Positions 1-64,000 of a stretch of DNA of 64,000 nt are shown here, one piece after another. The DNA comes from Leptolyngbyaceae cyanobacterium (GTDB lineage Bacteria > Cyanobacteriota > Cyanobacteriia > Cyanobacteriales > Aerosakkonemataceae): the NCBI GenBank assembly GCA_036703985.1, contig DATNQN010000097.1:1-64000 (forward strand). The letters run 5' to 3'. A program made the position numbers and the translations under genes. The notes below the pieces were generated by a model. It saw nothing but the letters and a program-made list of their open reading frames with translations. It was not told the origin of the DNA and searched no databases. Within the stretch, counting starts at the first letter, position 1; each line of letters begins with the position of its first letter.

Positions 1-90
1 TCAACCAACACAGTTAAAGTGAATCGGTAATAAGCTTGCATCGCATCTAATTTGTATATTTCCGAGTGTCGAGAAAAACTGTCAATCCCT

Positions 91-132
91 CTCCCCATCC
101 CCCCATCCCCCCATCTCCCCATCTCCCCATCA
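91..132. repeat. Tandem CCCCATC/CCCCATCT array
   Basis: About six imperfect copies of a 7-8 base unit (CTCCCCAT, CCCCCCAT) in a row. It is a simple-sequence tract of the kind common between genes of filamentous cyanobacteria. There are no spacers, so it is not a CRISPR array. Confidence 0.8.
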
Positions 133-196
133 AGCTCAATATCAAAATTAAATGCGTAGCAGCTTAGCCGATTCTTATCATTTAAGGTAAACTTAC

Positions 197-307
197 ATCT
201 TGCACCATTCTCAACAAGACTTGAAAAACTGGGTTTCTTTACGAAAAATATAGGCTTTCAGGTTTAGCTATTTGCAAGAAACCCGGTTTTTAGCCCTGGT
301 GCAAGAT
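197..307. repeat. MITE-like nested palindrome
   Basis: The outer inverted repeat ATCTTGCACCA (197-207) pairs with TGGTGCAAGAT (297-307). Inside it, AAAAACTGGGTTTCTT (224-239) pairs with AAGAAACCCGGTTTTT (276-291) with one mismatch. There is no coding capacity. Size and terminal symmetry resemble a small non-autonomous transposable element. No clear target-site duplication was identified. Confidence 0.55.
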
Positions 308-546
308 CTGAGTAAAGTACCGAAATACTGAAAAGCTTGTAGTGCTTGGGTTTCCCCTGCCCCTCTACCTTTAAAGGCAATCCAACAACCAGGGGCAAAA
401 AAAAAGGGGGGAGCCGCTTGGATGAACGACTCTCCCGATCATCAGGGTGCATCTACATACACCATTATAAGCAGATGGGGGTGAGGGGTGTCACCCCCTA
501 TTTTGAGTTTTTTGTGAAATCAGCCAACTTTTTTGTAAAGTTAAGG

Positions 547-2031
547 CTAAGATTTCAACTTTTGGGCCAATAATTGGTTGGTTAGCTGTGGGTCAGCCCG
601 ACCGGAAGTTTTCTTCATCACTTGTCCCACGAAGAAGCCCAACAGTTTGGTTTTCCCGTTGCGGTACTGTTCCAACTCCTTGGGATTGGCGGCTAAAATT
701 TCATCGATCGTACTTTCCAAGGCTTTCGGGTCGGAAATTTGAGTTAATCCCTTCTTTTCGACCAATTCCTTCGCGGAACCGCCTTTCGTCAGTAATTGGG
801 GTAGAATTTCTTTAGCAATCTTGCCGCTAATCGTTCCCGACTCAATTAAGGAAAGCAATTCGGCTAGGGTATCCGGTTTGAGGGCAATTTGGCTGATGGT
901 AAGCTTTTCGTTATTCAGATAAGCAGTGATATCTCCCATCACCCAGTTAGCAGCTTGCTTGGAATTACCACCAGCCGCCACCGTTGCTTCAAAAAATTCT
1001 GCCACTGTGCGATCGTCTGTCAGGACTCGTGCATCATAAGCAGAAAGTGCCAACTCCTTTTCATAACGGTGGCGTTTCTCGGCGGGAAGTTCTGGCAGTT
1101 CCGATTTCCATTTCTCCAACTGTGCAGATGAGACTTCGATCGGGGTTAAATCCGGTTCTGGGAAGTAGCGATAATCGCTGGAACCTTCCTTAGTCCGCAT
1201 ACTAATAGTACGTTGGCTACCTTCTTCCCAAAGTCTGGTTTCTTGGATGATGCGTTCTCCAGCTTCTAGGGCGGCGATTTGTCGATCGATTTCATATTCG
1301 ATCGCCCTTTGAATCGCACTAAAGGAGTTCATATTCTTAATTTCTACCTTAGTGCCAAACTTGCTTTCCCCAACCGGGCGCACCGAAATATTCACATCGC
1401 AGCGCAGAGAACCTTCCTGCATATTCCCATCGCTGACACCCAGATAGCGGAGAATGCGGCGCAGTTCTTGTGCGTATTCGGCTGCTTCTTGACCAGAACG
1501 CATATCCGGTTCTGAGACGATCTCAACTAAAGGTACACCCGTTCTGTTAAAGTCTACCAGGGAATAGGTGGAACCGGAAAGGCGATCGCTTCCCGCGTGT
1601 ACCAATTTCCCAGCATCTTCTTCCATGTGCAGACGGGTAATGCCGATTTTCTTGCGGGTAGCGTTACCCGAGTCATCGACTAACTCGACTTCCAGCCAGC
1701 CGTGTTCTGCGATCGGCAAATCGAACTGAGAAATTTGGTAATTTTTCGGCAAATCCGGATAAAAATACTGTTTACGGTCAAATTTGCTAAAAGGCGCGAT
1801 CTGACAGTTCAAGGCTAGACCAGCCTTCACAGCATACTCCAAAACCATTTCATTTAGTACCGGCAACACCCCAGGCATACCCATACAAATCGGACAAACA
1901 TTCTGATTCGGCGGAGTACCAAATTCAGTAGAACAATTACAGAAAATTTTCGTATTCGTACTCAGCTGACAGTGAGTTTCTAAACCAATGATCGCTTCGT
2001 ACTGAGTTTTAACTGGTGCAGCAGTTGTCAT
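547..2031 (-). CDS. gatB: Aspartyl/glutamyl-tRNA(Asn/Gln) amidotransferase subunit B
   Basis: GatB, 494 residues, usual family length. In the GatCAB complex it is the kinase/tRNA-binding subunit that activates the Glu of misacylated Glu-tRNA(Gln) (or Asp of Asp-tRNA(Asn)) before amidation with ammonia from GatA. The N-terminus carries the GatB signature ([10 protein letters not shown], residues 14-23) and a zinc-site pattern with Cys31, Cys33, Cys46 and Cys49. A central catalytic cradle and a C-terminal YqeY-like tail ending in a Gly/Lys-rich segment follow. The first ATG precedes the conserved start. It is a stand-alone gene here; gatA and gatC are not in the window. Confidence 0.97.
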
Positions 2032-2164
2032 GGGTTAATAAATTCGGGCTTTTTTCCTGATTGAGTTTCTATTTTAACTTTTTGGTAACTTGCAATACGC
2101 ACGATCGCAGATTGATGCAATATCTGCGTTCATCTGCGGTTTTAATCAAAAAACTTCCCCTATT

Positions 2165-2267
2165 AACGCAAGTTGCTAGTTATGAGTTTAGCCGCTTTAG
2201 ATCCCCCCTAACCCCCCTTAAAAAGGGGGGATCTAAAGGTCAATATTTGTAACTAGCAACTTGCGTT
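2165..2267. repeat. MITE-like element with 18-bp terminal inverted repeats
   Basis: AACGCAAGTTGCTAGTTA (2165-2182) is matched exactly in inverse orientation at 2250-2267. Inside lies a second exact palindrome, CTTTAGATCCCCCC (2195-2208) with GGGGGGATCTAAAG (2225-2238). The element lies between gatB and the zinc-ribbon gene, ending just inside the untranslated tail of the latter. It has no coding capacity. It looks like a miniature inverted-repeat element. Confidence 0.65.
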
Positions 2268-2268
2268 A

Positions 2269-2736
2269 TTAAAAAAGCCGATTTCTCAATCCTCTTTGTT
2301 TTGGTTCTGGTTGAGGTTTTTTCTCCAAACCATACTGTTTAAACACTTCCGAAAAATACTCATCTGCCGCTACTTCTTTGGCTTTATCCGAACTAAACTC
2401 CTGGCGGATATTCTCCAACTCTCCAGCATCTAACCAATAACCGCCACATTTAGGACACTCATCCACTAAAACCTGTTTCTTCACGCTAAAAAAGTGCCTC
2501 TGCATCACTATATTTTTGCATTTTGGGCAGTGGCGTTTTTTATTTTGAACGACTTCAATTTTTTTATTTTTGGCTAAATTAAGCAGTTCTTCAATTTCCG
2601 AATCTCCAAGTTGATTTAGCTTTTTAATCTCAAATCTATCGCACCAAATCCCACCGCATCCATCCTCACAAGCATCAATTATTACGTCTCCAACTAATAA
2701 TTGATTTAAATTATTGTGACAAGCAGGGCACCTCAT
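2269..2736 (-). CDS. TFIIB-type zinc-ribbon protein
   Basis: 155 residues with two zf-TFIIB-like zinc ribbons. The first uses Cys3, Cys6, Cys23 and Cys27 (MRCPAC...CEDGCGGIWCD). The second uses Cys70, Cys73, Cys94 and Cys97 (CPKC...CPKCGGYWLDAGELE). The 'GGxWLDxGEL' ending of the second is typical of the family. The C-terminus is basic and Gln/Pro-rich. A GGAG ribosome-binding site lies 7 bases before the ATG. The molecular role of these proteins is unknown; zinc or nucleic-acid binding is an inference. It is flanked by a MITE-like element downstream. Confidence 0.85.
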   Translation of the reverse strand: MRCPACHNNLNQLLVGDVIIDACEDGCGGIWCDRFEIKKLNQLGDSEIEELLNLAKNKKIEVVQNKKRHCPKCKNIVMQRHFFSVKKQVLVDECPKCGGYWLDAGELENIRQEFSSDKAKEVAADEYFSEVFKQYGLEKKPQPEPKQRGLRNRLF

Positions 2737-2823
2737 ATTTTACTCCCATCATCGATTTGATAAACTAACCTAACCGAAAATGACCTTAGATTAATAGATT
2801 GATTTGTTTGGTCAATCTAAAAT

Positions 2824-3213
2824 CTAAAATCGATTGACCTTTTCTGCTAACCAATAAAAGAATATAATGCCAACCAAATCAGCCGCCAAGTCGGATAAAC
2901 TAAAAGTTCGGTACGGTGAAAGGTTTTGCAGTACCTCCTCAATCAATGTAAAAATGCTCACTAAAAGCGGTGCTAAGGGTAACAAAAAAGTACCTATCGT
3001 AATTTTACGTTTTTTCATCGCTAAATGGCTAAAAAAAGACGCCAAGCCGATTAAAATAAAATGGCCGATCGTATCGTAGAAAGGGATAGTAGATGACTTA
3101 ACAGGTAGGATTTTCAGATAAGCAGAGACACAAATCGCCATTAAAATGCCAAAGTAAAACCAAAAAGTGAAAATCCAGAATTGATTGGCAGATTTTGGCC
3201 AATAAAGCTTCAT
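2824..3213 (-). CDS. VanZ-like family membrane protein
   Basis: 129 residues with about four hydrophobic helices: residues 12-32 (FWIFTFWFYFGILMAICVSA), 45-62, 74-92 and 108-124. The pattern FYDTIGHFI...IEEVLQNLSPYRTFSLSDLAADLVG matches VanZ-like proteins: a conserved D-x-x-x-H after the first helix, a Glu-containing third helix, and D-x-x-x-N/D-x-x-G near the end. Function is unknown outside glycopeptide-resistance VanZ. It is the same strand as the cyclase upstream with an 84-base gap, so co-transcription is possible. Confidence 0.8.
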   Translation of the reverse strand: MKLYWPKSANQFWIFTFWFYFGILMAICVSAYLKILPVKSSTIPFYDTIGHFILIGLASFFSHLAMKKRKITIGTFLLPLAPLLVSIFTLIEEVLQNLSPYRTFSLSDLAADLVGIIFFYWLAEKVNRF

Positions 3214-3297
3214 ATTTAGTCATATCAGCAACAACCTGGCTATAGCTACAAGACCATCCAATGTGATTCCGGCTACCAACCTGATGGGTAGAGAAAA

Positions 3298-5145
3298 TTA
3301 ATTTTTTGAATTCTGACTCCTGAATTCTGACTCCTGAATTCTGACTCCTGACTCCTGATTTTCTTTTCTCCCAATCAACAGATAAGTGGTCATTTCTCCT
3401 TTCCCTTTGATCTGAATGACACCCCTTTCTTGCAATACATATTTTTCTTTTAAACAGTTGTAAGTTGCTTCTGTGACTTGGATACAACCAGGTAAGCCGT
3501 GGGATTCCATGCGGCTGGCTGTATTAACCGTATCACCCCACAAATCGTAAATAAACTTTTTAATTCCGATCACTCCTGCCACAACCGGCCCAGTATTGAT
3601 GCCAATTCGCATACTAAAATCTACTTTATTTTTAGTATTAAATTTTTCAATTTCTCGTTGCATATCGAGAGCCATTTCTGCCATTGCTTCAGCATGATCG
3701 GGTCGAGGAATGGGCAAACCTCCTACTACCATATAAGCATCACCAATAGTTTTAATTTTTTCCAATCCATGTTGTTCTACTAATCGGTCGAAAGCAGAAA
3801 ATATCTGGTTGAGTAAATTAACTAATTCCACCGGAGATGTATGGGCTGCCATTTTGGTGAAGCCAACAATATCAGCAAATAATACGGTTGCTTCCGCGAA
3901 ATTATCCGCAATGGTGCAAGAGTCTTTTTTTAAGCGAACTGCTATTACTTCCGGTAAAATATTAAGTAACAACTTTTCTGCTTTCTCTCTTTCTATTTTC
4001 AATTCTTTAAGAGAACGTTCCAAAGCTTCTAACATCCAGTTAATCGTGAGTCCCAAACTGGACAATTCATCGTTACCTTTAGCCGATACTCGCATTGAAA
4101 GGTCGCCGCTACTACCAATATTTTTGACACCAGTACTTAGTCTAGCTAATCGAGATAAGACTAATTTTTCTAATAAAAATAAATTGCCAATTCCAAAAAC
4201 TACACCGACTCCTACTAGCGACCAAAGGAGATAGGAAAGGCTATTTTTACCTTGATTGTAGATGGTTCTGGGTAATTTTACTTGCAATAAAAGAGCGGGT
4301 TGACCGTAAATATCTGTAATTAAGTTATATCCTGCAATGGTATTTTCATCTAATTGCTGGGCAGTAATATGAGCGGTAGCAAGTGATTTTACATTGGTCT
4401 GTTTCAATGGAAAAACGGCTTTATTTTTACTTTCTATTTGATTAGGTATAGAATTTCTTGATTGCTCAACTAAGGAATTAATAATTAACTGTAAATTGGT
4501 AGATAATTGCGGAGATTTAACCAGATATATATCGATATTTAACTGAGTGAGGACGGACAACCGCTTAATCTCTTCTGGCGTAAGATAGCGCCCCATCACC
4601 ATAGTTCCTTGGATGTCTCCTTGAAAAGTGTTTTTCACAATCGGATGGGAAACGATCAAAAGCGGATTCTCTGGTAACAAAATAATACCAGTACGAATGC
4701 TGTCGGGGTGAGAATGTTTTAGCAGCAAGCTGTTTGGCTTGAGATGTTGTAAAATTTCTTTTTCTATGGGAAAACTTTGACTTTTCTTAAAATCCCAATT
4801 TTTGCTAAAAACCACTTTACCAGAACGGTCGATTAATAGGGCTATATTCAGCCTGTAATCTGAAAAAGTATCATCACTAAAATTTGTTTCTAAATACCGT
4901 GCGTTTGGCTGCTGCATGAAGAGGTAAGTATCATCCCAAACAGCTAATTGGCGAACTGGTACGGTTAAATTATTGATATCTTCTGCTAAAGCATCTAAAG
5001 CACGTTGTACTCCTCTTTTTGTATAATCTACTTCTAAATTCCGGACTTGGTTCATGAGGATGGTAGATGCAGTGGCATATAAAACGCCTACTAACCCAAC
5101 CAAAGTTAAACCAATAACAAGGAGTGTCTTTTCACGTAGTTTCAT
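3298..5145 (-). CDS. CHASE4-HAMP class III adenylate cyclase
   Basis: 615-residue membrane sensor cyclase making cAMP. TM1 (8-30) is followed by an extracytoplasmic CHASE4-type sensor (about 35-300, with QLAVWDDTYLF and YRLNIALLIDRSGKVV), TM2 (303-327), HAMP (328-380) and a catalytic domain (about 410-590). Asp425 and Asp469 are the metal ligands (FADIVGFT, IGDAYM). Lys465 and Asp534 (KTIGD, YDLWGD) are the adenine-selecting pair, and Asn541 and Arg545 the transition-state residues, so a complete adenylate cyclase set is present. The last roughly 22 residues are encoded by a 14-bp tandem repeat and are probably a recent extension. Confidence 0.93.
   Translation of the reverse strand: MKLREKTLLVIGLTLVGLVGVLYATASTILMNQVRNLEVDYTKRGVQRALDALAEDINNLTVPVRQLAVWDDTYLFMQQPNARYLETNFSDDTFSDYRLNIALLIDRSGKVVFSKNWDFKKSQSFPIEKEILQHLKPNSLLLKHSHPDSIRTGIILLPENPLLIVSHPIVKNTFQGDIQGTMVMGRYLTPEEIKRLSVLTQLNIDIYLVKSPQLSTNLQLIINSLVEQSRNSIPNQIESKNKAVFPLKQTNVKSLATAHITAQQLDENTIAGYNLITDIYGQPALLLQVKLPRTIYNQGKNSLSYLLWSLVGVGVVFGIGNLFLLEKLVLSRLARLSTGVKNIGSSGDLSMRVSAKGNDELSSLGLTINWMLEALERSLKELKIEREKAEKLLLNILPEVIAVRLKKDSCTIADNFAEATVLFADIVGFTKMAAHTSPVELVNLLNQIFSAFDRLVEQHGLEKIKTIGDAYMVVGGLPIPRPDHAEAMAEMALDMQREIEKFNTKNKVDFSMRIGINTGPVVAGVIGIKKFIYDLWGDTVNTASRMESHGLPGCIQVTEATYNCLKEKYVLQERGVIQIKGKGEMTTYLLIGRKENQESGVRIQESEFRSQNSKN
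3307..3358. repeat. 14-bp tandem repeat at the cyclase 3' end
   Basis: Three copies of TGAATTCTGACTCC followed by a half unit. The array lies inside the reading frame of the cyclase and encodes its Gln/Glu/Ser-rich tail. Related GAATTCTGACT tracts occur between genes at 15500-15535 and 22804-22858. Confidence 0.85.
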
Positions 5146-5299
5146 GGAATTGGTAGATGCTAATTAGGTATTGCTAATGGTAATTCCTAAAGATAATTGC
5201 AAATTTTTTTGGCTATCTAAAGTTATTTATTATCCATTAGCCTACACCTAATCTCCTAAAATTGGTGGTTGACACGATACCAATTTTAATAATGCAGGT

Positions 5300-5359
5300 A
5301 GGGACACGGCATGATTAAAATTTTGCTCTATACCAATAAATTTATGATGCCGTGTCCCT
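5300..5359. repeat. Palindromic element AGGGACACGGCAT
   Basis: AGGGACACGGCAT (5300-5312) and its exact inverse ATGCCGTGTCCCT (5347-5359) enclose 34 bases in the 282-base gap between the cyclase and alaS. It is followed by an A-run on the plus strand. It may be a decayed MITE or a hairpin terminating minus-strand transcription from alaS. There is no coding content. Confidence 0.6.
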
Positions 5360-5427
5360 AAAAAAATGTTTGCTCCTGCCGAAATAATCAATATGACATC
5401 ACAGCACTTGAGTGAAGCGATCGAAAT

Positions 5428-8070
5428 CTACTGCAAACCTTCTCGCAATTGAGCACGGGCAGTTTCTAAGGCTTCCTTTAATTTACTAGCATCTCTGCCG
5501 CCTGCTTGGGCTAAGTTGGGGCGTCCGCCGCCACCGCCACCGCAGATTTTGGCAATTCCACCGATGAATTTGCCAGCTTGCAGTCCTTTTTTATTAATTT
5601 CCGGGCTGAAAACGGCGATGAAATTCACTTTTTGCGGTTCGGGAGTCGATGCTAAAAACACCGCTGCATTACCGAGTTTTTGCTGTAATCTTTCGGCGGC
5701 TGTTTTGAGAGATTCGGCGTCAACTTCTCCTAATTGGGACACGAGGATTTGGTAATCGCCAACTGTCTCGGCTTGGGTAAGTAATTGGTCGGATTTGGCA
5801 ATGGCTAATTCGGATTTAGCTGCTTCTAATTGTTTTTGAGTTGACTTCAGTTCGTTTTGCAAATTGTTGATGCGATCGGGCAATTCTTCTGGTTTAGCTT
5901 TAAAGCGATCGCTCAATTCTTTGACTACTTTATCCCGCACGTTCAAGTAATCTAAAATAGATGGCCCCGCTACCCCTTCAATTCTTCTTACTCCCGAAGA
6001 TATGCCCGATTCGGATATAATTTTGAACGCGCCAATTTCAGCGGTATTGCTAACGTGAGTTCCGCCGCACAACTCCATTGAAACGCCTGGGAAATCTAGC
6101 ACTCTTACTTCTTCGCCGTACTTTTCTCCAAACATGGCGATCGCACCTTTGGCTTTCGCTTCTGCGATCGGCATTACCGCTATGGAAGCAGAGTGTGCTT
6201 CGGCAATCCAAGTATTAACTTGTTCTTCTACTTGTTGCACTTCTTCTGGTGTCAAAGCACGCGGACAATTGAAATCGAATCGCAAGCGATCGAACGCCAC
6301 TAAAGAACCTGCTTGCGAGATGGAATCATCGACCAACTTTTTCAATGCCGCTTGCAACAAATGAGTGGCGGTATGATTAGCTTGCACGCGACGACGACAA
6401 GCGCGATCGATCTGGGCAGTTACGTTATCTCCTACTCGCAAAGTACCCCGTTCGATGCGTCCGAAGTGAACGAAAAAATCCGATTCTTTCTTCACATCTT
6501 CAACTCGAATTACAATATCGTCGCCGGTGATGTAACCGCGATCGCCAACTTGTCCGCCCGATTCCGCATAAAAAGGGGTTTTGTTGAGGACGATTTGCAC
6601 GCTTGTCCCTGCTTCTGCTGCTTCTACTGCTTCCCCATTCACTAAGATAACTTCTACTCTGCTTTGACTGGCAAATTCGTGATAACCCAAAAACTCAGTA
6701 GAATGGATATTTTCAGCTAATTTATCCAGGGAACCTTGCACGGTTAGATCGATCGTTTGGTGTGCGTCCCTAGCCCGTTGGGTTTGTTCTTCCATCGCCG
6801 CTTCATAACCTGGGATATCAACAGTAAATCCCTCTTCAGCCGCCACTTCTTGAGTTAATTCTAAAGGAAAACCGTAAGTGTCGTAAAGAGTGAAAGCATC
6901 TCTTCCGTTGATTTGATTTTCTCCCGACTGCTTTACGCGATCGAGAATTTCTGCCAGCAGTTTTTCCCCTCGTTCCAAAGTCTTGAGAAATCCCGTTTCT
7001 TCTCTTTGCAATTCTGCTTTAATTTGCGCTTCCTTTTGTCGCACATTCGGATAATTCGATTCCGACAGTGCGATCGCAGTTTCCGCCACTTTTGTCGTAA
7101 ATTCCCCTTGAATACCAATCAACCTACCATGACGAACAACCCGCCGAATTAACCGCCGCAAAACGTAACCGCGACCCACATTAGAAGCGCGAATCCCATC
7201 AGCAATCATGTGAACTACCGAACGGACGTGATCGCCAATTACCTTCAGAGAAACTTTCGTTTTCTCATCAGCTTGGTTGTAATCAATTTGGGCAATTTCC
7301 GCAGCAGTTTTGATAATCGGGAAAATCAAATCTGTTTCGTAATTATTCGGCACTTTTTGCAGGATTTGCGCCATCCTCTCCAAACCCATACCAGTGTCGA
7401 TATTCTTATTTTGCAGGGGTGTCAATTTACCATCGGCATCCCGGTTATACTGCATAAAAACGAGATTGTAAAACTCGATAAACCGGGTATCATCTTCTAA
7501 ATTAATCTTGTCATCCCCTCGTTCTGGGTGGAAATCATAGTAAATTTCCGAACAAGGCCCGCAGGGGCCTGTTGGCCCGGATACCCAGAAATTATCATCT
7601 GCCCCCATGCGTTGAATGCGATGGGGCGGAATGCCAATCTTATCTCGCCATAAAGCAAAAGCTTCGTCATCTTCCTCAAACACGCTAACGACGAGGCGTT
7701 CTGGGGGTAGTCCAAAAGTTTCCGTTGACAGTTCCCACGCCCATGCGATCGCTTGTTCTTTAAAATAATCTCCAAAGCTGAAATTACCCAGCATTTCAAA
7801 GAAAGTATGATGTCGCGCCGTTCTGCCCACATTTTCGATATCGTTGGTGCGGATACATTTCTGGGATGTGGTAGCGCGAGGAAATTCTGGGGTTCTCTGC
7901 CCTAAAAAGATCGGTTTAAATGGTAACATCCCAGCGATCGTCAGCAGTACGGTGGGATCTTCCGGCACTAAAGACGCACTGGGTAGGATTTGGTGTCCTC
8001 GTTGGGCGAAGAAGTCGAGGAATTTTTGCCGAATTTCGTTACCGCTGAGGTACTGGGGTAGGGAAGACAT
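5428..8070 (-). CDS. alaS: Alanyl-tRNA synthetase
   Basis: 880 residues, normal length. It attaches alanine to tRNA(Ala) and edits misacylated product. The class II catalytic core starts at residue 8 ([18 protein letters not shown]) with motif 2 in the [19 protein letters not shown] segment. The editing domain carries the zinc/substrate motif HTATHLL and the downstream CGGTH. The C-Ala/DHHA1 domain has the Gly-rich [15 protein letters not shown] stretch. It starts at the ATG before MSSLPQYL. It is monocistronic in appearance, with repeat-filled gaps on both sides. Confidence 0.98.
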
Positions 8071-8390
8071 GGATCTATCTATATGGGTATCGTGTCAGTC
8101 AACATCTCAATTTTTACATTTTGTTGAGCAAGTGGGGACTGGACGATTTTAGATTTTCGATTTTAGATTTTCGATTGAAATGCAATTAACTTTGGTCAAA
8201 ACTACATCTTCATCTGCGTTCATCTGCGTTCATCCCTCTTTATCTGCGGTTTTTAAACTTATCTATCACTTTTACCACAATCCCAATCTACGCTTTCCAT
8301 TTTGCCATGCCCAATTTGTTGTTAATCCCATTTACCAAAAACTTAAGTACTGTAAACAGTCGTAAATTTAAGTAAACAGGTATTCCCTCT
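8071..8390. other. Intergenic region upstream of alaS with short repeats
   Basis: Contains two copies of a GATTTTAGATTTTC unit (8145-8176) and a CATCTGCGTT repeat (8212-8260) that recurs near 2125. It should hold the alaS promoter, but no confident -10/-35 pair was picked out. No gene is seen. Confidence 0.5.
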
Positions 8391-8633
8391 TCAGAAATGC
8401 CGTGTTAATTTTAAATCAGATACCAAAAGAACAAACCAAAAGGGTTCCGACCAGGTATCTCCCGTACAGAACCCAGTTGCAGTGAAAAGAAAAGGCATAA
8501 AGCTTAAGTGGCACACGCTCGAAATTGTTAGTAGAGCAAGGCCAAACCAAGAGTCTGGTAAGACAATCAAAAATGCTGAGGCCGTGAAATAGAAACTGCA
8601 ATAACCTGTCCACCTTAGTAAGTTACCGTTCAT
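8391..8633 (-). CDS. Possible small membrane protein, unknown
   Basis: An 80-residue frame rich in hydrophobic and aromatic residues, with two likely membrane segments (about 10-38 and 45-58). No family is recognised and the ATG has only a weak purine stretch (AAAAAGA) as ribosome-binding site. It could be a real orphan gene or a chance frame. A terminator-like hairpin on the opposite strand lies upstream of it (8688-8728). Confidence 0.3.
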   Translation of the reverse strand: MNGNLLRWTGYCSFYFTASAFLIVLPDSWFGLALLTISSVCHLSFMPFLFTATGFCTGDTWSEPFWFVLLVSDLKLTRHF

Positions 8634-8687
8634 TCTTTTTCGTTAGTTTCTGACGATCGACACTTGAAAAATCTAACAATTCCGAAC

Positions 8688-8728
8688 TAGTGTGCTTAGT
8701 CGCGTTGGCTGAGCACACTAAGTTTTTT
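8688..8728 (+). terminator. Rho-independent terminator-like hairpin, plus strand
   Basis: TAGTGTGCTTAG (8688-8699) pairs with CTGAGCACACTA (8709-8720) with one mismatch, followed by a T-run (8723-8728). No plus-strand gene ends upstream, so it may end a small RNA or an antisense transcript, or insulate the toxin-antitoxin pair downstream. Confidence 0.55.
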
Positions 8729-8822
8729 GGGGTAATAAAATATTGTTAATCTTCATCACCGTATTACCATGTAAATGGGTTTATCAGTATTCGACCATAA
8801 TTTTTTATAGGAGTTGATAGAT

Positions 8823-9197
8823 ATGACTTCAGTATCAAACGGGCAATCTGAAATCATCCGAACAGAACGCGGATTGACGATCGCAGGTACGCGCATCACC
8901 CTTTACGACGTGATGGATTACTTAACCGCTCAGTATCCACCTCTGTTAATTCGCGAAAAACTTTGTTTAACAGAAAAACAAGTTAATGCTGCTTTATCCT
9001 ACATTGAGAGAAATCGTGCTGAAGTAGAGGCAGAATATCAAATTGTTTTACAACAAACAGAAGAAATTAAGCAATATTGGGAAGAACGCAATCGCGATCG
9101 TCTTGTCCAGATCGCTGCAATGCCACCTAAACCAGGTCAAGAAGCTCTTTGGGCAAAACTTCAGGCTCAAAAAGCTCAACGTGAATTGAAAGTATGA
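8823..9197 (+). CDS. DUF433-type antitoxin-like protein
   Basis: 124 residues from the ATG at 8823. A TTG nine bases earlier is possible, but the TAGGAG ribosome-binding site (8808-8813) sits 9 bases before the ATG. Residues about 10-60 (IIRTERGLTIAGTRITLYDVMDYL...IREKLCLTEKQVNAALSYIE) match the DUF433 winged-helix fold found in antitoxins of PIN-like toxins. A charged helical C-terminus follows. Its stop overlaps the start of the next gene as ATGA, a typical toxin-antitoxin coupling. It presumably neutralises the partner and represses the operon (inference). Confidence 0.8.
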   Translation: MTSVSNGQSEIIRTERGLTIAGTRITLYDVMDYLTAQYPPLLIREKLCLTEKQVNAALSYIERNRAEVEAEYQIVLQQTEEIKQYWEERNRDRLVQIAAMPPKPGQEALWAKLQAQKAQRELKV

Positions 9198-9616
9198 TTT
9201 TTTTAATAGATCATAATTTAGAAGGACAAGCATTAATTTTGTTAGGAAATCTAACTAATCGTGGTTGGGTTGAGCTACTCTCTATCCGCTTTGTCATGTT
9301 TGAGGAGATTGGGTTATCTATTGACAGCAACGATCGAACTGTCTGGCAAGTAGCTCAAGCAAACCAAATGATTTTGCTCACTGCAAATCGAAGTATGAAA
9401 GGCAACGATTCCCTTGAGCAAGTTCTTAGGGAAGAAAACAATGCTAATTCGCTTCCTGTCTTGACGATTGGAAGTCTTGCTCGATTTGATGAACGGGAAT
9501 ATCGAGATCGCTGTGTCGATCGCATCGTTGAGATAGTTTTGTATATTGAGAATTACAAAGGTATCGGTCGCCTTTTCATTCCATATAATATTGCTTTCGT
9601 AGCTAGTAAAACCTAA
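9194..9616 (+). CDS. DUF5615/PIN-like toxin
   Basis: 140 residues, translationally coupled to the DUF433 gene (ATGA overlap). The N-terminus FLIDHNLEG has an early Asp as in PIN-like nucleases. The segment SIDSNDRTVWQVAQANQMILLTANRSMKGNDSLEQ resembles the conserved core of DUF5615/Mut7-C-like proteins, where Asp and Thr/Asn line the active site. The expected role is an RNase toxin, inferred from family and gene order. It is flanked downstream by a galK remnant. Confidence 0.7.
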   Translation: MIFLIDHNLEGQALILLGNLTNRGWVELLSIRFVMFEEIGLSIDSNDRTVWQVAQANQMILLTANRSMKGNDSLEQVLREENNANSLPVLTIGSLARFDEREYRDRCVDRIVEIVLYIENYKGIGRLFIPYNIAFVASKT

Positions 9617-10015
9617 CTGATTTCGGTTACTAAAATACTTTCCCCATTACCCGCATCATTATAACGTTGCAGAACATCTTGCGCGATCGTATACCAATTC
9701 ACTTTAACTGCGTCACTAATTTCTCCCCTGCCCCCTCAAAGATTATGTATTGACGAGATAGCCTGAAAAATACATAATCTTGCACCGAAAAAGAAGTAAA
9801 TCATAGTGTTTTAAAATAGTCCGTCAACAGCCAAATTGCTGAAACTTTTCTAACATAAGGTCTTTTAATTCTCAACGAGAATACTATAACTGCCATCCGA
9901 TCCACAATACTCCATTGCATCCCTCGATAGAGAATTTATGCTGGTTTTGCGAGTTGAGCGATTTGCATCAAAAGGTAATATGAGTAGCAGTAATCCCTTC
10001 AGCATCGCCACATAA
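9617..10015 (-). pseudogene. galK: Degraded galactokinase copy
   Basis: Two blocks match the intact galK at 15543-16613 in the same orientation. Positions 9617-9693 read DVLQRYNDAGN.ESILV.EI on the minus strand, like the galK C-terminus. Positions 9886-10015 match the region coding VAMLRGL..L.LPFD and the QCGIMDQMA segment, with frameshifts. The middle of the gene is missing and replaced by unrelated sequence containing a hairpin (9739-9781). The copy is clearly non-functional. Confidence 0.8.
9739..9781. repeat. Hairpin AAGATTATGTATT / AATACATAATCTT
   Basis: A perfect 13-bp inverted repeat with a 17-base loop, inserted between the two galK remnant blocks. It is not followed by a T-run, so it is probably a mobile palindrome rather than a terminator. 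Confidence 0.6.
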
Positions 10016-10092
10016 TAAAATTAATATTGCAATATCTTCTATTCGCAAAATTTGCCACTTTAATAGCATTAGCTCCTAGACAGAAAACCAAA

Positions 10093-13000
10093 ATGATCGA
10101 CATTGACGGCTACCAAATTCTCGCTCAAATCTATGAAAGTGCCAACTCGGAAGTTTATCGCGCCATTCGCAAGACTGATGGCCAAAAAATCATCCTCAAA
10201 GTCCTCAAACAAGATTACCCTACACCAGCCGAGCTCACTCGCTACAAACAAGAATACGAACTCACGCGCAGCCTTAATCAAGAGGGTGTAGTTAAAGCTT
10301 ATGGTTTAGAGAAATATCAAAATAGTTTAGTGATGTTTCTGGAAGATTTTGACGGTGAATCCTTGAAAATCTTAATAGAAAACCATCAGTTCAGTTTAGA
10401 AGAATTTCTTTCAATTGCTATTAAAATTGCTACGAGTTTAGGACAAATTCATTTTGCCAATATTATCCATAAAGATATCAATCCTGCCAATATTGTACTT
10501 AATCGGGAAACCCAGCAATTAAAAATTATCGATCTCGGCATTTCTACGCGGTTAACCAGAGAAGATCCCACACTCAAAAACCCCAACGGATTAGAAGGAA
10601 CTTTACCTTATATTTCCCCCGAACAAACCGGACGAATGAACCGGAGTTTAGATTATCGCACCGACTTTTATTCCTTAGGCATCACGTTGTACGAACTGTT
10701 AACCGGACAACTGCCCTTTGCAACAGACGATGATTTGGAATTAGTTCATTGTCATATTGCCAAACAACCTTTATCACCCTCAGAGATTAACCCATTAATT
10801 CCGCCTGTCCTCGCCAATATCGTGATGAAATTAATGGCGAAAAATGCCGAAGATAGGTATCAAAGCGCTTGGGGATTAAAAGCGGATTTAGAAAATTGTT
10901 TAAAAAAATTCCAATCTACCGGAAATATAGAAAATTTTACCTTAGCGACTCACGATATTTCCGATCGATTTCACATTCCTCAAAAATTATACGGAAGAGA
11001 AGCAGAAGTTGAAGCTCTATTAACAGCTTTTGAGCGAGTAGCCAACTCAGAAATATCTCAAATCGAAATGATGTTAGTCGCTGGTTATTCTGGCATTGGA
11101 AAATCATCCCTCGTAGCGGAAATTCACAAACCCAATACCAGACTGAGGGGCTATTTTACTGAGGGGAAATTTGACCAATTTCAAAAGAGTATTCCTTACT
11201 CCGCTGTCGTCAATGCCTTTAAGGGATTAGTGCGGCAATTATTAACCGAAAGCGAAGCCCAGTTAGAACAATGGCGGGCAAAACTTAGCCGTGCTTTTGG
11301 AGTCAACGGTCAAGTGATTATTGATGTAATTCCCGAAGTAGAATTAATTGTCGGTAAACAGCCACCCGTGCCAGAATTAGGGGCAAGCGAATCACAAAAT
11401 CGCTTTAATATTGTCTTTGGTAATTTCATCCGCGCCTTCTGTACGAAAGAGCATCCATTAGTCATATTTCTAGATGATTTGCAGTGGGCAGACTCCGCGA
11501 CGCTCAAGTTAATTGAACTGATGATGACAGATACAGATATGGGATATCTGTTTTTAATTGGAGCTTATCGGGATAATGAAGTTAGCCCCAGCCATCCCTT
11601 GATGATAACAGTAAATAGATTGCTCAAAGCAGGAGCAACGATTAATTCGATTACTTTAGTTCCTTTAGGATTAGAAAATATTAGCCAACTTATTGCCGAT
11701 ACATTATATAGCGAGCTTGATTCAGTAAAACCATTAGCAGAATTATTGGTAAAGAAAACTCAAGGAAATCCATTTTTTGTCAATCAATTTCTGAAAACTC
11801 TGCACGCGGAAAACCTCATAACATTTGATTTTTCAAGTCAGCAATGGCAGTGGAATATTGCCCAAATTGAAGCACAAAATATTACTGATAATGTGGTAGA
11901 CTTGATGATCGGCAAGTTGAAGAAACTGCCGGAATTAACCCAAGAAGTTTTACGTTTAGCTGCTTGTATTGGTGCTTCTTTTTCTTTAAGCACTTTGGGG
12001 ATCGTCAGTGAAAAACCCAAAGAGGTAATTTTTTCCGACTTAGTTATAGCCGTTCAGACTGGATTTATTTTGCCAACATCTGAGTTAGACGAAAACCTGT
12101 TAATTCAAGATTATAAATTTCTCCACGACCGCGTACAACAAGCTGCTTATACTTTGATTGCTGACTCGGATAAAAAAGGCGTTCACTTAAAAATAGGGCG
12201 CTTATTACAACTGAATATGTCCGAAACAGAACAAGAGGCCAAAATTTTCGATCTCGTCGAACATTTTAATATGGGGCGCGAGTTAATTATCCATCAAGTC
12301 GAAAAAACAGCCTTAGCTAAATTTAATTTAATTGCTGCTCGCAAAGCTAAAGATTCAACGGCGTATTTGGCAGCACGAGAATATTTGGAAGTCGGACTTT
12401 CGTTATTAAGTAACGATTGTTGGCGATCGGAATATCAATTAACTCTGGATCTTTACAAAGAAAGAGCGGAAATTGAGTATTTAAACGGTAACTTCGAGCA
12501 AGCTGAAGAATTGATTCATTTGACGATCGACAAATGCAAAACTAACTTAGAAAAAGCAGAAATTTATAATATTTTAATTGTTATGTTAACCATGATGGCT
12601 AAATATGAACAAGCTATTACTGCGGCTCGACAAGCCTTAAGTTTATTCGGGATTGAGTTAACCGATCGCGATTTCACCAATAGTTTACAACGAGAATTAG
12701 CGGAAGTGCGAAAACTCTGGCAACCCGGTCAAATTAACGCCCTGCTAGAGCAACCTGAAATGACCGATCCCCAAATGAGAGCGGCTCTCAATTTATTAGT
12801 GAGCGTCGATCCTGCCGCTTATTTTATTAACGGCGAACTTTATGGAATTATTGCCGCTAAAATGGCTTCTCTTTCCATTCAATATGGCCCGATCGCATCT
12901 TCAGCTAAAGGTTATGCTAGTTATGGAATTATCTTAAGTTCAGTTTTACAGGAATATCGATCGGGCTATGAATTTGCTCGTTTGGGGTTAAATATTTCGT

Positions 13001-15375
13001 ATCGCTTTAATGACTCATCGATGAAAGCGAAAGCTGCTAATAACCTGGCAAATCACGTTCAAAATTGGGTTCGCCCCATCAAAGAAGCAGAGTCCATTAA
13101 TAACGAAGGCTATCAAGCAGGTTTAGAATCAGGTGAATTACAATTTGCTGGCTATCTTGCCTTCCATAAACTACTTAATTTTTTTGTTTCCGGTAGAAGC
13201 TTTAGTGAAATTTTAGCTGTCCTCGACGGCTATTTAAAATTTACTTTAAAAATTAAAAACTTATTAGCTTATCATACTATCATTGCCTGCCAAATACCCA
13301 TTTATAATTTAAGTGGCTTGAGTTCTAACCAGGGGGAATTCGCCACCGAATCGATCGACGAAGCTGATTATATCGAAGATTGCCAAAGGAATAAAAACTT
13401 TTTTGCCCTCTGTCATTACTTAACTTATAAAGCCCAAGTACTTTATTTATATAGAAATTATCGAGAAGCACTTAATTGCCTCCAAGAAGCTCAAACCATG
13501 TTCTCTGCCGTGCAGGGAATGATTATCAGTGCTGTTAACAATTTTTATACTTCTTTAGTTTTAGCTGCTCTTTATCCCACAGCTAATGAATCCGATAAAC
13601 TTGATTATCAAAAACAAATTGAAATTAATCAACAACAAATGAAGATTTGGGCAGATAACTGTCCGGAAAACTTTTTACACGAATACCTGTTAGTACAGGC
13701 GGAAATGGCTCGGATTTCCGGTCAAGAAATGGCAGCGCTAGATTTGTACGATCGCGCCATTACTTTGGCTCAAACCAATGAATACATTCAGATAGAAGCT
13801 TTAGGTAACGAACTAGCAGCTAAATTTTGGTTAGGAAAAGGTAAGGAGGAAATTGCCAAACTGTATCTGAAAAAAGCCCACTATGCTTACCAATTTTGGG
13901 GAGCTAAACGCAAAGTAGAGGATTTGGAGCAGAAATATCCGCAGTTCTTATCGGAAAAATTAGTTAAGAAAACCACTCATCGCTCAACATTTACTAGCTC
14001 AGCCACTTCCACAAATGCAGGAAATTCTGATATTGATTTGACTACAGTTATCAAAGCATCTCAAGTTTTGGCGGGTGAAATTGCCATCGATAAATTGTTG
14101 GCAAAATTAATGAGAATCGTATTAGAAAATGGCGGAGCGGAAAAAGGATTGCTGATTCTCTCAACCAACGGAAAATTAACCATTGAAGCCGCCGGAGAAG
14201 TTACTCAACAAACCGTACAAGTTTTGCAATCTTTGGTTGTTGATAATTACGAAAATTTGCCTGTGGGAATGGTTAAGTATGTTGCCAGAACTCGGGAAGA
14301 TGTAGTTTTATCAGATGCCACAAACGAGAAAGTTTTCATCAACGAACCTTATATTGTCAAAAATAAACCTAAGTCAATTTTATGCGCTCCGATTATTAAT
14401 CAAGGTAAACTCATTGGCATTCTTTACCTAGAAAATAATTTGACAACGGGAGCGTTTACTAGGGAGCGTCTCGAAATTCTCAAACTGATCTCTTCCCAGG
14501 CAGCAATTTCGATTGAAAATGCTTTACTTTATCAAACCTTAGAAAATAAAGTGATCGAACGCACTGCCCAATTAGCCGCAGCCAATCAAGAAATTAGTAT
14601 CCTTAATGAAAAATTGAAAGCGGAAAATTTGCGCCTCAGTGCGGAGTTAAATGTGGCGAAAAAATTACAAGAAATGGTGTTACCAAAACCCACAGAATTA
14701 GCAATGATTCCCGGTTTGGAAATTGCCGGTTATATGGAACCTGCCGATGAAGTTGGGGGCGATTATTATGATGTTTTATCGAGTGAGCATGGGGTCAAGA
14801 TAGCGATCGGTGATGTAACCGGACACGGATTAGAAAGTGGTGTATTAATGCTGATGGCACAAACAGCAGTGAGAACTCTTCAAAAAGTGAATGAAACCGA
14901 TCGCGTTCGCTTTTTAGATATTGTTAATCAAACTTTATATGATAATTTGCGACGAATGAAGTCTGATAAAAATATGACGTTAGCAATTTTAGATTATGCT
15001 GACGGTGTGGTGACATTAAGCGGACAACATGAGGAAATGATTATCGTGCGAACCGATGGAATGGTGGAAAGAATCGATACTATTGACTTGGGATTTCCGA
15101 TCGGTTTAGATGCAAATATAGCTGGTTTTATTGACCAGACAACAGTTAAATTAAATAGCCAAGATGTCGTCATTTTATATAGTGATGGAGTTACAGAAGC
15201 CGAGAATGTTAATAAACAGCTATATGGGTTAGAAAAACTCTGTCAAATCGTGGTAGAAAATCGCCAACTTTCTGCCGAAGAAATTCGTCAATCCGTTATT
15301 GAAGATATTCGTCAATTTATTGGAAAACAGAAGGTATTTGATGATATTACATTAGTAGTTTTAAAACAAAAATGA
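10093..15375 (+). CDS. Giant Ser/Thr kinase - AAA ATPase - GAF - SpoIIE phosphatase
   Basis: 1760 residues from the ATG at 10093; an upstream TTG at 10027 would add 22 residues with no homology. An N-terminal protein kinase (about 1-280) has catalytic HKDINPAN at 126-133 and IIDLGIS replacing DFG. A STAND/AAA-type ATPase follows, with Walker A GYSGIGKSS from 331 and Walker B VIFLDDLQWAD. Then come a long TPR-like helical region, a GAF domain (about 1310-1483), a short coiled coil and a PP2C/SpoIIE phosphatase (about 1540-1760; GDVTGHG from 1573 and YSDGVTEAEN). The architecture is that of cyanobacterial multidomain sensor kinases, with a phosphatase instead of a histidine kinase output. Likely substrates are STAS anti-anti-sigma proteins; one is encoded at 17775. 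Confidence 0.92.
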   Translation: MIDIDGYQILAQIYESANSEVYRAIRKTDGQKIILKVLKQDYPTPAELTRYKQEYELTRSLNQEGVVKAYGLEKYQNSLVMFLEDFDGESLKILIENHQFSLEEFLSIAIKIATSLGQIHFANIIHKDINPANIVLNRETQQLKIIDLGISTRLTREDPTLKNPNGLEGTLPYISPEQTGRMNRSLDYRTDFYSLGITLYELLTGQLPFATDDDLELVHCHIAKQPLSPSEINPLIPPVLANIVMKLMAKNAEDRYQSAWGLKADLENCLKKFQSTGNIENFTLATHDISDRFHIPQKLYGREAEVEALLTAFERVANSEISQIEMMLVAGYSGIGKSSLVAEIHKPNTRLRGYFTEGKFDQFQKSIPYSAVVNAFKGLVRQLLTESEAQLEQWRAKLSRAFGVNGQVIIDVIPEVELIVGKQPPVPELGASESQNRFNIVFGNFIRAFCTKEHPLVIFLDDLQWADSATLKLIELMMTDTDMGYLFLIGAYRDNEVSPSHPLMITVNRLLKAGATINSITLVPLGLENISQLIADTLYSELDSVKPLAELLVKKTQGNPFFVNQFLKTLHAENLITFDFSSQQWQWNIAQIEAQNITDNVVDLMIGKLKKLPELTQEVLRLAACIGASFSLSTLGIVSEKPKEVIFSDLVIAVQTGFILPTSELDENLLIQDYKFLHDRVQQAAYTLIADSDKKGVHLKIGRLLQLNMSETEQEAKIFDLVEHFNMGRELIIHQVEKTALAKFNLIAARKAKDSTAYLAAREYLEVGLSLLSNDCWRSEYQLTLDLYKERAEIEYLNGNFEQAEELIHLTIDKCKTNLEKAEIYNILIVMLTMMAKYEQAITAARQALSLFGIELTDRDFTNSLQRELAEVRKLWQPGQINALLEQPEMTDPQMRAALNLLVSVDPAAYFINGELYGIIAAKMASLSIQYGPIASSAKGYASYGIILSSVLQEYRSGYEFARLGLNISYRFNDSSMKAKAANNLANHVQNWVRPIKEAESINNEGYQAGLESGELQFAGYLAFHKLLNFFVSGRSFSEILAVLDGYLKFTLKIKNLLAYHTIIACQIPIYNLSGLSSNQGEFATESIDEADYIEDCQRNKNFFALCHYLTYKAQVLYLYRNYREALNCLQEAQTMFSAVQGMIISAVNNFYTSLVLAALYPTANESDKLDYQKQIEINQQQMKIWADNCPENFLHEYLLVQAEMARISGQEMAALDLYDRAITLAQTNEYIQIEALGNELAAKFWLGKGKEEIAKLYLKKAHYAYQFWGAKRKVEDLEQKYPQFLSEKLVKKTTHRSTFTSSATSTNAGNSDIDLTTVIKASQVLAGEIAIDKLLAKLMRIVLENGGAEKGLLILSTNGKLTIEAAGEVTQQTVQVLQSLVVDNYENLPVGMVKYVARTREDVVLSDATNEKVFINEPYIVKNKPKSILCAPIINQGKLIGILYLENNLTTGAFTRERLEILKLISSQAAISIENALLYQTLENKVIERTAQLAAANQEISILNEKLKAENLRLSAELNVAKKLQEMVLPKPTELAMIPGLEIAGYMEPADEVGGDYYDVLSSEHGVKIAIGDVTGHGLESGVLMLMAQTAVRTLQKVNETDRVRFLDIVNQTLYDNLRRMKSDKNMTLAILDYADGVVTLSGQHEEMIIVRTDGMVERIDTIDLGFPIGLDANIAGFIDQTTVKLNSQDVVILYSDGVTEAENVNKQLYGLEKLCQIVVENRQLSAEEIRQSVIEDIRQFIGKQKVFDDITLVVLKQK

Positions 15376-15383
15376 TCGGGATT

Positions 15384-15430
15384 GGCGGTTTCAACCGCTA
15401 CTACAAAAACGAAGTCCGCCTACGCGGACT
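15384..15430. repeat. Dispersed double-hairpin repeat
   Basis: Consists of GCGGTT-TC-AACCGC and AGTCCGC-CTAC-GCGGACT separated by a short linker, downstream of the giant kinase. From general knowledge, sequences of this form are dispersed in cyanobacterial genomes. It could also serve as a terminator, although the T-run is missing. Confidence 0.6.
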
Positions 15431-15542
15431 AAATAATAAAAGGGGGATTTAAGTTGGATTTGGTATGAGAGTAAATTCAAAAGTCAGAATTTAGCATTCA
15501 GGAAAGAAAAGCATTCTGAATTCTGAATTTTGACTCCTAAAT

Positions 15543-16613
15543 CTAATTAATTTCTGGCACTAAAATACTTCCCCGATTACCTGCATCATTGTAACGTTGC
15601 AGAACATCTTGCGCGATCGCATTTCCCCTTCCACTTTCCACCAACGCAACGCCAGCACCCCCAAAACCAGCACCAGTTAACCTCGCGCCGAATACCCCAG
15701 GCGTTTCTTGCAACATCGCCACCAACTTATCCAATGCAGGTACGGAAACCTCGTAATCATCTCGCAAACTAGCGTGGGAAGCATTCATCAATTCCCCAAA
15801 ACGCTGCGGCGAAACCCCTTCCAAAGCTTCCAAAACTCGGTTATTTTCCGTTACCACATGACGGGCGCGACGACGCAACGGTTCTGGTAACTCTTCCACC
15901 TTATCCCGATCGACAACATCTCGCAAACTTTTCACTTGCAACAAATGTGCGGCTTCTTCGCATTCCGCACGCCTTTGGTTATATCCGCTACTTGCCAGCG
16001 TCCGAGGTACGCCGCTATCCATCACCACAATTTCCGCATTAGTAGGGAAAGGCAACAAGCGACGGACTAAAGTACGGGTATCCAAAAATAGCATATGTTC
16101 GGTATCCGCTAAACTGGATGCCATCTGATCCATGATGCCGCATTGCACCCCAGCATAAAGGATTTCTGCTTGTTGTGCGAGTTGGGCGATTTGGATATCA
16201 TCGAAAGGCAGATCGAGAAGCGATCGCAATCCTCTCAACATCGCCACTTCCAACGCCGCACTGCTAGACAAACCAGAACCGATCGGCACCGAAGATTTAA
16301 CATATACATTCAGCGGCGGTATTTCATATCCTTCTCTTTCCACAATGTGCAAACAACCAAAAATATAACTAGCAAAACCGGAAGGAGTAATATTTTTGTC
16401 TAAAATCGTTACCCTTTCATCTAAATTTTCCGAATACAAGTGATGCCGCTCGTCATTGCTTAAAGTCAATTGTACGATCGTGTGTTGGGGAATCGCCGTC
16501 GGCAAAACAAACCCATCATTATAATCAGTATGTTCCCCCAGCAAATTAACCCTACCGGGCGCTACAGCTTCTATTTCCGGTAACTTGTGAAATACTTCTT
16601 GGAAATTTTTCAT
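15543..16613 (-). CDS. galK: Galactokinase
   Basis: 356 residues; phosphorylates galactose to galactose-1-phosphate (Leloir pathway). All three GHMP-kinase motifs are present: PGRVNLLGEHTDYNDG (19-34, galactokinase signature), PIGSGLSSSAALEVA (110-124, phosphate-binding loop) and LTGAGFGGAGVALV near residue 320. Length is slightly below the usual 380 but the fold is complete. It converges on the giant kinase gene, on whose far side a decayed galK copy lies. No galT or galE is nearby. Confidence 0.95.
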   Translation of the reverse strand: MKNFQEVFHKLPEIEAVAPGRVNLLGEHTDYNDGFVLPTAIPQHTIVQLTLSNDERHHLYSENLDERVTILDKNITPSGFASYIFGCLHIVEREGYEIPPLNVYVKSSVPIGSGLSSSAALEVAMLRGLRSLLDLPFDDIQIAQLAQQAEILYAGVQCGIMDQMASSLADTEHMLFLDTRTLVRRLLPFPTNAEIVVMDSGVPRTLASSGYNQRRAECEEAAHLLQVKSLRDVVDRDKVEELPEPLRRRARHVVTENNRVLEALEGVSPQRFGELMNASHASLRDDYEVSVPALDKLVAMLQETPGVFGARLTGAGFGGAGVALVESGRGNAIAQDVLQRYNDAGNRGSILVPEIN

Positions 16614-16640
16614 GATTTTTTTGCCAAATTAAGTTAAATA

Positions 16641-17135
16641 TCACGTCTGCACGTCAAATTCCTCCGGCTCGATTCCCCAATTCACCCACGCAATAGCTTC
16701 CCGGGCTGACTTCATATCAGGAGGAACCCGCAATAGATGAGTAAAACCCGTACTCGGACAACTTATTTTTAGCAAATAAATCGGATCGAGATCAACATCT
16801 TTATTGCTCTTTAATAGCGTATATTCCTGAAACGAATCTAACTCAACTATGTCTAATTCTTCGCTAATTCGGTGAATTAGCGCTTGCCGTAATTCAGCAT
16901 TATCTTCTTCTAACAACCACTTAGCTTGCCATTGGTATGGGTAGAACCTTCCATATTTTTTCGGTAACCTAACACCGTGATAAGCGTATAAACTGTAACC
17001 ATCTGCAAACTGAATAGCAGGTCTTCCTCCTTCAGCGTGCAGGCGATATTCGCTATCAAAAGAGATGATGCGAGGGCGATCGCAAACTATACAAAACTTT
17101 TTAAAAGGCAAAATCCACCCACATTCTTTTATCAA
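16641..17135 (-). pseudogene. N-terminally truncated DUF6745-like gene
   Basis: The 164-residue frame opens with TTG just after an in-frame stop and has no ATG. The sequence (FCIVCDRPRIISFDSEYRLHAEGGRPAIQFADGYSLYAYHGVRLP ... DLDPIYLLKISCPSTGFTHLLRVPP ... AREAIAWVNWGIEPEEFDVQT) matches my recollection of the C-terminal half of DUF6745 proteins, which are usually about twice this length. It is likely a truncated remnant, though a short functional protein from TTG cannot be excluded. Family function is unknown. Confidence 0.65.
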
Positions 17136-17284
17136 TAACTGAAAAATTTTCCATTTATTTCAACTATTTTCTTCTGCTACTTTTACATTATATTTACCTC
17201 TAAAAAAAATAAATTTGGCTTCTTTACATGAATATATAACGCAATTTAAAACAGCAGTACAAAATTCATAAAAGGCTCCCATGA

Positions 17285-17575
17285 CTTTCCTTAATTGAAG
17301 CCAATCTTTTTTCTGCTAATCTCAGCGGTGCAAAACTATGGGGAGTCAGGCTAGTAGAAGCTAATTTAACTCAAGCTAACTTGACTGGTGCAGATTTGAA
17401 GTGGGCTAATTTAACCGGCGCAGACTTAACAGAGGCAGATTTACGAGATGCCAACTTGGCTCATGCTAATCTTACAGGTGTCAAACTATATAAAACCATC
17501 ATGCCTGATGGAAATATTTACTCAACCCCATCAATAAATACAGGATTGCTCGATCGAGTGGTTTATTGCTTTTAG
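17285..17575 (+). pseudogene. Pentapeptide-repeat protein, broken 5' end
   Basis: The open frame from 17285 encodes about twelve A(D/N)Lxx pentapeptide units (EANLFSANLSGAKLW...TGADLKWANL...) and a C-terminal TIMPDG ending typical of cyanobacterial pentapeptide proteins. No ATG or GTG start precedes the repeats. The only nearby ATG (17281) is in another frame and stops after five codons (MTFLN). A one-base frameshift near 17290 would join it to the repeats. It is probably a decayed right-handed beta-helix gene. A good terminator follows at 17657. Confidence 0.7.
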
Positions 17576-17656
17576 CTAGTTGACAAATCAGCAGCTTTCC
17601 GCTTCAATCGTGGATATTTATGATGGCTCCAGTAGCACGACGACTTTAGAATGCTG

Positions 17657-17690
17657 GGGAAGAATCAAAAATTCTTCCCTATTTTTATTT
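17657..17690 (+). terminator. Rho-independent terminator
   Basis: GGGAAGAAT (17657-17665) and ATTCTTCCC (17671-17679) form a 9-bp stem with a 5-base loop, followed by TATTTTTATTT. It is placed to end transcription of the pentapeptide-repeat gene. Confidence 0.85.
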
Positions 17691-17774
17691 GAGCAATAAT
17701 ATATCAAAAGGGTAGAGGTAAGTTAATCCTCATATCCTCTACCTTCTTTCGCACCAGACTAGAAAATACGATCG

Positions 17775-18104
17775 CTATTTTTTAATTAACATAGCGCTAC
17801 CCATAACTTCATCTAAGCTACCAAAAGTTGGAAAAATTTGATCCAACCCCGTTAGTTCAAATAACATTCTGACTTGTGAGTTAAGCGAGCATATAAAAAG
17901 CTGGCAACCAGCCGAACGCACCAGTCTGAATGCTTCTACTACCGCCATTAAACCTGCGCTGGTAATCGAAGATATATTTTTAAAATCTAGCAAAATTACA
18001 TTGGCTCCCGCCTTTACCACTTCTTCAATTTCTTGATGAAATTGAGTAATTTTGCTGTTGTCTAAAACATCGGGATATTGAATAATTTTAAATGTGTGAT
18101 TCAC
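17775..18104 (-). CDS. STAS-domain anti-sigma factor antagonist
   Basis: 109 residues, a single STAS domain. The loop LLDFKNISSITSAGLMAVVEA carries the position phosphorylated in SpoIIAA/RsbV-type antagonists. Here the candidate is Ser49 in TSAGL, with Asp40 upstream. The start is GTG, supported by AAAGGAG 7 bases before it. Such proteins bind anti-sigma kinases when dephosphorylated and free the sigma factor. The SpoIIE-type phosphatase domain encoded 2.4 kb away is a plausible partner. No anti-sigma kinase gene is visible nearby. Confidence 0.88.
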   Translation of the reverse strand: MNHTFKIIQYPDVLDNSKITQFHQEIEEVVKAGANVILLDFKNISSITSAGLMAVVEAFRLVRSAGCQLFICSLNSQVRMLFELTGLDQIFPTFGSLDEVMGSAMLIKK

Positions 18105-18706
18105 TTGCCAACTCCTTTAAACTCTTAAGGTCTAATTTTGCTATTGTCAATAGTTGCTTGATGACTTTAGCAATTGCGATCGCGGATCTAACACAGCCAA
18201 AAGAAATAAAAGCAGCATAAAATGCCCTGCTTTACTTGAGGCTACTTATGTAGGTTAAATTCCTAACCTTGTCTTTTTTTAAAATTTAACAATCGAATTT
18301 TATCTAACCCTCTATCTAGGGAATAAGTTTCTACATATAAGTCATTTTGGTATTAAGCTTTACCTGAGTTTAAGTATTTCCATCACGAATGATATAGTAT
18401 TTAACAAATATTTTTTGTATTACAGAACACAAACATTCTTAACTTACACTTATTCTTTAGATAGATAAGCGGGAAATTTTCTTTTGATAAAACTTTAGCT
18501 AAACAATAAAGGTGACTTTGATAAGTAAAGCTAAAGAAAGTCGCAGCTAGATCGGCTGAACCAGCATAGAAGAATAATGGTATGTTAGTTTAATCGCCGA
18601 TCGAAAGCCCTAAATTACCAAGTTAAGTAACCCAAAAAAAGCTGAAAGCTCAGTAGTTGCGATCGCAATTCAGTCTCAACCTAACAATATACCTAGAAAC
18701 GATTCA
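18105..18706. other. Gene-free region between STAS and NYN genes
   Basis: About 600 AT-rich bases with HIP1-type GCGATCGC and GATCGGC/GCCGATC sites (near 18551 and 18596) but no open frame or repeat of note. It should hold the promoter of the STAS gene. No small RNA signature was recognised. Confidence 0.5.
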
Positions 18707-19462
18707 CTAAAACGGCGAGTCCCTATCGATTTCTATACTGAAGTTAGAGGATGGAATATTATAGCCAGTACCAGGAGTCTTTTGGATATATTCTTTAATG
18801 GTATCTAGATCTATATAATGATCTGCCACATTCAGCAAGCTTTCACTAGTCATCGAACGCAAACCAACCACTTCAACCCTTACCCCTCGATAACTAACTA
18901 CCTTAACTGCATAAGCTAAATCTCCATCTCCGCTCACTAAAACTGCCGTATCGTAGTAATCGACTAAAGTTATTAAATCTACTGCAAGTTCTACATCTAA
19001 ATTACCTTTTTTCGAGCCATCTGGAAGCTGAACTATATCTTTAGTAATCACTCGGTAACCGTGTCGAGACAACCAGTACAAAAAACCCTGCTGTTTTTCA
19101 TTCTCAGGATCTACTCCCGTGTAAAAAAAACAGCGCAATAAAGGAGAATTAGCTGTTAAAAAAGAAAGAAGTTTACTATAGTCAACTTCAATACCTAGTT
19201 CTAGAGCAGCATAAAATAGATTCGAGCCATCAATAAAAATAGCGACTCGACCGCGACTTGAATTGTTTAGAAAAGACATTTTTTTAAGCTCGTTTGGAGA
19301 ACAAGAGCATTTTTGAGATTCAGCATAGTCCATACCTATTTCTGCAAGCTCTACGATTTCTCTACGATCATACCTTTTTTGTTGCTTGAGTATTGGTAAT
19401 TTTTTTGACGCTTGACCGGACTGCACGGGTGGCAGCTGGTGCGCTCGTTTAAAAATATACAT
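18707..19462 (-). CDS. NYN domain (LabA/DUF88-like) protein
   Basis: 251 residues. A basic N-terminal extension of about 65 residues precedes a NYN (PIN-like RNase) domain. The domain holds acidic residues in VAIFIDGSNLFYAALELG, GNLDVELAVDLI and DTAVLVSGDGDLAYAVKVV. It then has VEVVGLRSMTSESLLNVADHYIDL, closely resembling cyanobacterial LabA-like proteins. LabA itself is a circadian-output factor in Synechococcus; whether this homologue acts there is unknown. The first ATG is supported by AAGGAG 10 bases upstream, so the extension looks genuine. Confidence 0.85.
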   Translation of the reverse strand: MYIFKRAHQLPPVQSGQASKKLPILKQQKRYDRREIVELAEIGMDYAESQKCSCSPNELKKMSFLNNSSRGRVAIFIDGSNLFYAALELGIEVDYSKLLSFLTANSPLLRCFFYTGVDPENEKQQGFLYWLSRHGYRVITKDIVQLPDGSKKGNLDVELAVDLITLVDYYDTAVLVSGDGDLAYAVKVVSYRGVRVEVVGLRSMTSESLLNVADHYIDLDTIKEYIQKTPGTGYNIPSSNFSIEIDRDSPF

Positions 19463-19694
19463 TTTTTTATTACTCCTTCAAGATTTGTTATATTAGTAAA
19501 TTAACTGCTTCGTTTATTCTTAATTTCTACCGCTAGAACAGGATGGTTTTCTATCTCTAGAGTGGCTTTAATCTTAAGCCAATTTGTATTCAAAATTACC
19601 ATTTAACTGCTATCAGTCTCGCACCGCAACCAGAAAATTTTTGGTAAAAAGGGTGAAAAAAGGAAAAAATCACCGGAAAAAGCAGAAAAACTGA

Positions 19695-21152
19695 CTACAA
19701 AATACTTTTTTCTATTTTACCTTCTTCTACCCTTTCACTCTGTTTCTGCAAGCGGCGGATAGAAAATAAAAATCGTTCGGCAATTTCTGGACTCCCACCA
19801 AAGTGAAGATGTACGTAGGAAGCATGAACGAAGTGTTTCAACCATCCTTCTTGAATTGGCCAACTGCCCCCTTTCAATCCTCGGGTCTCAAATAAAGGAT
19901 TCGTTGGCAATTCAGATAAACTAGAGCGGTGAAATTCATGACCCCACACCGTCGCACCACTAGACAACAAAGGGCTATCTTGCAAAGCAGTTGCCTGTCG
20001 ATAACCTAATGTAAGATGAGAACCCATGATCGCTTTTGTGGGTAACACTCCTACCATAGGCCAAGATTGGCGATCGAAATCCACGATTTCTCGGCACAAA
20101 TACATTAAACCGCCACATTCGGCATAAGTAGGCATTCCAGATAAAATTGCCTTCTCAACTGCTTCACGCGCTGAAGAATTTGACGATAATTCCCTGGCAA
20201 ATACCTCTGGAAAACCACCACCAAAATAAAGTCCTTCTACCCCTTGAGGTAAACTGGCATCTTTCAGGGGACTCCAGAATACTAGCTCTGCACCGTTATC
20301 TCTCAGCAAGTCTAAATTGTCTTGGTAATAAAAATTGAAAGCTCGATCGTAAGCAACCGCTATTTTTACAGGTGGTAGGGAAAGATGACGCACTGATTCG
20401 GTAATAGGTTGATGGGATAAATTTTCACTCTCTTTCCCCTGCACCCCTGCACCCCGGCATTCCAGTAGTGGTAATAACTGTTGCCAATCAAAGCAAGTTT
20501 CTCCCAACTCAGCAAGTCGATCGATTAAATTATCTAACTGAGGAAGCTCTGCGGTTGGTATTAAACCGAGATGTCGATCGGGAATCTGAATATTATCTTG
20601 GCGGCGCAAAACGCCTAAAATTGGTAAATTCAGCGGTGCAAGGGCATCTTCGAGCAATTCCAGATGGCGATCGCTCCCTACCCGATTTAACACCACACCA
20701 GCCAACTGGATACTCGGATCGAAAGAACGATAACCATGTGCGATCGCCGCCACCGATCCCGATAAACGACTGCAATCAACTACCAGTAACACAGGTAAGT
20801 CGAGCAAACTGGCAATATGAGCGGTACTGGCGAAATTAGTCATTTGTCCTTTGTTTTCGACAAATGACGAAACCCCATCAAATAACCCCATTACTCCTTC
20901 TATTAAGGCATATTCAACATTTTGGGTATGACGGGCAAAACATCGTGCTACGTAATTAACCGATGTTAAAACAGGGTCTAGATTGCGACAAGGTAACCCG
21001 GTGACATACTGGTGAAACATCGGGTCGATGTAATCCGGCCCAACCTTAAAAGATTGTACTTTTAAATTTCGACGCCTCAAAGACGCTAATAGGGCAAGCG
21101 TGACTGTTGTCTTGCCTACCCCACTGCGTTCTCCAGCTATAACTAATGCCAT
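19695..21152 (-). CDS. cbiA: Cobyrinic acid a,c-diamide synthase
   Basis: 485 residues from the ATG before ALVIAGERSGVGKTT; an upstream TTG would add 12 residues encoded by repeat sequence. The ATP-dependent enzyme amidates the a and c side chains of the corrin ring using glutamine. An N-terminal dethiobiotin-synthetase-like ATPase has P-loop GERSGVGKT. A C-terminal class I glutaminase has nucleophile Cys in YAECGGLMYLC and a catalytic His in GHEFH. The linker between them (CRGAGVQGKESE) is encoded by a CCCCTGCA tandem tract, probably a recent insertion. It supplies the corrinoid pathway on which NrdJ depends. Confidence 0.95.
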   Translation of the reverse strand: MALVIAGERSGVGKTTVTLALLASLRRRNLKVQSFKVGPDYIDPMFHQYVTGLPCRNLDPVLTSVNYVARCFARHTQNVEYALIEGVMGLFDGVSSFVENKGQMTNFASTAHIASLLDLPVLLVVDCSRLSGSVAAIAHGYRSFDPSIQLAGVVLNRVGSDRHLELLEDALAPLNLPILGVLRRQDNIQIPDRHLGLIPTAELPQLDNLIDRLAELGETCFDWQQLLPLLECRGAGVQGKESENLSHQPITESVRHLSLPPVKIAVAYDRAFNFYYQDNLDLLRDNGAELVFWSPLKDASLPQGVEGLYFGGGFPEVFARELSSNSSAREAVEKAILSGMPTYAECGGLMYLCREIVDFDRQSWPMVGVLPTKAIMGSHLTLGYRQATALQDSPLLSSGATVWGHEFHRSSLSELPTNPLFETRGLKGGSWPIQEGWLKHFVHASYVHLHFGGSPEIAERFLFSIRRLQKQSERVEEGKIEKSIL

Positions 21153-21214
21153 TGCGATTTTAGATTTTCGATTTAGAGTGGGTCTCAAAAGTGACTGGTG
21201 ATGGATTTTTTTTT

Positions 21215-21321
21215 ACCACAGATATCCACAGATAAACACAGATGAACACAGATGTAGATTCAGATCGATCGCGATCGCACCTGTTAGTTAATCTAAAATC
21301 TAAAATCTAAAATCTAAAATC
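21215..21321. repeat. Intergenic tandem repeats upstream of cbiA
   Basis: Two simple arrays: CCACAGATATCCACAGATAA-type 12-mers (21215-21254) and four copies of AATCTAAA (21291-21321). The same two families recur at 33387-33459 and 35098-35128, so they are dispersed through the genome. Confidence 0.75.
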
Positions 21322-21325
21322 GATC

Positions 21326-22699
21326 TCACCCATTCCCCAATTGAATAATATTAGCGGTCACGGCCATACTTTCTTCATATAAGCGATCGCGACCCCAACG
21401 CTGTAACTGCTGCGCCAACAAATTTTCTGCCTTTTGATCGAACAAAGGAGTCACTTGTTGAATGCGACAAGATTGAGCGCCGCCACCTGCTTCCATCCGC
21501 ATACAACCACCCGTTTCCGAACACAGAACCGTGCAGCAGTCAGCGTTCATATTAGTGGAAGTCAACCGTAACCCGATTAAATCGCCCGGTATATCACCCA
21601 CATCAGCAGTGGGAATTGCTGCCAACTCCGCTTCTATTTGTCGTCCATTCTCAGTCACGAAATGAATGCGCTTGATATCATATTCGCCACCCTCCGATTG
21701 ATAATCGGTAGGTTGCCATTGCAAGCGACTCGCCAACCAACCCAAATACATTAAAGCTTGAGTGGGATTGCCTTTTTCATAGTCAATTGTCACGCGATCG
21801 ATTTCTTGAATCGAAGCGCGACGTTCCGGTGGATCGAAAGCTTCTGCCGTTAACTCTTGCCATGCTGCCAACCGACGCCAGTTCAAATCAGCGATCGGTA
21901 TATTAGAATCTAACAAGCTTTTTACTTGCAACAATTCGGTTTCCGGTTCCTGAGAGCGGCTGGTGTCAATAATTACCGAATTGCACGCTCCTGAGAGTCG
22001 TTTAAACAAACCATTTTCCAGGTCTGGAGTGGCTTTCCACCACAAGAATTTAGGCAGTTCACCGATCAGCAAGGCAGGGATCATGCCAGCAATTCGTTCG
22101 AGAGCCGATTGAGTACCTGTCAGGGTAATATACTCGCAACAAATCAAGCTACTACGAGATTGCTTTTGCACCGGGCAATAAGCCGAAACTTGCGCTTTTA
22201 CTCCTTCATCTTCTCCTGCCATCGGACAAAGAGCGATGATCCGGCAGGGATTAGCAGCAGCTATAGCATCTGCCACCCCAGCACCGCTAGCATCCAACGC
22301 ATACTGGGGTAGCGTTCCCCCGTTTCCGTCGGATGGTATCGGCTGACCGCGTTTTTTGGCCACTTCCTCCCGCAGTTTAGCCACCGTTTCCGGGTTAGAT
22401 TGCCCCGTAACAGGGAGATCGAAAGCTTTTTGCACTGCTTCCAAAGCCGCCACAGTACGCGGCCCATCAATACCATCGATCGGCCCGGTGTAAAATCCCA
22501 AAGTTGCCAGTAATTGTTGAGTTTCTTCTGGTTCGTAGACTACTAAGCTAAAAGTTGCGGCTCTTGTTGCCGCTGGGTAAGCGCCATCCCCAGATGCACT
22601 GTAACTCTGCCAAATTTGACTGAGTTCCGTCTCGATTTCATTGACTGAAAGATCCTTGGGTGGTTGCAAAGAAACAATCGGAGCAGTTGGTGTAACCAT
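21326..22699 (-). CDS. opcA: OpcA, glucose-6-phosphate dehydrogenase assembly/activator protein
   Basis: 457 residues. OpcA is the allosteric partner that raises G6PDH activity and links it to thioredoxin control in cyanobacteria. The body matches the family (GDGAYPAATRAATFSLVVYEPEE, KFLWWKATPDLENGLFKRL, RMEAGGGAQSC near the end). A peptidoglycan-binding-like motif (LLATLGFYTGPIDGIDGPRTVAALEAVQ) sits at about residues 63-90. Several Cys residues suit redox regulation. It lies downstream of zwf on the same strand, separated by 181 bases of tandem repeats. Confidence 0.95.
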   Translation of the reverse strand: MVTPTAPIVSLQPPKDLSVNEIETELSQIWQSYSASGDGAYPAATRAATFSLVVYEPEETQQLLATLGFYTGPIDGIDGPRTVAALEAVQKAFDLPVTGQSNPETVAKLREEVAKKRGQPIPSDGNGGTLPQYALDASGAGVADAIAAANPCRIIALCPMAGEDEGVKAQVSAYCPVQKQSRSSLICCEYITLTGTQSALERIAGMIPALLIGELPKFLWWKATPDLENGLFKRLSGACNSVIIDTSRSQEPETELLQVKSLLDSNIPIADLNWRRLAAWQELTAEAFDPPERRASIQEIDRVTIDYEKGNPTQALMYLGWLASRLQWQPTDYQSEGGEYDIKRIHFVTENGRQIEAELAAIPTADVGDIPGDLIGLRLTSTNMNADCCTVLCSETGGCMRMEAGGGAQSCRIQQVTPLFDQKAENLLAQQLQRWGRDRLYEESMAVTANIIQLGNG

Positions 22700-22726
22700 A
22701 GGAAAATATGAAGTGTAAAGTGTTAA

Positions 22727-22858
22727 AAAAAAGGGGCTAGGGGCTAGGGGCTAGGGAAAGGGAAAGGGAGGAGGGAGTGTATAGGGTAGAGAATAGTTGT
22801 TTTGTATCCTGACTTCTGAATTCTGACTTCTGAATTCTGAATTCTGACTCCTGACTTC
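22727..22858. repeat. Tandem repeats between zwf and opcA
   Basis: Three GGGGCTA units followed by GGGAAA units (22727-22777), then GACTTCTGAATTCT units (22804-22858) of the same family as at 3307-3358. Because zwf and opcA are normally co-transcribed, the tract sits inside the presumed operon leader of opcA. Confidence 0.8.
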
Positions 22859-22880
22859 ATCCTTCACCCTTCATCCTTTT

Positions 22881-24410
22881 TTAAGATCTGCGCCAGCGCC
22901 GACCGTCACGATTAATTAGTAGTTCTGCTGCTGCTGGTTCCCAGGTTCCTGCTTCGTACTGGGGAATGCTAGCGGGATCGGTGGGTGCTTCCCAAGCTGT
23001 GAGTGCTGGGGTGACTACTCGCCAAGCTTCTTCCACCTCATCAGCGCGGGTAAACAAAGTTTGATCTCCTAACATACAGTCTAGCAAGAGGCGATCGTAA
23101 GCATCTCCGCTGGTTTGTCCAAAAGCCGCCCCATAGCGAAAATCCATTTCTACAGTTCGACTGCGTACCTCCAATCCAGGCATCTTCACCTCAAACCGCA
23201 AAGCAATCCCCTCATTCGGCTGAATCCGCATAATCAGCACGTTGGGACTCACCTGTTGTGCAGCTGTTTGAAATAAAAGATACGGCACTTCCCGAAACTG
23301 AATCGCAATTTCCGATACCTTTTTCGGTAACCGCTTGCCAGTTCTCAGGTAGAACGGTACTCCCTGCCAACGCCAGTTATCGATCAAAAACTTCATCGCC
23401 ACATAAGTTGGCGTAGTGGAATTGGGATTTACCCCCTTTTCTTGTCGATACCCCGGCACTTGTTGCCCTTTCATCCAACCAGCAGCATACTGTCCTCGCA
23501 CTGCGGAAAATTCCAAGTTGCGAACATCTGCCAGGTGAGTAGCTTGCAGTACCTTTAACTTTTCATTCCGCACGCTATCTGCATCTAGAGAGTTGGGCGG
23601 TTCCATCGCTGTCAGGCAAAATAGCTGCATCAAGTGATTCTGCACCATATCCCGCAGCGCCCCAGAAGTTTCGTAGTAACCGGCTCGATCCTCCACCCCT
23701 ACAGTTTCCGCTACGCTAATCTGGACGTGATCGACAAATTGGCGATTCCACAAAGGTTCAAAGATGGCGTTCGCAAACCGAAATACTAATAAATTTTGAA
23801 CTGTTTCTTTACCTAAATAATGGTCGATCCGGTAAACTTGCTGTTCTTTGCAAACTTTATATACTACTTGGTTAAGCGCTCTGGCCGAACTCAAATCGCG
23901 ACCAAACGGTTTTTCAATTACCAGTCGGGTTTTAATCGGATCGTCGAGCATCCCTGCTCCTCCTAACTGGCGAATCGCTTCTGGAAAGAAGTTAGGGGAA
24001 ACAGATAGATAAAAAACTCGATTTCCCCGCGTTCCCCTCCGTCCATCTAGTTCACCCAAAAATTGTTTGAGTTTTTGGTAACTTTCCGGTTTGTCCATGT
24101 CACCGGCACAGTAAAACAATCCATCCGCAAAGTCTTGCCAGAGTTCCTCAGAACCGATGCCGTCCGAGAATTCCTCGATTCCTTCCCGCATCTGTTCCCG
24201 AAAGTAATCGTGACTCCAATCCCGACGCGCAAAACCAACGATCGTCATTTCTGGGGGCAATCGCCGTTCCCGTTTTAAATGGTAAAGTGCTGGCACCAGT
24301 TTCCGTTGGGTGAGGTCGCCAGATGCACCGAAAATAACTAGGATTTGCGGCTCAGGTGTCCTTTCTTGTTGTAAACCTACGCGGAGGGGATTTTCTAAGA
24401 GCGTTACCAT
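22881..24410 (-). CDS. zwf: Glucose-6-phosphate 1-dehydrogenase
   Basis: 509 residues; first enzyme of the oxidative pentose-phosphate pathway, glucose-6-P to 6-phosphogluconolactone with NADP. The coenzyme loop [19 protein letters not shown] is at about 26-44. The active-site signature [21 protein letters not shown] is at about 195-215. The ATG directly follows the stop codon of the preceding coiled-coil gene, so the two are very probably translated from one message. It is the main dark and heterotrophic NADPH source in cyanobacteria. Confidence 0.98.
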
Positions 24411-25226
24411 CTATCGTTTTCCTTCTATAGCTTCTAGTCTTGCCATTACCGCTTCATATTTGGCGGTCATTTCTTGTAGTTGCTGAGTTAAAGTGCTGAC
24501 TTGAGTGGTTAGAGCGTTGATTTGTCCTTCATATTCAGCTTTCACCTCTTCTCGGATTTTTTCTCTTTCATAAGCAAGGCGTTTTTCCCAATCGATGTCT
24601 CGCTGTCTGAGTTCGGCTTTGAGTTGTCTGTTCTCTTCTCGCAGCCGTTCTAGTTCAGCCGCAACTTCAGCCGCACGTTGTTTTCTTTCTAGATTTTGTT
24701 GCCTGAGTCGTTCCTTAAGCTGCTGATTTTCTTGACGCAACTGTTCTACTTCCGAGGAAGTATCTGCTGAATTTCGTCTTGTCGATCGAGAAGACACTCG
24801 CCTTTCGACTAAACGCTGAACTGCCGCTCCTGTGGGAATTCCATTCGGTGCTGACTCTACAGCTTCTTGCCAAATTTCTAGTTGCAGCGCTGGAGGGAGG
24901 TTGCTCAAAGAACGAATTTGATTTTCCTTTGTAGGAAGAATGTCGCCAATTGGCGACAAATTTTCCCTAACTTGGGCAGCTTGGATCAACCGATAGGCTC
25001 TCTGTCTTGCGATACCCCACTTTTCCTTGCAGTATGCGTCAAAAGTTTTGTGCGTTTCCCGATATAGTCTCTTCTCCCGAATCTCGTCTAGAGCTTTCCC
25101 GACTTCGTAAAAGGTTTGCAGTCCTTGCTCGATGACTGTTTCGAGTTCTGTCAGCCTAGCTTGTTCGGCAGCATCGAGTTGAGCGTTGGCATAATTGAGA
25201 TCTAGCAGATCGTTTGCAGTTGACAT
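24411..25226 (-). CDS. ParB/KorB-like DNA-binding coiled-coil protein inside the OPP cluster
   Basis: 271 residues from the ATG at 25226 (a TTG lies 7 codons earlier). An N-terminal helical region (ELETVIEQGLQTFYEVGKALDEIREKRLY...TFDAYCKEKWGIARQRAYRLIQAA) resembles a helix-turn-helix seen in phage- or plasmid-borne proteins. Another helical segment follows, then more than 100 residues of Gln/Arg/Glu-rich coiled coil to the C-terminus. Function is unknown; DNA binding is inferred. Its stop abuts the zwf ATG. It interrupts the usual tal-zwf order, so it is an addition to this cluster. Confidence 0.8.
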   Translation of the reverse strand: MSTANDLLDLNYANAQLDAAEQARLTELETVIEQGLQTFYEVGKALDEIREKRLYRETHKTFDAYCKEKWGIARQRAYRLIQAAQVRENLSPIGDILPTKENQIRSLSNLPPALQLEIWQEAVESAPNGIPTGAAVQRLVERRVSSRSTRRNSADTSSEVEQLRQENQQLKERLRQQNLERKQRAAEVAAELERLREENRQLKAELRQRDIDWEKRLAYEREKIREEVKAEYEGQINALTTQVSTLTQQLQEMTAKYEAVMARLEAIEGKR

Positions 25227-25302
25227 GGCGGTGTACCCCGATCGCAAATATTCTGATATGGGTCACGAAAATCGAACTTGACTCTCTTTGATTAAAGCAA
25301 CT

Positions 25303-25329
25303 CCCCCTTCTAGATGCCAAAGAAGGGGG
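25303..25329. terminator. Hairpin between tal and the coiled-coil gene
   Basis: CCCCCTTCT (25303-25311) and AGAAGGGGG (25321-25329) form a 9-bp stem with a 9-base loop. There is no long T-run in the direction of tal transcription, so it may attenuate or stabilise the message rather than end it. Confidence 0.5.
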
Positions 25330-25360
25330 AATACACTTCGAGCGAAAGTCTAAACCTAAA

Positions 25361-26506
25361 CTAAACTGGTTCTAGCTGTTTTACCTTGGTTTCCAACGAA
25401 TCCATCAGGGATTGGAATGGCTGCACGAATTTATCCAGTCCATCTACCAATAATTCGTCCATTACCTGATTAATATCGATGTTGATATCGGGGTCTTTCA
25501 AACTTTCCATTAAGTTGTAAGCTTCTTGGACGTTGCTTTCCACCCGATTATCGACATGACAGTGATCGGCACAAGCTTCGATCGTATTGGGTGGCAGGGT
25601 ATTCACTGTATCTGGGCCGATTAGCTCGTCCACGTACATCACGTCGCTGTAGCTGGGGTCTTTGGTGCTGGTGGAAGCCCACAGCAGACGTTGTACTTTC
25701 GCACCTTTAGCTGCCAATGCTTGCCAACGATCGGTCTGAATAATCTCTTTATATTTTTGATAGGCGATTTTGGCATTGGCGATCGCGATTTTTCCTTTGA
25801 TCGCTTTCAGTTTTACCTCTTGTTCAATCGCCGTAACCCCGGCTTTCAGCTTATCGTCAATTCGCTTATCGATGTTGCTGTCGATGCGGCTGAGGAAGAA
25901 ACTAGCCACCGAAGCGATTTTGCTAATATCTTTACCTTGGGCTGCCCGTTTTTCCAATCCCCGAATGTAAGCCCAGATTGTATTCACGTAGCTTTCCACC
26001 GAGAACAGCAGGGTAACGTTAACGTTGATGCCATCGGCAATTACTTCTTCTACTGCCGGCAATCCCGATGTGGTTCCCGGAATTTTGATCATCACGTTTT
26101 CCCGACCGATTTCTTGATAATAGCGACGGGCTTCATTAATCGTAGCTTCCGTATCGTGGGCGATTGTGGGTGGTACTTCGATGCTGATATAACCATCCAA
26201 ACCATTTGATTGTTCGTACACGGGGCGGAAGATATCGCAGGCATGGCGGATATCATCAAAAACTAACGATTCGTAAATTTTATAAGTTGGCAATCCTTGC
26301 TTAATGCCCTTTTCGATATCCGCATCGTAGATTTTGTTGCCTGCGATCGCTTTTTCAAAAATCGCTGGATTGGAAGTGATCCCCCGAATCCCACGATTTT
26401 CAATCATTTGTTTAAGTTCGCCGGATTCAACTAAATCGCGGCTCAAATTATCCATCCAGATGCTTTGACCGTATTGTGCAATCTCTAATATATGGTTCGT
26501 TGTCAT
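25361..26506 (-). CDS. tal: Transaldolase
   Basis: 381 residues from the ATG before TTNHILEIAQYGQSIWMDNLSRDLV; a GTG 6 codons upstream is less likely. It transfers a dihydroxyacetone unit between sugar phosphates in the non-oxidative pentose-phosphate pathway. Matches include GIRGITSNPAIFEKAI near the start, ENVMIKIPGTTSGLPAVEEVIADGINVNVTLLFS with the Schiff-base Lys in MIKIP, and LLWASTSTKDPSYSDVMYVDELIG. It is the long cyanobacterial/actinobacterial subtype. It lies between fbp and zwf. Confidence 0.97.
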   Translation of the reverse strand: MTTNHILEIAQYGQSIWMDNLSRDLVESGELKQMIENRGIRGITSNPAIFEKAIAGNKIYDADIEKGIKQGLPTYKIYESLVFDDIRHACDIFRPVYEQSNGLDGYISIEVPPTIAHDTEATINEARRYYQEIGRENVMIKIPGTTSGLPAVEEVIADGINVNVTLLFSVESYVNTIWAYIRGLEKRAAQGKDISKIASVASFFLSRIDSNIDKRIDDKLKAGVTAIEQEVKLKAIKGKIAIANAKIAYQKYKEIIQTDRWQALAAKGAKVQRLLWASTSTKDPSYSDVMYVDELIGPDTVNTLPPNTIEACADHCHVDNRVESNVQEAYNLMESLKDPDINIDINQVMDELLVDGLDKFVQPFQSLMDSLETKVKQLEPV

Positions 26507-26614
26507 GGTTATGTTTGGTTTCACTCTTAACTACTTTTGAGGGCTTGTTCAAGTTAAAAAGTCAAAAAATCGGGAAATTATCTTTCTTGCTTTCACCTTT
26601 TAACTTTTAGCTTT

Positions 26615-27685
26615 TTACTTTTTATTTGCCATCATGCTTTGGTCGTTGGCTTCTCTAGCACGTTCGGTGATGAAAGATTCCACCAGTGCTACATCGTCTT
26701 TACTACCAATAAACAGAGGTACGCGATCGTGCAGTTTAGTTGGCACCACATCCAGAATCTCTTGAGTGCCATTACTGGCGCGACCACCTGCTTGTTCGAC
26801 TAAAAAGGCTAAAGGTGCCGCTTCATAAATCAGGCGTAATTTACCTTGGGGTTGTTTGTGAGTACCTGGGTACAAAAACACCCCGCCCTGGAACAAAATC
26901 CGATGGAAGTCACCCACCAATGCTCCGCCATAGCGAGCGGTGTACCCTTCATGGCGATGGACGTAGCGGATGTAGTCCCGAAGTGATTCTTCCCACTGCC
27001 AAAAGTTACCTTCGTTAACGCTATAAACTGGCCCGTGTTGGGGAATCTGAATGTTTTCGGTAGAAAGGATAAACTCTCCTAAACTGGGATCGAGGGTGAA
27101 GGAGTGGACGCCTTTGCCGATGGAATATACCAACATCGTACTAGGGCCATAGAGTATATAACCTGCGGCGATTTGCTTGCGTCCGTTTTGCAACAAGTCG
27201 CGAGCTGCGCCATCTTCATCCGTTCCTTCTTGCTGGCGAATGGCAAAGATGGAACCTACATTCAGATTGCTATCAATGTTAGATGAGCCGTCGATCGGAT
27301 CGTAGAGTAGGGTATAGCGTCCTATAGGACAATTTTCTGGGATGTAGTAGGGGTTTTCCATCTCCTCAGAGGCAAGGCGACAGACCAGTCCGCTTTGCTT
27401 GAATACCGAGATAAAAACATCATTGGCATATATATCCATCTTTTTGACGGACTCTCCCTGCACGTTGACTTCCCCCGTGAATCCCAGTACGTTTTCCATC
27501 ACTCCGGCTCTAGAAAGACGCCGAGAGATCAGTTTTCCTGCCAACGCAATGCGATTCATCAAGGCACTCAGGTCTTGTGCATCTGCCGAAAAGCTCTGAA
27601 GTTGCTGCAAGACGTGCCGGGACAGGGTTGTACAATCTCGGTCGAGCGAGCGTTCTAGAGCTTCTGGCTGATTCTTGTCTGCCAT
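26615..27685 (-). CDS. fbp: Fructose-1,6-bisphosphatase class I
   Basis: 356 residues from ATG 27685 (AAGGAT ribosome-binding site 7 bases upstream); an upstream in-frame start would add 13 residues. It hydrolyses fructose-1,6-bisphosphate in gluconeogenesis and sugar recycling. Metal and substrate motifs are ASEEMENP and [23 protein letters not shown]. The C-terminal active-site region is [26 protein letters not shown]. It is first gene of the fbp-tal-(coiled coil)-zwf-opcA series. Confidence 0.98.
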
Positions 27686-28172
27686 TGTTTTTATCCTTAA
27701 TTCGCTTTCTGGCGGTCTGGGCAAGGGAGTGCGGCGCTTTTCATACGCCTGTTACTCTTTTGCAAAGCCCAATAGTGCTCCATTTCTATCTTAAAAAGGG
27801 TTTTTCCTACAGCCCTCTAACTTTAGATGAACTAAAGAAAGCCTATCTTGCCGTGACGATCGGTGGCTGTTATCTCTAAAAGTTGACAAATCTTATTTAA
27901 AGTCAGTAGTTAAACTAGGTTAACTTCAGATATTTACACTCCTGCCTTCAAACAGTACCGATCGTAAAGTTACATCGTTTTAGCTTTGTATAAAAGGTAG
28001 TTTTCCAGCTTGAATGTACTTAAAGGATAAGAATGATGCAATTTTAGGTTATCTGGTATAAATCTAGCTGGTTCGTTCGTATTTAACATTTTATCCAGTT
28101 TTTCGGTCAAACAGCCGATCACGATTAAACAGTAGCTTGTTATACCAAACACCCAAATTCACCAAAAGCAAG
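27686..28172. other. Gene-free region upstream of fbp
   Basis: About 490 bases between fbp and the hairpin at 28173. It probably contains the fbp operon promoter. A 60-codon minus-strand frame (27970-28152) has no homology or ribosome-binding site and is not called. Confidence 0.5.
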
Positions 28173-28207
28173 GGGTCTGTCCGCGATCGGGAACAGACCC
28201 TTTTTTT
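28173..28207 (+). terminator. Strong hairpin with T-run
   Basis: GGGTCTGT (28173-28180) and ACAGACCC (28193-28200) are followed by seven Ts. Read on the minus strand the stem is followed only by CTTGCTTTT, a weaker terminator for the nrdJ/72-residue-gene unit. No plus-strand gene ends upstream, so it is either mainly bidirectional or ends an unannotated plus-strand RNA. Confidence 0.7.
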
Positions 28208-28236
28208 ACTTTCAGTTACGATCGAACGATCTATTT

Positions 28237-28455
28237 TCAATCAATGGAAATCGATTGAGGGCCACTGCTTTTGCCATTACTGTTTTCAGTGGTAGAGGAA
28301 CTAGAGGTAGTTACACCCGCCTGTTCATCTAGCCAACTTTTAATCGGATCGTCAGTTAAGTTGAGTCGAAACATCCCAGAGAAAAATCCCCCCAGAAAGG
28401 AGACTGGGTGCTGGGTCAGTTCTTGGAAAATGGGGCTTAGTTCATCGAAGAACAT
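28237..28455 (-). CDS. Small conserved cyanobacterial protein, unknown
   Basis: 72 residues (MFFDELSPIFQELTQHPVSFLGGFFSGMFRLNLTDDPIKSWLDEQ... then a Ser/Thr/Asn-rich tail ending QSISID). I recognise it as a type of short hypothetical protein found in cyanobacteria, but know no function. AGGAG lies 7 bases before the ATG. It follows nrdJ by 75 bases on the same strand and is succeeded by a hairpin, so it is probably the last gene of that unit. Confidence 0.75.
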   Translation of the reverse strand: MFFDELSPIFQELTQHPVSFLGGFFSGMFRLNLTDDPIKSWLDEQAGVTTSSSSTTENSNGKSSGPQSISID

Positions 28456-28530
28456 GAAGAGTCTCCTAGTGGTGTCAGTGTGTGCGATCGATTCCTCTGG
28501 GATTTTAGCGCGTCATCAGCTGATAGGTGG

Positions 28531-31500
28531 CTATACGGGTTTTTGTTCCGGCATCATGCACTTATCGGAATCGCAACCCGCTGGCCCTGCTTCTGTTAAA
28601 TAGCCTAAATCGTAATTACTCAAAGCAGTATGGAAATTATCTGTTTTCCGCCGCATTTGCACTTCTTTAATTAACTTCTCATACTGCTGTTTTGAAATTG
28701 GTTCAAAGGGCAGACGTGGGAAAGTTTGCAAGTCATCAAATCTGGCTAAAAGTGCTGCTGAAATATACCCTTCATCATCACGAATCGCTTCATAAATTCG
28801 CGTACCTAAAGCTTCGATTTCGTTCTCTCGGAGTTCTATCGTGGCGCTTGTGTTGTGTCGCACATAGCATTGTTGGACTTGCATATAAAAGTCCATTTGT
28901 GCCAATGCTGAGAATTTGCTGATATCAATTTCATCAGCACCAGGTAAGTCAGCCCAAAGTACGGAAACTGGGATTTCCACTAACCATTCAGAACATCGGG
29001 GATCGAAGGGGTCATTTAACAAATTCCCATTTTCATCTTTATCCGATTGAGATGGAATGACATTGTAACCGTAGTCAATACAAGCTAAGGCTACCGGGTC
29101 ATTTTTCCTAAAGGTAATGCGACGGATAAAACGTTGAGCTTTTGGTGGATGCCATCCAGGAGATGCACCAGTCAAGAGTGATTTTGTCCCCGATGGTTGA
29201 ACTGTAGTACAGCGATTTGGGCGTTTGATGCCGTGCTTGTCGCAATAATCCCAAACAACCCGATGGACAATTTCTCGCCAACGGTTTAAATACTCTTGTT
29301 CTTTGTGTTTAAACTCCAATCCTTGAGCAGTTTCCGGTCGTCCTTCAGTCCACCAATGCAACCAATCAACCCCAAAAGCATTCACGAAAAAGTCAAATAA
29401 GCCAGTGAAAGAAACACCTACAATAGGGTCTAATTCACGACTATATTGATAACGGGGTTCGAGAAATTTGTGATTCAAAAGTACCGCTACAGATAAAGCA
29501 CCTGCGGTGAAAGCATCCTCTTGTTCTTGGTAGTTTTGGGGATCGATTTGGTTGAGGTGGATCTCAGCTAAGTTACACTGTCCTGTTAGGGTGCCACCAA
29601 ATACTCCTTTATGGAATTCTGGCTCGTTGAAACAGAAGGTATCATGGTTTCCTGATAGAGGTTCGATCGATCGCACTACCTGATATTTACCTTTAGCATT
29701 GGGTTGATGACCCCTTGAACTATCCAACCGTTGACAAGGAATTGCTGCACAATCAGTAATTTGTAAATACCACAAATCACGATTTCGAGTCCCTAAATTG
29801 GTACTAGTTCCTACCTTTGCTACCAGATTAATGGAACAACGAATTCCACACTTAATCAACAATAAATAAACCCGATAAGCACGCTCGTAATCAGACAAAT
29901 AAATCCGAATACCGCCACTAGAAACCAATGAACCATCTGCATCTGCTAAACCAGCAATGAAATGCAATATCGATTCTCGATCCCAAGATGCAATTTCATT
30001 AAAGGCTGTAGCAGTATTTTTGAGAGCGCGAACTTGTTCGGGATCGAATTGCTTTTGGAATCCTACGTAAAGTAGACAAGGAACTTCTTTAGATTCTGTA
30101 TAATAGCGTTTTTTTCCGCTAGTTTTTCCAGCAATAGCTAACTCTTGATAGCATTTTACTCCGTACAGTCGAAGTTGTAATTGTGGCTTACCATTAGATT
30201 GACAAAGGGAACCATCACCCACCAATTGACCTAATGTATAAGCCCAAGTTGGTTCGACAAACTTGCCATCGCGATAAACGATTTGGAAGGTTTCAGTGTG
30301 TAGACTGTACTTGCTGGTTTTTAACCGTTCTGCAAGTTCTATTGTGGTTAATTCTTCATATTTTTTACTAAAGCGATCTTTGACAAAGAAACGGTGTTTT
30401 TCTGTCACATCTAGATATGTGCCATCACCAAAAGATACGCGATACAATTGACGATTTTGCCCCGTCAACATCGGTACTACTTGGCTCCAACGTTGACCAT
30501 TCCAAACTTCTACAGTTTGTCCGACAACATCTTGAATTTGGTGCATTCCATCGCGAGTAATTAGCATCGTTTTGCCTGAAACGCAGTGGAAGTTAGCGCC
30601 AAGAATTTCCCCGCATGGATTAAGTCCATAGCGACCTAAACGATGCTCTAATTCACTCTTAGAAATTTGTGGAAATTGTTTTTGCAACCATTGTTTTCCA
30701 TTTCCTTGAGAGTAAGCTTTCAGAAACTCTGTTTTTAATTCTGAATTGGTTAAAATATCGCAATTTGCCCTAGCTAAGGCTTCTCCAGCCCACTGAATTG
30801 CTCCTTCCCCAGAATAATACTGCTTTCTAACAGCTTCAATTGATTCCTCTAATGTAGGTTTATGGTGATAAACGCGAGAATGATTTGCCATTCGCAAAGC
30901 ATCTTTTTCTGAATCGATTCTCCAGTTTCCATTTTCATCTTGTTGCCATAGGTTAGATTTAGCATTAGCAAATAACTCGTCATTGCTAATGCCTTGGCGC
31001 ATTCCTGCTGACCTACGCACGTTACCAGCGACTACCACGACTGCTGCTTCGTCAATTAATAAACAGCATTCAACTGAGTTTAATTGTCTGCCAACAGCTT
31101 TGTTTAAAATCGCCGAACAACGCAAATAAAGATCGGGTAATTTAATTGGATTAGCAACTCCACCAAATCCTTTTAATATTTCTCCGGCGGGACGAACATT
31201 ACTCAAATCTACAATTACTTTAACTTCTTCAGAAAAGCGTTCATCTGTAGATAATTCTAGTAAAGTTTGATAGGATTTTACCCAACCTCTGCGGCTGTCA
31301 CCTACATAAATCGTGACTTGATTGCCAACAATGGTGACTTCGGTTTCTTCGCGACGTTGATTAATTGGAATAGCGCCAATTTCGCCTTGCAAGGTAACTT
31401 TTAAATGGTTGCGGATGGATGGTAATCGATCGATATACTGAGGTTCAAGGACGGCTCCGGTGCCGCAACCCATCATGGCTAAGTCCATCAGCAGTCCAAA

Positions 31501-31833
31501 GGCTCGCCAGTCACAGATGTTGGTGCTGCTGCAATTGTATCCGCCGGAAAAGTTTTCTGGTTGCTCGATCCACTCGGAACCTCCTACCCACAACCAGCGA
31601 CCGGAGGTGAGGGCTTTTAGCTGGCGCTGCATCCGGTCTATGAGGTCGGCTTCTTCGGGGGCGAGATGCCCTAGTTTAACTAATCCTCGGACAGTACGAT
31701 CGCATACTTGCTCCCAAGTTTCGCGCCCTTGTTCGGTGCGGCGGCTGTATGTTCTGAAGAATACTGGGTTTGCAGCAGGGGCAGTTTCCGGGAATTGGCT
31801 AGTTTGGCGTACCCGGTCAAGTTCTCGAACCAT
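28531..31833 (-). CDS. nrdJ: Adenosylcobalamin-dependent ribonucleoside-triphosphate reductase (class II) with intein
   Basis: The precursor is 1100 residues from the ATG at 31833; a further ATG 3 codons upstream (31842) exists. The 31833 choice is favoured because a duplicated copy at 32615 begins its homology there. Removing the 336-residue intein leaves about 764 residues, the monomeric NrdJ size. It reduces NTPs to dNTPs. NPCGEI holds the thiyl-radical Cys and the catalytic Glu; the Cys of CNLAEI after the splice is the redox partner. The C-terminal shuttle pair is CDSDKC. Numbered from 31842, the radical Cys is residue 410 and the intein occupies 420-755. Confidence 0.96.
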   Translation of the reverse strand: MVRELDRVRQTSQFPETAPAANPVFFRTYSRRTEQGRETWEQVCDRTVRGLVKLGHLAPEEADLIDRMQRQLKALTSGRWLWVGGSEWIEQPENFSGGYNCSSTNICDWRAFGLLMDLAMMGCGTGAVLEPQYIDRLPSIRNHLKVTLQGEIGAIPINQRREETEVTIVGNQVTIYVGDSRRGWVKSYQTLLELSTDERFSEEVKVIVDLSNVRPAGEILKGFGGVANPIKLPDLYLRCSAILNKAVGRQLNSVECCLLIDEAAVVVVAGNVRRSAGMRQGISNDELFANAKSNLWQQDENGNWRIDSEKDALRMANHSRVYHHKPTLEESIEAVRKQYYSGEGAIQWAGEALARANCDILTNSELKTEFLKAYSQGNGKQWLQKQFPQISKSELEHRLGRYGLNPCGEILGANFHCVSGKTMLITRDGMHQIQDVVGQTVEVWNGQRWSQVVPMLTGQNRQLYRVSFGDGTYLDVTEKHRFFVKDRFSKKYEELTTIELAERLKTSKYSLHTETFQIVYRDGKFVEPTWAYTLGQLVGDGSLCQSNGKPQLQLRLYGVKCYQELAIAGKTSGKKRYYTESKEVPCLLYVGFQKQFDPEQVRALKNTATAFNEIASWDRESILHFIAGLADADGSLVSSGGIRIYLSDYERAYRVYLLLIKCGIRCSINLVAKVGTSTNLGTRNRDLWYLQITDCAAIPCQRLDSSRGHQPNAKGKYQVVRSIEPLSGNHDTFCFNEPEFHKGVFGGTLTGQCNLAEIHLNQIDPQNYQEQEDAFTAGALSVAVLLNHKFLEPRYQYSRELDPIVGVSFTGLFDFFVNAFGVDWLHWWTEGRPETAQGLEFKHKEQEYLNRWREIVHRVVWDYCDKHGIKRPNRCTTVQPSGTKSLLTGASPGWHPPKAQRFIRRITFRKNDPVALACIDYGYNVIPSQSDKDENGNLLNDPFDPRCSEWLVEIPVSVLWADLPGADEIDISKFSALAQMDFYMQVQQCYVRHNTSATIELRENEIEALGTRIYEAIRDDEGYISAALLARFDDLQTFPRLPFEPISKQQYEKLIKEVQMRRKTDNFHTALSNYDLGYLTEAGPAGCDSDKCMMPEQKPV
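29578..30585 (-). other. Intein in NrdJ with LAGLIDADG homing endonuclease
   Basis: 336 residues between extein ...GEILGANFH and CNLAEIHLN. The N-terminal splice block starts with Cys (CVSGKTMLITRDG). Block B has VTEKH with the conserved Thr and His. Two dodecapeptide motifs, LGQLVGDGS and IAGLADADGS, keep their catalytic Asp residues, so the endonuclease looks intact. The C-terminal block ends GVFGGTLTGQ before Cys+1: the last residue is Gln instead of the usual Asn, and the penultimate residue is Gly rather than His. The insertion separates the catalytic NPCGEI loop from its partner Cys. Confidence 0.92.
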
Positions 31834-32046
31834 ATCTAACATGGAGTAACAAAACTTTTACTATACACCACGTCTTACATATAGAGTGCAAAGCTTTACA
31901 AATCAGGAATCTTGCGCTACATTTAGCGCTTACCTAGTTATAAAGTCAATAGTATCTTCTAGGTTGGTAAAACATCATAAATTTGGCTTTAAATAGAGAA
32001 AAACCCTGACTTTGTGAGTCAGGATTGAAGAGTAAACAATTTTCAA
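31834..32046. other. nrdJ leader region
   Basis: Contains a minus-strand terminator (32003-32025) for the upstream small gene, then about 170 bases before nrdJ. No B12-box-like sequence typical of a cobalamin riboswitch was recognised. AGCGCTA/TAGCGCT-like symmetry occurs around 31915-31930. Confidence 0.4.
32003..32025 (-). terminator. Rho-independent terminator
   Basis: On the minus strand CCTGACT-CACAA-AGTCAGG is followed by GTTTTTCTC. It lies about 20 bases after the stop of the 78-residue coiled-coil gene and separates it from nrdJ. Confidence 0.8.
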
Positions 32047-32283
32047 CTACCAATCTGAGTTACAAATTGCTTCTCCCTCGGATGACCAGGGGTATACTAA
32101 GCATTCGAGTTCGGCAATTTTGCGATCTTTAGTTCGGTTGAGCATTTCCAAATGGCTGTTCTGCACTATAAGCTCTTTTATCTGCACCTGAAGCTCTTGA
32201 ATTTGATTTTGGTAACTTTGATGTAACTGCAAAACGGCTTCCAGGGCAGGTAGTAGGAGAGTTTCATTGTCATGTAGAACCAT
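32047..32283 (-). CDS. Coiled-coil microprotein, unknown
   Basis: 78 residues; a leucine-rich heptad pattern runs from about residue 8 to 62 (LLLPALEAVLQLHQSYQNQIQELQVQIKELIVQNSHLEMLNRTKDRKIAELECLV). It is supported as a gene by AAAGGGGGTG 9 bases before the ATG and by its own terminator downstream. No family is known to me. It could be a small scaffold or leucine-zipper adaptor (inference). Confidence 0.65.
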   Translation of the reverse strand: MVLHDNETLLLPALEAVLQLHQSYQNQIQELQVQIKELIVQNSHLEMLNRTKDRKIAELECLVYPWSSEGEAICNSDW

Positions 32284-32781
32284 CTAAGCATTCACCCCCT
32301 TTACAGAGCGAGAGTATAAGTGTTGCCACTCAATCTTTCCTCTGACACCTTGGTTGTTTATTGGTGTCCGAATTATTCGATCATCGTAATCACGAGAGTT
32401 TCCATACCGATCCCGATCCAGATCGGCTGGATTTGTACAGTTTTTGTTTATCATGATTATTTGTCGATTTTGAGTGTTGTCCCCAAGTCAGTTCGCAGCT
32501 GCTGGGGACTTTTGTTGCTCTGATATTTGTCTTTGGTAAGCTTACTAGGCTTGTTTAACTCCCATGATTGGGAAAATAGGCTAGTTTGACGTACCCGGTC
32601 TAGTTCTCGAACCATAGGTTAAACCTGATTCTTTTTTAGACAAGCAACTAATATAAGCGATCGCGGATATAGCGGTCAAAAATTATAAAATCCGGAAACT
32701 TCCATTATTTGTAGGGTAAGTCAAATCACTCTTTGCCTCTCCCGATTAACCGATGCCCGATGCCCAATTCCCAAATTGTTT
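32284..32781. other. Divergent intergenic region
   Basis: Lies between the 78-residue gene and the PPOX gene. It contains the nrdJ remnant and a plus-strand hairpin (32479-32515): GTCCCCA...TGGGGAC followed by TTTTGTT. No plus-strand gene ends before the hairpin. It should also contain promoters for both flanking genes. Confidence 0.5.
32457..32615 (-). pseudogene. nrdJ: Duplicated nrdJ 5' end fused to unrelated sequence
   Basis: Positions 32579-32616 match 31797-31834 (nrdJ codons 1-12) at 36 of 38 bases in the same orientation. The minus-strand frame reads MVRELDRVRQTS and then departs from NrdJ for 40 codons before a stop. No further nrdJ similarity is seen. It is a leftover of a duplication or rearrangement, probably not functional. 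Confidence 0.7.
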
Positions 32782-33363
32782 ATGTCCATAGCACCTTGGC
32801 GATCGCATCTTGCTGGCGCACTACACCGCAACCGCAGCCTCGTCTATTCTCGTTACCTGCAACTGGCTACCGTCCGAGTGGATGGGCGTCCTGCTAATCG
32901 TACAGTGGTTTTCCGGGGCTTTTTGGAGGATAGCGATCGACTAAAATTCGTGACTGACGCCCGCAGCGAGAAAGTAGAACAAATCGCCTACCAGCCTTGG
33001 GGTGAAGCTTGCTGGTATTTTCCCAATACTCGCGAACAGTTTCGGATTTTAGGAAAGCTAACTCTAGTGGGAGAAAATTATCCCGATCCCCAATTGCAAA
33101 AAGCGCGTCAGGTTAGTTGGCAAGAACTTTCTGACGCGGCTAGCTTACAATTTGCTTGGCCTCATCCTGGTGAAGTGAGAGCGGATGCAAAGGCTTTCCA
33201 GCCGTCACCACCAGATCCGATACAGCCTTTATCTGATTTTTGTTTGTTGTTATTGGAACCGCTGCGGGTAGATATTTTGGAGTTGCGGGGGGAACCGCAA
33301 AATCGATCGTTGTATGAGGTGGATGACTCTGGGAGTTGGTCTACAAAAGCAATTAATCCTTGA
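32782..33363 (+). CDS. Npun_F5749/alr4036-family PPOX-type FMN flavoprotein
   Basis: 193 residues from the ATG at 32782; TTG at 32776 is the only upstream option. It has the pyridoxamine-phosphate-oxidase-like split barrel: LQLATVRVDGRPANRTVVFRGF, then RLKFVTDARSEKVEQI, WYFPNTREQFRILGKL, and a C-terminal VDILELRG. The family is named after cyanobacterial members (alr4036, Npun_F5749). It probably binds FMN; no substrate is established. It is not the true PdxH. It is monocistronic, followed by repeats. Confidence 0.88.
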   Translation: MSIAPWRSHLAGALHRNRSLVYSRYLQLATVRVDGRPANRTVVFRGFLEDSDRLKFVTDARSEKVEQIAYQPWGEACWYFPNTREQFRILGKLTLVGENYPDPQLQKARQVSWQELSDAASLQFAWPHPGEVRADAKAFQPSPPDPIQPLSDFCLLLLEPLRVDILELRGEPQNRSLYEVDDSGSWSTKAINP

Positions 33364-33386
33364 GGGGAGGACAGAGGATATTTTTT

Positions 33387-33459
33387 ACCACAGATGTCCA
33401 CAGATGTAGGCGATAGCCTTCCCGAAGGGTACACGGATGAACACAGATGAATACAGATG
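33387..33459. repeat. CACAGATG-type tandem repeat
   Basis: Imperfect 12-mers (CCACAGATGTCCACAGATG, ACACAGATGAATACAGATG) interrupted by GGCGATAGCCTTCCCGAAGG. It belongs to the same family as 21215-21254. Confidence 0.75.
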
Positions 33460-33526
33460 TTGTCCCTATTTTGCAGTCTAATCTGTAATTCTGAGAATCT
33501 AATGCCTCATTCCCCATTCCCAAAAA

Positions 33527-34288
33527 TTAAATACCAGCGCCGTCTAAGAATTCTTGAATGGTTTTATCTTTGATGCGACAACTCGGGACGAGGCGATCGC
33601 TACAATCAATTTCTGCGAATACGCCAACTGGAACGCGAGAAGGTAGGGAAGAGACTTGACCTTGCAGTTGTTGTAGTTGTTGTTCTAGTGTTTCGATGCG
33701 ATCGACTAACAGGCGAATTACTTCTGCTTCCGAGTCTGGCAAACTGCCGTGTTCGAGGGGACTTACTCGCACTCCGGAACGATAGACGATTCTACCGGGT
33801 ATGCCAACAACGGTACAATCGGAAGGGACATCGCGCAATACTACAGAACCTGCACCAATCCGAACGTTGTTGCCGATTTGGATATTGCCGAGTACTTTTG
33901 CACCAGCGCCGACTACGACATTTTCTCCTAAAGTTGGGTGACGCTTGCCGCTTTCTTTGCCAGTACCACCCAGAGTAACACCTTGGTAGATGAGAGCGTA
34001 ATCTCCGACGATCGCGGTTTCTCCAATTACTACTCCCATTCCGTGATCGATGAAAACTCCTTTGCCGATCGCAGCACCGGGGTGTATTTCAATACCTGTT
34101 AAAAATCTGGCTAGATGGGAAATCAAGCGGGGAATGAAGGGAATTCCCAATACGTATAGCCAATGGGCGAAGCGATGGAACAGCAGTGCTTGCAAGCCTG
34201 GATAGCAAAATAATACTTCCAACCAGTTGCGAGCAGCCGGGTCGCGGTCGAAGATAATGCGGAAATCTGTTATGAGGGCGTTTAGCAC
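33527..34288 (-). CDS. cysE: Serine O-acetyltransferase
   Basis: 253 residues. It makes O-acetylserine from serine and acetyl-CoA, the first step of cysteine synthesis. The N-terminal helical part ([37 protein letters not shown]) is followed by a left-handed beta-helix of hexapeptide repeats ([43 protein letters not shown]), which holds the catalytic His/Asp region. A C-terminal coiled coil ([18 protein letters not shown]) extends beyond the usual end, as in cyanobacterial CysE. Confidence 0.96.
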
Positions 34289-34516
34289 GGGTGGTCACCA
34301 AGTTCGGCAAGAATAGACCATTGTTTATTCTAACGCCCTGGTAGTTTTTTTTCTGTATCAGTTGCAGCTTAGTGAGTAGTGGGTACGGTTAGTCGGATTA
34401 TTTGCGATCTTTTTAATCCTACTTCTTCAATGCCGATCTCTTTTCCCTAAGCTAAAACACATCTAAATTTTCATATGCGTAGTAGCTTACTACCCACTAC
34501 CAGCTTCAAAGATATG

Positions 34517-34984
34517 TTACTGTCTGACTCGGAGAATGTAGTTACCTGTTTGTCCTTCATTTTTAGAACCAACCCAAATTTGATATTCTCCGGCTTTCCA
34601 GTCTGTATCTTCCAAGTTGTTATTGCCGCAGCGAATGGTGTCTTTTGGCCCTTTAATGACTAAAGTTGTAGGAGTACCGTTGCTGTCTACTTGCACTCTC
34701 AGTTTGGGGAAGTTTTCCTGCAATGTCATGATATGGTCGGGAGTTTCGTCACCGCTATATCCCAGACAAAAGTTGTTGTGACGATCGCGATTGGCGATCG
34801 AAGGTAAGGAGAAAGATCCTCCCGTGACACCAGATGCGATCGCAGTTGCGGGATCGAAGTCTGGCGCAAGACTAATAGGAGCAAAATTAGCCGTTTGTGC
34901 AAACACAGATGTGGTAGCACTCATAACAGCTATCAATGCTAAGAACCTACCTTGTTTGAACTGCCGCATATAATTAAGTAGCAT
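34517..34984 (-). CDS. Small exported protein, unknown
   Basis: 155 residues from the ATG at 34984, which has GAGGAGG 9 bases upstream; the longer frame starts with TTG. The signal peptide is MLLNYMRQFKQGRFLALIAVMSATTSVFA with likely cleavage before QTANF. The mature part has two Cys (C-terminal side and FCLGYSG) and a closing beta-rich segment (GEYQIWVGSKNEGQTGNYILRVRQ) recalling pre-peptidase C-terminal (PPC-like) domains. It is probably periplasmic. Role is unknown. Confidence 0.78.
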   Translation of the reverse strand: MLLNYMRQFKQGRFLALIAVMSATTSVFAQTANFAPISLAPDFDPATAIASGVTGGSFSLPSIANRDRHNNFCLGYSGDETPDHIMTLQENFPKLRVQVDSNGTPTTLVIKGPKDTIRCGNNNLEDTDWKAGEYQIWVGSKNEGQTGNYILRVRQ

Positions 34985-35097
34985 CGCAACAGCCCTCCTC
35001 AAATTCCAGGTATCGGTTTTTCCTATATCTAACGTAGCTAAAACTTTAATTAGTATTGGTAAGTGTCATGACAGTTTTCTATCTGCACACCCATTCA

Positions 35098-35128
35098 ATT
35101 TTAGATTTTAGATTTTAGATTTTAGATT
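35098..35128. repeat. ATTTTAG tandem repeat
   Basis: Four copies of a TTTTAGA-type unit in the gap upstream of the exported-protein gene. It is the reverse of the AATCTAAA array at 21291. Confidence 0.8.
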
Positions 35129-35238
35129 GGAGTAATCTCGGGCGAGACAAATAGTTGATACATATTCTGTAGGAGCAATTCCGTTGTAGTTGCCCAGTAC
35201 AAAGAGCATGAGCAAAAAATAAAACAGACATTAAAGGG

Positions 35239-35274
35239 AAAAACCCCGGATATTTTCTAATTATCCGGGGTTTT
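35239..35274. terminator. Terminator of bciB
   Basis: AACCCCGGATA (35242-35252) pairs with TATCCGGGGTT (35262-35272). It has A/T runs on both sides and so works in both directions. It lies 20 bases past the bciB stop codon. Confidence 0.85.
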
Positions 35275-35293
35275 GTGGGATTTTTCAACCTAT

Positions 35294-36499
35294 TTAGGAA
35301 TTTGGTAATTTATACTGGCTTACAATTTTCTTAGCATATTCGGGAACGTGAGACTCTAATTTTTCTGGGTGATGGCGCTTCACGTATAAATAATTGCGAG
35401 TGAAGTGGGAATCAATGGAAAAACGGGCGTACTCCAAACCTTTCGGGCCGATTTTTTCAATTACTACGCCCATTAATTTGGCTGCCCACATGGGAAGAGT
35501 CACGGCTTTATCGTAGGCGGGAATGCTTTGCTGAACGGCGTTTTTGCGATCGCCAGATGAGGTTACGGGTTGGGTTTCTAACTGGTCTTTTACTAATTCT
35601 AGCATTTCTCGACCAGTGTCGTTTCTGACGACAATCCACTGCCAACCAAAGGGGGCGCCCATGTAGCCGACGACTAAATCTGCTAGTGAATTGACGTAAT
35701 CAAAACAACTCATGCAGGAAGGAGCAAATACATCTTTTAGTTCTTTGGTATTTAACCCAAAAAACGGTACTTTTTCGATTGAACCATCTTCGTGTTTAAA
35801 ATGTACCTGAAAGTCTTGCATAAATTCGTAATAGACGACTGTTTCAGGAGAACGGCTGGTGGTTTCTAAGAATTTTTGTAAGCCAGCACGAGAGACGTTA
35901 TCTACACAGGGAGTACCTAAAACGTAGAGCTTTTCTAAGCCTAGTTGTTTTTCGACTGCTCTTAATGCTTGAATTTGACAACCAACGCCAATTACTAATA
36001 GTTTTTTCATGCCAGATTGTTCGATTTGTTCTAGCACGGAAAGGTTAGGTGATAAGGTTGGTTTGTTGACTTTAGCGGCGAGTATTTCTTCTGGGGTACG
36101 GGCGATAATTGGCATTGGTTGAAAGCGGTCTTCTTTGGTATTTTGGACGCAAACAACGCCTTCGACTATGCCACGGTTGAGCATTTCGATCGCGATCGTA
36201 CTCACGATCCCCGTCCACTGGGCCCCCGGAATTGGTTGAATTTTCCGCGCTGCCATCATGGTTTGATTGACGCCAAAATATAAATCATCGGCATTATCGA
36301 GATCCCGACTACGCCCGTGAGTTTCTTCTTCCAATTCGGCTATCTGCTGATTGATGAAAGCGCAAGCGTCCTTGACATAATGCACGTAATATGTATCGCA
36401 AAGTCCGCATTCGCTGCACAGTTCTTTGGCGGGGCGGCGGCTACCCGGTTTGAGGGCTTTGGCTTTTTTGTGCTTGGGGGAGTCAACTGAGATAGTCAT
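35294..36499 (-). CDS. bciB: Ferredoxin-type 3,8-divinyl (proto)chlorophyllide reductase
   Basis: 401 residues of the FrhB/FdhB-C family, matching cyanobacterial Slr1923 (BciB), which reduces the 8-vinyl group in chlorophyll synthesis. The iron-sulfur Cys clusters are CSECGLCDTYYVHYVKDAC near residue 28 and APSCMSCFDYVNSLADLVVGYMG near 270. Flavin-domain features include GVGCQIQALRAVEKQLGLEKLYVLGTPCVDNVSR. Distinction from the related 7-hydroxymethyl chlorophyll a reductase rests on cyanobacterial context. Its own terminator follows. Confidence 0.9.
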   Translation of the reverse strand: MTISVDSPKHKKAKALKPGSRRPAKELCSECGLCDTYYVHYVKDACAFINQQIAELEEETHGRSRDLDNADDLYFGVNQTMMAARKIQPIPGAQWTGIVSTIAIEMLNRGIVEGVVCVQNTKEDRFQPMPIIARTPEEILAAKVNKPTLSPNLSVLEQIEQSGMKKLLVIGVGCQIQALRAVEKQLGLEKLYVLGTPCVDNVSRAGLQKFLETTSRSPETVVYYEFMQDFQVHFKHEDGSIEKVPFFGLNTKELKDVFAPSCMSCFDYVNSLADLVVGYMGAPFGWQWIVVRNDTGREMLELVKDQLETQPVTSSGDRKNAVQQSIPAYDKAVTLPMWAAKLMGVVIEKIGPKGLEYARFSIDSHFTRNYLYVKRHHPEKLESHVPEYAKKIVSQYKLPNS

Positions 36500-36607
36500 A
36501 AATTGCTTTTCTTATCGACAGATAGCTTTTATCTACAATACCGTTAGAGGTTATGCAGTGGGCGATGGAGATGGAAAGGGAAGCGGGGGGGTAAGTAGAG
36601 GGCTTCC

Positions 36608-36666
36608 GGTGTTAGTGGCGATCGCAAAAGTAAGTTTTGGGAATTTTTAACTACAGATGAATATAG
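36608..36666. repeat. 59-bp direct repeat, copy 1
   Basis: Matches 37560-37618 at 51 of 59 positions in direct orientation. The second copy contains the start codon of the YwiC-like gene. The copies flank the SRPBCC gene. This copy leads into no open frame of that family beyond the shared MNI codons. Confidence 0.85.
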
Positions 36667-36686
36667 CAGCATTTAACCATCTAATT

Positions 36687-37316
36687 CTATCGCTGGGCAA
36701 CTCGTCTTTCTGTTTCTTGTTTAATTGCTTTCAACGACTCAGCTAAGGCATTTCTGTAAATTGTAAATGCCAGATCGCGCGTTACTGAAGTACCCGGATC
36801 GAAAGTGACATCTTGGGCGATCAAGACTTGATTGAGTGCAATGGGTTCTAATTTCCAAAAACCCTTGAGAGATTTAATTTCCCCTTCCTTTAATTCAAAA
36901 TCAATTTGTTTAGGATATTGCTTGAAAACTGTAAAGACTAATCGACTAGTGTGGGTAAATAGCAGTATTTTAATCTGATTTACTTGCTCAAATATCGTTT
37001 GGTTGCCGTGGTTTTCTAAAATCCGACTGGATACCACACCAGGAAGAAAATTCTTGAAGTTGTCATAATCTATCAAGACATTCCATGTAGTGTCGATGGG
37101 GGCTGTAATCAAAACGTGTCCGGTGTAGTGACCATTCTTACCTGTTAATAGGATATCTCCGGCTTTTAAGGTGGTTTGTTCTTGGGGTGTTAAGCGAGTG
37201 AGAAAATTGCCAGATTGTGGCAGAGCTTGCACCGCTAATGGCACAAATAGACTAAGCGCGATCGCTGAGGTAAAAGCAATGAAGGGACGATAATTTTTGT
37301 GAAAATAATTCAGCAC
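36687..37316 (-). CDS. SRPBCC/polyketide-cyclase-like exported protein
   Basis: 209 residues with a GTG start. The signal sequence (FIAFTSAIALSLFVPLAVQA) has cleavage predicted near residue 31. It is followed by a START/SRPBCC ligand-binding fold: GHVLITAPIDTTWNVLIDYDNFKNFLPGVVSSRIL is the family's opening strand-helix pattern, and FWKLEPIALNQVLIAQDVTFDP the closing part. It would bind a hydrophobic ligand outside the cytoplasm; the ligand is unknown. It sits between two 59-bp direct repeats. Confidence 0.85.
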   Translation of the reverse strand: MLNYFHKNYRPFIAFTSAIALSLFVPLAVQALPQSGNFLTRLTPQEQTTLKAGDILLTGKNGHYTGHVLITAPIDTTWNVLIDYDNFKNFLPGVVSSRILENHGNQTIFEQVNQIKILLFTHTSRLVFTVFKQYPKQIDFELKEGEIKSLKGFWKLEPIALNQVLIAQDVTFDPGTSVTRDLAFTIYRNALAESLKAIKQETERRVAQR

Positions 37317-37559
37317 TCAGTTTGCCTCGATGATTGATCAATGTTTGTCGATGGCTGGAGGCAGAATTACTGCCTATTTTCTAGCCCGATCGCCTCTTCA
37401 CCATAACTGAAATCGATCAATTCGTGGAAAATCCACAGCCACAGCAGGATAATTCTGAGAATTGATCAGTTTTTCTGAACAAACCCATGATTTTTAATAA
37501 CCCAATCAACTCCTCACCGATCGCGATCGCACGTCGAATAGGGGCAGAATGTGGGTTCA

Positions 37560-37618
37560 GGTGTTATGGTCGATCGCAAAAGTAAGTTTTTGGAAGTTTT
37601 AACCGCAAATGAATATAG
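37560..37618. repeat. 59-bp direct repeat, copy 2
   Basis: See copy 1 at 36608-36666. It covers the leader and the first codons of the YwiC-like gene. Confidence 0.85.
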
Positions 37619-38442
37619 ATGAACAATTGTCTGAGCAATCGTGCCGTAAACCTAACCAACAAGCTTGGTATCGCCCCATTTTCTCTCCAGAACATGGGGT
37701 ATATGTGATGTTATTGATTTCCTTTTTAACGGGAACCGCCGCCGCGCAACAATGGAATTGGGCTACAACTCTAGCACTTATTTGTGCGTTCTGTGGATTC
37801 CAGGCAGAACATCCTTGGATATTGCAAATTAAACAACGAAAAAGTTTTAAGCCAAGGTTTTGGGTATGGGGTGGTTTCTATTCAGCAATAGCAGGAGCGA
37901 TCGCATTTTACCTATATTGGAGACAAGATAATTTATTATCACCCTTGCTATGGATTTATTTAGGAGCGATCGCAGCCGTTATCATTGATGGGATTTCGGT
38001 ATTTTATCGGGAACAAAAATCAATTATCAATGAGTTGATTACTTTTGCGGCTATATGTTTATCGGCTCCGTTTGCTTATGTTGTAACGACTGGAACGATC
38101 TCAACAACCGTGCTGGGATTGTGGCTTTTAAATAGCTTGTTTTTTTCCAGCGCTATTTTTACCGTCAAGTTTCGCAAAGACAAAAGCCATGCGGTAACGC
38201 CAAGTTTGATTTATCATGCGATCGCATCTTTGCTAGTTGCCGGACTTTGGTTAATTGGCTGGTTATCACTGATTACAGCCGTTGCTTTTAGTGTTGTTTT
38301 AATTAAATTTGGGATTATTCTTTGGCAGCGAGATTGGTACTGCACTACTAAGATTCAATTTGTTGCGATGTTGGAAACTGGAACGGCTCTATTGTTTTTG
38401 TTCATTGCGGCTGTGTCATTGCTTCCAGCGCATTTGTCATAA
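37609..38442 (+). CDS. YwiC-like family membrane protein
   Basis: 277 residues with about seven to eight membrane helices. The start YRPIFSPEHGVYVMLLISFLTG carries the family's conserved EHG signature. Charged loops KQRKSFKPRF and KFRKDKSHAV follow helices, as in YwiC-like proteins (PF14256). Function is unknown. The ATG lies within the 37560-37618 direct repeat, whose other copy is across the SRPBCC gene. Confidence 0.88.
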   Translation: MNIDEQLSEQSCRKPNQQAWYRPIFSPEHGVYVMLLISFLTGTAAAQQWNWATTLALICAFCGFQAEHPWILQIKQRKSFKPRFWVWGGFYSAIAGAIAFYLYWRQDNLLSPLLWIYLGAIAAVIIDGISVFYREQKSIINELITFAAICLSAPFAYVVTTGTISTTVLGLWLLNSLFFSSAIFTVKFRKDKSHAVTPSLIYHAIASLLVAGLWLIGWLSLITAVAFSVVLIKFGIILWQRDWYCTTKIQFVAMLETGTALLFLFIAAVSLLPAHLS

Positions 38443-38471
38443 CCTTGTTATGCTTTTGTGTAGGAATGCAA

Positions 38472-39221
38472 TTATGTTGTTGGCAAGCTTGACGCAACGA
38501 TCTTCCCTACTTGATGGAAGTATTCGTTTTTTACTCCTTTTGCAACTGGATGACGAGTAATAGCGAACACAGTATGTTCGTTCTTAGCAACATACAGCCG
38601 ATCGTCCCCAGCAACAATTTCCGTAAACTCTACATCTGCAATTACTTTCCACCAGTGAATATAGCCTGGATTAACGCTGTAGAAAATAACAGCTTTGGGT
38701 TTGTACTCACGGATACGTTGTCGTAAATTTGCTGCCCGACGTTGGGCGTAGTAGTTAGCATACACCTCTCGATTAGTTAGATATGGCAGTTGTGAATATT
38801 GTGCATAGAGCCAGTTTCTAACGGACGGCGACGGAAGCGGAAGTAGTTCAACCAGACAATTGGTGCTGCTGTGTCGCCCTAAATGCTCTTTTTGGTACGC
38901 CCGGACGTTTTCCGTGTGAACATCCTGCCCTCTGGCACTCAATTCAATCCTAATGAGTCGGTTCCATGTCGGTTGGAGTCTTGGCTGTGAACCAAAGAAC
39001 CTTTCTGCACCTATTTCGGCGTGGTAAGCAACAATATCTTCGAGTTCTAATCTGCCACGGCGATGCCAATCTTGAAGTCGTTGGGCGATATCTGCAAATG
39101 AGCCACCGCCTCCTTCTTCCATACCAACAAACCAGTAATCGCCCTGATAGTTGCCGTACCCATAGAATTTGTCCATAAAATCTTGCAGTAATGAGTCGTC
39201 GAACATCGGCAATGAGGACAT
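38472..39221 (-). CDS. Conserved hypothetical protein, possible uracil-DNA-glycosylase-like fold
   Basis: 249 residues. YWFVGMEEGGGGSFADIAQRL near residue 30 recalls motif 1 (GxEPG) of the uracil-DNA glycosylase superfamily. KAVIFYSVNPGYIHWWKVI followed later by VFAITRHPVAKGVKNEYF recalls the strand and His-containing motif 2. No assignment is certain. It converges with the YwiC-like gene (29-base gap). If the fold is right, it could be a nucleic-acid base hydrolase. Confidence 0.6.
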   Translation of the reverse strand: MSSLPMFDDSLLQDFMDKFYGYGNYQGDYWFVGMEEGGGGSFADIAQRLQDWHRRGRLELEDIVAYHAEIGAERFFGSQPRLQPTWNRLIRIELSARGQDVHTENVRAYQKEHLGRHSSTNCLVELLPLPSPSVRNWLYAQYSQLPYLTNREVYANYYAQRRAANLRQRIREYKPKAVIFYSVNPGYIHWWKVIADVEFTEIVAGDDRLYVAKNEHTVFAITRHPVAKGVKNEYFHQVGKIVASSLPTT

Positions 39222-39339
39222 TTACGCTCTCCTACGTGAACTAGCGGACAAATTGATTAAGTGCGATCGCCCCTCACCTCCGCCTAAGTTGAAGCGTGAA
39301 ACTTATCGCCTCTATTAGTTTTCCCTCAGAGTAGTGAAC

Positions 39340-39520
39340 CTACTGTCTCTGTTCCGCCAACCATGTCTCTAAATCAGACAGAGCAGAGAAATCCAGCAAC
39401 GCCCCTCCTCACGTCCTTCCTCTTTTGCCTCCTGGTAAATCCGTGTTTGCTTAAGCGTGATTCCTAGCATTGCTTCAACCTCTTGCTGACTTAGATTTGT
39501 GAACTTACAAACCATAATCA
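39340..39520 (-). pseudogene. Remnant of a DUF2887/Rpn-family gene
   Basis: The minus-strand translation MV.KFTNLSQQEVEAMLGITLKQTRIYQEAKEE and, after a gap and frame change, the end LSALSDLETWLAEQRQ match the C-terminus of the intact gene at 39534-40364. About 25 codons between the two blocks are missing. It lies directly downstream of the intact gene in the same orientation. It is a decayed tandem partial copy. Confidence 0.85.
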
Positions 39521-39533
39521 CGGCGCAACAAAT

Positions 39534-40364
39534 CTATTGTCCCTGCTCCGCCAACCATCTCTCTAAATCAGACAGATTAGAAAAATCCAACAAAGCCTCT
39601 AACAACGATTCCAACTGAGTAATAGATAGGGCATCAATTTGTACTTTGATTGGCTCAGGTACTTCTCCCACTCTTCGGGGTAGAAGCCGCAGGACGATCG
39701 ATTTCGCTTCATCTTCTCTAGCCTCCTGGTACACCCGTGTTTGCTCAAGGGTAATTCCTAGCATTGCTTCCACCTCTTGCCGACTTAAATTGATGAACTT
39801 ATACACCATTATTGTCGTTACCATCTCTAGGATGGCACGGCTCGTTTCTGGGGGTAACTCCTGTTGCGATCGCGCCAACAAGTTTCTAGCTTCGATCGCA
39901 GCCTGATTTTCCTGAAGGGTTGTCAGTACCATTAACGCCACCCCCAAGGGCAATTGAGCCATTTCGCCCAATTCATTGAGATATACTCGATGAACGCGAT
40001 CGCCATTTAGTAAATCTTCATAAGGATGGGTTTGACTTTGCTCTGTCGTTCGGGATGGATAAATAACTACCGCCTGCCAATCACTAAACCGATCGCGATT
40101 GCGATAAAAATATAAAAAAGATTCCCCAAATAATCGCTCGTAAAGTAGTTCATCTTTTTGAAATTGGACTTCGCAAAAATAAACAACTCCCGGTGTTTCC
40201 GATTCTGGTGGTAGAAAAACCCCGTCGATTTCAAATTTGGGTTCTTTAACAGCAACGGAATCAAACCGATAGTTTTGAGCATTGGCTGGAGGATCTTCCA
40301 GTAGCTCAAATAATATTTGTGGCGATTGTTGAAATAATTGGTAAAAGATGGAATCTCGCCGCAT
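39534..40364 (-). CDS. DUF2887/Rpn-family PD-(D/E)XK nuclease
   Basis: 276 residues. The N-terminal DUF2887 domain has FYQLFQQSPQILFELLEDPP, the restriction-enzyme-like core FEIDGVFLP...YFCEVQFQKD (Asp and E-x-Q of the nuclease site), and FFYRNRDRFSDWQAVVIYPSR. The middle part is Rpn-like. The C-terminus is EAMLGITLEQTRVYQEAREDE...LLDFSNLSDLERWLAEQ. The family includes recombination-promoting nucleases often described as transposase-like and amplified in cyanobacteria. A decayed copy lies just downstream. Confidence 0.88.
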   Translation of the reverse strand: MRRDSIFYQLFQQSPQILFELLEDPPANAQNYRFDSVAVKEPKFEIDGVFLPPESETPGVVYFCEVQFQKDELLYERLFGESFLYFYRNRDRFSDWQAVVIYPSRTTEQSQTHPYEDLLNGDRVHRVYLNELGEMAQLPLGVALMVLTTLQENQAAIEARNLLARSQQELPPETSRAILEMVTTIMVYKFINLSRQEVEAMLGITLEQTRVYQEAREDEAKSIVLRLLPRRVGEVPEPIKVQIDALSITQLESLLEALLDFSNLSDLERWLAEQGQ

Positions 40365-40434
40365 AGTCAGAATACTGGATTAGTTGGATCGATCGTACTA
40401 TTAACCAGCGATTTGGCAAACGACGAGTTCTTAG

Positions 40435-41250
40435 TTAGATAACCGCTAGGCAGGTATCGAGTGCTGTAGCAAATTGCTCAGGTGCATCGAGCATCAGCCA
40501 GTGTCCGGTATCTGGTAGCGTAATTGTGGTTAGTGCAGGGCGGAGGACATGAAGGCTGAATGGGAAGTTATTCGACGGTGCAAGAATTGCGTGAGCGCGT
40601 GTCCCAGGTGTTGCGAGATAGCGATCGAGCGCTTCCACAGCTTTAAAGGTGAACAACTCGCGAGAGGTTCCCAGCAGGCGATCTTTTGGGGTGGCGGCAA
40701 GACGGGCGAGAATTCGATCGTGCGTTGCTGGCGTACCCCCTATCAGTGCGTTGCGGAAAGAGTTTTCCAGAGTCTTGCGCCAGTCGTCGGTTGCTAGTGC
40801 CGCTTGCATGGGAGCGATTTGTGCATCATAAACTTCTGGGGGAAGTTGGGTGCAGTCGATTGGTGGATCGACTAGTATTAATTGCGCGATCGAATTCGGT
40901 TGAGCAGCAGCCGCAGCGAGAACGACGCAAGCACCAAAACTGTGTCCGACGAGGACAATCCGATCGAGTTTGAGAGCTTCCAATACAGCGAACAGATCGG
41001 CTGCACAGGAGGTGGGAGAATAGTCATCGTCCGCAGGTGGCGTAGAAGTTCCGTGTCCCCGTAAATCAATTGCGATCGCGCGTCGAGTACGACCGGTATA
41101 AGCCAATTGTGCATCCCAGATATCCGCAGAACACGCCATTCCATGTACGAATACTACTGGCAGCAGCTTGGATTCCGTAACGGTAACAGGTGCATCGGCT
41201 TCCAGAATATGAATGCTACCGTTTTGAGTCGCGATAGTCGTTGAGTGCAT
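40435..41250 (-). CDS. Alpha/beta hydrolase
   Basis: 271 residues with a complete hydrolase pattern: oxyanion-hole segment VVFVHGMACSADIWDAQ, nucleophile elbow GHSFGACVVLAAA with catalytic Ser, acid region near FKAVEALDRYLATP, and catalytic His in LPDTGHWLMLDAPEQFA. It is soluble, with no signal peptide. Substrate unknown; similar to esterase/haloperoxidase-type enzymes. It is a lone gene with a 72-base gap to the GNAT gene upstream. Confidence 0.92.
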   Translation of the reverse strand: MHSTTIATQNGSIHILEADAPVTVTESKLLPVVFVHGMACSADIWDAQLAYTGRTRRAIAIDLRGHGTSTPPADDDYSPTSCAADLFAVLEALKLDRIVLVGHSFGACVVLAAAAAQPNSIAQLILVDPPIDCTQLPPEVYDAQIAPMQAALATDDWRKTLENSFRNALIGGTPATHDRILARLAATPKDRLLGTSRELFTFKAVEALDRYLATPGTRAHAILAPSNNFPFSLHVLRPALTTITLPDTGHWLMLDAPEQFATALDTCLAVI

Positions 41251-41322
41251 ATTGTTTTCCCTTGAATCTTAATTGCTTCAAATAAACGATTTTATTAATA
41301 TCTAATTGAAAGTACTTTTTCG

Positions 41323-41853
41323 CTATAGCCAATTTTCAACTGTCAAAGCCCAACGTTCATGATCGCGCCATTCTCCATTGATTTGTAGGTATCGTCGAGA
41401 AAAACCCTCTTTCGTAAAACCCAATCCCGTGACTAAATTAATTGATGCCATGTTTTCAGGTTGAATATTAGCTTCAACTCGATGTAAACAGAGTGTATGA
41501 AAAGCGTAATCGATCGCTAAACGCACGCCCTCTGACATTAATCCCTGACCTGCAAAATCAACATCGACGTAATAACCAAGATAAGCATTTTGAAACGCTC
41601 GATAGAAGATTTGGCTTAAATTGGCAACTCCAATAATTTTATTATTAATTGAATGGCAAATCAGTAAACCTTCAAAGTCATCATTCTGGCAACGATCGAT
41701 ATATTTTTTGCACTCCTGTTCGCTCAGGGGCGGAAATGCCCAAGGGAAATGAAATTCCTTGCTTCTTTGGTGAAGAGATAATAATTCTTGACAATCTTCT
41801 TGAGTTGGTTTTCTAATAAAAACGCGAGGTGGCACGAAGGTTTTTGGCTCCAT
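41323..41853 (-). CDS. GNAT N-acetyltransferase (RimJ/RimL-like)
   Basis: 176 residues. RKPTQEDCQELLSLHQRS, YVDVDFAGQGLMSEGVRLAIDYAFHTLCLHRVEANIQPENMASINLVTGLGFTKEGFSRRYL shows the GNAT core. The acetyl-CoA loop is Q/GxGxM and the ENxxSxxLxxxxGF signature is that of the RimJ/RimL group. It acetylates ribosomal-protein N-termini or other amines; substrate is not determinable. Confidence 0.92.
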   Translation of the reverse strand: MEPKTFVPPRVFIRKPTQEDCQELLSLHQRSKEFHFPWAFPPLSEQECKKYIDRCQNDDFEGLLICHSINNKIIGVANLSQIFYRAFQNAYLGYYVDVDFAGQGLMSEGVRLAIDYAFHTLCLHRVEANIQPENMASINLVTGLGFTKEGFSRRYLQINGEWRDHERWALTVENWL

Positions 41854-41967
41854 ACTCGATTTACAATATCAGCTTCACTGTAATTCGTTTTATCGATAGA
41901 AATAACCGACGATTGTGAGTGAAAAAGTGGTTATAGCCAAGGAGAAGCAAGGAGAGCGGTTTGGAGT

Positions 41968-42477
41968 TTAGCGGTTTTTTAGGAAATGTTGCAATTGTAT
42001 TTCTATTTGATTAATTTTCCCCTCTAGCACCAAAATGTATTGTGCTTGCTGTACAACCGTTTGTTCGAGTTGTATTACTCGCTGTTCTATCGGAATATCA
42101 TCTGAAGTTCCGTTAAAAGCAGCCACAATGTTTTTCCAACTCTGAGCGGGTAGTTTGATTTGATAAACGTTACGCAGATACCCATAAGCTTCTTTACAAG
42201 TACCAAACCGAGCTTTTAATGCTTCTTGTGTCCAAGAATTTGCTCCCTTAAGTTTGTCTTTATCTAAAACAGGAGAAGCATTTGGTAAAAGGGGATGATT
42301 AATCGTCTCTCCAGTTTCAGCTTTAGCATAAGCATAACCAGTACGAAGTGCTGCTTCTGCTACTCGAAAGGAGTTTTTTCCTAGTTCTTCCCCTAATGTT
42401 TGCATCTGGTTAATGCCATTTTGCACATCATTGAGTTGCTGACTAACTGCCTTGAGTGATTTTGTAAGTTTACCCAT
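41968..42477 (-). CDS. Hypothetical protein, partner of the coiled-coil gene
   Basis: 169 residues, no family recognised. The N-terminus (VSQQLNDVQNGINQMQTLGEELGKNSF) and C-terminus (EQTVVQQAQYILVLEGKINQIEIQLQHFL) are coiled coil. The middle has NSWTQEALKARFGTCKEAYGYLRNVYQIKLPAQSWKNIVAAF, mixed helical. It starts 6 bases after the stop of the upstream 190-residue gene, so the two form an operon. Function unknown. Confidence 0.75.
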   Translation of the reverse strand: MGKLTKSLKAVSQQLNDVQNGINQMQTLGEELGKNSFRVAEAALRTGYAYAKAETGETINHPLLPNASPVLDKDKLKGANSWTQEALKARFGTCKEAYGYLRNVYQIKLPAQSWKNIVAAFNGTSDDIPIEQRVIQLEQTVVQQAQYILVLEGKINQIEIQLQHFLKNR

Positions 42478-42483
42478 TTTTAT

Positions 42484-43056
42484 TTATTCATCTAACAAAC
42501 GGCGATTAATTGATGCGGGTGTTTCTTCTGTCCAAGATTCCGTTTTATTCTGAGATATTTTCTTTTGAGATATTAACTCTTTTACGTCAGTATTCAAAAG
42601 TCGGTTTGTGGCTTTCAATAATAAAGAAAAACGACTAAATATAGATAGTAAACCATTGTCAGTTTTAACTTCTTCGTAAACATATTCAAACTCTTCTAGT
42701 AGCTGGTTTGTTGCATTCACTTGGTCTTTTAAATCACCAACTTGCTCGTCAAGGTTTTCTCCCCAATTCTTTAGTTGTCGCTGAACTTCTACACTGTGAG
42801 ACAGGGATTTTTGTAAATTTTCTCTTTCTGCATTCACCTTTTCAAGCGCAGTTGTTGTTTGTTTGAGTTTTTGCTGAAGGCTGACCAGATTTGCTTTAGC
42901 CTCGCTCTGGCGTCTGACTAGCTGACCGCGACTACCTGTAAGACTACGATATGAATTGCGAAGCTCTTGATAAGCTGCTTCCAGTTCCTCTCGATTAAGC
43001 TTTTGGGTATGCAGAGGAAATTCACTAACGCTTTTGTACTCCTTATAGTTTGCCAT
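42484..43056 (-). CDS. Coiled-coil hypothetical protein
   Basis: 190 residues; long coiled coil from about residue 20 to 130 (LNREELEAAYQELRNSY...LVSLQQKLKQTTTALEKVNAERENLQKSLSHS...), then a short hydrophobic stretch GLLSIFSRFSLLLKATNRLL and a polar tail. AGGAAACAGAGG precedes the ATG. No family recognised. It forms a two-gene unit with the 169-residue gene. No membrane anchor is certain. Confidence 0.75.
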   Translation of the reverse strand: MANYKEYKSVSEFPLHTQKLNREELEAAYQELRNSYRSLTGSRGQLVRRQSEAKANLVSLQQKLKQTTTALEKVNAERENLQKSLSHSVEVQRQLKNWGENLDEQVGDLKDQVNATNQLLEEFEYVYEEVKTDNGLLSIFSRFSLLLKATNRLLNTDVKELISQKKISQNKTESWTEETPASINRRLLDE

Positions 43057-43434
43057 CCTCTGTTTCCTTACTGATTTGTATTTTAGTTAAAATAACTGGA
43101 TAATAAAATTATTCAAGATGTCAAATATAACAATCAACAGTAAAATTACGAGATTTATTAAAAATTTTAATACATTTTTTATTAAAAATACATAAAACCT
43201 TACTTATTCAATTATATTTTTTTACGTTCTTGGCGTCTTCGCCGTTTAATCATTTCAATCTTTCGGATAAAAATTTTAGAAGAAAATAGGCCCGATCGCA
43301 TTTCTCCTCTTCTCTTCCTCTCTGCGTCCTCTGCGTCTTTGCGGTTCAAACTCTTCAATAACCCCTAACACCAGACAGACAAAACAAAACCACCATTCCG
43401 CGATATGCTATCATAAAAACTACTAGCAGCAAAA
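43057..43434. other. Intergenic region upstream of rsmB
   Basis: AT-rich for 150 bases, then CTCTGCGTCCTCTGCGTC tandem sequence (43318-43345). It must hold divergent promoters. No gene is seen. Confidence 0.5.
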
Positions 43435-44817
43435 ATGGCGATCGCACTTCCACCCACCCAGCAAAACCCCCGTCAAATAGCCTTTCTCGTTCTGCGCGAC
43501 ATATACAAAGGCGGTTTCGCGGATGTGATTCTCGATCGCTTTCTGCAAACATCTCACCTAAAAGACCTAGACCGCCGTTTCACCACAGAGTTAGTATACG
43601 GTACGGTGAGGAGAAAAAGAACTCTTGACGCAATTATCGACCAATTAGGAAAAAAGAAATCTCATCAACAACCGCCCGATTTGCGGATAATTTTACATTT
43701 AGGTTTATATCAGTTACGTTATCTAACTAATATTCCTCCATCTGCTGCCATTAATACTACTGTCGAACTAGCCAAAGAAAACAAATTTTCCGGACTTAGC
43801 GGTGTAGTAAATGGTTTATTGCGACAGTACGATCGGTTAGCAGTCGATGGAAAAGACCCTTTAATTTTACCGGAAAATGCCGTTGAAAGATTAGGAATTT
43901 TATCTAGTTTTCCCGATTGGATCGTGCAACTTTGGCTAGAACAATTGGGAGAAGAAGAAACAGCGCAATTGTGCGAATGGATGAATGAAACGCCAGTAAT
44001 TGATTTGCGAATCAATTCTCTAAAAGTAACCCTAGAAGAAGTAGAAAAGGCGTTCAAATCAGCGGGTATTTTAGTGAGGAAAATTCCTCATTTACCGCAA
44101 GGATTGAGGTTAATTGGCAGTACTGGTGCAATGCAAAATTTACCTGGTTTTAAAGAGGGATGGTGGGTAGTGCAGGATAGCAGCGCTCAAATGGTAACCC
44201 ATTTACTCGATCCGCAACCGTGGGAAGTGATAATTGATACTTGTGCGGCACCGGGAGGAAAAACAACGCACATTGCTGAATTGATGGGGGATAATGGTCG
44301 GATATGGGCTTGCGATCGCACTCCTTCCCGTCTCAAAAAGTTAAAAGAAAATGCCCAACGCTTGAATTTAAAATCTATTCAAATCTGCACTGGCGATAGT
44401 CGCCACCAACCGCAGTTTATCAATTCTGCGGACAGAGTATTACTCGACGTGCCATGTTCGGGATTGGGAACTTTGCACCGCCATGCGGATGCGCGTTGGC
44501 GACAAACTCCGGAAACGGTGGCGGAACTAGCGGTGATGCAACGGGAATTGTTAGCATCAGGTGCGTCTTTTGTCAAGAATGGTGGCATTTTGGTTTATTC
44601 AACTTGTACGCTACATCCGTTAGAGAATGAAAGAGTAATCGAATCTTTTTTGGAGACGCATCCGAATTGGCAAATTGAACCGCCAGCACCTAATTCGCCC
44701 TTAGCACCCTTTACAATGGCTCCTGGATGGCTAAAAGTTTGGCCGCACCGACATCGAATGGATGGTTTTTTTATGGTGCGGTTGAGGAAAGAAGGGGATG
44801 CGGGGGTGAGTAGGTAA
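43435..44817 (+). CDS. rsmB: 16S rRNA (cytosine(967)-C5)-methyltransferase
   Basis: 460 residues. The N-terminal NusB-like RNA-binding domain is residues 10-140 (FTTELVYGTVRRKRTLDAIIDQL). The C-terminal SAM methyltransferase has VIIDTCAAPGGKTTHIAEL, RVLLDVPCSGLGTLHRHADARW with a catalytic Cys in PCS, and VYSTCTLHPLENE with the second Cys of RNA m5C methyltransferases. The motifs are complete. It starts at ATG 43435, which overlaps a GCGATCGC site. It is followed by the TerB-like gene on the same strand. Confidence 0.96.
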   Translation: MAIALPPTQQNPRQIAFLVLRDIYKGGFADVILDRFLQTSHLKDLDRRFTTELVYGTVRRKRTLDAIIDQLGKKKSHQQPPDLRIILHLGLYQLRYLTNIPPSAAINTTVELAKENKFSGLSGVVNGLLRQYDRLAVDGKDPLILPENAVERLGILSSFPDWIVQLWLEQLGEEETAQLCEWMNETPVIDLRINSLKVTLEEVEKAFKSAGILVRKIPHLPQGLRLIGSTGAMQNLPGFKEGWWVVQDSSAQMVTHLLDPQPWEVIIDTCAAPGGKTTHIAELMGDNGRIWACDRTPSRLKKLKENAQRLNLKSIQICTGDSRHQPQFINSADRVLLDVPCSGLGTLHRHADARWRQTPETVAELAVMQRELLASGASFVKNGGILVYSTCTLHPLENERVIESFLETHPNWQIEPPAPNSPLAPFTMAPGWLKVWPHRHRMDGFFMVRLRKEGDAGVSR

Positions 44818-44821
44818 GCCC

Positions 44822-44857
44822 TCAATCTAAAATCAAAAATTTAAAATCTAAAATCGA
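44822..44857. repeat. AATCTAAAATC tandem repeat
   Basis: Imperfect copies of AATCTAAAAT between rsmB and the TerB-like gene. It belongs to the family at 21291 and 35098. Confidence 0.7.
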
Positions 44858-44873
44858 GTAAAGGAGAAAGTTT

Positions 44874-45284
44874 ATGGATGTGAAAAAGTTGGTAAAAATT
44901 CTGATTGGTGCTGCCTGGATTGATGGGAAAATTCAGCCAGAAGAAAGAGAATATCTGCATCGAGTAGCAAAAGAAAAGGGTATTGAAGACGATCCGGAAA
45001 TCAAGCCTTTGCTGTATGAATTGCGGTCGGTATCGCCAGATGAGTGCTATCGTTGGGTGGAAGAATATTTAGGGGAACACCCTACTTCGGAAGAGTGCCA
45101 AAACTTGATCGAAGCCATCAGCGCTTTAATCTATAGCGATGGCAACGTAGCGAATGAAGAAGCTAAACTTTTATCGCGGTTGCAGCAACTCGATCCAGCC
45201 AATGAATCTCCTCAAACAATGAAAACTCGCGTGTTGGGAGAAATTCAAAAGCTTTATCGCCGATGGGTTGATGTCCAAAATTAG
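44874..45284 (+). CDS. TerB-family tellurite-resistance-like protein
   Basis: 136 residues, TerB-like helical bundle. Two copies of the hallmark D-G-x4-E-E metal-binding motif are WIDGKIQPEEREYL (about 17-30) and YSDGNVANEEAKLL (about 82-95). Ribosome-binding site AAAGGAG is 9 bases before the ATG. It is probably cytosolic or membrane-associated; role unproven. It is 56 bases downstream of rsmB, across a repeat. Confidence 0.9.
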   Translation: MDVKKLVKILIGAAWIDGKIQPEEREYLHRVAKEKGIEDDPEIKPLLYELRSVSPDECYRWVEEYLGEHPTSEECQNLIEAISALIYSDGNVANEEAKLLSRLQQLDPANESPQTMKTRVLGEIQKLYRRWVDVQN

Positions 45285-45297
45285 CTAAAAACCAGGT

Positions 45298-45363
45298 ATG
45301 TCATTAGTCATTAGTCATTAAACAGATCGCAAATGACTAATGACCGATGACAAATGACTAATT
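45298..45363. repeat. Palindromic CATTAGTCATT repeat
   Basis: TCATTAGTCATTAGTCATT on the left is mirrored by AATGACTAATGACCGATGAC...AATGACTAAT on the right. It lies between convergent genes and may act as a bidirectional hairpin. Confidence 0.7.
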
Positions 45364-45369
45364 ACCGTA

Positions 45370-45585
45370 TTAACTTTTAGGGCTGCCCACACCGGGAGTT
45401 TCTTCTTTTTTAACTTCCGGTACGATGCCGGGGCGTTCTTTATCTTCCCAACCTACGGGCCGCTTGGAATTATACCAAGCGATCGAGCCAATGGTGACTG
45501 CGGCAATGAAGCCAACTACATAAACTAAGGTAAAGGACAAGGGAAAGTGAGGCGCATTGGTAGCTACTTCCATTAATATCATCAT
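45370..45585 (-). CDS. psb35: Photosystem II assembly-associated protein Psb35-like
   Basis: 71 residues with one membrane helix (FTLVYVVGFIAAVTIGSIAWYNSKRPVGWEDKERPG). The helix plus the conserved WYNSKRP.GWEDK segment fits the cyanobacterial Ssl2148/Psb35 group, small proteins associated with CP47 and high-light-inducible proteins. Ribosome-binding site AGGAG is 10 bases before the first ATG. The C-terminal tail is acidic and Pro-rich. Assignment is by recognition of the short conserved core, so family certainty is moderate. Confidence 0.75.
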   Translation of the reverse strand: MMILMEVATNAPHFPLSFTLVYVVGFIAAVTIGSIAWYNSKRPVGWEDKERPGIVPEVKKEETPGVGSPKS

Positions 45586-45659
45586 GGCTAATTCACTCCT
45601 AAATAAATTACTCTTTACAGGTTATAGAAAATAAGTACAATTATCCATCCTCCCCAAGT

Positions 45660-45778
45660 ATAAATTGAAGGATGAACGATGAAGTCTGAAGGCTGAAGGA
45701 TGAAGTCTGAAGGATAAAGGATGAAAATTTATTATATTTATCTCCCCTGCTCCCCTGCTCCCCATCCTCCCATCCTCC
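45660..45778. repeat. GAAGGATGAA and CTCCCC repeats
   Basis: Imperfect GAAGGATGAAGTCTGAAG units, then CTGCTCCCCTGCTCCCCATCC C-rich units. They fill the gap after the PBP gene, and no terminator is obvious. Confidence 0.75.
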
Positions 45779-45790
45779 TGACACCAGGAA

Positions 45791-48700
45791 TTACCTGTGA
45801 GTATTTAATTCAATGGTAGGTGGAGCAGCAGCGGGTTGGGGTTTGGCAAGAGATGGTAATTGCCGTGATGCTGCTGGTGCTGGCTGAGAAGACCTAGTAC
45901 TCCTACTGCGGACTGAACGCCGGGAGGTTTGGGCGGTAGAAGTTGAGGGTTTAGGGGTGCTGTTATAACGCTGTCTGCGAGTGGCTGTCTGTACTGAGGA
46001 ACGACGAGTTGGCTGTGAAGCAGACCGAGAGCTATACTGTTGTGTTCTAGAACGGCGCTGCGTCGGAGGCGATGATTGTGCTTGAGCGTTGTTATTACTA
46101 TTGGAATAGCGCCGACGACGAGGCTGTTGAACTGGCGGTGTTGATGCGGAGTTAGTGGAAGTAGAGTAACGCCGACGGATGCTTCGAGAGGAAGTGCGGC
46201 GGGGTGATGAAGATGAAGTGTTATCCGTGTTAACTGCGGCTTGGCTATAGCGGCGTCTGGTGCGTACTACAGTTCTAGCCGATGCTGTTTGGCGTCGAGC
46301 AGAAGGGGCGATCGAATTGCTATCGCTTTGCGAGCGGGCGCGACGAGTGGCGGTCGAGGTAACATTTTCTTGTCTGCGAACCGATCGCACCGTGCGAGAA
46401 TTGCGATCGTCATCATCATCTCTGTTACTTCTAGATGTGGCAACTTTAGGAGAATAAACTTTTCCTGGTTTAATTGGTTGGAGGGCGAGAGTGGCTTTGC
46501 GACCTTCCAGCTTTTGGGGTCGTTCTGAAAACTTCTCTACGGGCATTCCCTCTACCGCTTTCACCATAAATTTATGCCAAGTCCGAGCGGCGGTGCTGCT
46601 CGCTCCCCAAGTGGGAGTGTTATCATCGTTACCCAACCAAACGCCGGTGACCATTTGAGGGATATAGCCGATAAACCAGAGATCCCGTGCTTGGTCGGAA
46701 GTACCTGTTTTGCCTGCCACCGGTCGGTCTGGTAAGTAAGCGGCGCGACCGGTACCGCCTTTGACTACTTCTTGTAACATCCAAGTCACGATCGAGGATG
46801 TGTCGGCGTCGATGGCTGGTTGGGATTTGAAGTTAGCTTGGTAGAGGACGTTTCCGCGTCGGTCGAGGACGCGGCGAATGCCGTGAGGTTCTGTATGGAC
46901 GCCATTGGTTGCCAGAGTGCCGTAAGCGCTGGTCAGTTCGAGTAAGTTGACTTCAGAAGCGCCCAATGCGAGGGAATAGGTGGGTTTTAATTCGGATTTG
47001 ATGCCCATTTTCCGGGCGATATCGATCGTGGGTTGAAATCCCACGTCGAGTAAAACTCTCACGGCCACTACGTTCACGGATTTGGCGAGGGCGTCGCGGA
47101 TCGAGATCCAGCCGTTGTTTTCGCCGTCGAAGTTTTTGGGGGTATAGCCATCTACGGTTAAGGGGGCGTCTAAGTAACCTCGGTAGGGAGAAAAGCCGCC
47201 TGCGATAGCCGTCGCATACAAAAACCCTTTGAAGGTAGACCCTGGTTGACGTTGAGCTTGAGTAGCGCGATTGAATTTAGTGCGATCGAAATCCGTTCCC
47301 CCCACCAATGCTTTTACTTCCCCATTGCGGGGGTCGATCGCGACTAAAGCGCCTTGACCGAACCGCTGTCCGGGGCCATATTCTTTGACGATTTCTCGTA
47401 CTGCGGTTTCGGCAGCACTTTGCCAATCTCGGTTGAGGGAGGTTTCTACCGTCAAGCCACCAGCTTCGATCGCATCTGGCGAAACGTATTTGGGTAATTC
47501 TTGTTGGATGTAGGCAGTAAAATACTCTGCTTCCGTCGAAAGTCGTTTGGGCGGGGCGGGTTGCAGGGCGATCGGCGTTGCTGCGGCTGCTTTGGCTTGT
47601 TCTGGAGTGATAAAGCCAGCTTGCTGCATCCGATTCAATACGATATTGCGTCGCTCTTGGGCACCTTCGAGATTTTTGAGGGGCGAAAAGATGCTGGGGG
47701 CGGGCGTGACGCCGACAATGGTGGCTATTTCCGGTAAGGTTAAGTCTTGGAGGGATTTGCTGTAGTAAACCCAAGCGGCATCTGCCACTCCATAGGCACC
47801 TTCCCCTAGATATACCAAATTCAAATAACGCTCCAAGATTTGCTGTTTGCTCATTTTTTGTTCCATTTTTTGAGCCAGCATCATTTCTTGAAGTTTGCGC
47901 CCCAAGGTACGTTCTGGGGTGAGGAAGACTATTCTTGCCAATTGTTGAGTGATCGTACTGCCGCCTTCCACCACGTTTCTAGCCATCAGGTTGGTAGCGA
48001 AAGCTCTGGCTACCCCTTGATAATCAACTCCCTTATGTTGGTAGAAGCGGTGATCCTCGGCGGCGATAAAAGCTTGTACTAGCTGGGGAGGCATTTGTTG
48101 GAGGTCGTATTTTTCGCGAGTGGCCGGCCCGATTTGTTGCAAAATCGAACCGTCCAGGGCTTTGATGGTGAGAGTTCCGTCCCGTACAAAGCTAAAAACG
48201 TAGTTAGGATCGGGCAAGCTGCGCTCTAACGACCACCAAGTTGCCCCGATGCCGATCGCGGTTCCCCCTACTCCCACCCCCAAACCAACCCCCACCCAAA
48301 ACTTACGAGTGCGATACAGGGGGTTTTTGGGGTCTAGCCAAGGTGAGCTTAGTACTTTGCGAGCGAATCCTTGGAGGTCTTGCTTGGTTTTGCCGGAAAC
48401 TTGCTTAAATCCGGCTAGCAGATTAGTGGTTGGCACTAAAACGCTGGTTTTTTTTCCAACGCTAGGTTTAGCTGTGGTATGTTGACCATTTGGAGGGTTG
48501 CTAGGAGAAGCTTCCCAAGCGGGGGGTACGGGGGGAAAGGATTCTTTGTCTTCTTCTTCTTCTTCTCCGAGATCCTCGAGGTTGTAAGTCACGGTTTCCG
48601 GGGTAGGGTGGTTTTCTGGCTGCCGATCGGAAGGTAATGTCTGGGAAATGCGATCGCTTTGATGATTGCCAGCTTCGTTCGTAAAAGGAGGTTCCAGTTC

Positions 48701-48799
48701 GATCGGCTGGGAATCTTTGTCCGATACTGGTTCTAGTTCAGTTTCAAAACCGCTGAACTTGGTAGAAATTTGTTTGAGTTTGGGAATAAATTTTGTCAC
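45791..48799 (-). CDS. Class A penicillin-binding protein (transglycosylase/transpeptidase, PBP1A-like) with basic tail
   Basis: 1002 residues. It has an acidic cytoplasmic N-terminus (1-160) and a membrane anchor (about 165-190). The GT51 glycosyltransferase has FIAAEDHRFYQHKGVD (Glu near 247) and EGGSTITQQLARIVFLTPERTLGRKLQEMMLA. The transpeptidase has SxxK as Ser521-Thr-Phe-Lys524, SVN in LAKSVNVVAV, and KTG in VAGKTGTSDQARDLW. From about residue 780 on, a 220-residue tail of Arg, Ser, Thr and Gln with repeated RRRYS motifs extends past the enzyme. It polymerises and crosslinks peptidoglycan. The tail's role is unknown (cell-wall or DNA contact by charge, inference). Confidence 0.95.
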   Translation of the reverse strand: MTKFIPKLKQISTKFSGFETELEPVSDKDSQPIELEPPFTNEAGNHQSDRISQTLPSDRQPENHPTPETVTYNLEDLGEEEEEDKESFPPVPPAWEASPSNPPNGQHTTAKPSVGKKTSVLVPTTNLLAGFKQVSGKTKQDLQGFARKVLSSPWLDPKNPLYRTRKFWVGVGLGVGVGGTAIGIGATWWSLERSLPDPNYVFSFVRDGTLTIKALDGSILQQIGPATREKYDLQQMPPQLVQAFIAAEDHRFYQHKGVDYQGVARAFATNLMARNVVEGGSTITQQLARIVFLTPERTLGRKLQEMMLAQKMEQKMSKQQILERYLNLVYLGEGAYGVADAAWVYYSKSLQDLTLPEIATIVGVTPAPSIFSPLKNLEGAQERRNIVLNRMQQAGFITPEQAKAAAATPIALQPAPPKRLSTEAEYFTAYIQQELPKYVSPDAIEAGGLTVETSLNRDWQSAAETAVREIVKEYGPGQRFGQGALVAIDPRNGEVKALVGGTDFDRTKFNRATQAQRQPGSTFKGFLYATAIAGGFSPYRGYLDAPLTVDGYTPKNFDGENNGWISIRDALAKSVNVVAVRVLLDVGFQPTIDIARKMGIKSELKPTYSLALGASEVNLLELTSAYGTLATNGVHTEPHGIRRVLDRRGNVLYQANFKSQPAIDADTSSIVTWMLQEVVKGGTGRAAYLPDRPVAGKTGTSDQARDLWFIGYIPQMVTGVWLGNDDNTPTWGASSTAARTWHKFMVKAVEGMPVEKFSERPQKLEGRKATLALQPIKPGKVYSPKVATSRSNRDDDDDRNSRTVRSVRRQENVTSTATRRARSQSDSNSIAPSARRQTASARTVVRTRRRYSQAAVNTDNTSSSSPRRTSSRSIRRRYSTSTNSASTPPVQQPRRRRYSNSNNNAQAQSSPPTQRRSRTQQYSSRSASQPTRRSSVQTATRRQRYNSTPKPSTSTAQTSRRSVRSRSTRSSQPAPAASRQLPSLAKPQPAAAPPTIELNTHR

Positions 48800-49403
48800 T
48801 TGAGATCCTCACACGCAGCACTGGCCAAGCTAAAACTCGTTTTGATTTTCGTTATCTTATGGTGTGAAATGGCTAAACAGCTTTAATATAAGCTGGTTTC
48901 TATAACCAGTTACTACTTAGAGACTGTTTTAGCCGGGAAATGGTTGTCATTCATGACAAGGTGTTTAGTTAATTTGCTGCTGACTTAGGTTATGGTAGGT
49001 AGACACGCTAGAGTACTTTTGTGAATTTTAGGTCACCTAAAGAGTTTTTGGCTAATTCTTTTATTTTGCGTCCCCCGGAAATCTGGGAACTAGCCCCACA
49101 TTATACTAAAACTGCTTTTGCTTGTCCCGGTTGAGGTTGGTAGCCAATTGGTAGTACTGATTTACTGTCAATATAAGGGGAAAATCGGCGCTCGGAAAGA
49201 CAGATATTTTTTATCTCTATAAAGAGTAAACCCCATGCGATCGCCTATGAAAGTCGAGTATTACCAATTTGTTCGATTAGCATTCACCTAACATCAAAGC
49301 AATCAATTTCCCCCCCAATAGTACCAGACAAAATCAACCATCATAAATGTTAGGCTAAAAGAGAACAATTCGCTCGATCGTTCATCTTATTTACACTGTT
49401 TAA
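48800..49403. other. Divergent intergenic region between PBP and radical SAM genes
   Basis: About 600 bases without an open frame of interest. It must carry the promoters of both genes; no reliable promoter pair was picked out. HIP1-type GCGATCGC occurs near 49240. Confidence 0.5.
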
Positions 49404-51023
49404 ATGCCCGTGACTGATTCTGTTTTTTTTGCCGAACGCCTGCTATTTCATCCTGTAACCCCCAACAGCGATGCAATTCCCACCATTTTTGCTTTTCCTA
49501 ACGAGTATACTGTTGGCATCACCAGCCTGGGTTATCAAGTAGTATGGTCAACCTTGGCAATGCGTCGGGATATCGCAGTAAAGCGTTTATTCACCGACAC
49601 TCACGAATCCCTACCCAGAAATCCGGAATTAATCGGGTTTTCCCTATCCTGGGAACTAGATTATTTAAATATCCTGAATTTGCTAGAACTATTAGGCATT
49701 CCCCTCCGTTCTCGTACCCGTAAAGATGAGCATCCGTTGATATTTGGTGGCGGTCCCGTATTGACGGCAAATCCAGAACCATTTGCGGAATTTTTCGATG
49801 TTATTTTACTGGGAGATGGAGAACTTTTACTGGATAATTTTATTGAAGCGTATAAAGAAGTACGCCGGGAAGATAGGCAAACTCAACTGAAAAAATTAGC
49901 CACCGTTCCCGGTATTTACGTGCCGAGTTTATACAAAGTTACCTATCGCGATTTAACTGAAGAAATTGCCGCAATTCAACCGATAGATTCAGAAATTCCC
50001 CCAGTCGTTGAAAAGCAAACTTATCGTGGTAATGTCCTGTCTGCTTCCACAGTAGTTACGGAAAAAGCAGCTTGGGAAAATATTTATATGGTGGAAGTAG
50101 TACGCAGCTGTCCGGAAATGTGCCGCTTTTGTTTGGCAAGTTATCTAACTTTGCCTTTTCGTACCGCCAGTATGGAAACTTCTTTGATTCCGGCGATCGA
50201 ACGAGGATTGGCAGTCACGGATAGATTGGGGTTATTAGGTGCTTCGGTGACTCAACATCCGGAATTTGAAGGATTATTAGATTACTTGAGTCAACCGAAA
50301 TATGATGGCATTCGCTTAAGTATCGCTTCTGTACGTACCAACACCGTCACTGAAAAATTGGCTGCAACTTTAACCAAACACGGTACTAATTCGATCACGA
50401 TCGCTGTAGAAAGCGGTTCGGAAAGAGTCAGACAAATTATCAATAAAAAGCTGCACAATGAGGAAATTATCCAAGCCGCCATTAATGCTAAAGCTGGTGG
50501 ATTAAAAAGCATGAAACTTTACGGTATGGTAGGTATTCCCGGTGAAGAAACTATTGATGTAGAAGCCACAGTTGCCATGATGCGGGACATTAAAAAAGCT
50601 GCTCCTGGTTTGCGTTTAACATTAGGTTGTAGCACTTTCGTACCAAAAGCACATACCCCTTTCCAGTGGTTAGGAGTGAATCCGGAAGCCGAAAAGCGGT
50701 TAAAATTTTTGGAGAAGCAATTAAAGCCTCAGGGAATAGAATTCAGACCGGAAAGTTACAAAGATTCGCTCGTTCAAGCGTTGCTATCAAGGGGTGACAG
50801 GCGGTTATCTCATTTATTAGAATTAACTCGCCATTATGGTGATTCTTTAGGTAGTTACCGTCGGGGATTTAAAGAATTACGGGGCAAACTACCAGAGTTA
50901 GATTTTTACGTGCATCGTCACTGGTCAACTGACCGAGTATTACCTTGGAATCATTTACAAGGGCCACTTCCTCAAGCAACTTTGCAAAAGCATTTAGCCT
51001 CTGCTACTGCTCATTTTAATTAA
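49404..51023 (+). CDS. B12-binding-domain radical SAM protein
   Basis: 539 residues. The N-terminal Rossmann-like B12-binding domain (FPNEYTVGITSLGYQVVWSTLAMR ... LIGFSLSWELDYLNILNLLELLGIP) precedes a radical SAM barrel. The [4Fe-4S] motif is RSCPEMCRFCLA (CxxxCxxC) at about 238-245, followed by AVESGSERVRQIINKKLHNEEII. It is widespread in cyanobacteria, with the reaction unknown. It may use a corrinoid, although no His-containing DxHxxG motif was seen. Confidence 0.9.
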   Translation: MPVTDSVFFAERLLFHPVTPNSDAIPTIFAFPNEYTVGITSLGYQVVWSTLAMRRDIAVKRLFTDTHESLPRNPELIGFSLSWELDYLNILNLLELLGIPLRSRTRKDEHPLIFGGGPVLTANPEPFAEFFDVILLGDGELLLDNFIEAYKEVRREDRQTQLKKLATVPGIYVPSLYKVTYRDLTEEIAAIQPIDSEIPPVVEKQTYRGNVLSASTVVTEKAAWENIYMVEVVRSCPEMCRFCLASYLTLPFRTASMETSLIPAIERGLAVTDRLGLLGASVTQHPEFEGLLDYLSQPKYDGIRLSIASVRTNTVTEKLAATLTKHGTNSITIAVESGSERVRQIINKKLHNEEIIQAAINAKAGGLKSMKLYGMVGIPGEETIDVEATVAMMRDIKKAAPGLRLTLGCSTFVPKAHTPFQWLGVNPEAEKRLKFLEKQLKPQGIEFRPESYKDSLVQALLSRGDRRLSHLLELTRHYGDSLGSYRRGFKELRGKLPELDFYVHRHWSTDRVLPWNHLQGPLPQATLQKHLASATAHFN

Positions 51024-51160
51024 AGGAAACTTATTAATTGAGTTTAATAGGTCTTATTGCAAAGAAATCATTAAAGATGTGGACTTTTTCACTAGGTTGG
51101 GTTAAGCTGCCAGAACAACAGAAATAACCAATTGATTGAAATTTAGGTAATAATTAATCT

Positions 51161-51616
51161 ATGTCTTGGCAAGGAATAAAATTCGATCGCCATCAAACGT
51201 GGCAGTTATTGGCATTAAGTGTTGGCGCTGCTTTATGCTTGACACCTTTGGCGACGGCGGCGGCTATTAATAGCTTGAAAAAAAACGATACCACACCAAA
51301 CATCGTATCAACATCGGATGCTATTTTAATCGCTCAAGAAACAACGGTTTGTCCGGAAGAGAGCGGTGGTAGTCAGTTCGTAAGTGCGGAAACCAGAAGA
51401 TTTTTAATTTATATTTGTGGCGGCGACGAACCGAATACTTACGTCGGTATGGCTAAAAATGGAGGAAATGGGATTACTCTTCCGTTGCAAAGCTATACTA
51501 GAGACCGATTTGTCGCAGTTAATGCTAATACCAGTTATACGCTAACTCGCACTGAATTAATAGTTCGTCAAAACGGTCGAGTGATTCTCAGAGAACGGGC
51601 GACTTGGAAAAGATAA
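51161..51616 (+). CDS. Small exported protein, unknown
   Basis: 151 residues. An N-terminal hydrophobic stretch WQLLALSVGAALCLTPLATAAA acts as a signal peptide with likely cleavage near residue 35. The rest is polar and Gly-rich with two Cys (VCPEESGG and IYICGGDE). The ending is VNANTSYTLTRTELIVRQNGRVILRERATW. Probably periplasmic. No family recognised. Confidence 0.75.
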   Translation: MSWQGIKFDRHQTWQLLALSVGAALCLTPLATAAAINSLKKNDTTPNIVSTSDAILIAQETTVCPEESGGSQFVSAETRRFLIYICGGDEPNTYVGMAKNGGNGITLPLQSYTRDRFVAVNANTSYTLTRTELIVRQNGRVILRERATWKR

Positions 51617-52091
51617 AGAAGAATTTTCCTAAACGAGATCGAGCGCTATCCAGATGAATTTGGCATATAAATATAAAAACCGGGTTGCTAGCCACGCCCA
51701 AGGGTAAGTCCTGCCAGAATCAATCAGTGGGCGATCGAAAACGCGCCACTGATTGATTACCTGCGATCGGCCTGCCTCGGTCGTGATAAAGTACCCTTTG
51801 TAGTTGCTAACTTTTTGGTGTGTCAACAGATTTTGTCTTGCCATCAAATGGCTTACGACATTTTTAAAGACTTACTAATTTCTTACAAACAAACCGATTC
51901 AGTGGGAATGACGGTGCGATCGTGGTTGTGGGGTTAGCAGTACGTAGTATACGATACTGACACTGGAACAATAAATTTTTGTATAGAAGAAGCCATATTC
52001 AAAACCGACTGTGATTGCTTCTTCCTTTCAGATATGGAATGAAATAACGCTCTAGTGTTAATCTTCTCTTCTATCCCCTGGATCTCAATCA

Positions 52092-53885
52092 ATGCAATTG
52101 GAAAATTCCCAGCGTCGAACCAAAATAGTTGCCACCATTGGCCCAGCAACTCGTAGCCCAGAAGTTTTGAAAGCGCTCATTGAAGCTGGCGCGACCACCT
52201 TACGGCTAAACTTTTCGCACGGTACTCATGAAGAACACCAAAGGAACATCCGCTTAATTCGGCAAACATCCTTTGAGCTAAATCAGCCAGTGGGTATCTT
52301 ACAAGACCTGCAAGGGCCGAAAATTAGATTGGGCAAATTTGAAAACGGTTCGATCGAACTTAAAAAAGGCGATCCCTTTATTTTGACCAGTCGCCAGATA
52401 GTTGGTAGCCAAGAAATCAGTTCCGTCACTTATGAAAATCTCGCTGCTGAAGTTCCCGAAACAGCTACCATTCTCCTAGACGACGGCAAAGTCGAAATGC
52501 GGGTGGAAAAAATAGACCGCGCCGCCGAAAACCTACACTGTCGAGTTGTTGTAGGCGGCACCCTTTCCAACAGTAAAGGCGTGAACTTCCCCGGCGTTTA
52601 CCTTTCCATTAAAGCCTTGACCGACAAAGACCGGAAAGATTTAATGTTCGGTTTAGATCAAGGCGTTGATTGGGTAGCCCTCAGTTTTGTTCGCAATCCC
52701 CAAGACGTACTGGAAATTAAAGAAATTATCTCTAGTGCTGGTAAGCGAGTACCAGTGATTGCCAAAATCGAAAAACACGAAGCGATCGAACAAATGGAAT
52801 CGATCCTTCCCCTGTGCGATGGCGTGATGATTGCTAGAGGAGACTTAGGAGTCGAACTACCGGCAGAAGATGTACCGATCCTGCAAAAACGCCTGATTAC
52901 CTTAGCTAACAAACTGGGAATTCCCATCATCACCGCTACCCAAATGTTGGATAGTATGGTGAACAACCCCCGCGCCACCCGTGCCGAAATTTCCGACGTA
53001 GCCAACGCGATTCTCGACGGAACGGATGCGGTGATGCTTTCCAACGAAACCGCCGTTGGTAAATACCCGGTGGAAGCCGTCGCGACAATGGCCCGCATCG
53101 CCGTTCGCATCGAACAAGAACAAGCAGAAAAAATTACCACTCACACTATTTCTAACAACGGTCGTTCCATTCCCAACGCGATCAGTCAAGCGGTCGGTCA
53201 AATTTCCGAACAACTCGGCGCGGCTGCGATCATGAGTTTAACCAAAACTGGTTCTACCGCCCGTAACGTCTCGAAATTCCGTCCCACCACCCCAATTATC
53301 GCCGTGACTCCCCACGTCGATGTGGCGCGGCAACTGCAAATGGTCTGGGGCGTGAAACCCCTCTTGATGTTGGAATTAGCTTCGACCAGCCAAACTTTCC
53401 AAGCTGCCCTTAACGTAGCCCAGGAAAGAGGTTTACTCACGGAAGGGGATTTGGTAGTGATGACGGCGGGTACCCTGCAAGGCGTTTCGGGTTCGACGGA
53501 TTTGATTAAAGTGGAAGTAGTCACTGCCGTGTTGGGTAAAGGAACTGCTTTAGGTTCCGGTTCCGTTAGCGGGCGGGCGCGAGTAGCGCGTAACTCCGTC
53601 GATATCGGTAACTTCGGTCAAGGGGAAATTTTAGTCGCGCCTCGCACCAGCGCCGAATTTGTCGATGCCATTCGCAAAGCCGCCGGAGTGATTACCGAGG
53701 AAGAAAGCTTAACTTCTCATGCTGCCATTATTGGGTTGCGTTTGGGCGTACCCGTGATCGTAGGCGTGAAAAATGCTACTCAAACTATTCGCGATGGGGC
53801 AATTCTTACCCTCGATATGCAGCGCGGTTTAATTTATTCCGGTGCAACGACCAGTAGCCCGACAGATACAGCCGTGACAATTTAA
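52092..53885 (+). CDS. pyk: Pyruvate kinase with C-terminal PEP-utilising domain
   Basis: 597 residues, longer than E. coli PykA/PykF because a PEP-utilising-enzyme mobile domain is fused at the end (ILVAPRTSAEFVDAIRKAAGVITEEESLTSHAAIIGLRLGVPVIVGVKNA). The core has RTKIVATIGPATRSP, TLRLNFSHGTHEEH, the Lys-containing IAKIEKHEAIEQMESILPLCDGVMIARGDLGVELP signature, and GTDAVMLSNETAVGKYPVEAV. It makes ATP and pyruvate from PEP and ADP. No neighbour on the same strand is coupled. Confidence 0.98.
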   Translation: MQLENSQRRTKIVATIGPATRSPEVLKALIEAGATTLRLNFSHGTHEEHQRNIRLIRQTSFELNQPVGILQDLQGPKIRLGKFENGSIELKKGDPFILTSRQIVGSQEISSVTYENLAAEVPETATILLDDGKVEMRVEKIDRAAENLHCRVVVGGTLSNSKGVNFPGVYLSIKALTDKDRKDLMFGLDQGVDWVALSFVRNPQDVLEIKEIISSAGKRVPVIAKIEKHEAIEQMESILPLCDGVMIARGDLGVELPAEDVPILQKRLITLANKLGIPIITATQMLDSMVNNPRATRAEISDVANAILDGTDAVMLSNETAVGKYPVEAVATMARIAVRIEQEQAEKITTHTISNNGRSIPNAISQAVGQISEQLGAAAIMSLTKTGSTARNVSKFRPTTPIIAVTPHVDVARQLQMVWGVKPLLMLELASTSQTFQAALNVAQERGLLTEGDLVVMTAGTLQGVSGSTDLIKVEVVTAVLGKGTALGSGSVSGRARVARNSVDIGNFGQGEILVAPRTSAEFVDAIRKAAGVITEEESLTSHAAIIGLRLGVPVIVGVKNATQTIRDGAILTLDMQRGLIYSGATTSSPTDTAVTI

Positions 53886-54001
53886 ACTGATTTTACGATC
53901 GCCCTGCCATCAATGTGGCAGGGGAACAGGGGGCAGGGGAGAGAAGGTGTTCGGGTTTTTGCACGAATTCGGTAATTAAAACTAATTAATCGGACATGAT
54001 A

Positions 54002-55165
54002 TTACGTTTTCGAGTAATTAGCGGATTGAGTTAATATGACGTTAATCACTCGTTCTAAATCTTCCCTGGTTAAATTAGAACCGGAGGGTAAACAAAGACC
54101 GTGATTAAATAAATCTTCTGCTACTGCACCGCCAAAATATTCGCAATTAGCAAATACAGGCTGTAAATGCAAAGGTTTCCAAACTGGTCGGGCTTCGATT
54201 TGCTGTTTGGCAAGCTCTAAACGTACTTGTTCTCTATCTGCACCGAAAGCTTCCGGATCGATCGTTAAACAAGTTAGCCAACGAGTAGGGCGTCCAAAGT
54301 TTGCTTCTGGCATAAATTCAATTCCTGGCAATTTTCCCAAAGCTTGTTGGTATACTGCAAAGTTATTTCTTCTGGCGTTTACTCTGTCTTCTAAAACTCG
54401 TAATTGCCCGCGACCGATCCCCGCCAAAACATTGCTTAATCGGTAATTGTAACCGATTTCTGAATGTTGATAATGGGGAGCGGGATCGCGGGCTTGAGTA
54501 GATAAAAAACGAGCTTTTTCTATTAGCTTTGAATCTTCAGAAACTATCATTCCCCCGCCGGAAGTGGTGATAATTTTATTGCCATTAAATGAGAAAATGC
54601 CAATTTTGCCAAAAGTACCGGGAGATTTACCTTGATAGGTAGCGCCGAGAGATTCAGCCGCGTCTTCAATTAAGGGAATTTCGTATCGATCGCAAGTTTC
54701 TAGGATCGGATTAATATCGGCACTTTGCCCGTATAAATGTACAATAATAACTGCTTTCGGTAATTTGCCAATTTTAGCTTTTTTATCTAATGTTTGCCTT
54801 AATAATTGGGGATTGATGTTCCAGCTAGTGCGATCGCTATCAATAAAGACAGGTTTTGCACCTAAATAAGTAATCGGACTAGCACTAGCAATAAAAGTCA
54901 GCGTCGAGCAAAAAACTTCATCTCCTGCTTGAATACCTGCTAATTTTAGAGCTAAATGCAAAGCCGCAGTACCCGAACTCACGGCAGCAGCATGGGAAGC
55001 GCCAACTAGCTGGCAGAATTCTTGCTCGAACGCATCTACATGAGGGCCAACCGGAGCAATCCAATTGGTATCAAAAGCTTCTCGGACGAACTCTAATTCG
55101 CGATCGCCTATATGCGGCGTTGACAGAAGAATTGGTTTAGCCACATTAGAAAATGAGCTATTCAT
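54002..55165 (-). CDS. DegT/DnrJ/EryC1/StrS aminotransferase
   Basis: 387 residues from the ATG at 55165, which overlaps the upstream methyltransferase stop as ATGA. It is a PLP-dependent sugar aminotransferase (PglE/PseC-like class) acting on a keto nucleotide sugar. Motifs are VSSGTAALHLALKLAGI, DEVFCSTLTFIASASPITYLGAKPVFIDSD, the PLP lysine in GIFSFNGNKIITTSGGGM, and RWLTCLTIDPEAFG. It is last gene of the glycan cluster on this strand. Substrate cannot be read from the sequence. Confidence 0.93.
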   Translation of the reverse strand: MNSSFSNVAKPILLSTPHIGDRELEFVREAFDTNWIAPVGPHVDAFEQEFCQLVGASHAAAVSSGTAALHLALKLAGIQAGDEVFCSTLTFIASASPITYLGAKPVFIDSDRTSWNINPQLLRQTLDKKAKIGKLPKAVIIVHLYGQSADINPILETCDRYEIPLIEDAAESLGATYQGKSPGTFGKIGIFSFNGNKIITTSGGGMIVSEDSKLIEKARFLSTQARDPAPHYQHSEIGYNYRLSNVLAGIGRGQLRVLEDRVNARRNNFAVYQQALGKLPGIEFMPEANFGRPTRWLTCLTIDPEAFGADREQVRLELAKQQIEARPVWKPLHLQPVFANCEYFGGAVAEDLFNHGLCLPSGSNLTREDLERVINVILTQSANYSKT

Positions 55166-55938
55166 TTTTGACAAACAAAGTATAGCATTCCTGTAATAGA
55201 TTTGTTATCTATTACTGTCGGAAATTCACAAATCGTACCTTGGCTCAATTGGTAACGAGAACCATAAGCAACTAACTGAAAATTCACATCTCTTAAAAGC
55301 TGATAAGCTTCTTGAAACTTGTACCAATAAACGTGCGCTCCTCCATCAAATAACGCTGCCAAGTTTGGCCGTTTTTCAAACCTAAGCCAAGGCAGATATT
55401 GAATTGAACGATCGGAACTGCGTAATTTTCGCAAAAAGCGAATATACTCCACGTAGAAGTGATATACAGCATTATTGATTCTGGAATCAAAACTGAGGAA
55501 TGAAAATAAAGCTATCCCCCCCACCTTAAGAATGCGGTAAGCTTCTTTTAAAGCTTTTAATCTTCCCAATTCATCATCTATGGAAGAAATCATTTGGCAT
55601 AAATATAAAGCTTGCTCGAAACTACCATCTTCGTAATTTAATTTGGTAGCATCTTGAACCTGAAAATCAATATTGCCATCTACGTCTCTCTTTTTTGCCA
55701 CCTCAATAAATTCGGATAAGTAATCAAAACCAGAAAGAGAAGTAAAACCTAACTTGCTCATTTCTAACAAAATTCTTCCCCCCCCCGTTCCAGCTTCGAT
55801 CGTGCTTTTACTTCGATCCAGATAGTTGGCAATTAAATATTCTTCTTCAGGTAACAAACCGTTCCCATAAGCCCAACGACTAAATTCTTTAGTACGGTAA
55901 ACTTCTTTATTGCTGAAATTTTTTGTTAAAGTTGACAT
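55162..55938 (-). CDS. Class I SAM-dependent methyltransferase
   Basis: 258 residues. The SAM-binding motif is STIEAGTGGGRILLEMSKLGFTSLSGFDYL. The second motif VQDATKLNYEDGSFEQALYLCQMI and ALKEAYRILKVGGIALFSF follow the Methyltransf_11/25 pattern. It is coupled to the DegT gene by a 4-base overlap, so its substrate is probably the same nucleotide sugar or glycan. The start ATG has AGAGG upstream. Confidence 0.88.
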   Translation of the reverse strand: MSTLTKNFSNKEVYRTKEFSRWAYGNGLLPEEEYLIANYLDRSKSTIEAGTGGGRILLEMSKLGFTSLSGFDYLSEFIEVAKKRDVDGNIDFQVQDATKLNYEDGSFEQALYLCQMISSIDDELGRLKALKEAYRILKVGGIALFSFLSFDSRINNAVYHFYVEYIRFLRKLRSSDRSIQYLPWLRFEKRPNLAALFDGGAHVYWYKFQEAYQLLRDVNFQLVAYGSRYQLSQGTICEFPTVIDNKSITGMLYFVCQK

Positions 55939-56010
55939 AGTAAAACCTCTTCAATAGTTTGGTATCAAACATTTATCAAATAAAAGTCACGTATTTAGAA
56001 ATTTCTCGCT

Positions 56011-56052
56011 AAAAAAATGTCTGCAACAACAGAAAGCATTTAGTTGTTGCAG
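56011..56052 (-). terminator. Terminator-like hairpin after the PP-loop gene
   Basis: CTGCAACAAC (56021-56030) pairs with GTTGTTGCAG (56043-56052). On the minus strand the stem is followed by ACATTTTTTT. It lies between the amidotransferase-like gene and the methyltransferase gene, suggesting that the last two genes have their own or read-through transcription. Confidence 0.75.
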
Positions 56053-56064
56053 TTGCAGATAAGG

Positions 56065-57150
56065 TTAAGTATCCTTTTTGTCTTGATAACTTTGAGATTC
56101 TTCCAGCTTCTTGTTAACCATATTCAGCAGAATCTCTGTATTATCTTTGATATCTGCAAGTTGTTCTTTTGCTGCTTCTTTATCAAGAAAACCTGCAATT
56201 ACTTCCCTGGAGAGCAAATTTAGCTCTGGATGATAACCCAATCTTTGATATATGGGATATTCTATTAATCCAGGAATGACACAGTTAGTACTATTTCCGT
56301 GTATTTTTACAGTTTTCCAACCGATTTCATCCAGCATATTAAAAACATCCTTTTCAGTTAACTGCAAAGCAAATGGCAAAGAAAAGAACTGCATATTTAG
56401 CCCAGATGCTTCATCTTTCACCCACCGCACAGAACGAACTTCTGGTTCAATCCAACGCCACCAGTTACGTCCTAAAATCACCCGATTAATACCCTTGTCT
56501 CCACAGTATTTTTGAATTTCTTTGTGAAACATTTCTCCGCATTTATAGCAAGGATAACCGTTGGTAAAATTTTTATCCATCATGTCTTTTAAAAAAGGTG
56601 CAAGCTCTATGGTTAAAACAACAAGTTCGACACCTAATTTGTCACACAAATTTCGACCATTATTAATAACTAAATCGGGAATAAACCCGTTTTGTACTAA
56701 GACAGCAACCACCTCTAAATTTAATTTCTTTTTCGCCCAATAAAGGGCGGCTGCGCTGTCTTTACCCCCGGAAAATGCTACGACTGCATCTATATTTACG
56801 CCTTTCTCTCGCGGAGTATTGATAAATGTTTCTAGTTCGCTCTGAAGAATTTCTAATTTAAAATTCTTTTTGTATGTCATGCACATATTGCAAAGACCAT
56901 CAGAGCCAATGTATATGTTCGGTATCCGCGTATCGAATAGACAATTCTTGCATTCCACTGGCTTTAAAAAAGGATTTTTACCTGTATTTATCCAAGTTTT
57001 GATCCTATTTTGTAAATGTATCCTTCGCGCCCGAAAATTATAGTTTTCTCGGTTGGGCGAGACATTGCATTTATAGGGCGAGTAGTCTTCTCGTAGGAAG
57101 TTAGGTAACAACAAACTAAAAGCATTAAGCCAAGAAAAACTAGATTTCAT
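56065..57150 (-). CDS. PP-loop amidotransferase-like protein (WbpG-type, N-acetyl sugar amidotransferase)
   Basis: 361 residues from the ATG at 57150, supported by GGAG 9 bases upstream; an earlier in-frame ATG would add 5 residues. The N-terminal zinc-finger-like pair is CKNC...CNMC. The ATP-pyrophosphatase P-loop is VVAFSGGKDSAAALYWA. Two later Cys pairs are PCYKCGEMF and NCVIPG. This matches the N-acetyl sugar amidotransferase family, which makes acetamidino groups on sugars with HisH/HisF-like partners; no such partners are seen here. A sulfur-transfer role is the alternative. Confidence 0.8.
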   Translation of the reverse strand: MKSSFSWLNAFSLLLPNFLREDYSPYKCNVSPNRENYNFRARRIHLQNRIKTWINTGKNPFLKPVECKNCLFDTRIPNIYIGSDGLCNMCMTYKKNFKLEILQSELETFINTPREKGVNIDAVVAFSGGKDSAAALYWAKKKLNLEVVAVLVQNGFIPDLVINNGRNLCDKLGVELVVLTIELAPFLKDMMDKNFTNGYPCYKCGEMFHKEIQKYCGDKGINRVILGRNWWRWIEPEVRSVRWVKDEASGLNMQFFSLPFALQLTEKDVFNMLDEIGWKTVKIHGNSTNCVIPGLIEYPIYQRLGYHPELNLLSREVIAGFLDKEAAKEQLADIKDNTEILLNMVNKKLEESQSYQDKKDT

Positions 57151-57201
57151 AATGGGAATCTCCATTTGTTAATTGATTATCCTAGTAGGAAAAACTTTTT
57201 A

Positions 57202-58266
57202 TTACGAACATGGTTCGGCTAGTCGATAAAAGGGGAAAAAATCATTACCACCATAGCTGAGTTTTCCATACTTTTGCTCCCAAGCTCGAACAAGATTTTT
57301 ATATTTTTCAATATCAAGAATCATCCTATAAGTGTAAAAATCTGCTCTTAAATTAGAAAACCCTGATTTGAATTTAAATAAAGAATCAAGACGAGAACCT
57401 ACTCCTCCGCCCAAATGAAAAACGTGATGTCCGTTTTCCTTAGCCCAACGTCGCACCACATCAATTTCTAACTTAGATGGCGCTAAAGAAAGGTACTTAT
57501 CAAATGTTCCTGAAAGATAGGTTTGCACGATGCCATTAATTGCCGTGAACAGCAAACTGGAAGCAACTTGTCCTTCCGGAGATAAGATAGTGCAAAGGTG
57601 TAGGCGATCGCCAAGAATAGAACGCAAATCAACAAAGTAACTCTCATCAAAAAAGTAAAATTCGCTAGCTGATACCCGTTGCATATTTGCTCGATAGATG
57701 GCAATAAATTTGTCAAAAAAACTCCAATTATCGATGAGGGCTTGAAAACCTAATTTGGTCAGTTTGTTAATATCTTTTCGGTGATCTTTTCGGGTTTGCG
57801 ACCACATTTCTTCAATAGATGAAGACAAGTCGATATATACAGTTTGACCATGTTTGACAACTTTGCCAAATTTAGCTAATACATCTAAATTTTGCGGCAA
57901 CAAAGGATGTAAACGGAAGAATGCGCTAATCATTCCAGATGCCGCTCCCATTTCTTGAAAAGACTTGAGAAAAATCTCTAAATTCGATGTATCATCAGGA
58001 GGAATTAAGAGTGGTGTTGGATAGCCATAAGGGGTGGTTGCATCGTACCAATTATCTGGTGCTTCAAGGCTTTCTGGAATTTTTCGAGTTAATAAAGGAA
58101 CCAAAAAAGCAGCTTCATCTAACTCGCCATAGAAAGCTATAGGTTGACTTCGTTCGTATTTTGCTGATAAAGAAACATACTCTGGCAGATGGTAAAAGTC
58201 GTGTACAGCCAGTTCGAGAAAATGTTTCCATTTGGGATCGTTGGGTAAAATAAATTCTGAAAGCAT
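57202..58266 (-). CDS. FemAB/BioF2-like acyltransferase
   Basis: 354 residues. Two GNAT-like halves, the second with LLFTAINGIVQTYLSGTFDKYLSLAPSKLEIDVVRRWAKENGHHVFHLGGGVG...DSLFKFKSGFS, the typical BioF2/FemAB ending. AAGGAT is 9 bases before the ATG. In surface-glycan clusters such proteins transfer acyl or aminoacyl groups to amino sugars. The substrate is unknown. It is 15 bases from the PIG-L gene. Confidence 0.85.
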   Translation of the reverse strand: MLSEFILPNDPKWKHFLELAVHDFYHLPEYVSLSAKYERSQPIAFYGELDEAAFLVPLLTRKIPESLEAPDNWYDATTPYGYPTPLLIPPDDTSNLEIFLKSFQEMGAASGMISAFFRLHPLLPQNLDVLAKFGKVVKHGQTVYIDLSSSIEEMWSQTRKDHRKDINKLTKLGFQALIDNWSFFDKFIAIYRANMQRVSASEFYFFDESYFVDLRSILGDRLHLCTILSPEGQVASSLLFTAINGIVQTYLSGTFDKYLSLAPSKLEIDVVRRWAKENGHHVFHLGGGVGSRLDSLFKFKSGFSNLRADFYTYRMILDIEKYKNLVRAWEQKYGKLSYGGNDFFPFYRLAEPCS

Positions 58267-58281
58267 ATCATTTCGATCCTT

Positions 58282-58962
58282 TTAAATAATTTCTCGCACT
58301 AGAACAAACGCTTCCGCAGCGAACCGTCCTACCGTACTTCCTCGTAAAGTTGCTAATGCTCTTAAAGCTTCAATCGATCGTTCGTGAGGAAAAGGTTTGA
58401 GTTGAGAAGCATAAAGTTCCATCGCTTCAATTTTCATTTCTAAATAATCGGAAATATCCACAAAAACATTCGGGACAAAATTAGGGGTTAAATAAGGAGC
58501 ATTCCAGTTAGTTTCCGACATAGTTTCGTAAGCATAAATTCTGTTTGGTGTATTAATAAGATTGGGTCGCGCCGCTACCAAAGCTGATAAGAAAATTCTT
58601 TGATGGTCTACATGAAGATCGCCATTGAAAGGAATATAAAGAATCTGTGGTTGGATGTTGTGAATAGCTTCGACCAACTGATTATTAATTTCTCGGTAGG
58701 GAACGCTATCTAAATTCGCTGCTGGTAGAGGCAGAAATTGGGTTTGTTTTACCCCAAGTAATCGATTAGCAACCAAAGCTTGTTCGCGAACAATTTTAGA
58801 CACTTCTTCTGAGTAATCAGGTGGGTAACCTTGGGTAGCGATGACTACATAAACTTCAGCACCCTCGGCAGCAAATCGAGCCATTGTTCCCCCAACACCA
58901 AGCACTTCGTCATCAGCATGAGGTGCTATTATTAGAATTTTATTTTTCATCAGTTTACTCAC
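58282..58962 (-). CDS. PIG-L family deacetylase
   Basis: 226 residues from a GTG that directly follows the WbqC stop codon, with AGGA 9 bases upstream. An in-frame ATG 4 codons later is an alternative. Motif ILIIAPHADDEVLGVGGTMARFAAEGAEVYVVIATQG has the zinc ligands H-x-DDE; PHADDE is the variant of PHPDDE. HVDHQRIFLSALVAARP has the second metal His. It would remove N-acetyl groups from amino sugars. Confidence 0.92.
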   Translation of the reverse strand: MSKLMKNKILIIAPHADDEVLGVGGTMARFAAEGAEVYVVIATQGYPPDYSEEVSKIVREQALVANRLLGVKQTQFLPLPAANLDSVPYREINNQLVEAIHNIQPQILYIPFNGDLHVDHQRIFLSALVAARPNLINTPNRIYAYETMSETNWNAPYLTPNFVPNVFVDISDYLEMKIEAMELYASQLKPFPHERSIEALRALATLRGSTVGRFAAEAFVLVREII

Positions 58963-59658
58963 TTAATTAGTTCCTAAAAAGTTCCTCGTTTCCGAGCCGC
59001 AACAGAATAAAGTATCAATAATGGATAAACTAGGTATAAAGCCCAATTCTGGAAACAATTGATTGTAGGATGGGGAGTTAAATTCTTGCCAAATTACATT
59101 GATTCCGGCAGCTTCAAAAAGTGATAAATTCATATATTCTTTACCGCCAGAACCAGATAAGTAAGTATCAGCACCCACTGCTTTACAAGCGTCAATCAAA
59201 AGTTGGCTTTTACTTCCTTTTACTGCCAATTCAGACAAATAAACTATTGTTTTTTTAATTCCTAAAACTTCCATAATCCATTGAATCAAACTCATGTCAA
59301 GCTCGCAGAGATAATGCCATTCTTTTTCCAACAATTTTTGGAGTTCAGCGCCGTATTTATCAAAATAAGGAGCAGGAGAATAGTTGGTAAGTAGTGTATT
59401 CCAATGCTTCCGTGCCCAAGGAAGTTCTGAGTCAATCTGCACTTCTTTGATATATTCTTCTTCTCTAGAGGATTGATGAAATACGGGAACTGTTAACCAT
59501 TGTTCACCTTTGTTGGTTTTAATTTTGTTGCGGTGTTGAATACCGCGCCGCATAAATTGCACGCTATCCATTACGATAAAAATATCGCCTTGGTTCAGTT
59601 TGTGGAAGAAACCCAGATATGGCAAATATTGTGGTTGATGAATTACTGCGATCGTCAT
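58963..59658 (-). CDS. WbqC family protein
   Basis: 231 residues from ATG 59658 with GGAGG 8 bases upstream; the frame's earlier ATG is dismissed. VIHQPQYLPYLGFFHKLNQGDIFIVMDSVQFMRRGIQHRNKIK matches the WbqC family start. ADTYLSGSGGKEYMNLSLFEAAGINVIW is its conserved middle. WbqC genes travel with polysaccharide clusters; the biochemical role is unknown. It abuts the PIG-L gene. Confidence 0.93.
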   Translation of the reverse strand: MTIAVIHQPQYLPYLGFFHKLNQGDIFIVMDSVQFMRRGIQHRNKIKTNKGEQWLTVPVFHQSSREEEYIKEVQIDSELPWARKHWNTLLTNYSPAPYFDKYGAELQKLLEKEWHYLCELDMSLIQWIMEVLGIKKTIVYLSELAVKGSKSQLLIDACKAVGADTYLSGSGGKEYMNLSLFEAAGINVIWQEFNSPSYNQLFPELGFIPSLSIIDTLFCCGSETRNFLGTN

Positions 59659-59719
59659 ATAGCAATCCTCCATTAATTTAATTAAACTTGCAATAAATGA
59701 TTAGTTAAACGGCTTTTTT

Positions 59720-60400
59720 CTATTTATTACGTTTGACAGACAAATCATCTTTAGGATATGCACCTTCTTTAGTAAAGACCACGGGAATTGTCCTAAAAAT
59801 GATAACTAAATCTAACCAAAAATTCCAATGATTGACATACCAAACATCTAGACTTAGCCGCTCCTCTAATGTGTTGATCAGACCTCCTTTTACTGCCTCC
59901 CAAGCTGTAATACCTGGGTAAACTAAGAAGCGTTGTTTTTGCTCATCGGTGTAAGTTGGTAAACACTGAACTAACAGCGGTCGAGGCCCTACTAAACTCA
60001 TTTCACCCTTTAAAACATTGAATAGTTGTGGTAATTCATCAAGATGATATTCGCGTAATAATCGACCGATCGCAGTGACGCGAGGATCGCCCTTAAAAGT
60101 ATTAATTCCGGCACCTTGATAAATTGCACCATCAACCATCGTCCGAAATTTATAAATTTCAAAAGGTTTTGTTAGCTTCCCCAGTCGTTCTTGACGAAAT
60201 AAAATCGGGCCTGGGGAACTTAAGCGGACTGCTAAGGCAATTAAAGCTAAAACTGGTAGTAAGATGAGGATGCCAAGGCTGGCGATCGCCAAATCTAATA
60301 AACGTTTAAATACCAGATTAAATCGAATTTCTGGCCGATTTTTCAGATATTTTTTTTCCAACTCTTGCCAGTTTTCTTCCGTCCAAATTTCCGTTATCAT
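59720..60400 (-). CDS. Undecaprenyl-phosphate sugar phosphotransferase
   Basis: 226 residues, short form (PglC/WcaJ C-terminal type). FKRLLDLAIASLGILILLPVLALIALAVRLSSPGPILFRQERLGKLTKPFEIYKFRTM carries the membrane re-entrant helix and the conserved QxRxG/KFRSM-like signature. DELPQLFNVLKGEMSLVGPRP is the second diagnostic motif. It transfers a sugar-1-phosphate to the lipid carrier, beginning the repeat unit. A very strong AAGGAGGGG precedes the ATG. Confidence 0.95.
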   Translation of the reverse strand: MITEIWTEENWQELEKKYLKNRPEIRFNLVFKRLLDLAIASLGILILLPVLALIALAVRLSSPGPILFRQERLGKLTKPFEIYKFRTMVDGAIYQGAGINTFKGDPRVTAIGRLLREYHLDELPQLFNVLKGEMSLVGPRPLLVQCLPTYTDEQKQRFLVYPGITAWEAVKGGLINTLEERLSLDVWYVNHWNFWLDLVIIFRTIPVVFTKEGAYPKDDLSVKRNK

Positions 60401-60437
60401 TTGCCCCTCCTTAAGGATAAGTTTTAAAAATAGAGAA

Positions 60438-61631
60438 TTAGGCGTGATTTACTACTGGGTAATAATAATCCAGAAAATTAATACCTAATTTTTGATAGTA
60501 TTTTTCAAGCCTTTTGAAGACAAATTGCTCGTCATATTCAGCTTCCACTCGTTGCCTTCCCGCTAATCCATAAGCTTTTCTCAATTCGATATTTGACAAT
60601 AATTTTGCTAAAGCTTCGGCTAACTTTTCACTATTTTGAGAAGGAACGATCAGACCTGTCTTTTCGTGGATAACGGCTTCTCGGCAGCCGCGAATATCCG
60701 TAGCAACAACTGGTAAATTCATTGCCATCGCTTCGAGAATTGAGCGAGGAAGTCCTTCATTATGGAAAGATGGCAATACAAAAATATCTAAAAGTCCCAA
60801 CAATTCTGGTATATCTTGACGTTGACCTGTCAGAGTAACGCGATCTTCGAGACCCCAAGTGCGAATTTTATCAATTAACTCGGTTTGAAAAGGTTCTGGA
60901 TCGCTGCTTAGTTGGGGGCCAATAATCAAAATATGTAGATTGGGAAACTGCGGCAGTAATGAGGCAGCTGCTTCAATTAAGTAGGCAGCCCCTTTTTTGC
61001 GAGTTAAACGTCCAATGGTACCGACGATCGAATTGGCAGTCGCGGGAATATTGAAAGAGTCCCGTAATTGTTTTTGATAGGTGAGAAAAAGACGATCGCG
61101 TTTAAATCGATCGATATCTATCCCATTTCCCAAGTAAGCTATTTTTTCCGGTGAACAAAGACCCTTTTGTTTCGCGGTGGCAACATCTTCATAATTTTGG
61201 GTCAAGATTAGGTCAGTGAATAATGCCGCCAATTTTTCAATGGTAAAGTAAACGGCATATTCAAGGGGTGGAGATTGTTCGTAAAATGGAAAACCATGAG
61301 CGGTATAAACAATCCGTTTTACCCCAGCCAATTTAGCAGCGATCCGGCCTAATACCGCAGCTATTGGAGTATGAACGTGAACGAGATCGTATTGGTTTTC
61401 ACACATCAATTTTACCAGATTATAAATACTTTTGAGATTAGGTAATAGTGAAATTCGCCGCTCAATTTTAATCGGATGAACGACGTAACCTTGCTGTTGC
61501 AAACGTTCCGCTTCCACCCCTGGGGAACAGGCTATTTCAACCGATACATTCTGAGATAAGAAGTAGTCTATTTGAGGTTTTAAAAGTCCTTCAGCAGTGA
61601 TGCTAAGGGCACAAATATGTAAGATTTTCAT
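60438..61631 (-). CDS. Glycosyltransferase family 4
   Basis: 397 residues. It has a GT-B fold with an N-terminal acceptor domain (DLVHVHTPIAAVLGRIAAKLAGVKRIVYTAHGFPFYEQSPPLEYAVYF) and a donor-binding C-terminal domain (GTIGRLTRKKGAAYLIEAAASLLPQFPNLHILIIGP..., E-x7-E at FVLPSFHNEGLPRSILEAMAMNLPVVATDIRGCREAV). It is similar to PglA/WcaL-type retaining transferases. A palindrome lies 25 bases upstream of the start. It is first of a chain of closely spaced genes to the left. Confidence 0.93.
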   Translation of the reverse strand: MKILHICALSITAEGLLKPQIDYFLSQNVSVEIACSPGVEAERLQQQGYVVHPIKIERRISLLPNLKSIYNLVKLMCENQYDLVHVHTPIAAVLGRIAAKLAGVKRIVYTAHGFPFYEQSPPLEYAVYFTIEKLAALFTDLILTQNYEDVATAKQKGLCSPEKIAYLGNGIDIDRFKRDRLFLTYQKQLRDSFNIPATANSIVGTIGRLTRKKGAAYLIEAAASLLPQFPNLHILIIGPQLSSDPEPFQTELIDKIRTWGLEDRVTLTGQRQDIPELLGLLDIFVLPSFHNEGLPRSILEAMAMNLPVVATDIRGCREAVIHEKTGLIVPSQNSEKLAEALAKLLSNIELRKAYGLAGRQRVEAEYDEQFVFKRLEKYYQKLGINFLDYYYPVVNHA

Positions 61632-61655
61632 CTTTTAATACCCGAACTTTTGTAA

Positions 61656-61672
61656 GTCAATCATTGATTGAC
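61656..61672. promoter_or_regulatory. Perfect palindrome upstream of a GT gene
   Basis: GTCAATCATTGATTGAC is a perfect odd palindrome (8-base arms around one T) starting 25 bases before the ATG at 61631. It lies in the 279-base gap to the next GT gene. The position suits a repressor operator; the binding protein is unknown. Confidence 0.45.
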
Positions 61673-61910
61673 AAGAGGTTCGGTAGGTGCCCCTGTTCTG
61701 ATTACCTTGTGTGTAAGAACGTTAGTACGTTTCACAGGGACTATTTTCTGTCACGCACTTCTGAAAGATCTTTTTCTACTTTTGGCACATGGGCTGAGGA
61801 TCGAAAAACCCTTCTGTCGCCACCGCTATTTGTCGAAGCTCAAATTTAATATCCATTGTTTTCACCTGCCTTGCCAAAAATCAAAAAATTGATAAGATAA
61901 ATTCTTACTT

Positions 61911-63071
61911 CTAAACAGGAACCATCTGCTTGACCTGTTCTAACGCCTCTGCATACAACGCTTCGTGCAAATTGAGAATATGCTGCAAGTCATAGCTAGC
62001 CATAAGTTCCCCTCCCCTTTTGCCCATTGCTTTTGCGGCTATGGGGTGGTCTAAAATCCCAGTCATGGCCTGAGAAAGTTCCTCCACATTGCCCAACTTA
62101 ACGAGTAAACCGCAATCTCCTTCCAATAAATCCTTGATACCCCGAATCTCAGTACCGATAACTGGAACTTCCAAGCACAAAGACTCCATCACGCTCCTGG
62201 GTAGCCCCTCCTGTTCCGAAACCAGTACCGTTGCTACCGAAGCCTTTATCAAAGTCGGAATGTCCCGCCGAAAACCTAAAAAATGGACTCTCTCTGCCAC
62301 ACCCAGCGCAGCGGCTAACTGCTGCATTTCCGGCATCAGTGGGCCAGAGCCAGCAAAAGCTAGGTGGGCTTCAGGTCTAGCTACTTTCGCAAATGCCTGT
62401 AAAACGTCGCGATGGCGCTTCCGGGGAATGAACTCCGCAATTGATAAAAACAGAGGCGTTTCCGGTGCCAGTCCCAGTTCTTTTAGTGCCTGCACTACGA
62501 CAGCATCAGAAATAGCATTGCGGTTGTATTGTTGAAGATCTACGCCAATTCCCGGCATATAGCGGACTTTTTTGGCTGGAACGATACCGTAGTGCTTGGC
62601 GGCAGCTTCATCCTCGTGATTTATCGTCACTATGTAATCAGTCCATCGCCCTGCTAACTTTTCCAGAGTTAAAAAGATCGCGTTTTTCAGGGGATTTTCC
62701 CCATTGTAGAAGTTAAAGCCGTGAGCCGTGTAGATAATTTTTGGCTTTTGGTATTTTTTCAAATTTTTCAGGGCGTACCGAGTGACAAAACCTGCAACTG
62801 CTATATGAACGTGAACGATATCATAGCCTTCCCGAAGTACGATTTCCCGGATTTTTGCCGGAGCAACTAAGAGATTTCGGGGATGATAAGGGCTGCGGGA
62901 AAATTCTATATCCCAAAGACGATCGAAAACCTTTGCACATTCAGCACAAGCTGAAACACCGTGAGCCATTGCATCTACTCGCCATCCTCGTGTGCGAAAA
63001 CGATCGGCAAAAGGAAGCAAGAAAGCACTGAGGGCATTGGGAACAGCAGTCACGATTAACAGTTTTTTCAT
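61911..63071 (-). CDS. Glycosyltransferase family 4
   Basis: 386 residues; GT-B with DIVHVHIAVAGFVTRYALKNLKK, YTAHGFNFYNGENPLKNAIF and the donor-site E-x7-E at VLVSEQEGLPRSVMESLCLEVPVIGTEIRGIKDLL. It resembles the GT at 60438 in sequence pattern, so both probably belong to one pathway. It is separated from that gene by 279 bases with no clear gene and a palindrome. Confidence 0.93.
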   Translation of the reverse strand: MKKLLIVTAVPNALSAFLLPFADRFRTRGWRVDAMAHGVSACAECAKVFDRLWDIEFSRSPYHPRNLLVAPAKIREIVLREGYDIVHVHIAVAGFVTRYALKNLKKYQKPKIIYTAHGFNFYNGENPLKNAIFLTLEKLAGRWTDYIVTINHEDEAAAKHYGIVPAKKVRYMPGIGVDLQQYNRNAISDAVVVQALKELGLAPETPLFLSIAEFIPRKRHRDVLQAFAKVARPEAHLAFAGSGPLMPEMQQLAAALGVAERVHFLGFRRDIPTLIKASVATVLVSEQEGLPRSVMESLCLEVPVIGTEIRGIKDLLEGDCGLLVKLGNVEELSQAMTGILDHPIAAKAMGKRGGELMASYDLQHILNLHEALYAEALEQVKQMVPV

Positions 63072-63101
63072 TCAGATCTCCAGCAAAACTCATGAAAATT
63101 G

Positions 63102-64000
63102 CTAGTATCTTTGTTTGAGCCAAGCTTTGGTTGTATCGCGGACATAGCGGTAAAATGCCATTCTGCGATCGCGCAACACCTCCTCCCTGTAATCTTTTGC
63201 TTTTGATAAATTCCGAGCCGACATCCGAGCCATGCGTTCTGGGTGACTCGCTACCTCGCGAATTTTTTTCGCTAGAGCCGCCACATTACCAGGTGGCACC
63301 AGATCTTCCGGCGGTAACAATTCGGGAATACCTCCCACAGTCGAGCCAATGCAAGGAAGCGCCCGTGCCATCGCCTCAATCATCGCTCGCGGCAAGCCTT
63401 CTTGATGGGATGGCAGGACAAACAGATCTGCCCGATCCAACTGAGTTCGCACCGCCTCCCCCGCAGGCAAGTTACCCAGGAAAAAAACGCGATCGCTCAA
63501 ATTCAACTTTGCAGCTTGCGCTTCCAGTTCCTCTCGGTGTTTGCCATCTCCCACCAGCACTAACTGGAGGTCTAATCCCGCTTGTACGCAGACGGCAACA
63601 GCATCAATCAGCACATCTGGAGCCTTATAAAGTTGATCCAGCGTACCTACGGTAATTAAAGTTAGAGGGTGCATTACTTGCTTAAGCGAACGAGGAAAAG
63701 GCAAGAAAGCTAGATCCGGCAACTCCACGCTGGAATAGTGCGTTGAAAAAGCATCATTTGCTGGGGGATAGCGCTGTTGCAAGGCGCGTTCGGTAACGTA
63801 AGCAGCAGCACAAGCGCGATCGCACTGCTTTTGCAATCGATGGGTGAACATCCAGCGGAAGAAAGCTCTCAAAGGATGTTTCACAGAACCAGGGGCAAAA
63901 ACATCGTAGGGATCGGCTACAACTTCCACACCGTAGGGATGCTGAGTTTGACGCAGCACGGGTTCGAGATCGTTAGCCAATTGGGAACCAACGCGCAAAA
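63102..64000 (-). CDS. Glycosyltransferase, 5' end outside the window
   Basis: About 299 codons present; the frame stays open to the right edge, so the N-terminal part lies beyond position 64000. The visible part has LTLITVGTLDQLYKAPDVLIDAVAVCVQAGLDLQLVLVGDGKHREELEAQAAKLNLSDRVFFLG and LFVLPSHQEGLPRAMIEAMARALPCIGSTVGGIPELL, the donor-binding half of GT4 enzymes. It is 30 bases from the next GT, likely co-transcribed. Confidence 0.9.
   Translation of the reverse strand, partial: LRVGSQLANDLEPVLRQTQHPYGVEVVADPYDVFAPGSVKHPLRAFFRWMFTHRLQKQCDRACAAAYVTERALQQRYPPANDAFSTHYSSVELPDLAFLPFPRSLKQVMHPLTLITVGTLDQLYKAPDVLIDAVAVCVQAGLDLQLVLVGDGKHREELEAQAAKLNLSDRVFFLGNLPAGEAVRTQLDRADLFVLPSHQEGLPRAMIEAMARALPCIGSTVGGIPELLPPEDLVPPGNVAALAKKIREVASHPERMARMSARNLSKAKDYREEVLRDRRMAFYRYVRDTTKAWLKQRY

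Follow-up and report, generated by a model that had tools for sequence, protein, structure and literature searches.

A class II ribonucleotide reductase gene, nrdJ, on the 64,000-nucleotide stretch of cyanobacterial DNA analysed here (the window) is interrupted by an in-frame intein that ends in Gly-Gln, where the standard class 1 ending is Asn with a penultimate His, and the question is what such an ending means: an error in the sequence, a mark of damage, a brake on splicing or an ordinary working state. We consider it very probable that the element is a mobile full-length class 1 intein, spliced via Gln336 and spread by its own endonuclease, whose terminal Gln is old and functional rather than a sign of decay.

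The precursor frame is open throughout, and its match to TIGR02505 reaches 763.6 bits (cut-off 340). Its insert of exactly 336 codons has the junctions ...NPCGEILGANFH / CVSGKTML...GVFGGTLTGQ / CNLAEIHL..., and because nrdJ genes without an intein in the same family of genomes read ...NFHCNLSEIHL..., both ends are fixed; a shift of one residue is ruled out by chemistry alone, since position 1 must be a nucleophile. The first-pass annotation had described an NrdJ intein with exactly these ends, beginning with Cys, closing in GTLTGQ with Gln at the cyclising position and Gly before it, followed by Cys and retaining intact LAGLIDADG motifs, and in each of these respects it was borne out. It also placed the insert correctly, between the NPCGEI loop, whose Cys (30613-30615) we take to be the thiyl-radical Cys of NrdJ, and a Cys+1 whose counterpart in the solved B12-dependent reductase 1l1l is, by alignment, residue 419, presumably the redox-partner Cys. 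With the insert lying between the two, unspliced NrdJ should be inactive, as had been proposed. In the genome, given as 100% complete, searches for reductases of class I (alpha, PF02867; beta, PF00268) and of class III (PF13597) gave no match, PF02867 being blind to the window's NrdJ as well, so that other divergent class II genes could also escape it; a direct genome search with the NrdJ precursor found a single nrdJ. With nrdJ the only ribonucleotide reductase gene detected, and with the catalytic loop and the redox Cys 336 residues apart in the unspliced protein, splicing of NrdJ is presumably essential for growth.

Table 1. Features of nrdJ and its predicted intein, in window coordinates.
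Feature	Position	Strand	Basis
nrdJ, class II (B12-dependent) ribonucleotide reductase precursor, 1103 aa (767 aa extein + 336 aa intein)	28531..31842	-	ORF, TIGR02505, PDB 1l1l match
NPCGEI loop of NrdJ	30604..30621	-	Sequence; loop role from knowledge of class II reductases
Predicted full-length class 1 intein, 336 aa, Gln end	29578..30585	-	Sequence, intein-free alleles, alignment, model and fold
Cys1 of intein, first nucleophile (TGC)	30583..30585	-	Invariant in all aligned relatives
Block B T61-x-x-H64	30394..30405	-	Thr and His invariant in all aligned relatives
LAGLIDADG homing endonuclease domain, approximate limits, residues 110-290	29716..30258	-	PF14528, PDB profile and fold matches, low dN/dS
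First LAGLIDADG motif YTLGQLVGDGS (Asp124)	30208..30240	-	Sequence, conservation
Second LAGLIDADG motif FIAGLADADGS (Asp217)	29929..29961	-	Sequence, conservation
Cys318, block F position 4	29632..29634	-	Invariant; position assigned by motif reading
Gln336 (CAG), terminal residue expected to cyclise	29578..29580	-	Sequence; Gln in 26/27 of clade
Cys+1 of C-extein, also NrdJ redox Cys	29575..29577	-	Sequence, alignment to 1l1l

Routine domain searches recover little of this element. Pfam detects the endonuclease motif alone (PF14528) and no intein model of NCBIfam matched the precursor, so automatic annotation may miss the intein; the single intein sequence searched against PDB likewise gave no match. 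A profile of 46 relatives, searched against the same database, matches PI-PfuI, I-DmoI and PI-SceI in its endonuclease part and DnaE inteins in its N-terminal part, and an AlphaFold2 model built with these 46 relatives (mean pLDDT 93.3, pTM 0.92) aligns by VIA-align with TliVMA (Z 24.5, 301 residues, 3.5 A) and PI-PfuI (Z 23.4, 307 residues, 3.5 A), both alignments spanning residues 1-336. The proteins concerned (PI-PfuI, 1dq3; TliVMA, 7qss) share with the window's intein a splicing fold with an embedded LAGLIDADG endonuclease, at Z 23-24.5, but are larger and only 17% identical to it. Cys stands at both 1 and +1, block B reads T-x-x-H and the model has the HINT fold; none of the 118 sequences tallied departs from Cys1, Thr61, His64 or Cys318. 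Two LAGLIDADG motifs with their catalytic Asp124 and Asp217 lie within an endonuclease fold, and both residues are kept in 27/27 sequences of the clade of Gln-ending relatives (the Gln clade). Class 3 inteins are defined by the absence of a nucleophile at position 1 together with Trp at B:12, Cys at F:4 and Thr at G:5; although Cys318 and Thr334 would fit, Cys1 is present and residue 66 (B:12) is Phe, and we rejected a class 3 mechanism. Class 1 is accepted to include variants that end in Gln, Asp or Glu (PMC4031507), and sequence and model together place the element among full-length inteins of this class, with an endonuclease that looks intact.

How unusual the Gln is can be judged from its relatives. 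We surveyed 386 cyanobacterial genomes, and 70 genome loci and 74 viral loci yielded 122 distinct full inteins, a set that is non-exhaustive because the genomes were scanned with two peptide patterns taken from the query's own family; every one of the 122 ends in Gln or Asn. Of the 105 distinct inteins at the same site (before C-N-L), Gln closes 43 and Asn the other 62. The cyanobacterial sequences fall into two alleles. One, the Gln clade, has 27 rows, of which 26 end in Gln and 1 in Asn (support 100/100); the other, the Asn clade, ends in Asn throughout (support 98/97 in a reduced tree). Outside both clades, 17 of 18 viral same-site relatives end in Gln. Viral inteins at the neighbouring catalytic-Cys site mostly end in Asn (13 versus 4), and in the named phages sampled, where the readable ends are all at the catalytic-Cys site, Gln is about as frequent as Asn. 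Gln-ending inteins had been regarded as few in the first-pass annotation; here they are the rule in one of the two cyanobacterial alleles and in nearly all same-site viral relatives. Since Gln closes 26 of the 27 Gln-clade rows and 17 of the 18 other viral same-site sequences, it is, on these alignments, old, selected and lineage-wide at the redox-Cys site.

The same distribution leaves practically no room for an artifact of sequencing or assembly. A correction of the terminal codon to Asn had been named as a possible outcome, but CAG differs from both Asn codons at two bases, more than one misread base could account for, and many independent assemblies of relatives share Gln at this site; within the Gln clade the codon drifts between CAG and CAA with the residue unchanged. 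A coupling of the terminal residue to the penultimate Gly was rejected, as all Asn-ending cyanobacterial relatives carry this Gly too, and so was a coupling to residue -6, which is Gly in the Gln-ending clade but Asn in the other, because 17/17 viral Gln inteins have Asn at -6 and the one Asn-ending member of the Gln clade, L032, combines Gly with Asn.

Alternatively, one could envision a poorly splicing intein in decay, its Gln a harmful substitution that heralds loss. It has indeed been proposed that variant ends are stages through which inteins that have lost a catalytic residue evolve optimal activity (PMC4031507), but Gln is kept in 26 distinct inteins of distant cyanobacteria as well as in 17 viral relatives, and the catalytic set is complete in each of them. 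In measurable pairs of the Gln clade, moreover, dN/dS is 0.03-0.16 for the splicing domain and 0.06-0.18 for the endonuclease, values that point to purifying selection in both domains, and we regard decay as very unlikely. With viral Gln rows outside the cyanobacterial ones, the reduced tree requires two changes, both most simply from Gln to Asn. That Gln is ancestral at the redox-Cys site and stably kept, Asn having been regained at least once or twice, in L032 perhaps by recombination at the last codons with a resident Asn allele, is a scenario for which we judge the chances evenly balanced; if it is true, Gln and Asn are interchangeable working states, counter to the idea of Gln as the sign of an intein that is recovering from the loss of a catalytic residue.

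L032 itself, from a Microcoleus metagenome-assembled genome, is 87% identical to the window's intein, yet ends GGTLTGN (AAC). Up to its last 12 bases the L032 intein is of the Gln type; those 12 bases and the C-extein agree with Asn-type Microcoleus genes, and recombination within the last codons is possible, judging from few informative bases. L032 is nested in the Gln clade with bootstrap/SH-aLRT support of 99/90, but an AU test did not reject its placement outside the other 26 Gln rows (p 0.37), which weakens any firm claim that it is a Gln-to-Asn reversal. The pair offers a natural test bed for adaptation to Gln or Asn cyclisation, and the Gln-ending inteins found here are candidates for splicing tools with a Gln end.

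Comparison of the two also bears on mobility. The intein dS between the window and L032 is 0.56-0.63, against a saturated C-extein (pS 0.77), and between L012 and L052 it is 0.51-0.56, against 2.84 for the C-extein. The hosts nearest to the window by C-extein (88-91%) are intein-free or carry a 58%-identical Asn allele, and the nearest intein to the window's is in a Microcoleus with an 83% C-extein. Low intein dS relative to the C-extein, together with nearest hosts that have no Gln allele, makes lateral movement between cyanobacteria well supported by these comparisons, and we infer that it is driven by the intein's own endonuclease.

It could also be that the Gln slows the last cutting step and makes splicing a rate-limiting or conditional switch that keeps NrdJ inactive until a signal arrives. 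The insertion site and the sole-reductase status of NrdJ would make slow splicing matter, and two Pol II inteins that end in Gln splice slowly and gain speed with Asn; a viral reductase intein, that of Chilo iridescent virus (CIV), behaves in the opposite way, being faster and splicing more efficiently with Gln than with Asn (PMC4031507). Asn and Gln alleles moreover occupy the same gene and site in related hosts, and a near-identical intein ends in Asn, so that no consistent need for slowness is visible, and a switch of this kind seems to us improbable.

Our preferred reading, of ordinary splicing via Gln336, places the element beside known systems. The RIR1 intein of CIV, the reference example of the glutamine type, shares with it the reductase host protein family and the terminal Gln, and is reported to be efficient with its native Gln; the CIV reductase, however, we take to be class I and viral, and the window's NrdJ class II and cyanobacterial. 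NrdJ/RIR1 inteins of the Asn allele (Nostoc, Calothrix, Trichodesmium) have the same site, architecture and penultimate Gly and are 56-60% identical to the window's, but end in Asn and are about 13 residues shorter, with fixed differences mostly in the endonuclease. Phage reductase inteins (IMG/VR contigs) share the redox-Cys site before C-N-L and, in 17/18 outside the cyanobacterial clades, the Gln end, but are about 34-50% identical and have Lys, Tyr, Phe, His or Gly as the penultimate residue. An RIR1 intein site common to Bacillus prophages (SP-beta), three eukaryote viruses (iridoviruses are named) and one cyanobacterium was reported in 2006 (PMC1635734), nrdJ inteins in Thermosynechococcus in 2022 (PMC9403480), and glutamine-type inteins, CIV RIR1 included, have been published (PMC4031507, PMC549080). 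The terminal Gln that characterises this type is present in the window's intein and conserved in its clade; the type itself being known, what is new is its old, selected and lineage-wide state at this site. Terminal Gln generally figures as an uncommon and often slow exception; in these inteins it has persisted for long, alongside a matched Asn allele that occupies the same position.

As read from the sequence, the fold model, conservation, selection and lateral transfer, the chemistry, splicing and DNA cleavage would run as follows. After translation, Cys1 would take up the N-extein as a thioester, the chain would be transferred from Cys1 to Cys+1, Gln336 would cyclise to a glutarimide and thereby cut the branched intermediate, and an S-N shift would join the exteins, bringing the NPCGEI loop back beside its redox-partner Cys. 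The embedded LAGLIDADG endonuclease would cut intein-free nrdJ, spreading the element between cyanobacteria.

The surveyed loci show further interruptions of nrdJ. Many relatives (L011-L014, L038-L041, L053-L056 and others) have a second intein directly before the catalytic Cys, which ends HN and is followed by CGEI; two inteins then lie within about ten codons, each with a catalytic Cys as its +1 residue. In other relatives (L019, L020, L024 and L176-L181) the reading frame is broken between NPCG and E, as an intron would break it, and the exon starts ITKLEIIG, VTKLEIIG or similar; in L178 the sole Rfam match is a group II intron domain (L178:4745-4821), which may or may not be the element at the break. 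An Asn-type intein at L091:1556-2527 breaks off short of its end, and the C-extein lacks its beginning (GNTPYNF, then KEQEE); this represents a broken gene or a misassembly. The contigs L102, L104 and L122, labelled viral, carry in NrdJ inteins of the cyanobacterial Asn type, each preceded by a second intein, and are cyanophage or host DNA.

Within the window, nrdJ adjoins a segment on the minus strand (21326-27724) that encodes glucose-6-phosphate dehydrogenase and OpcA and, by sequence reading, transaldolase and fructose-bisphosphatase; this OpcA has a predicted peptidoglycan-binding domain (PF01471) close to its N-terminus. A single chain of 1782 aa at 10027-15375 (plus strand) combines a Ser/Thr kinase, an AAA_16 ATPase, a GAF domain and a SpoIIE phosphatase domain. 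Short tandem repeat arrays based on heptamers (CTGACTC, GATTTTA and TGAAGGA types) lie at 3307-3358, 8144-8176, 22807-22858 and 45666-45725.
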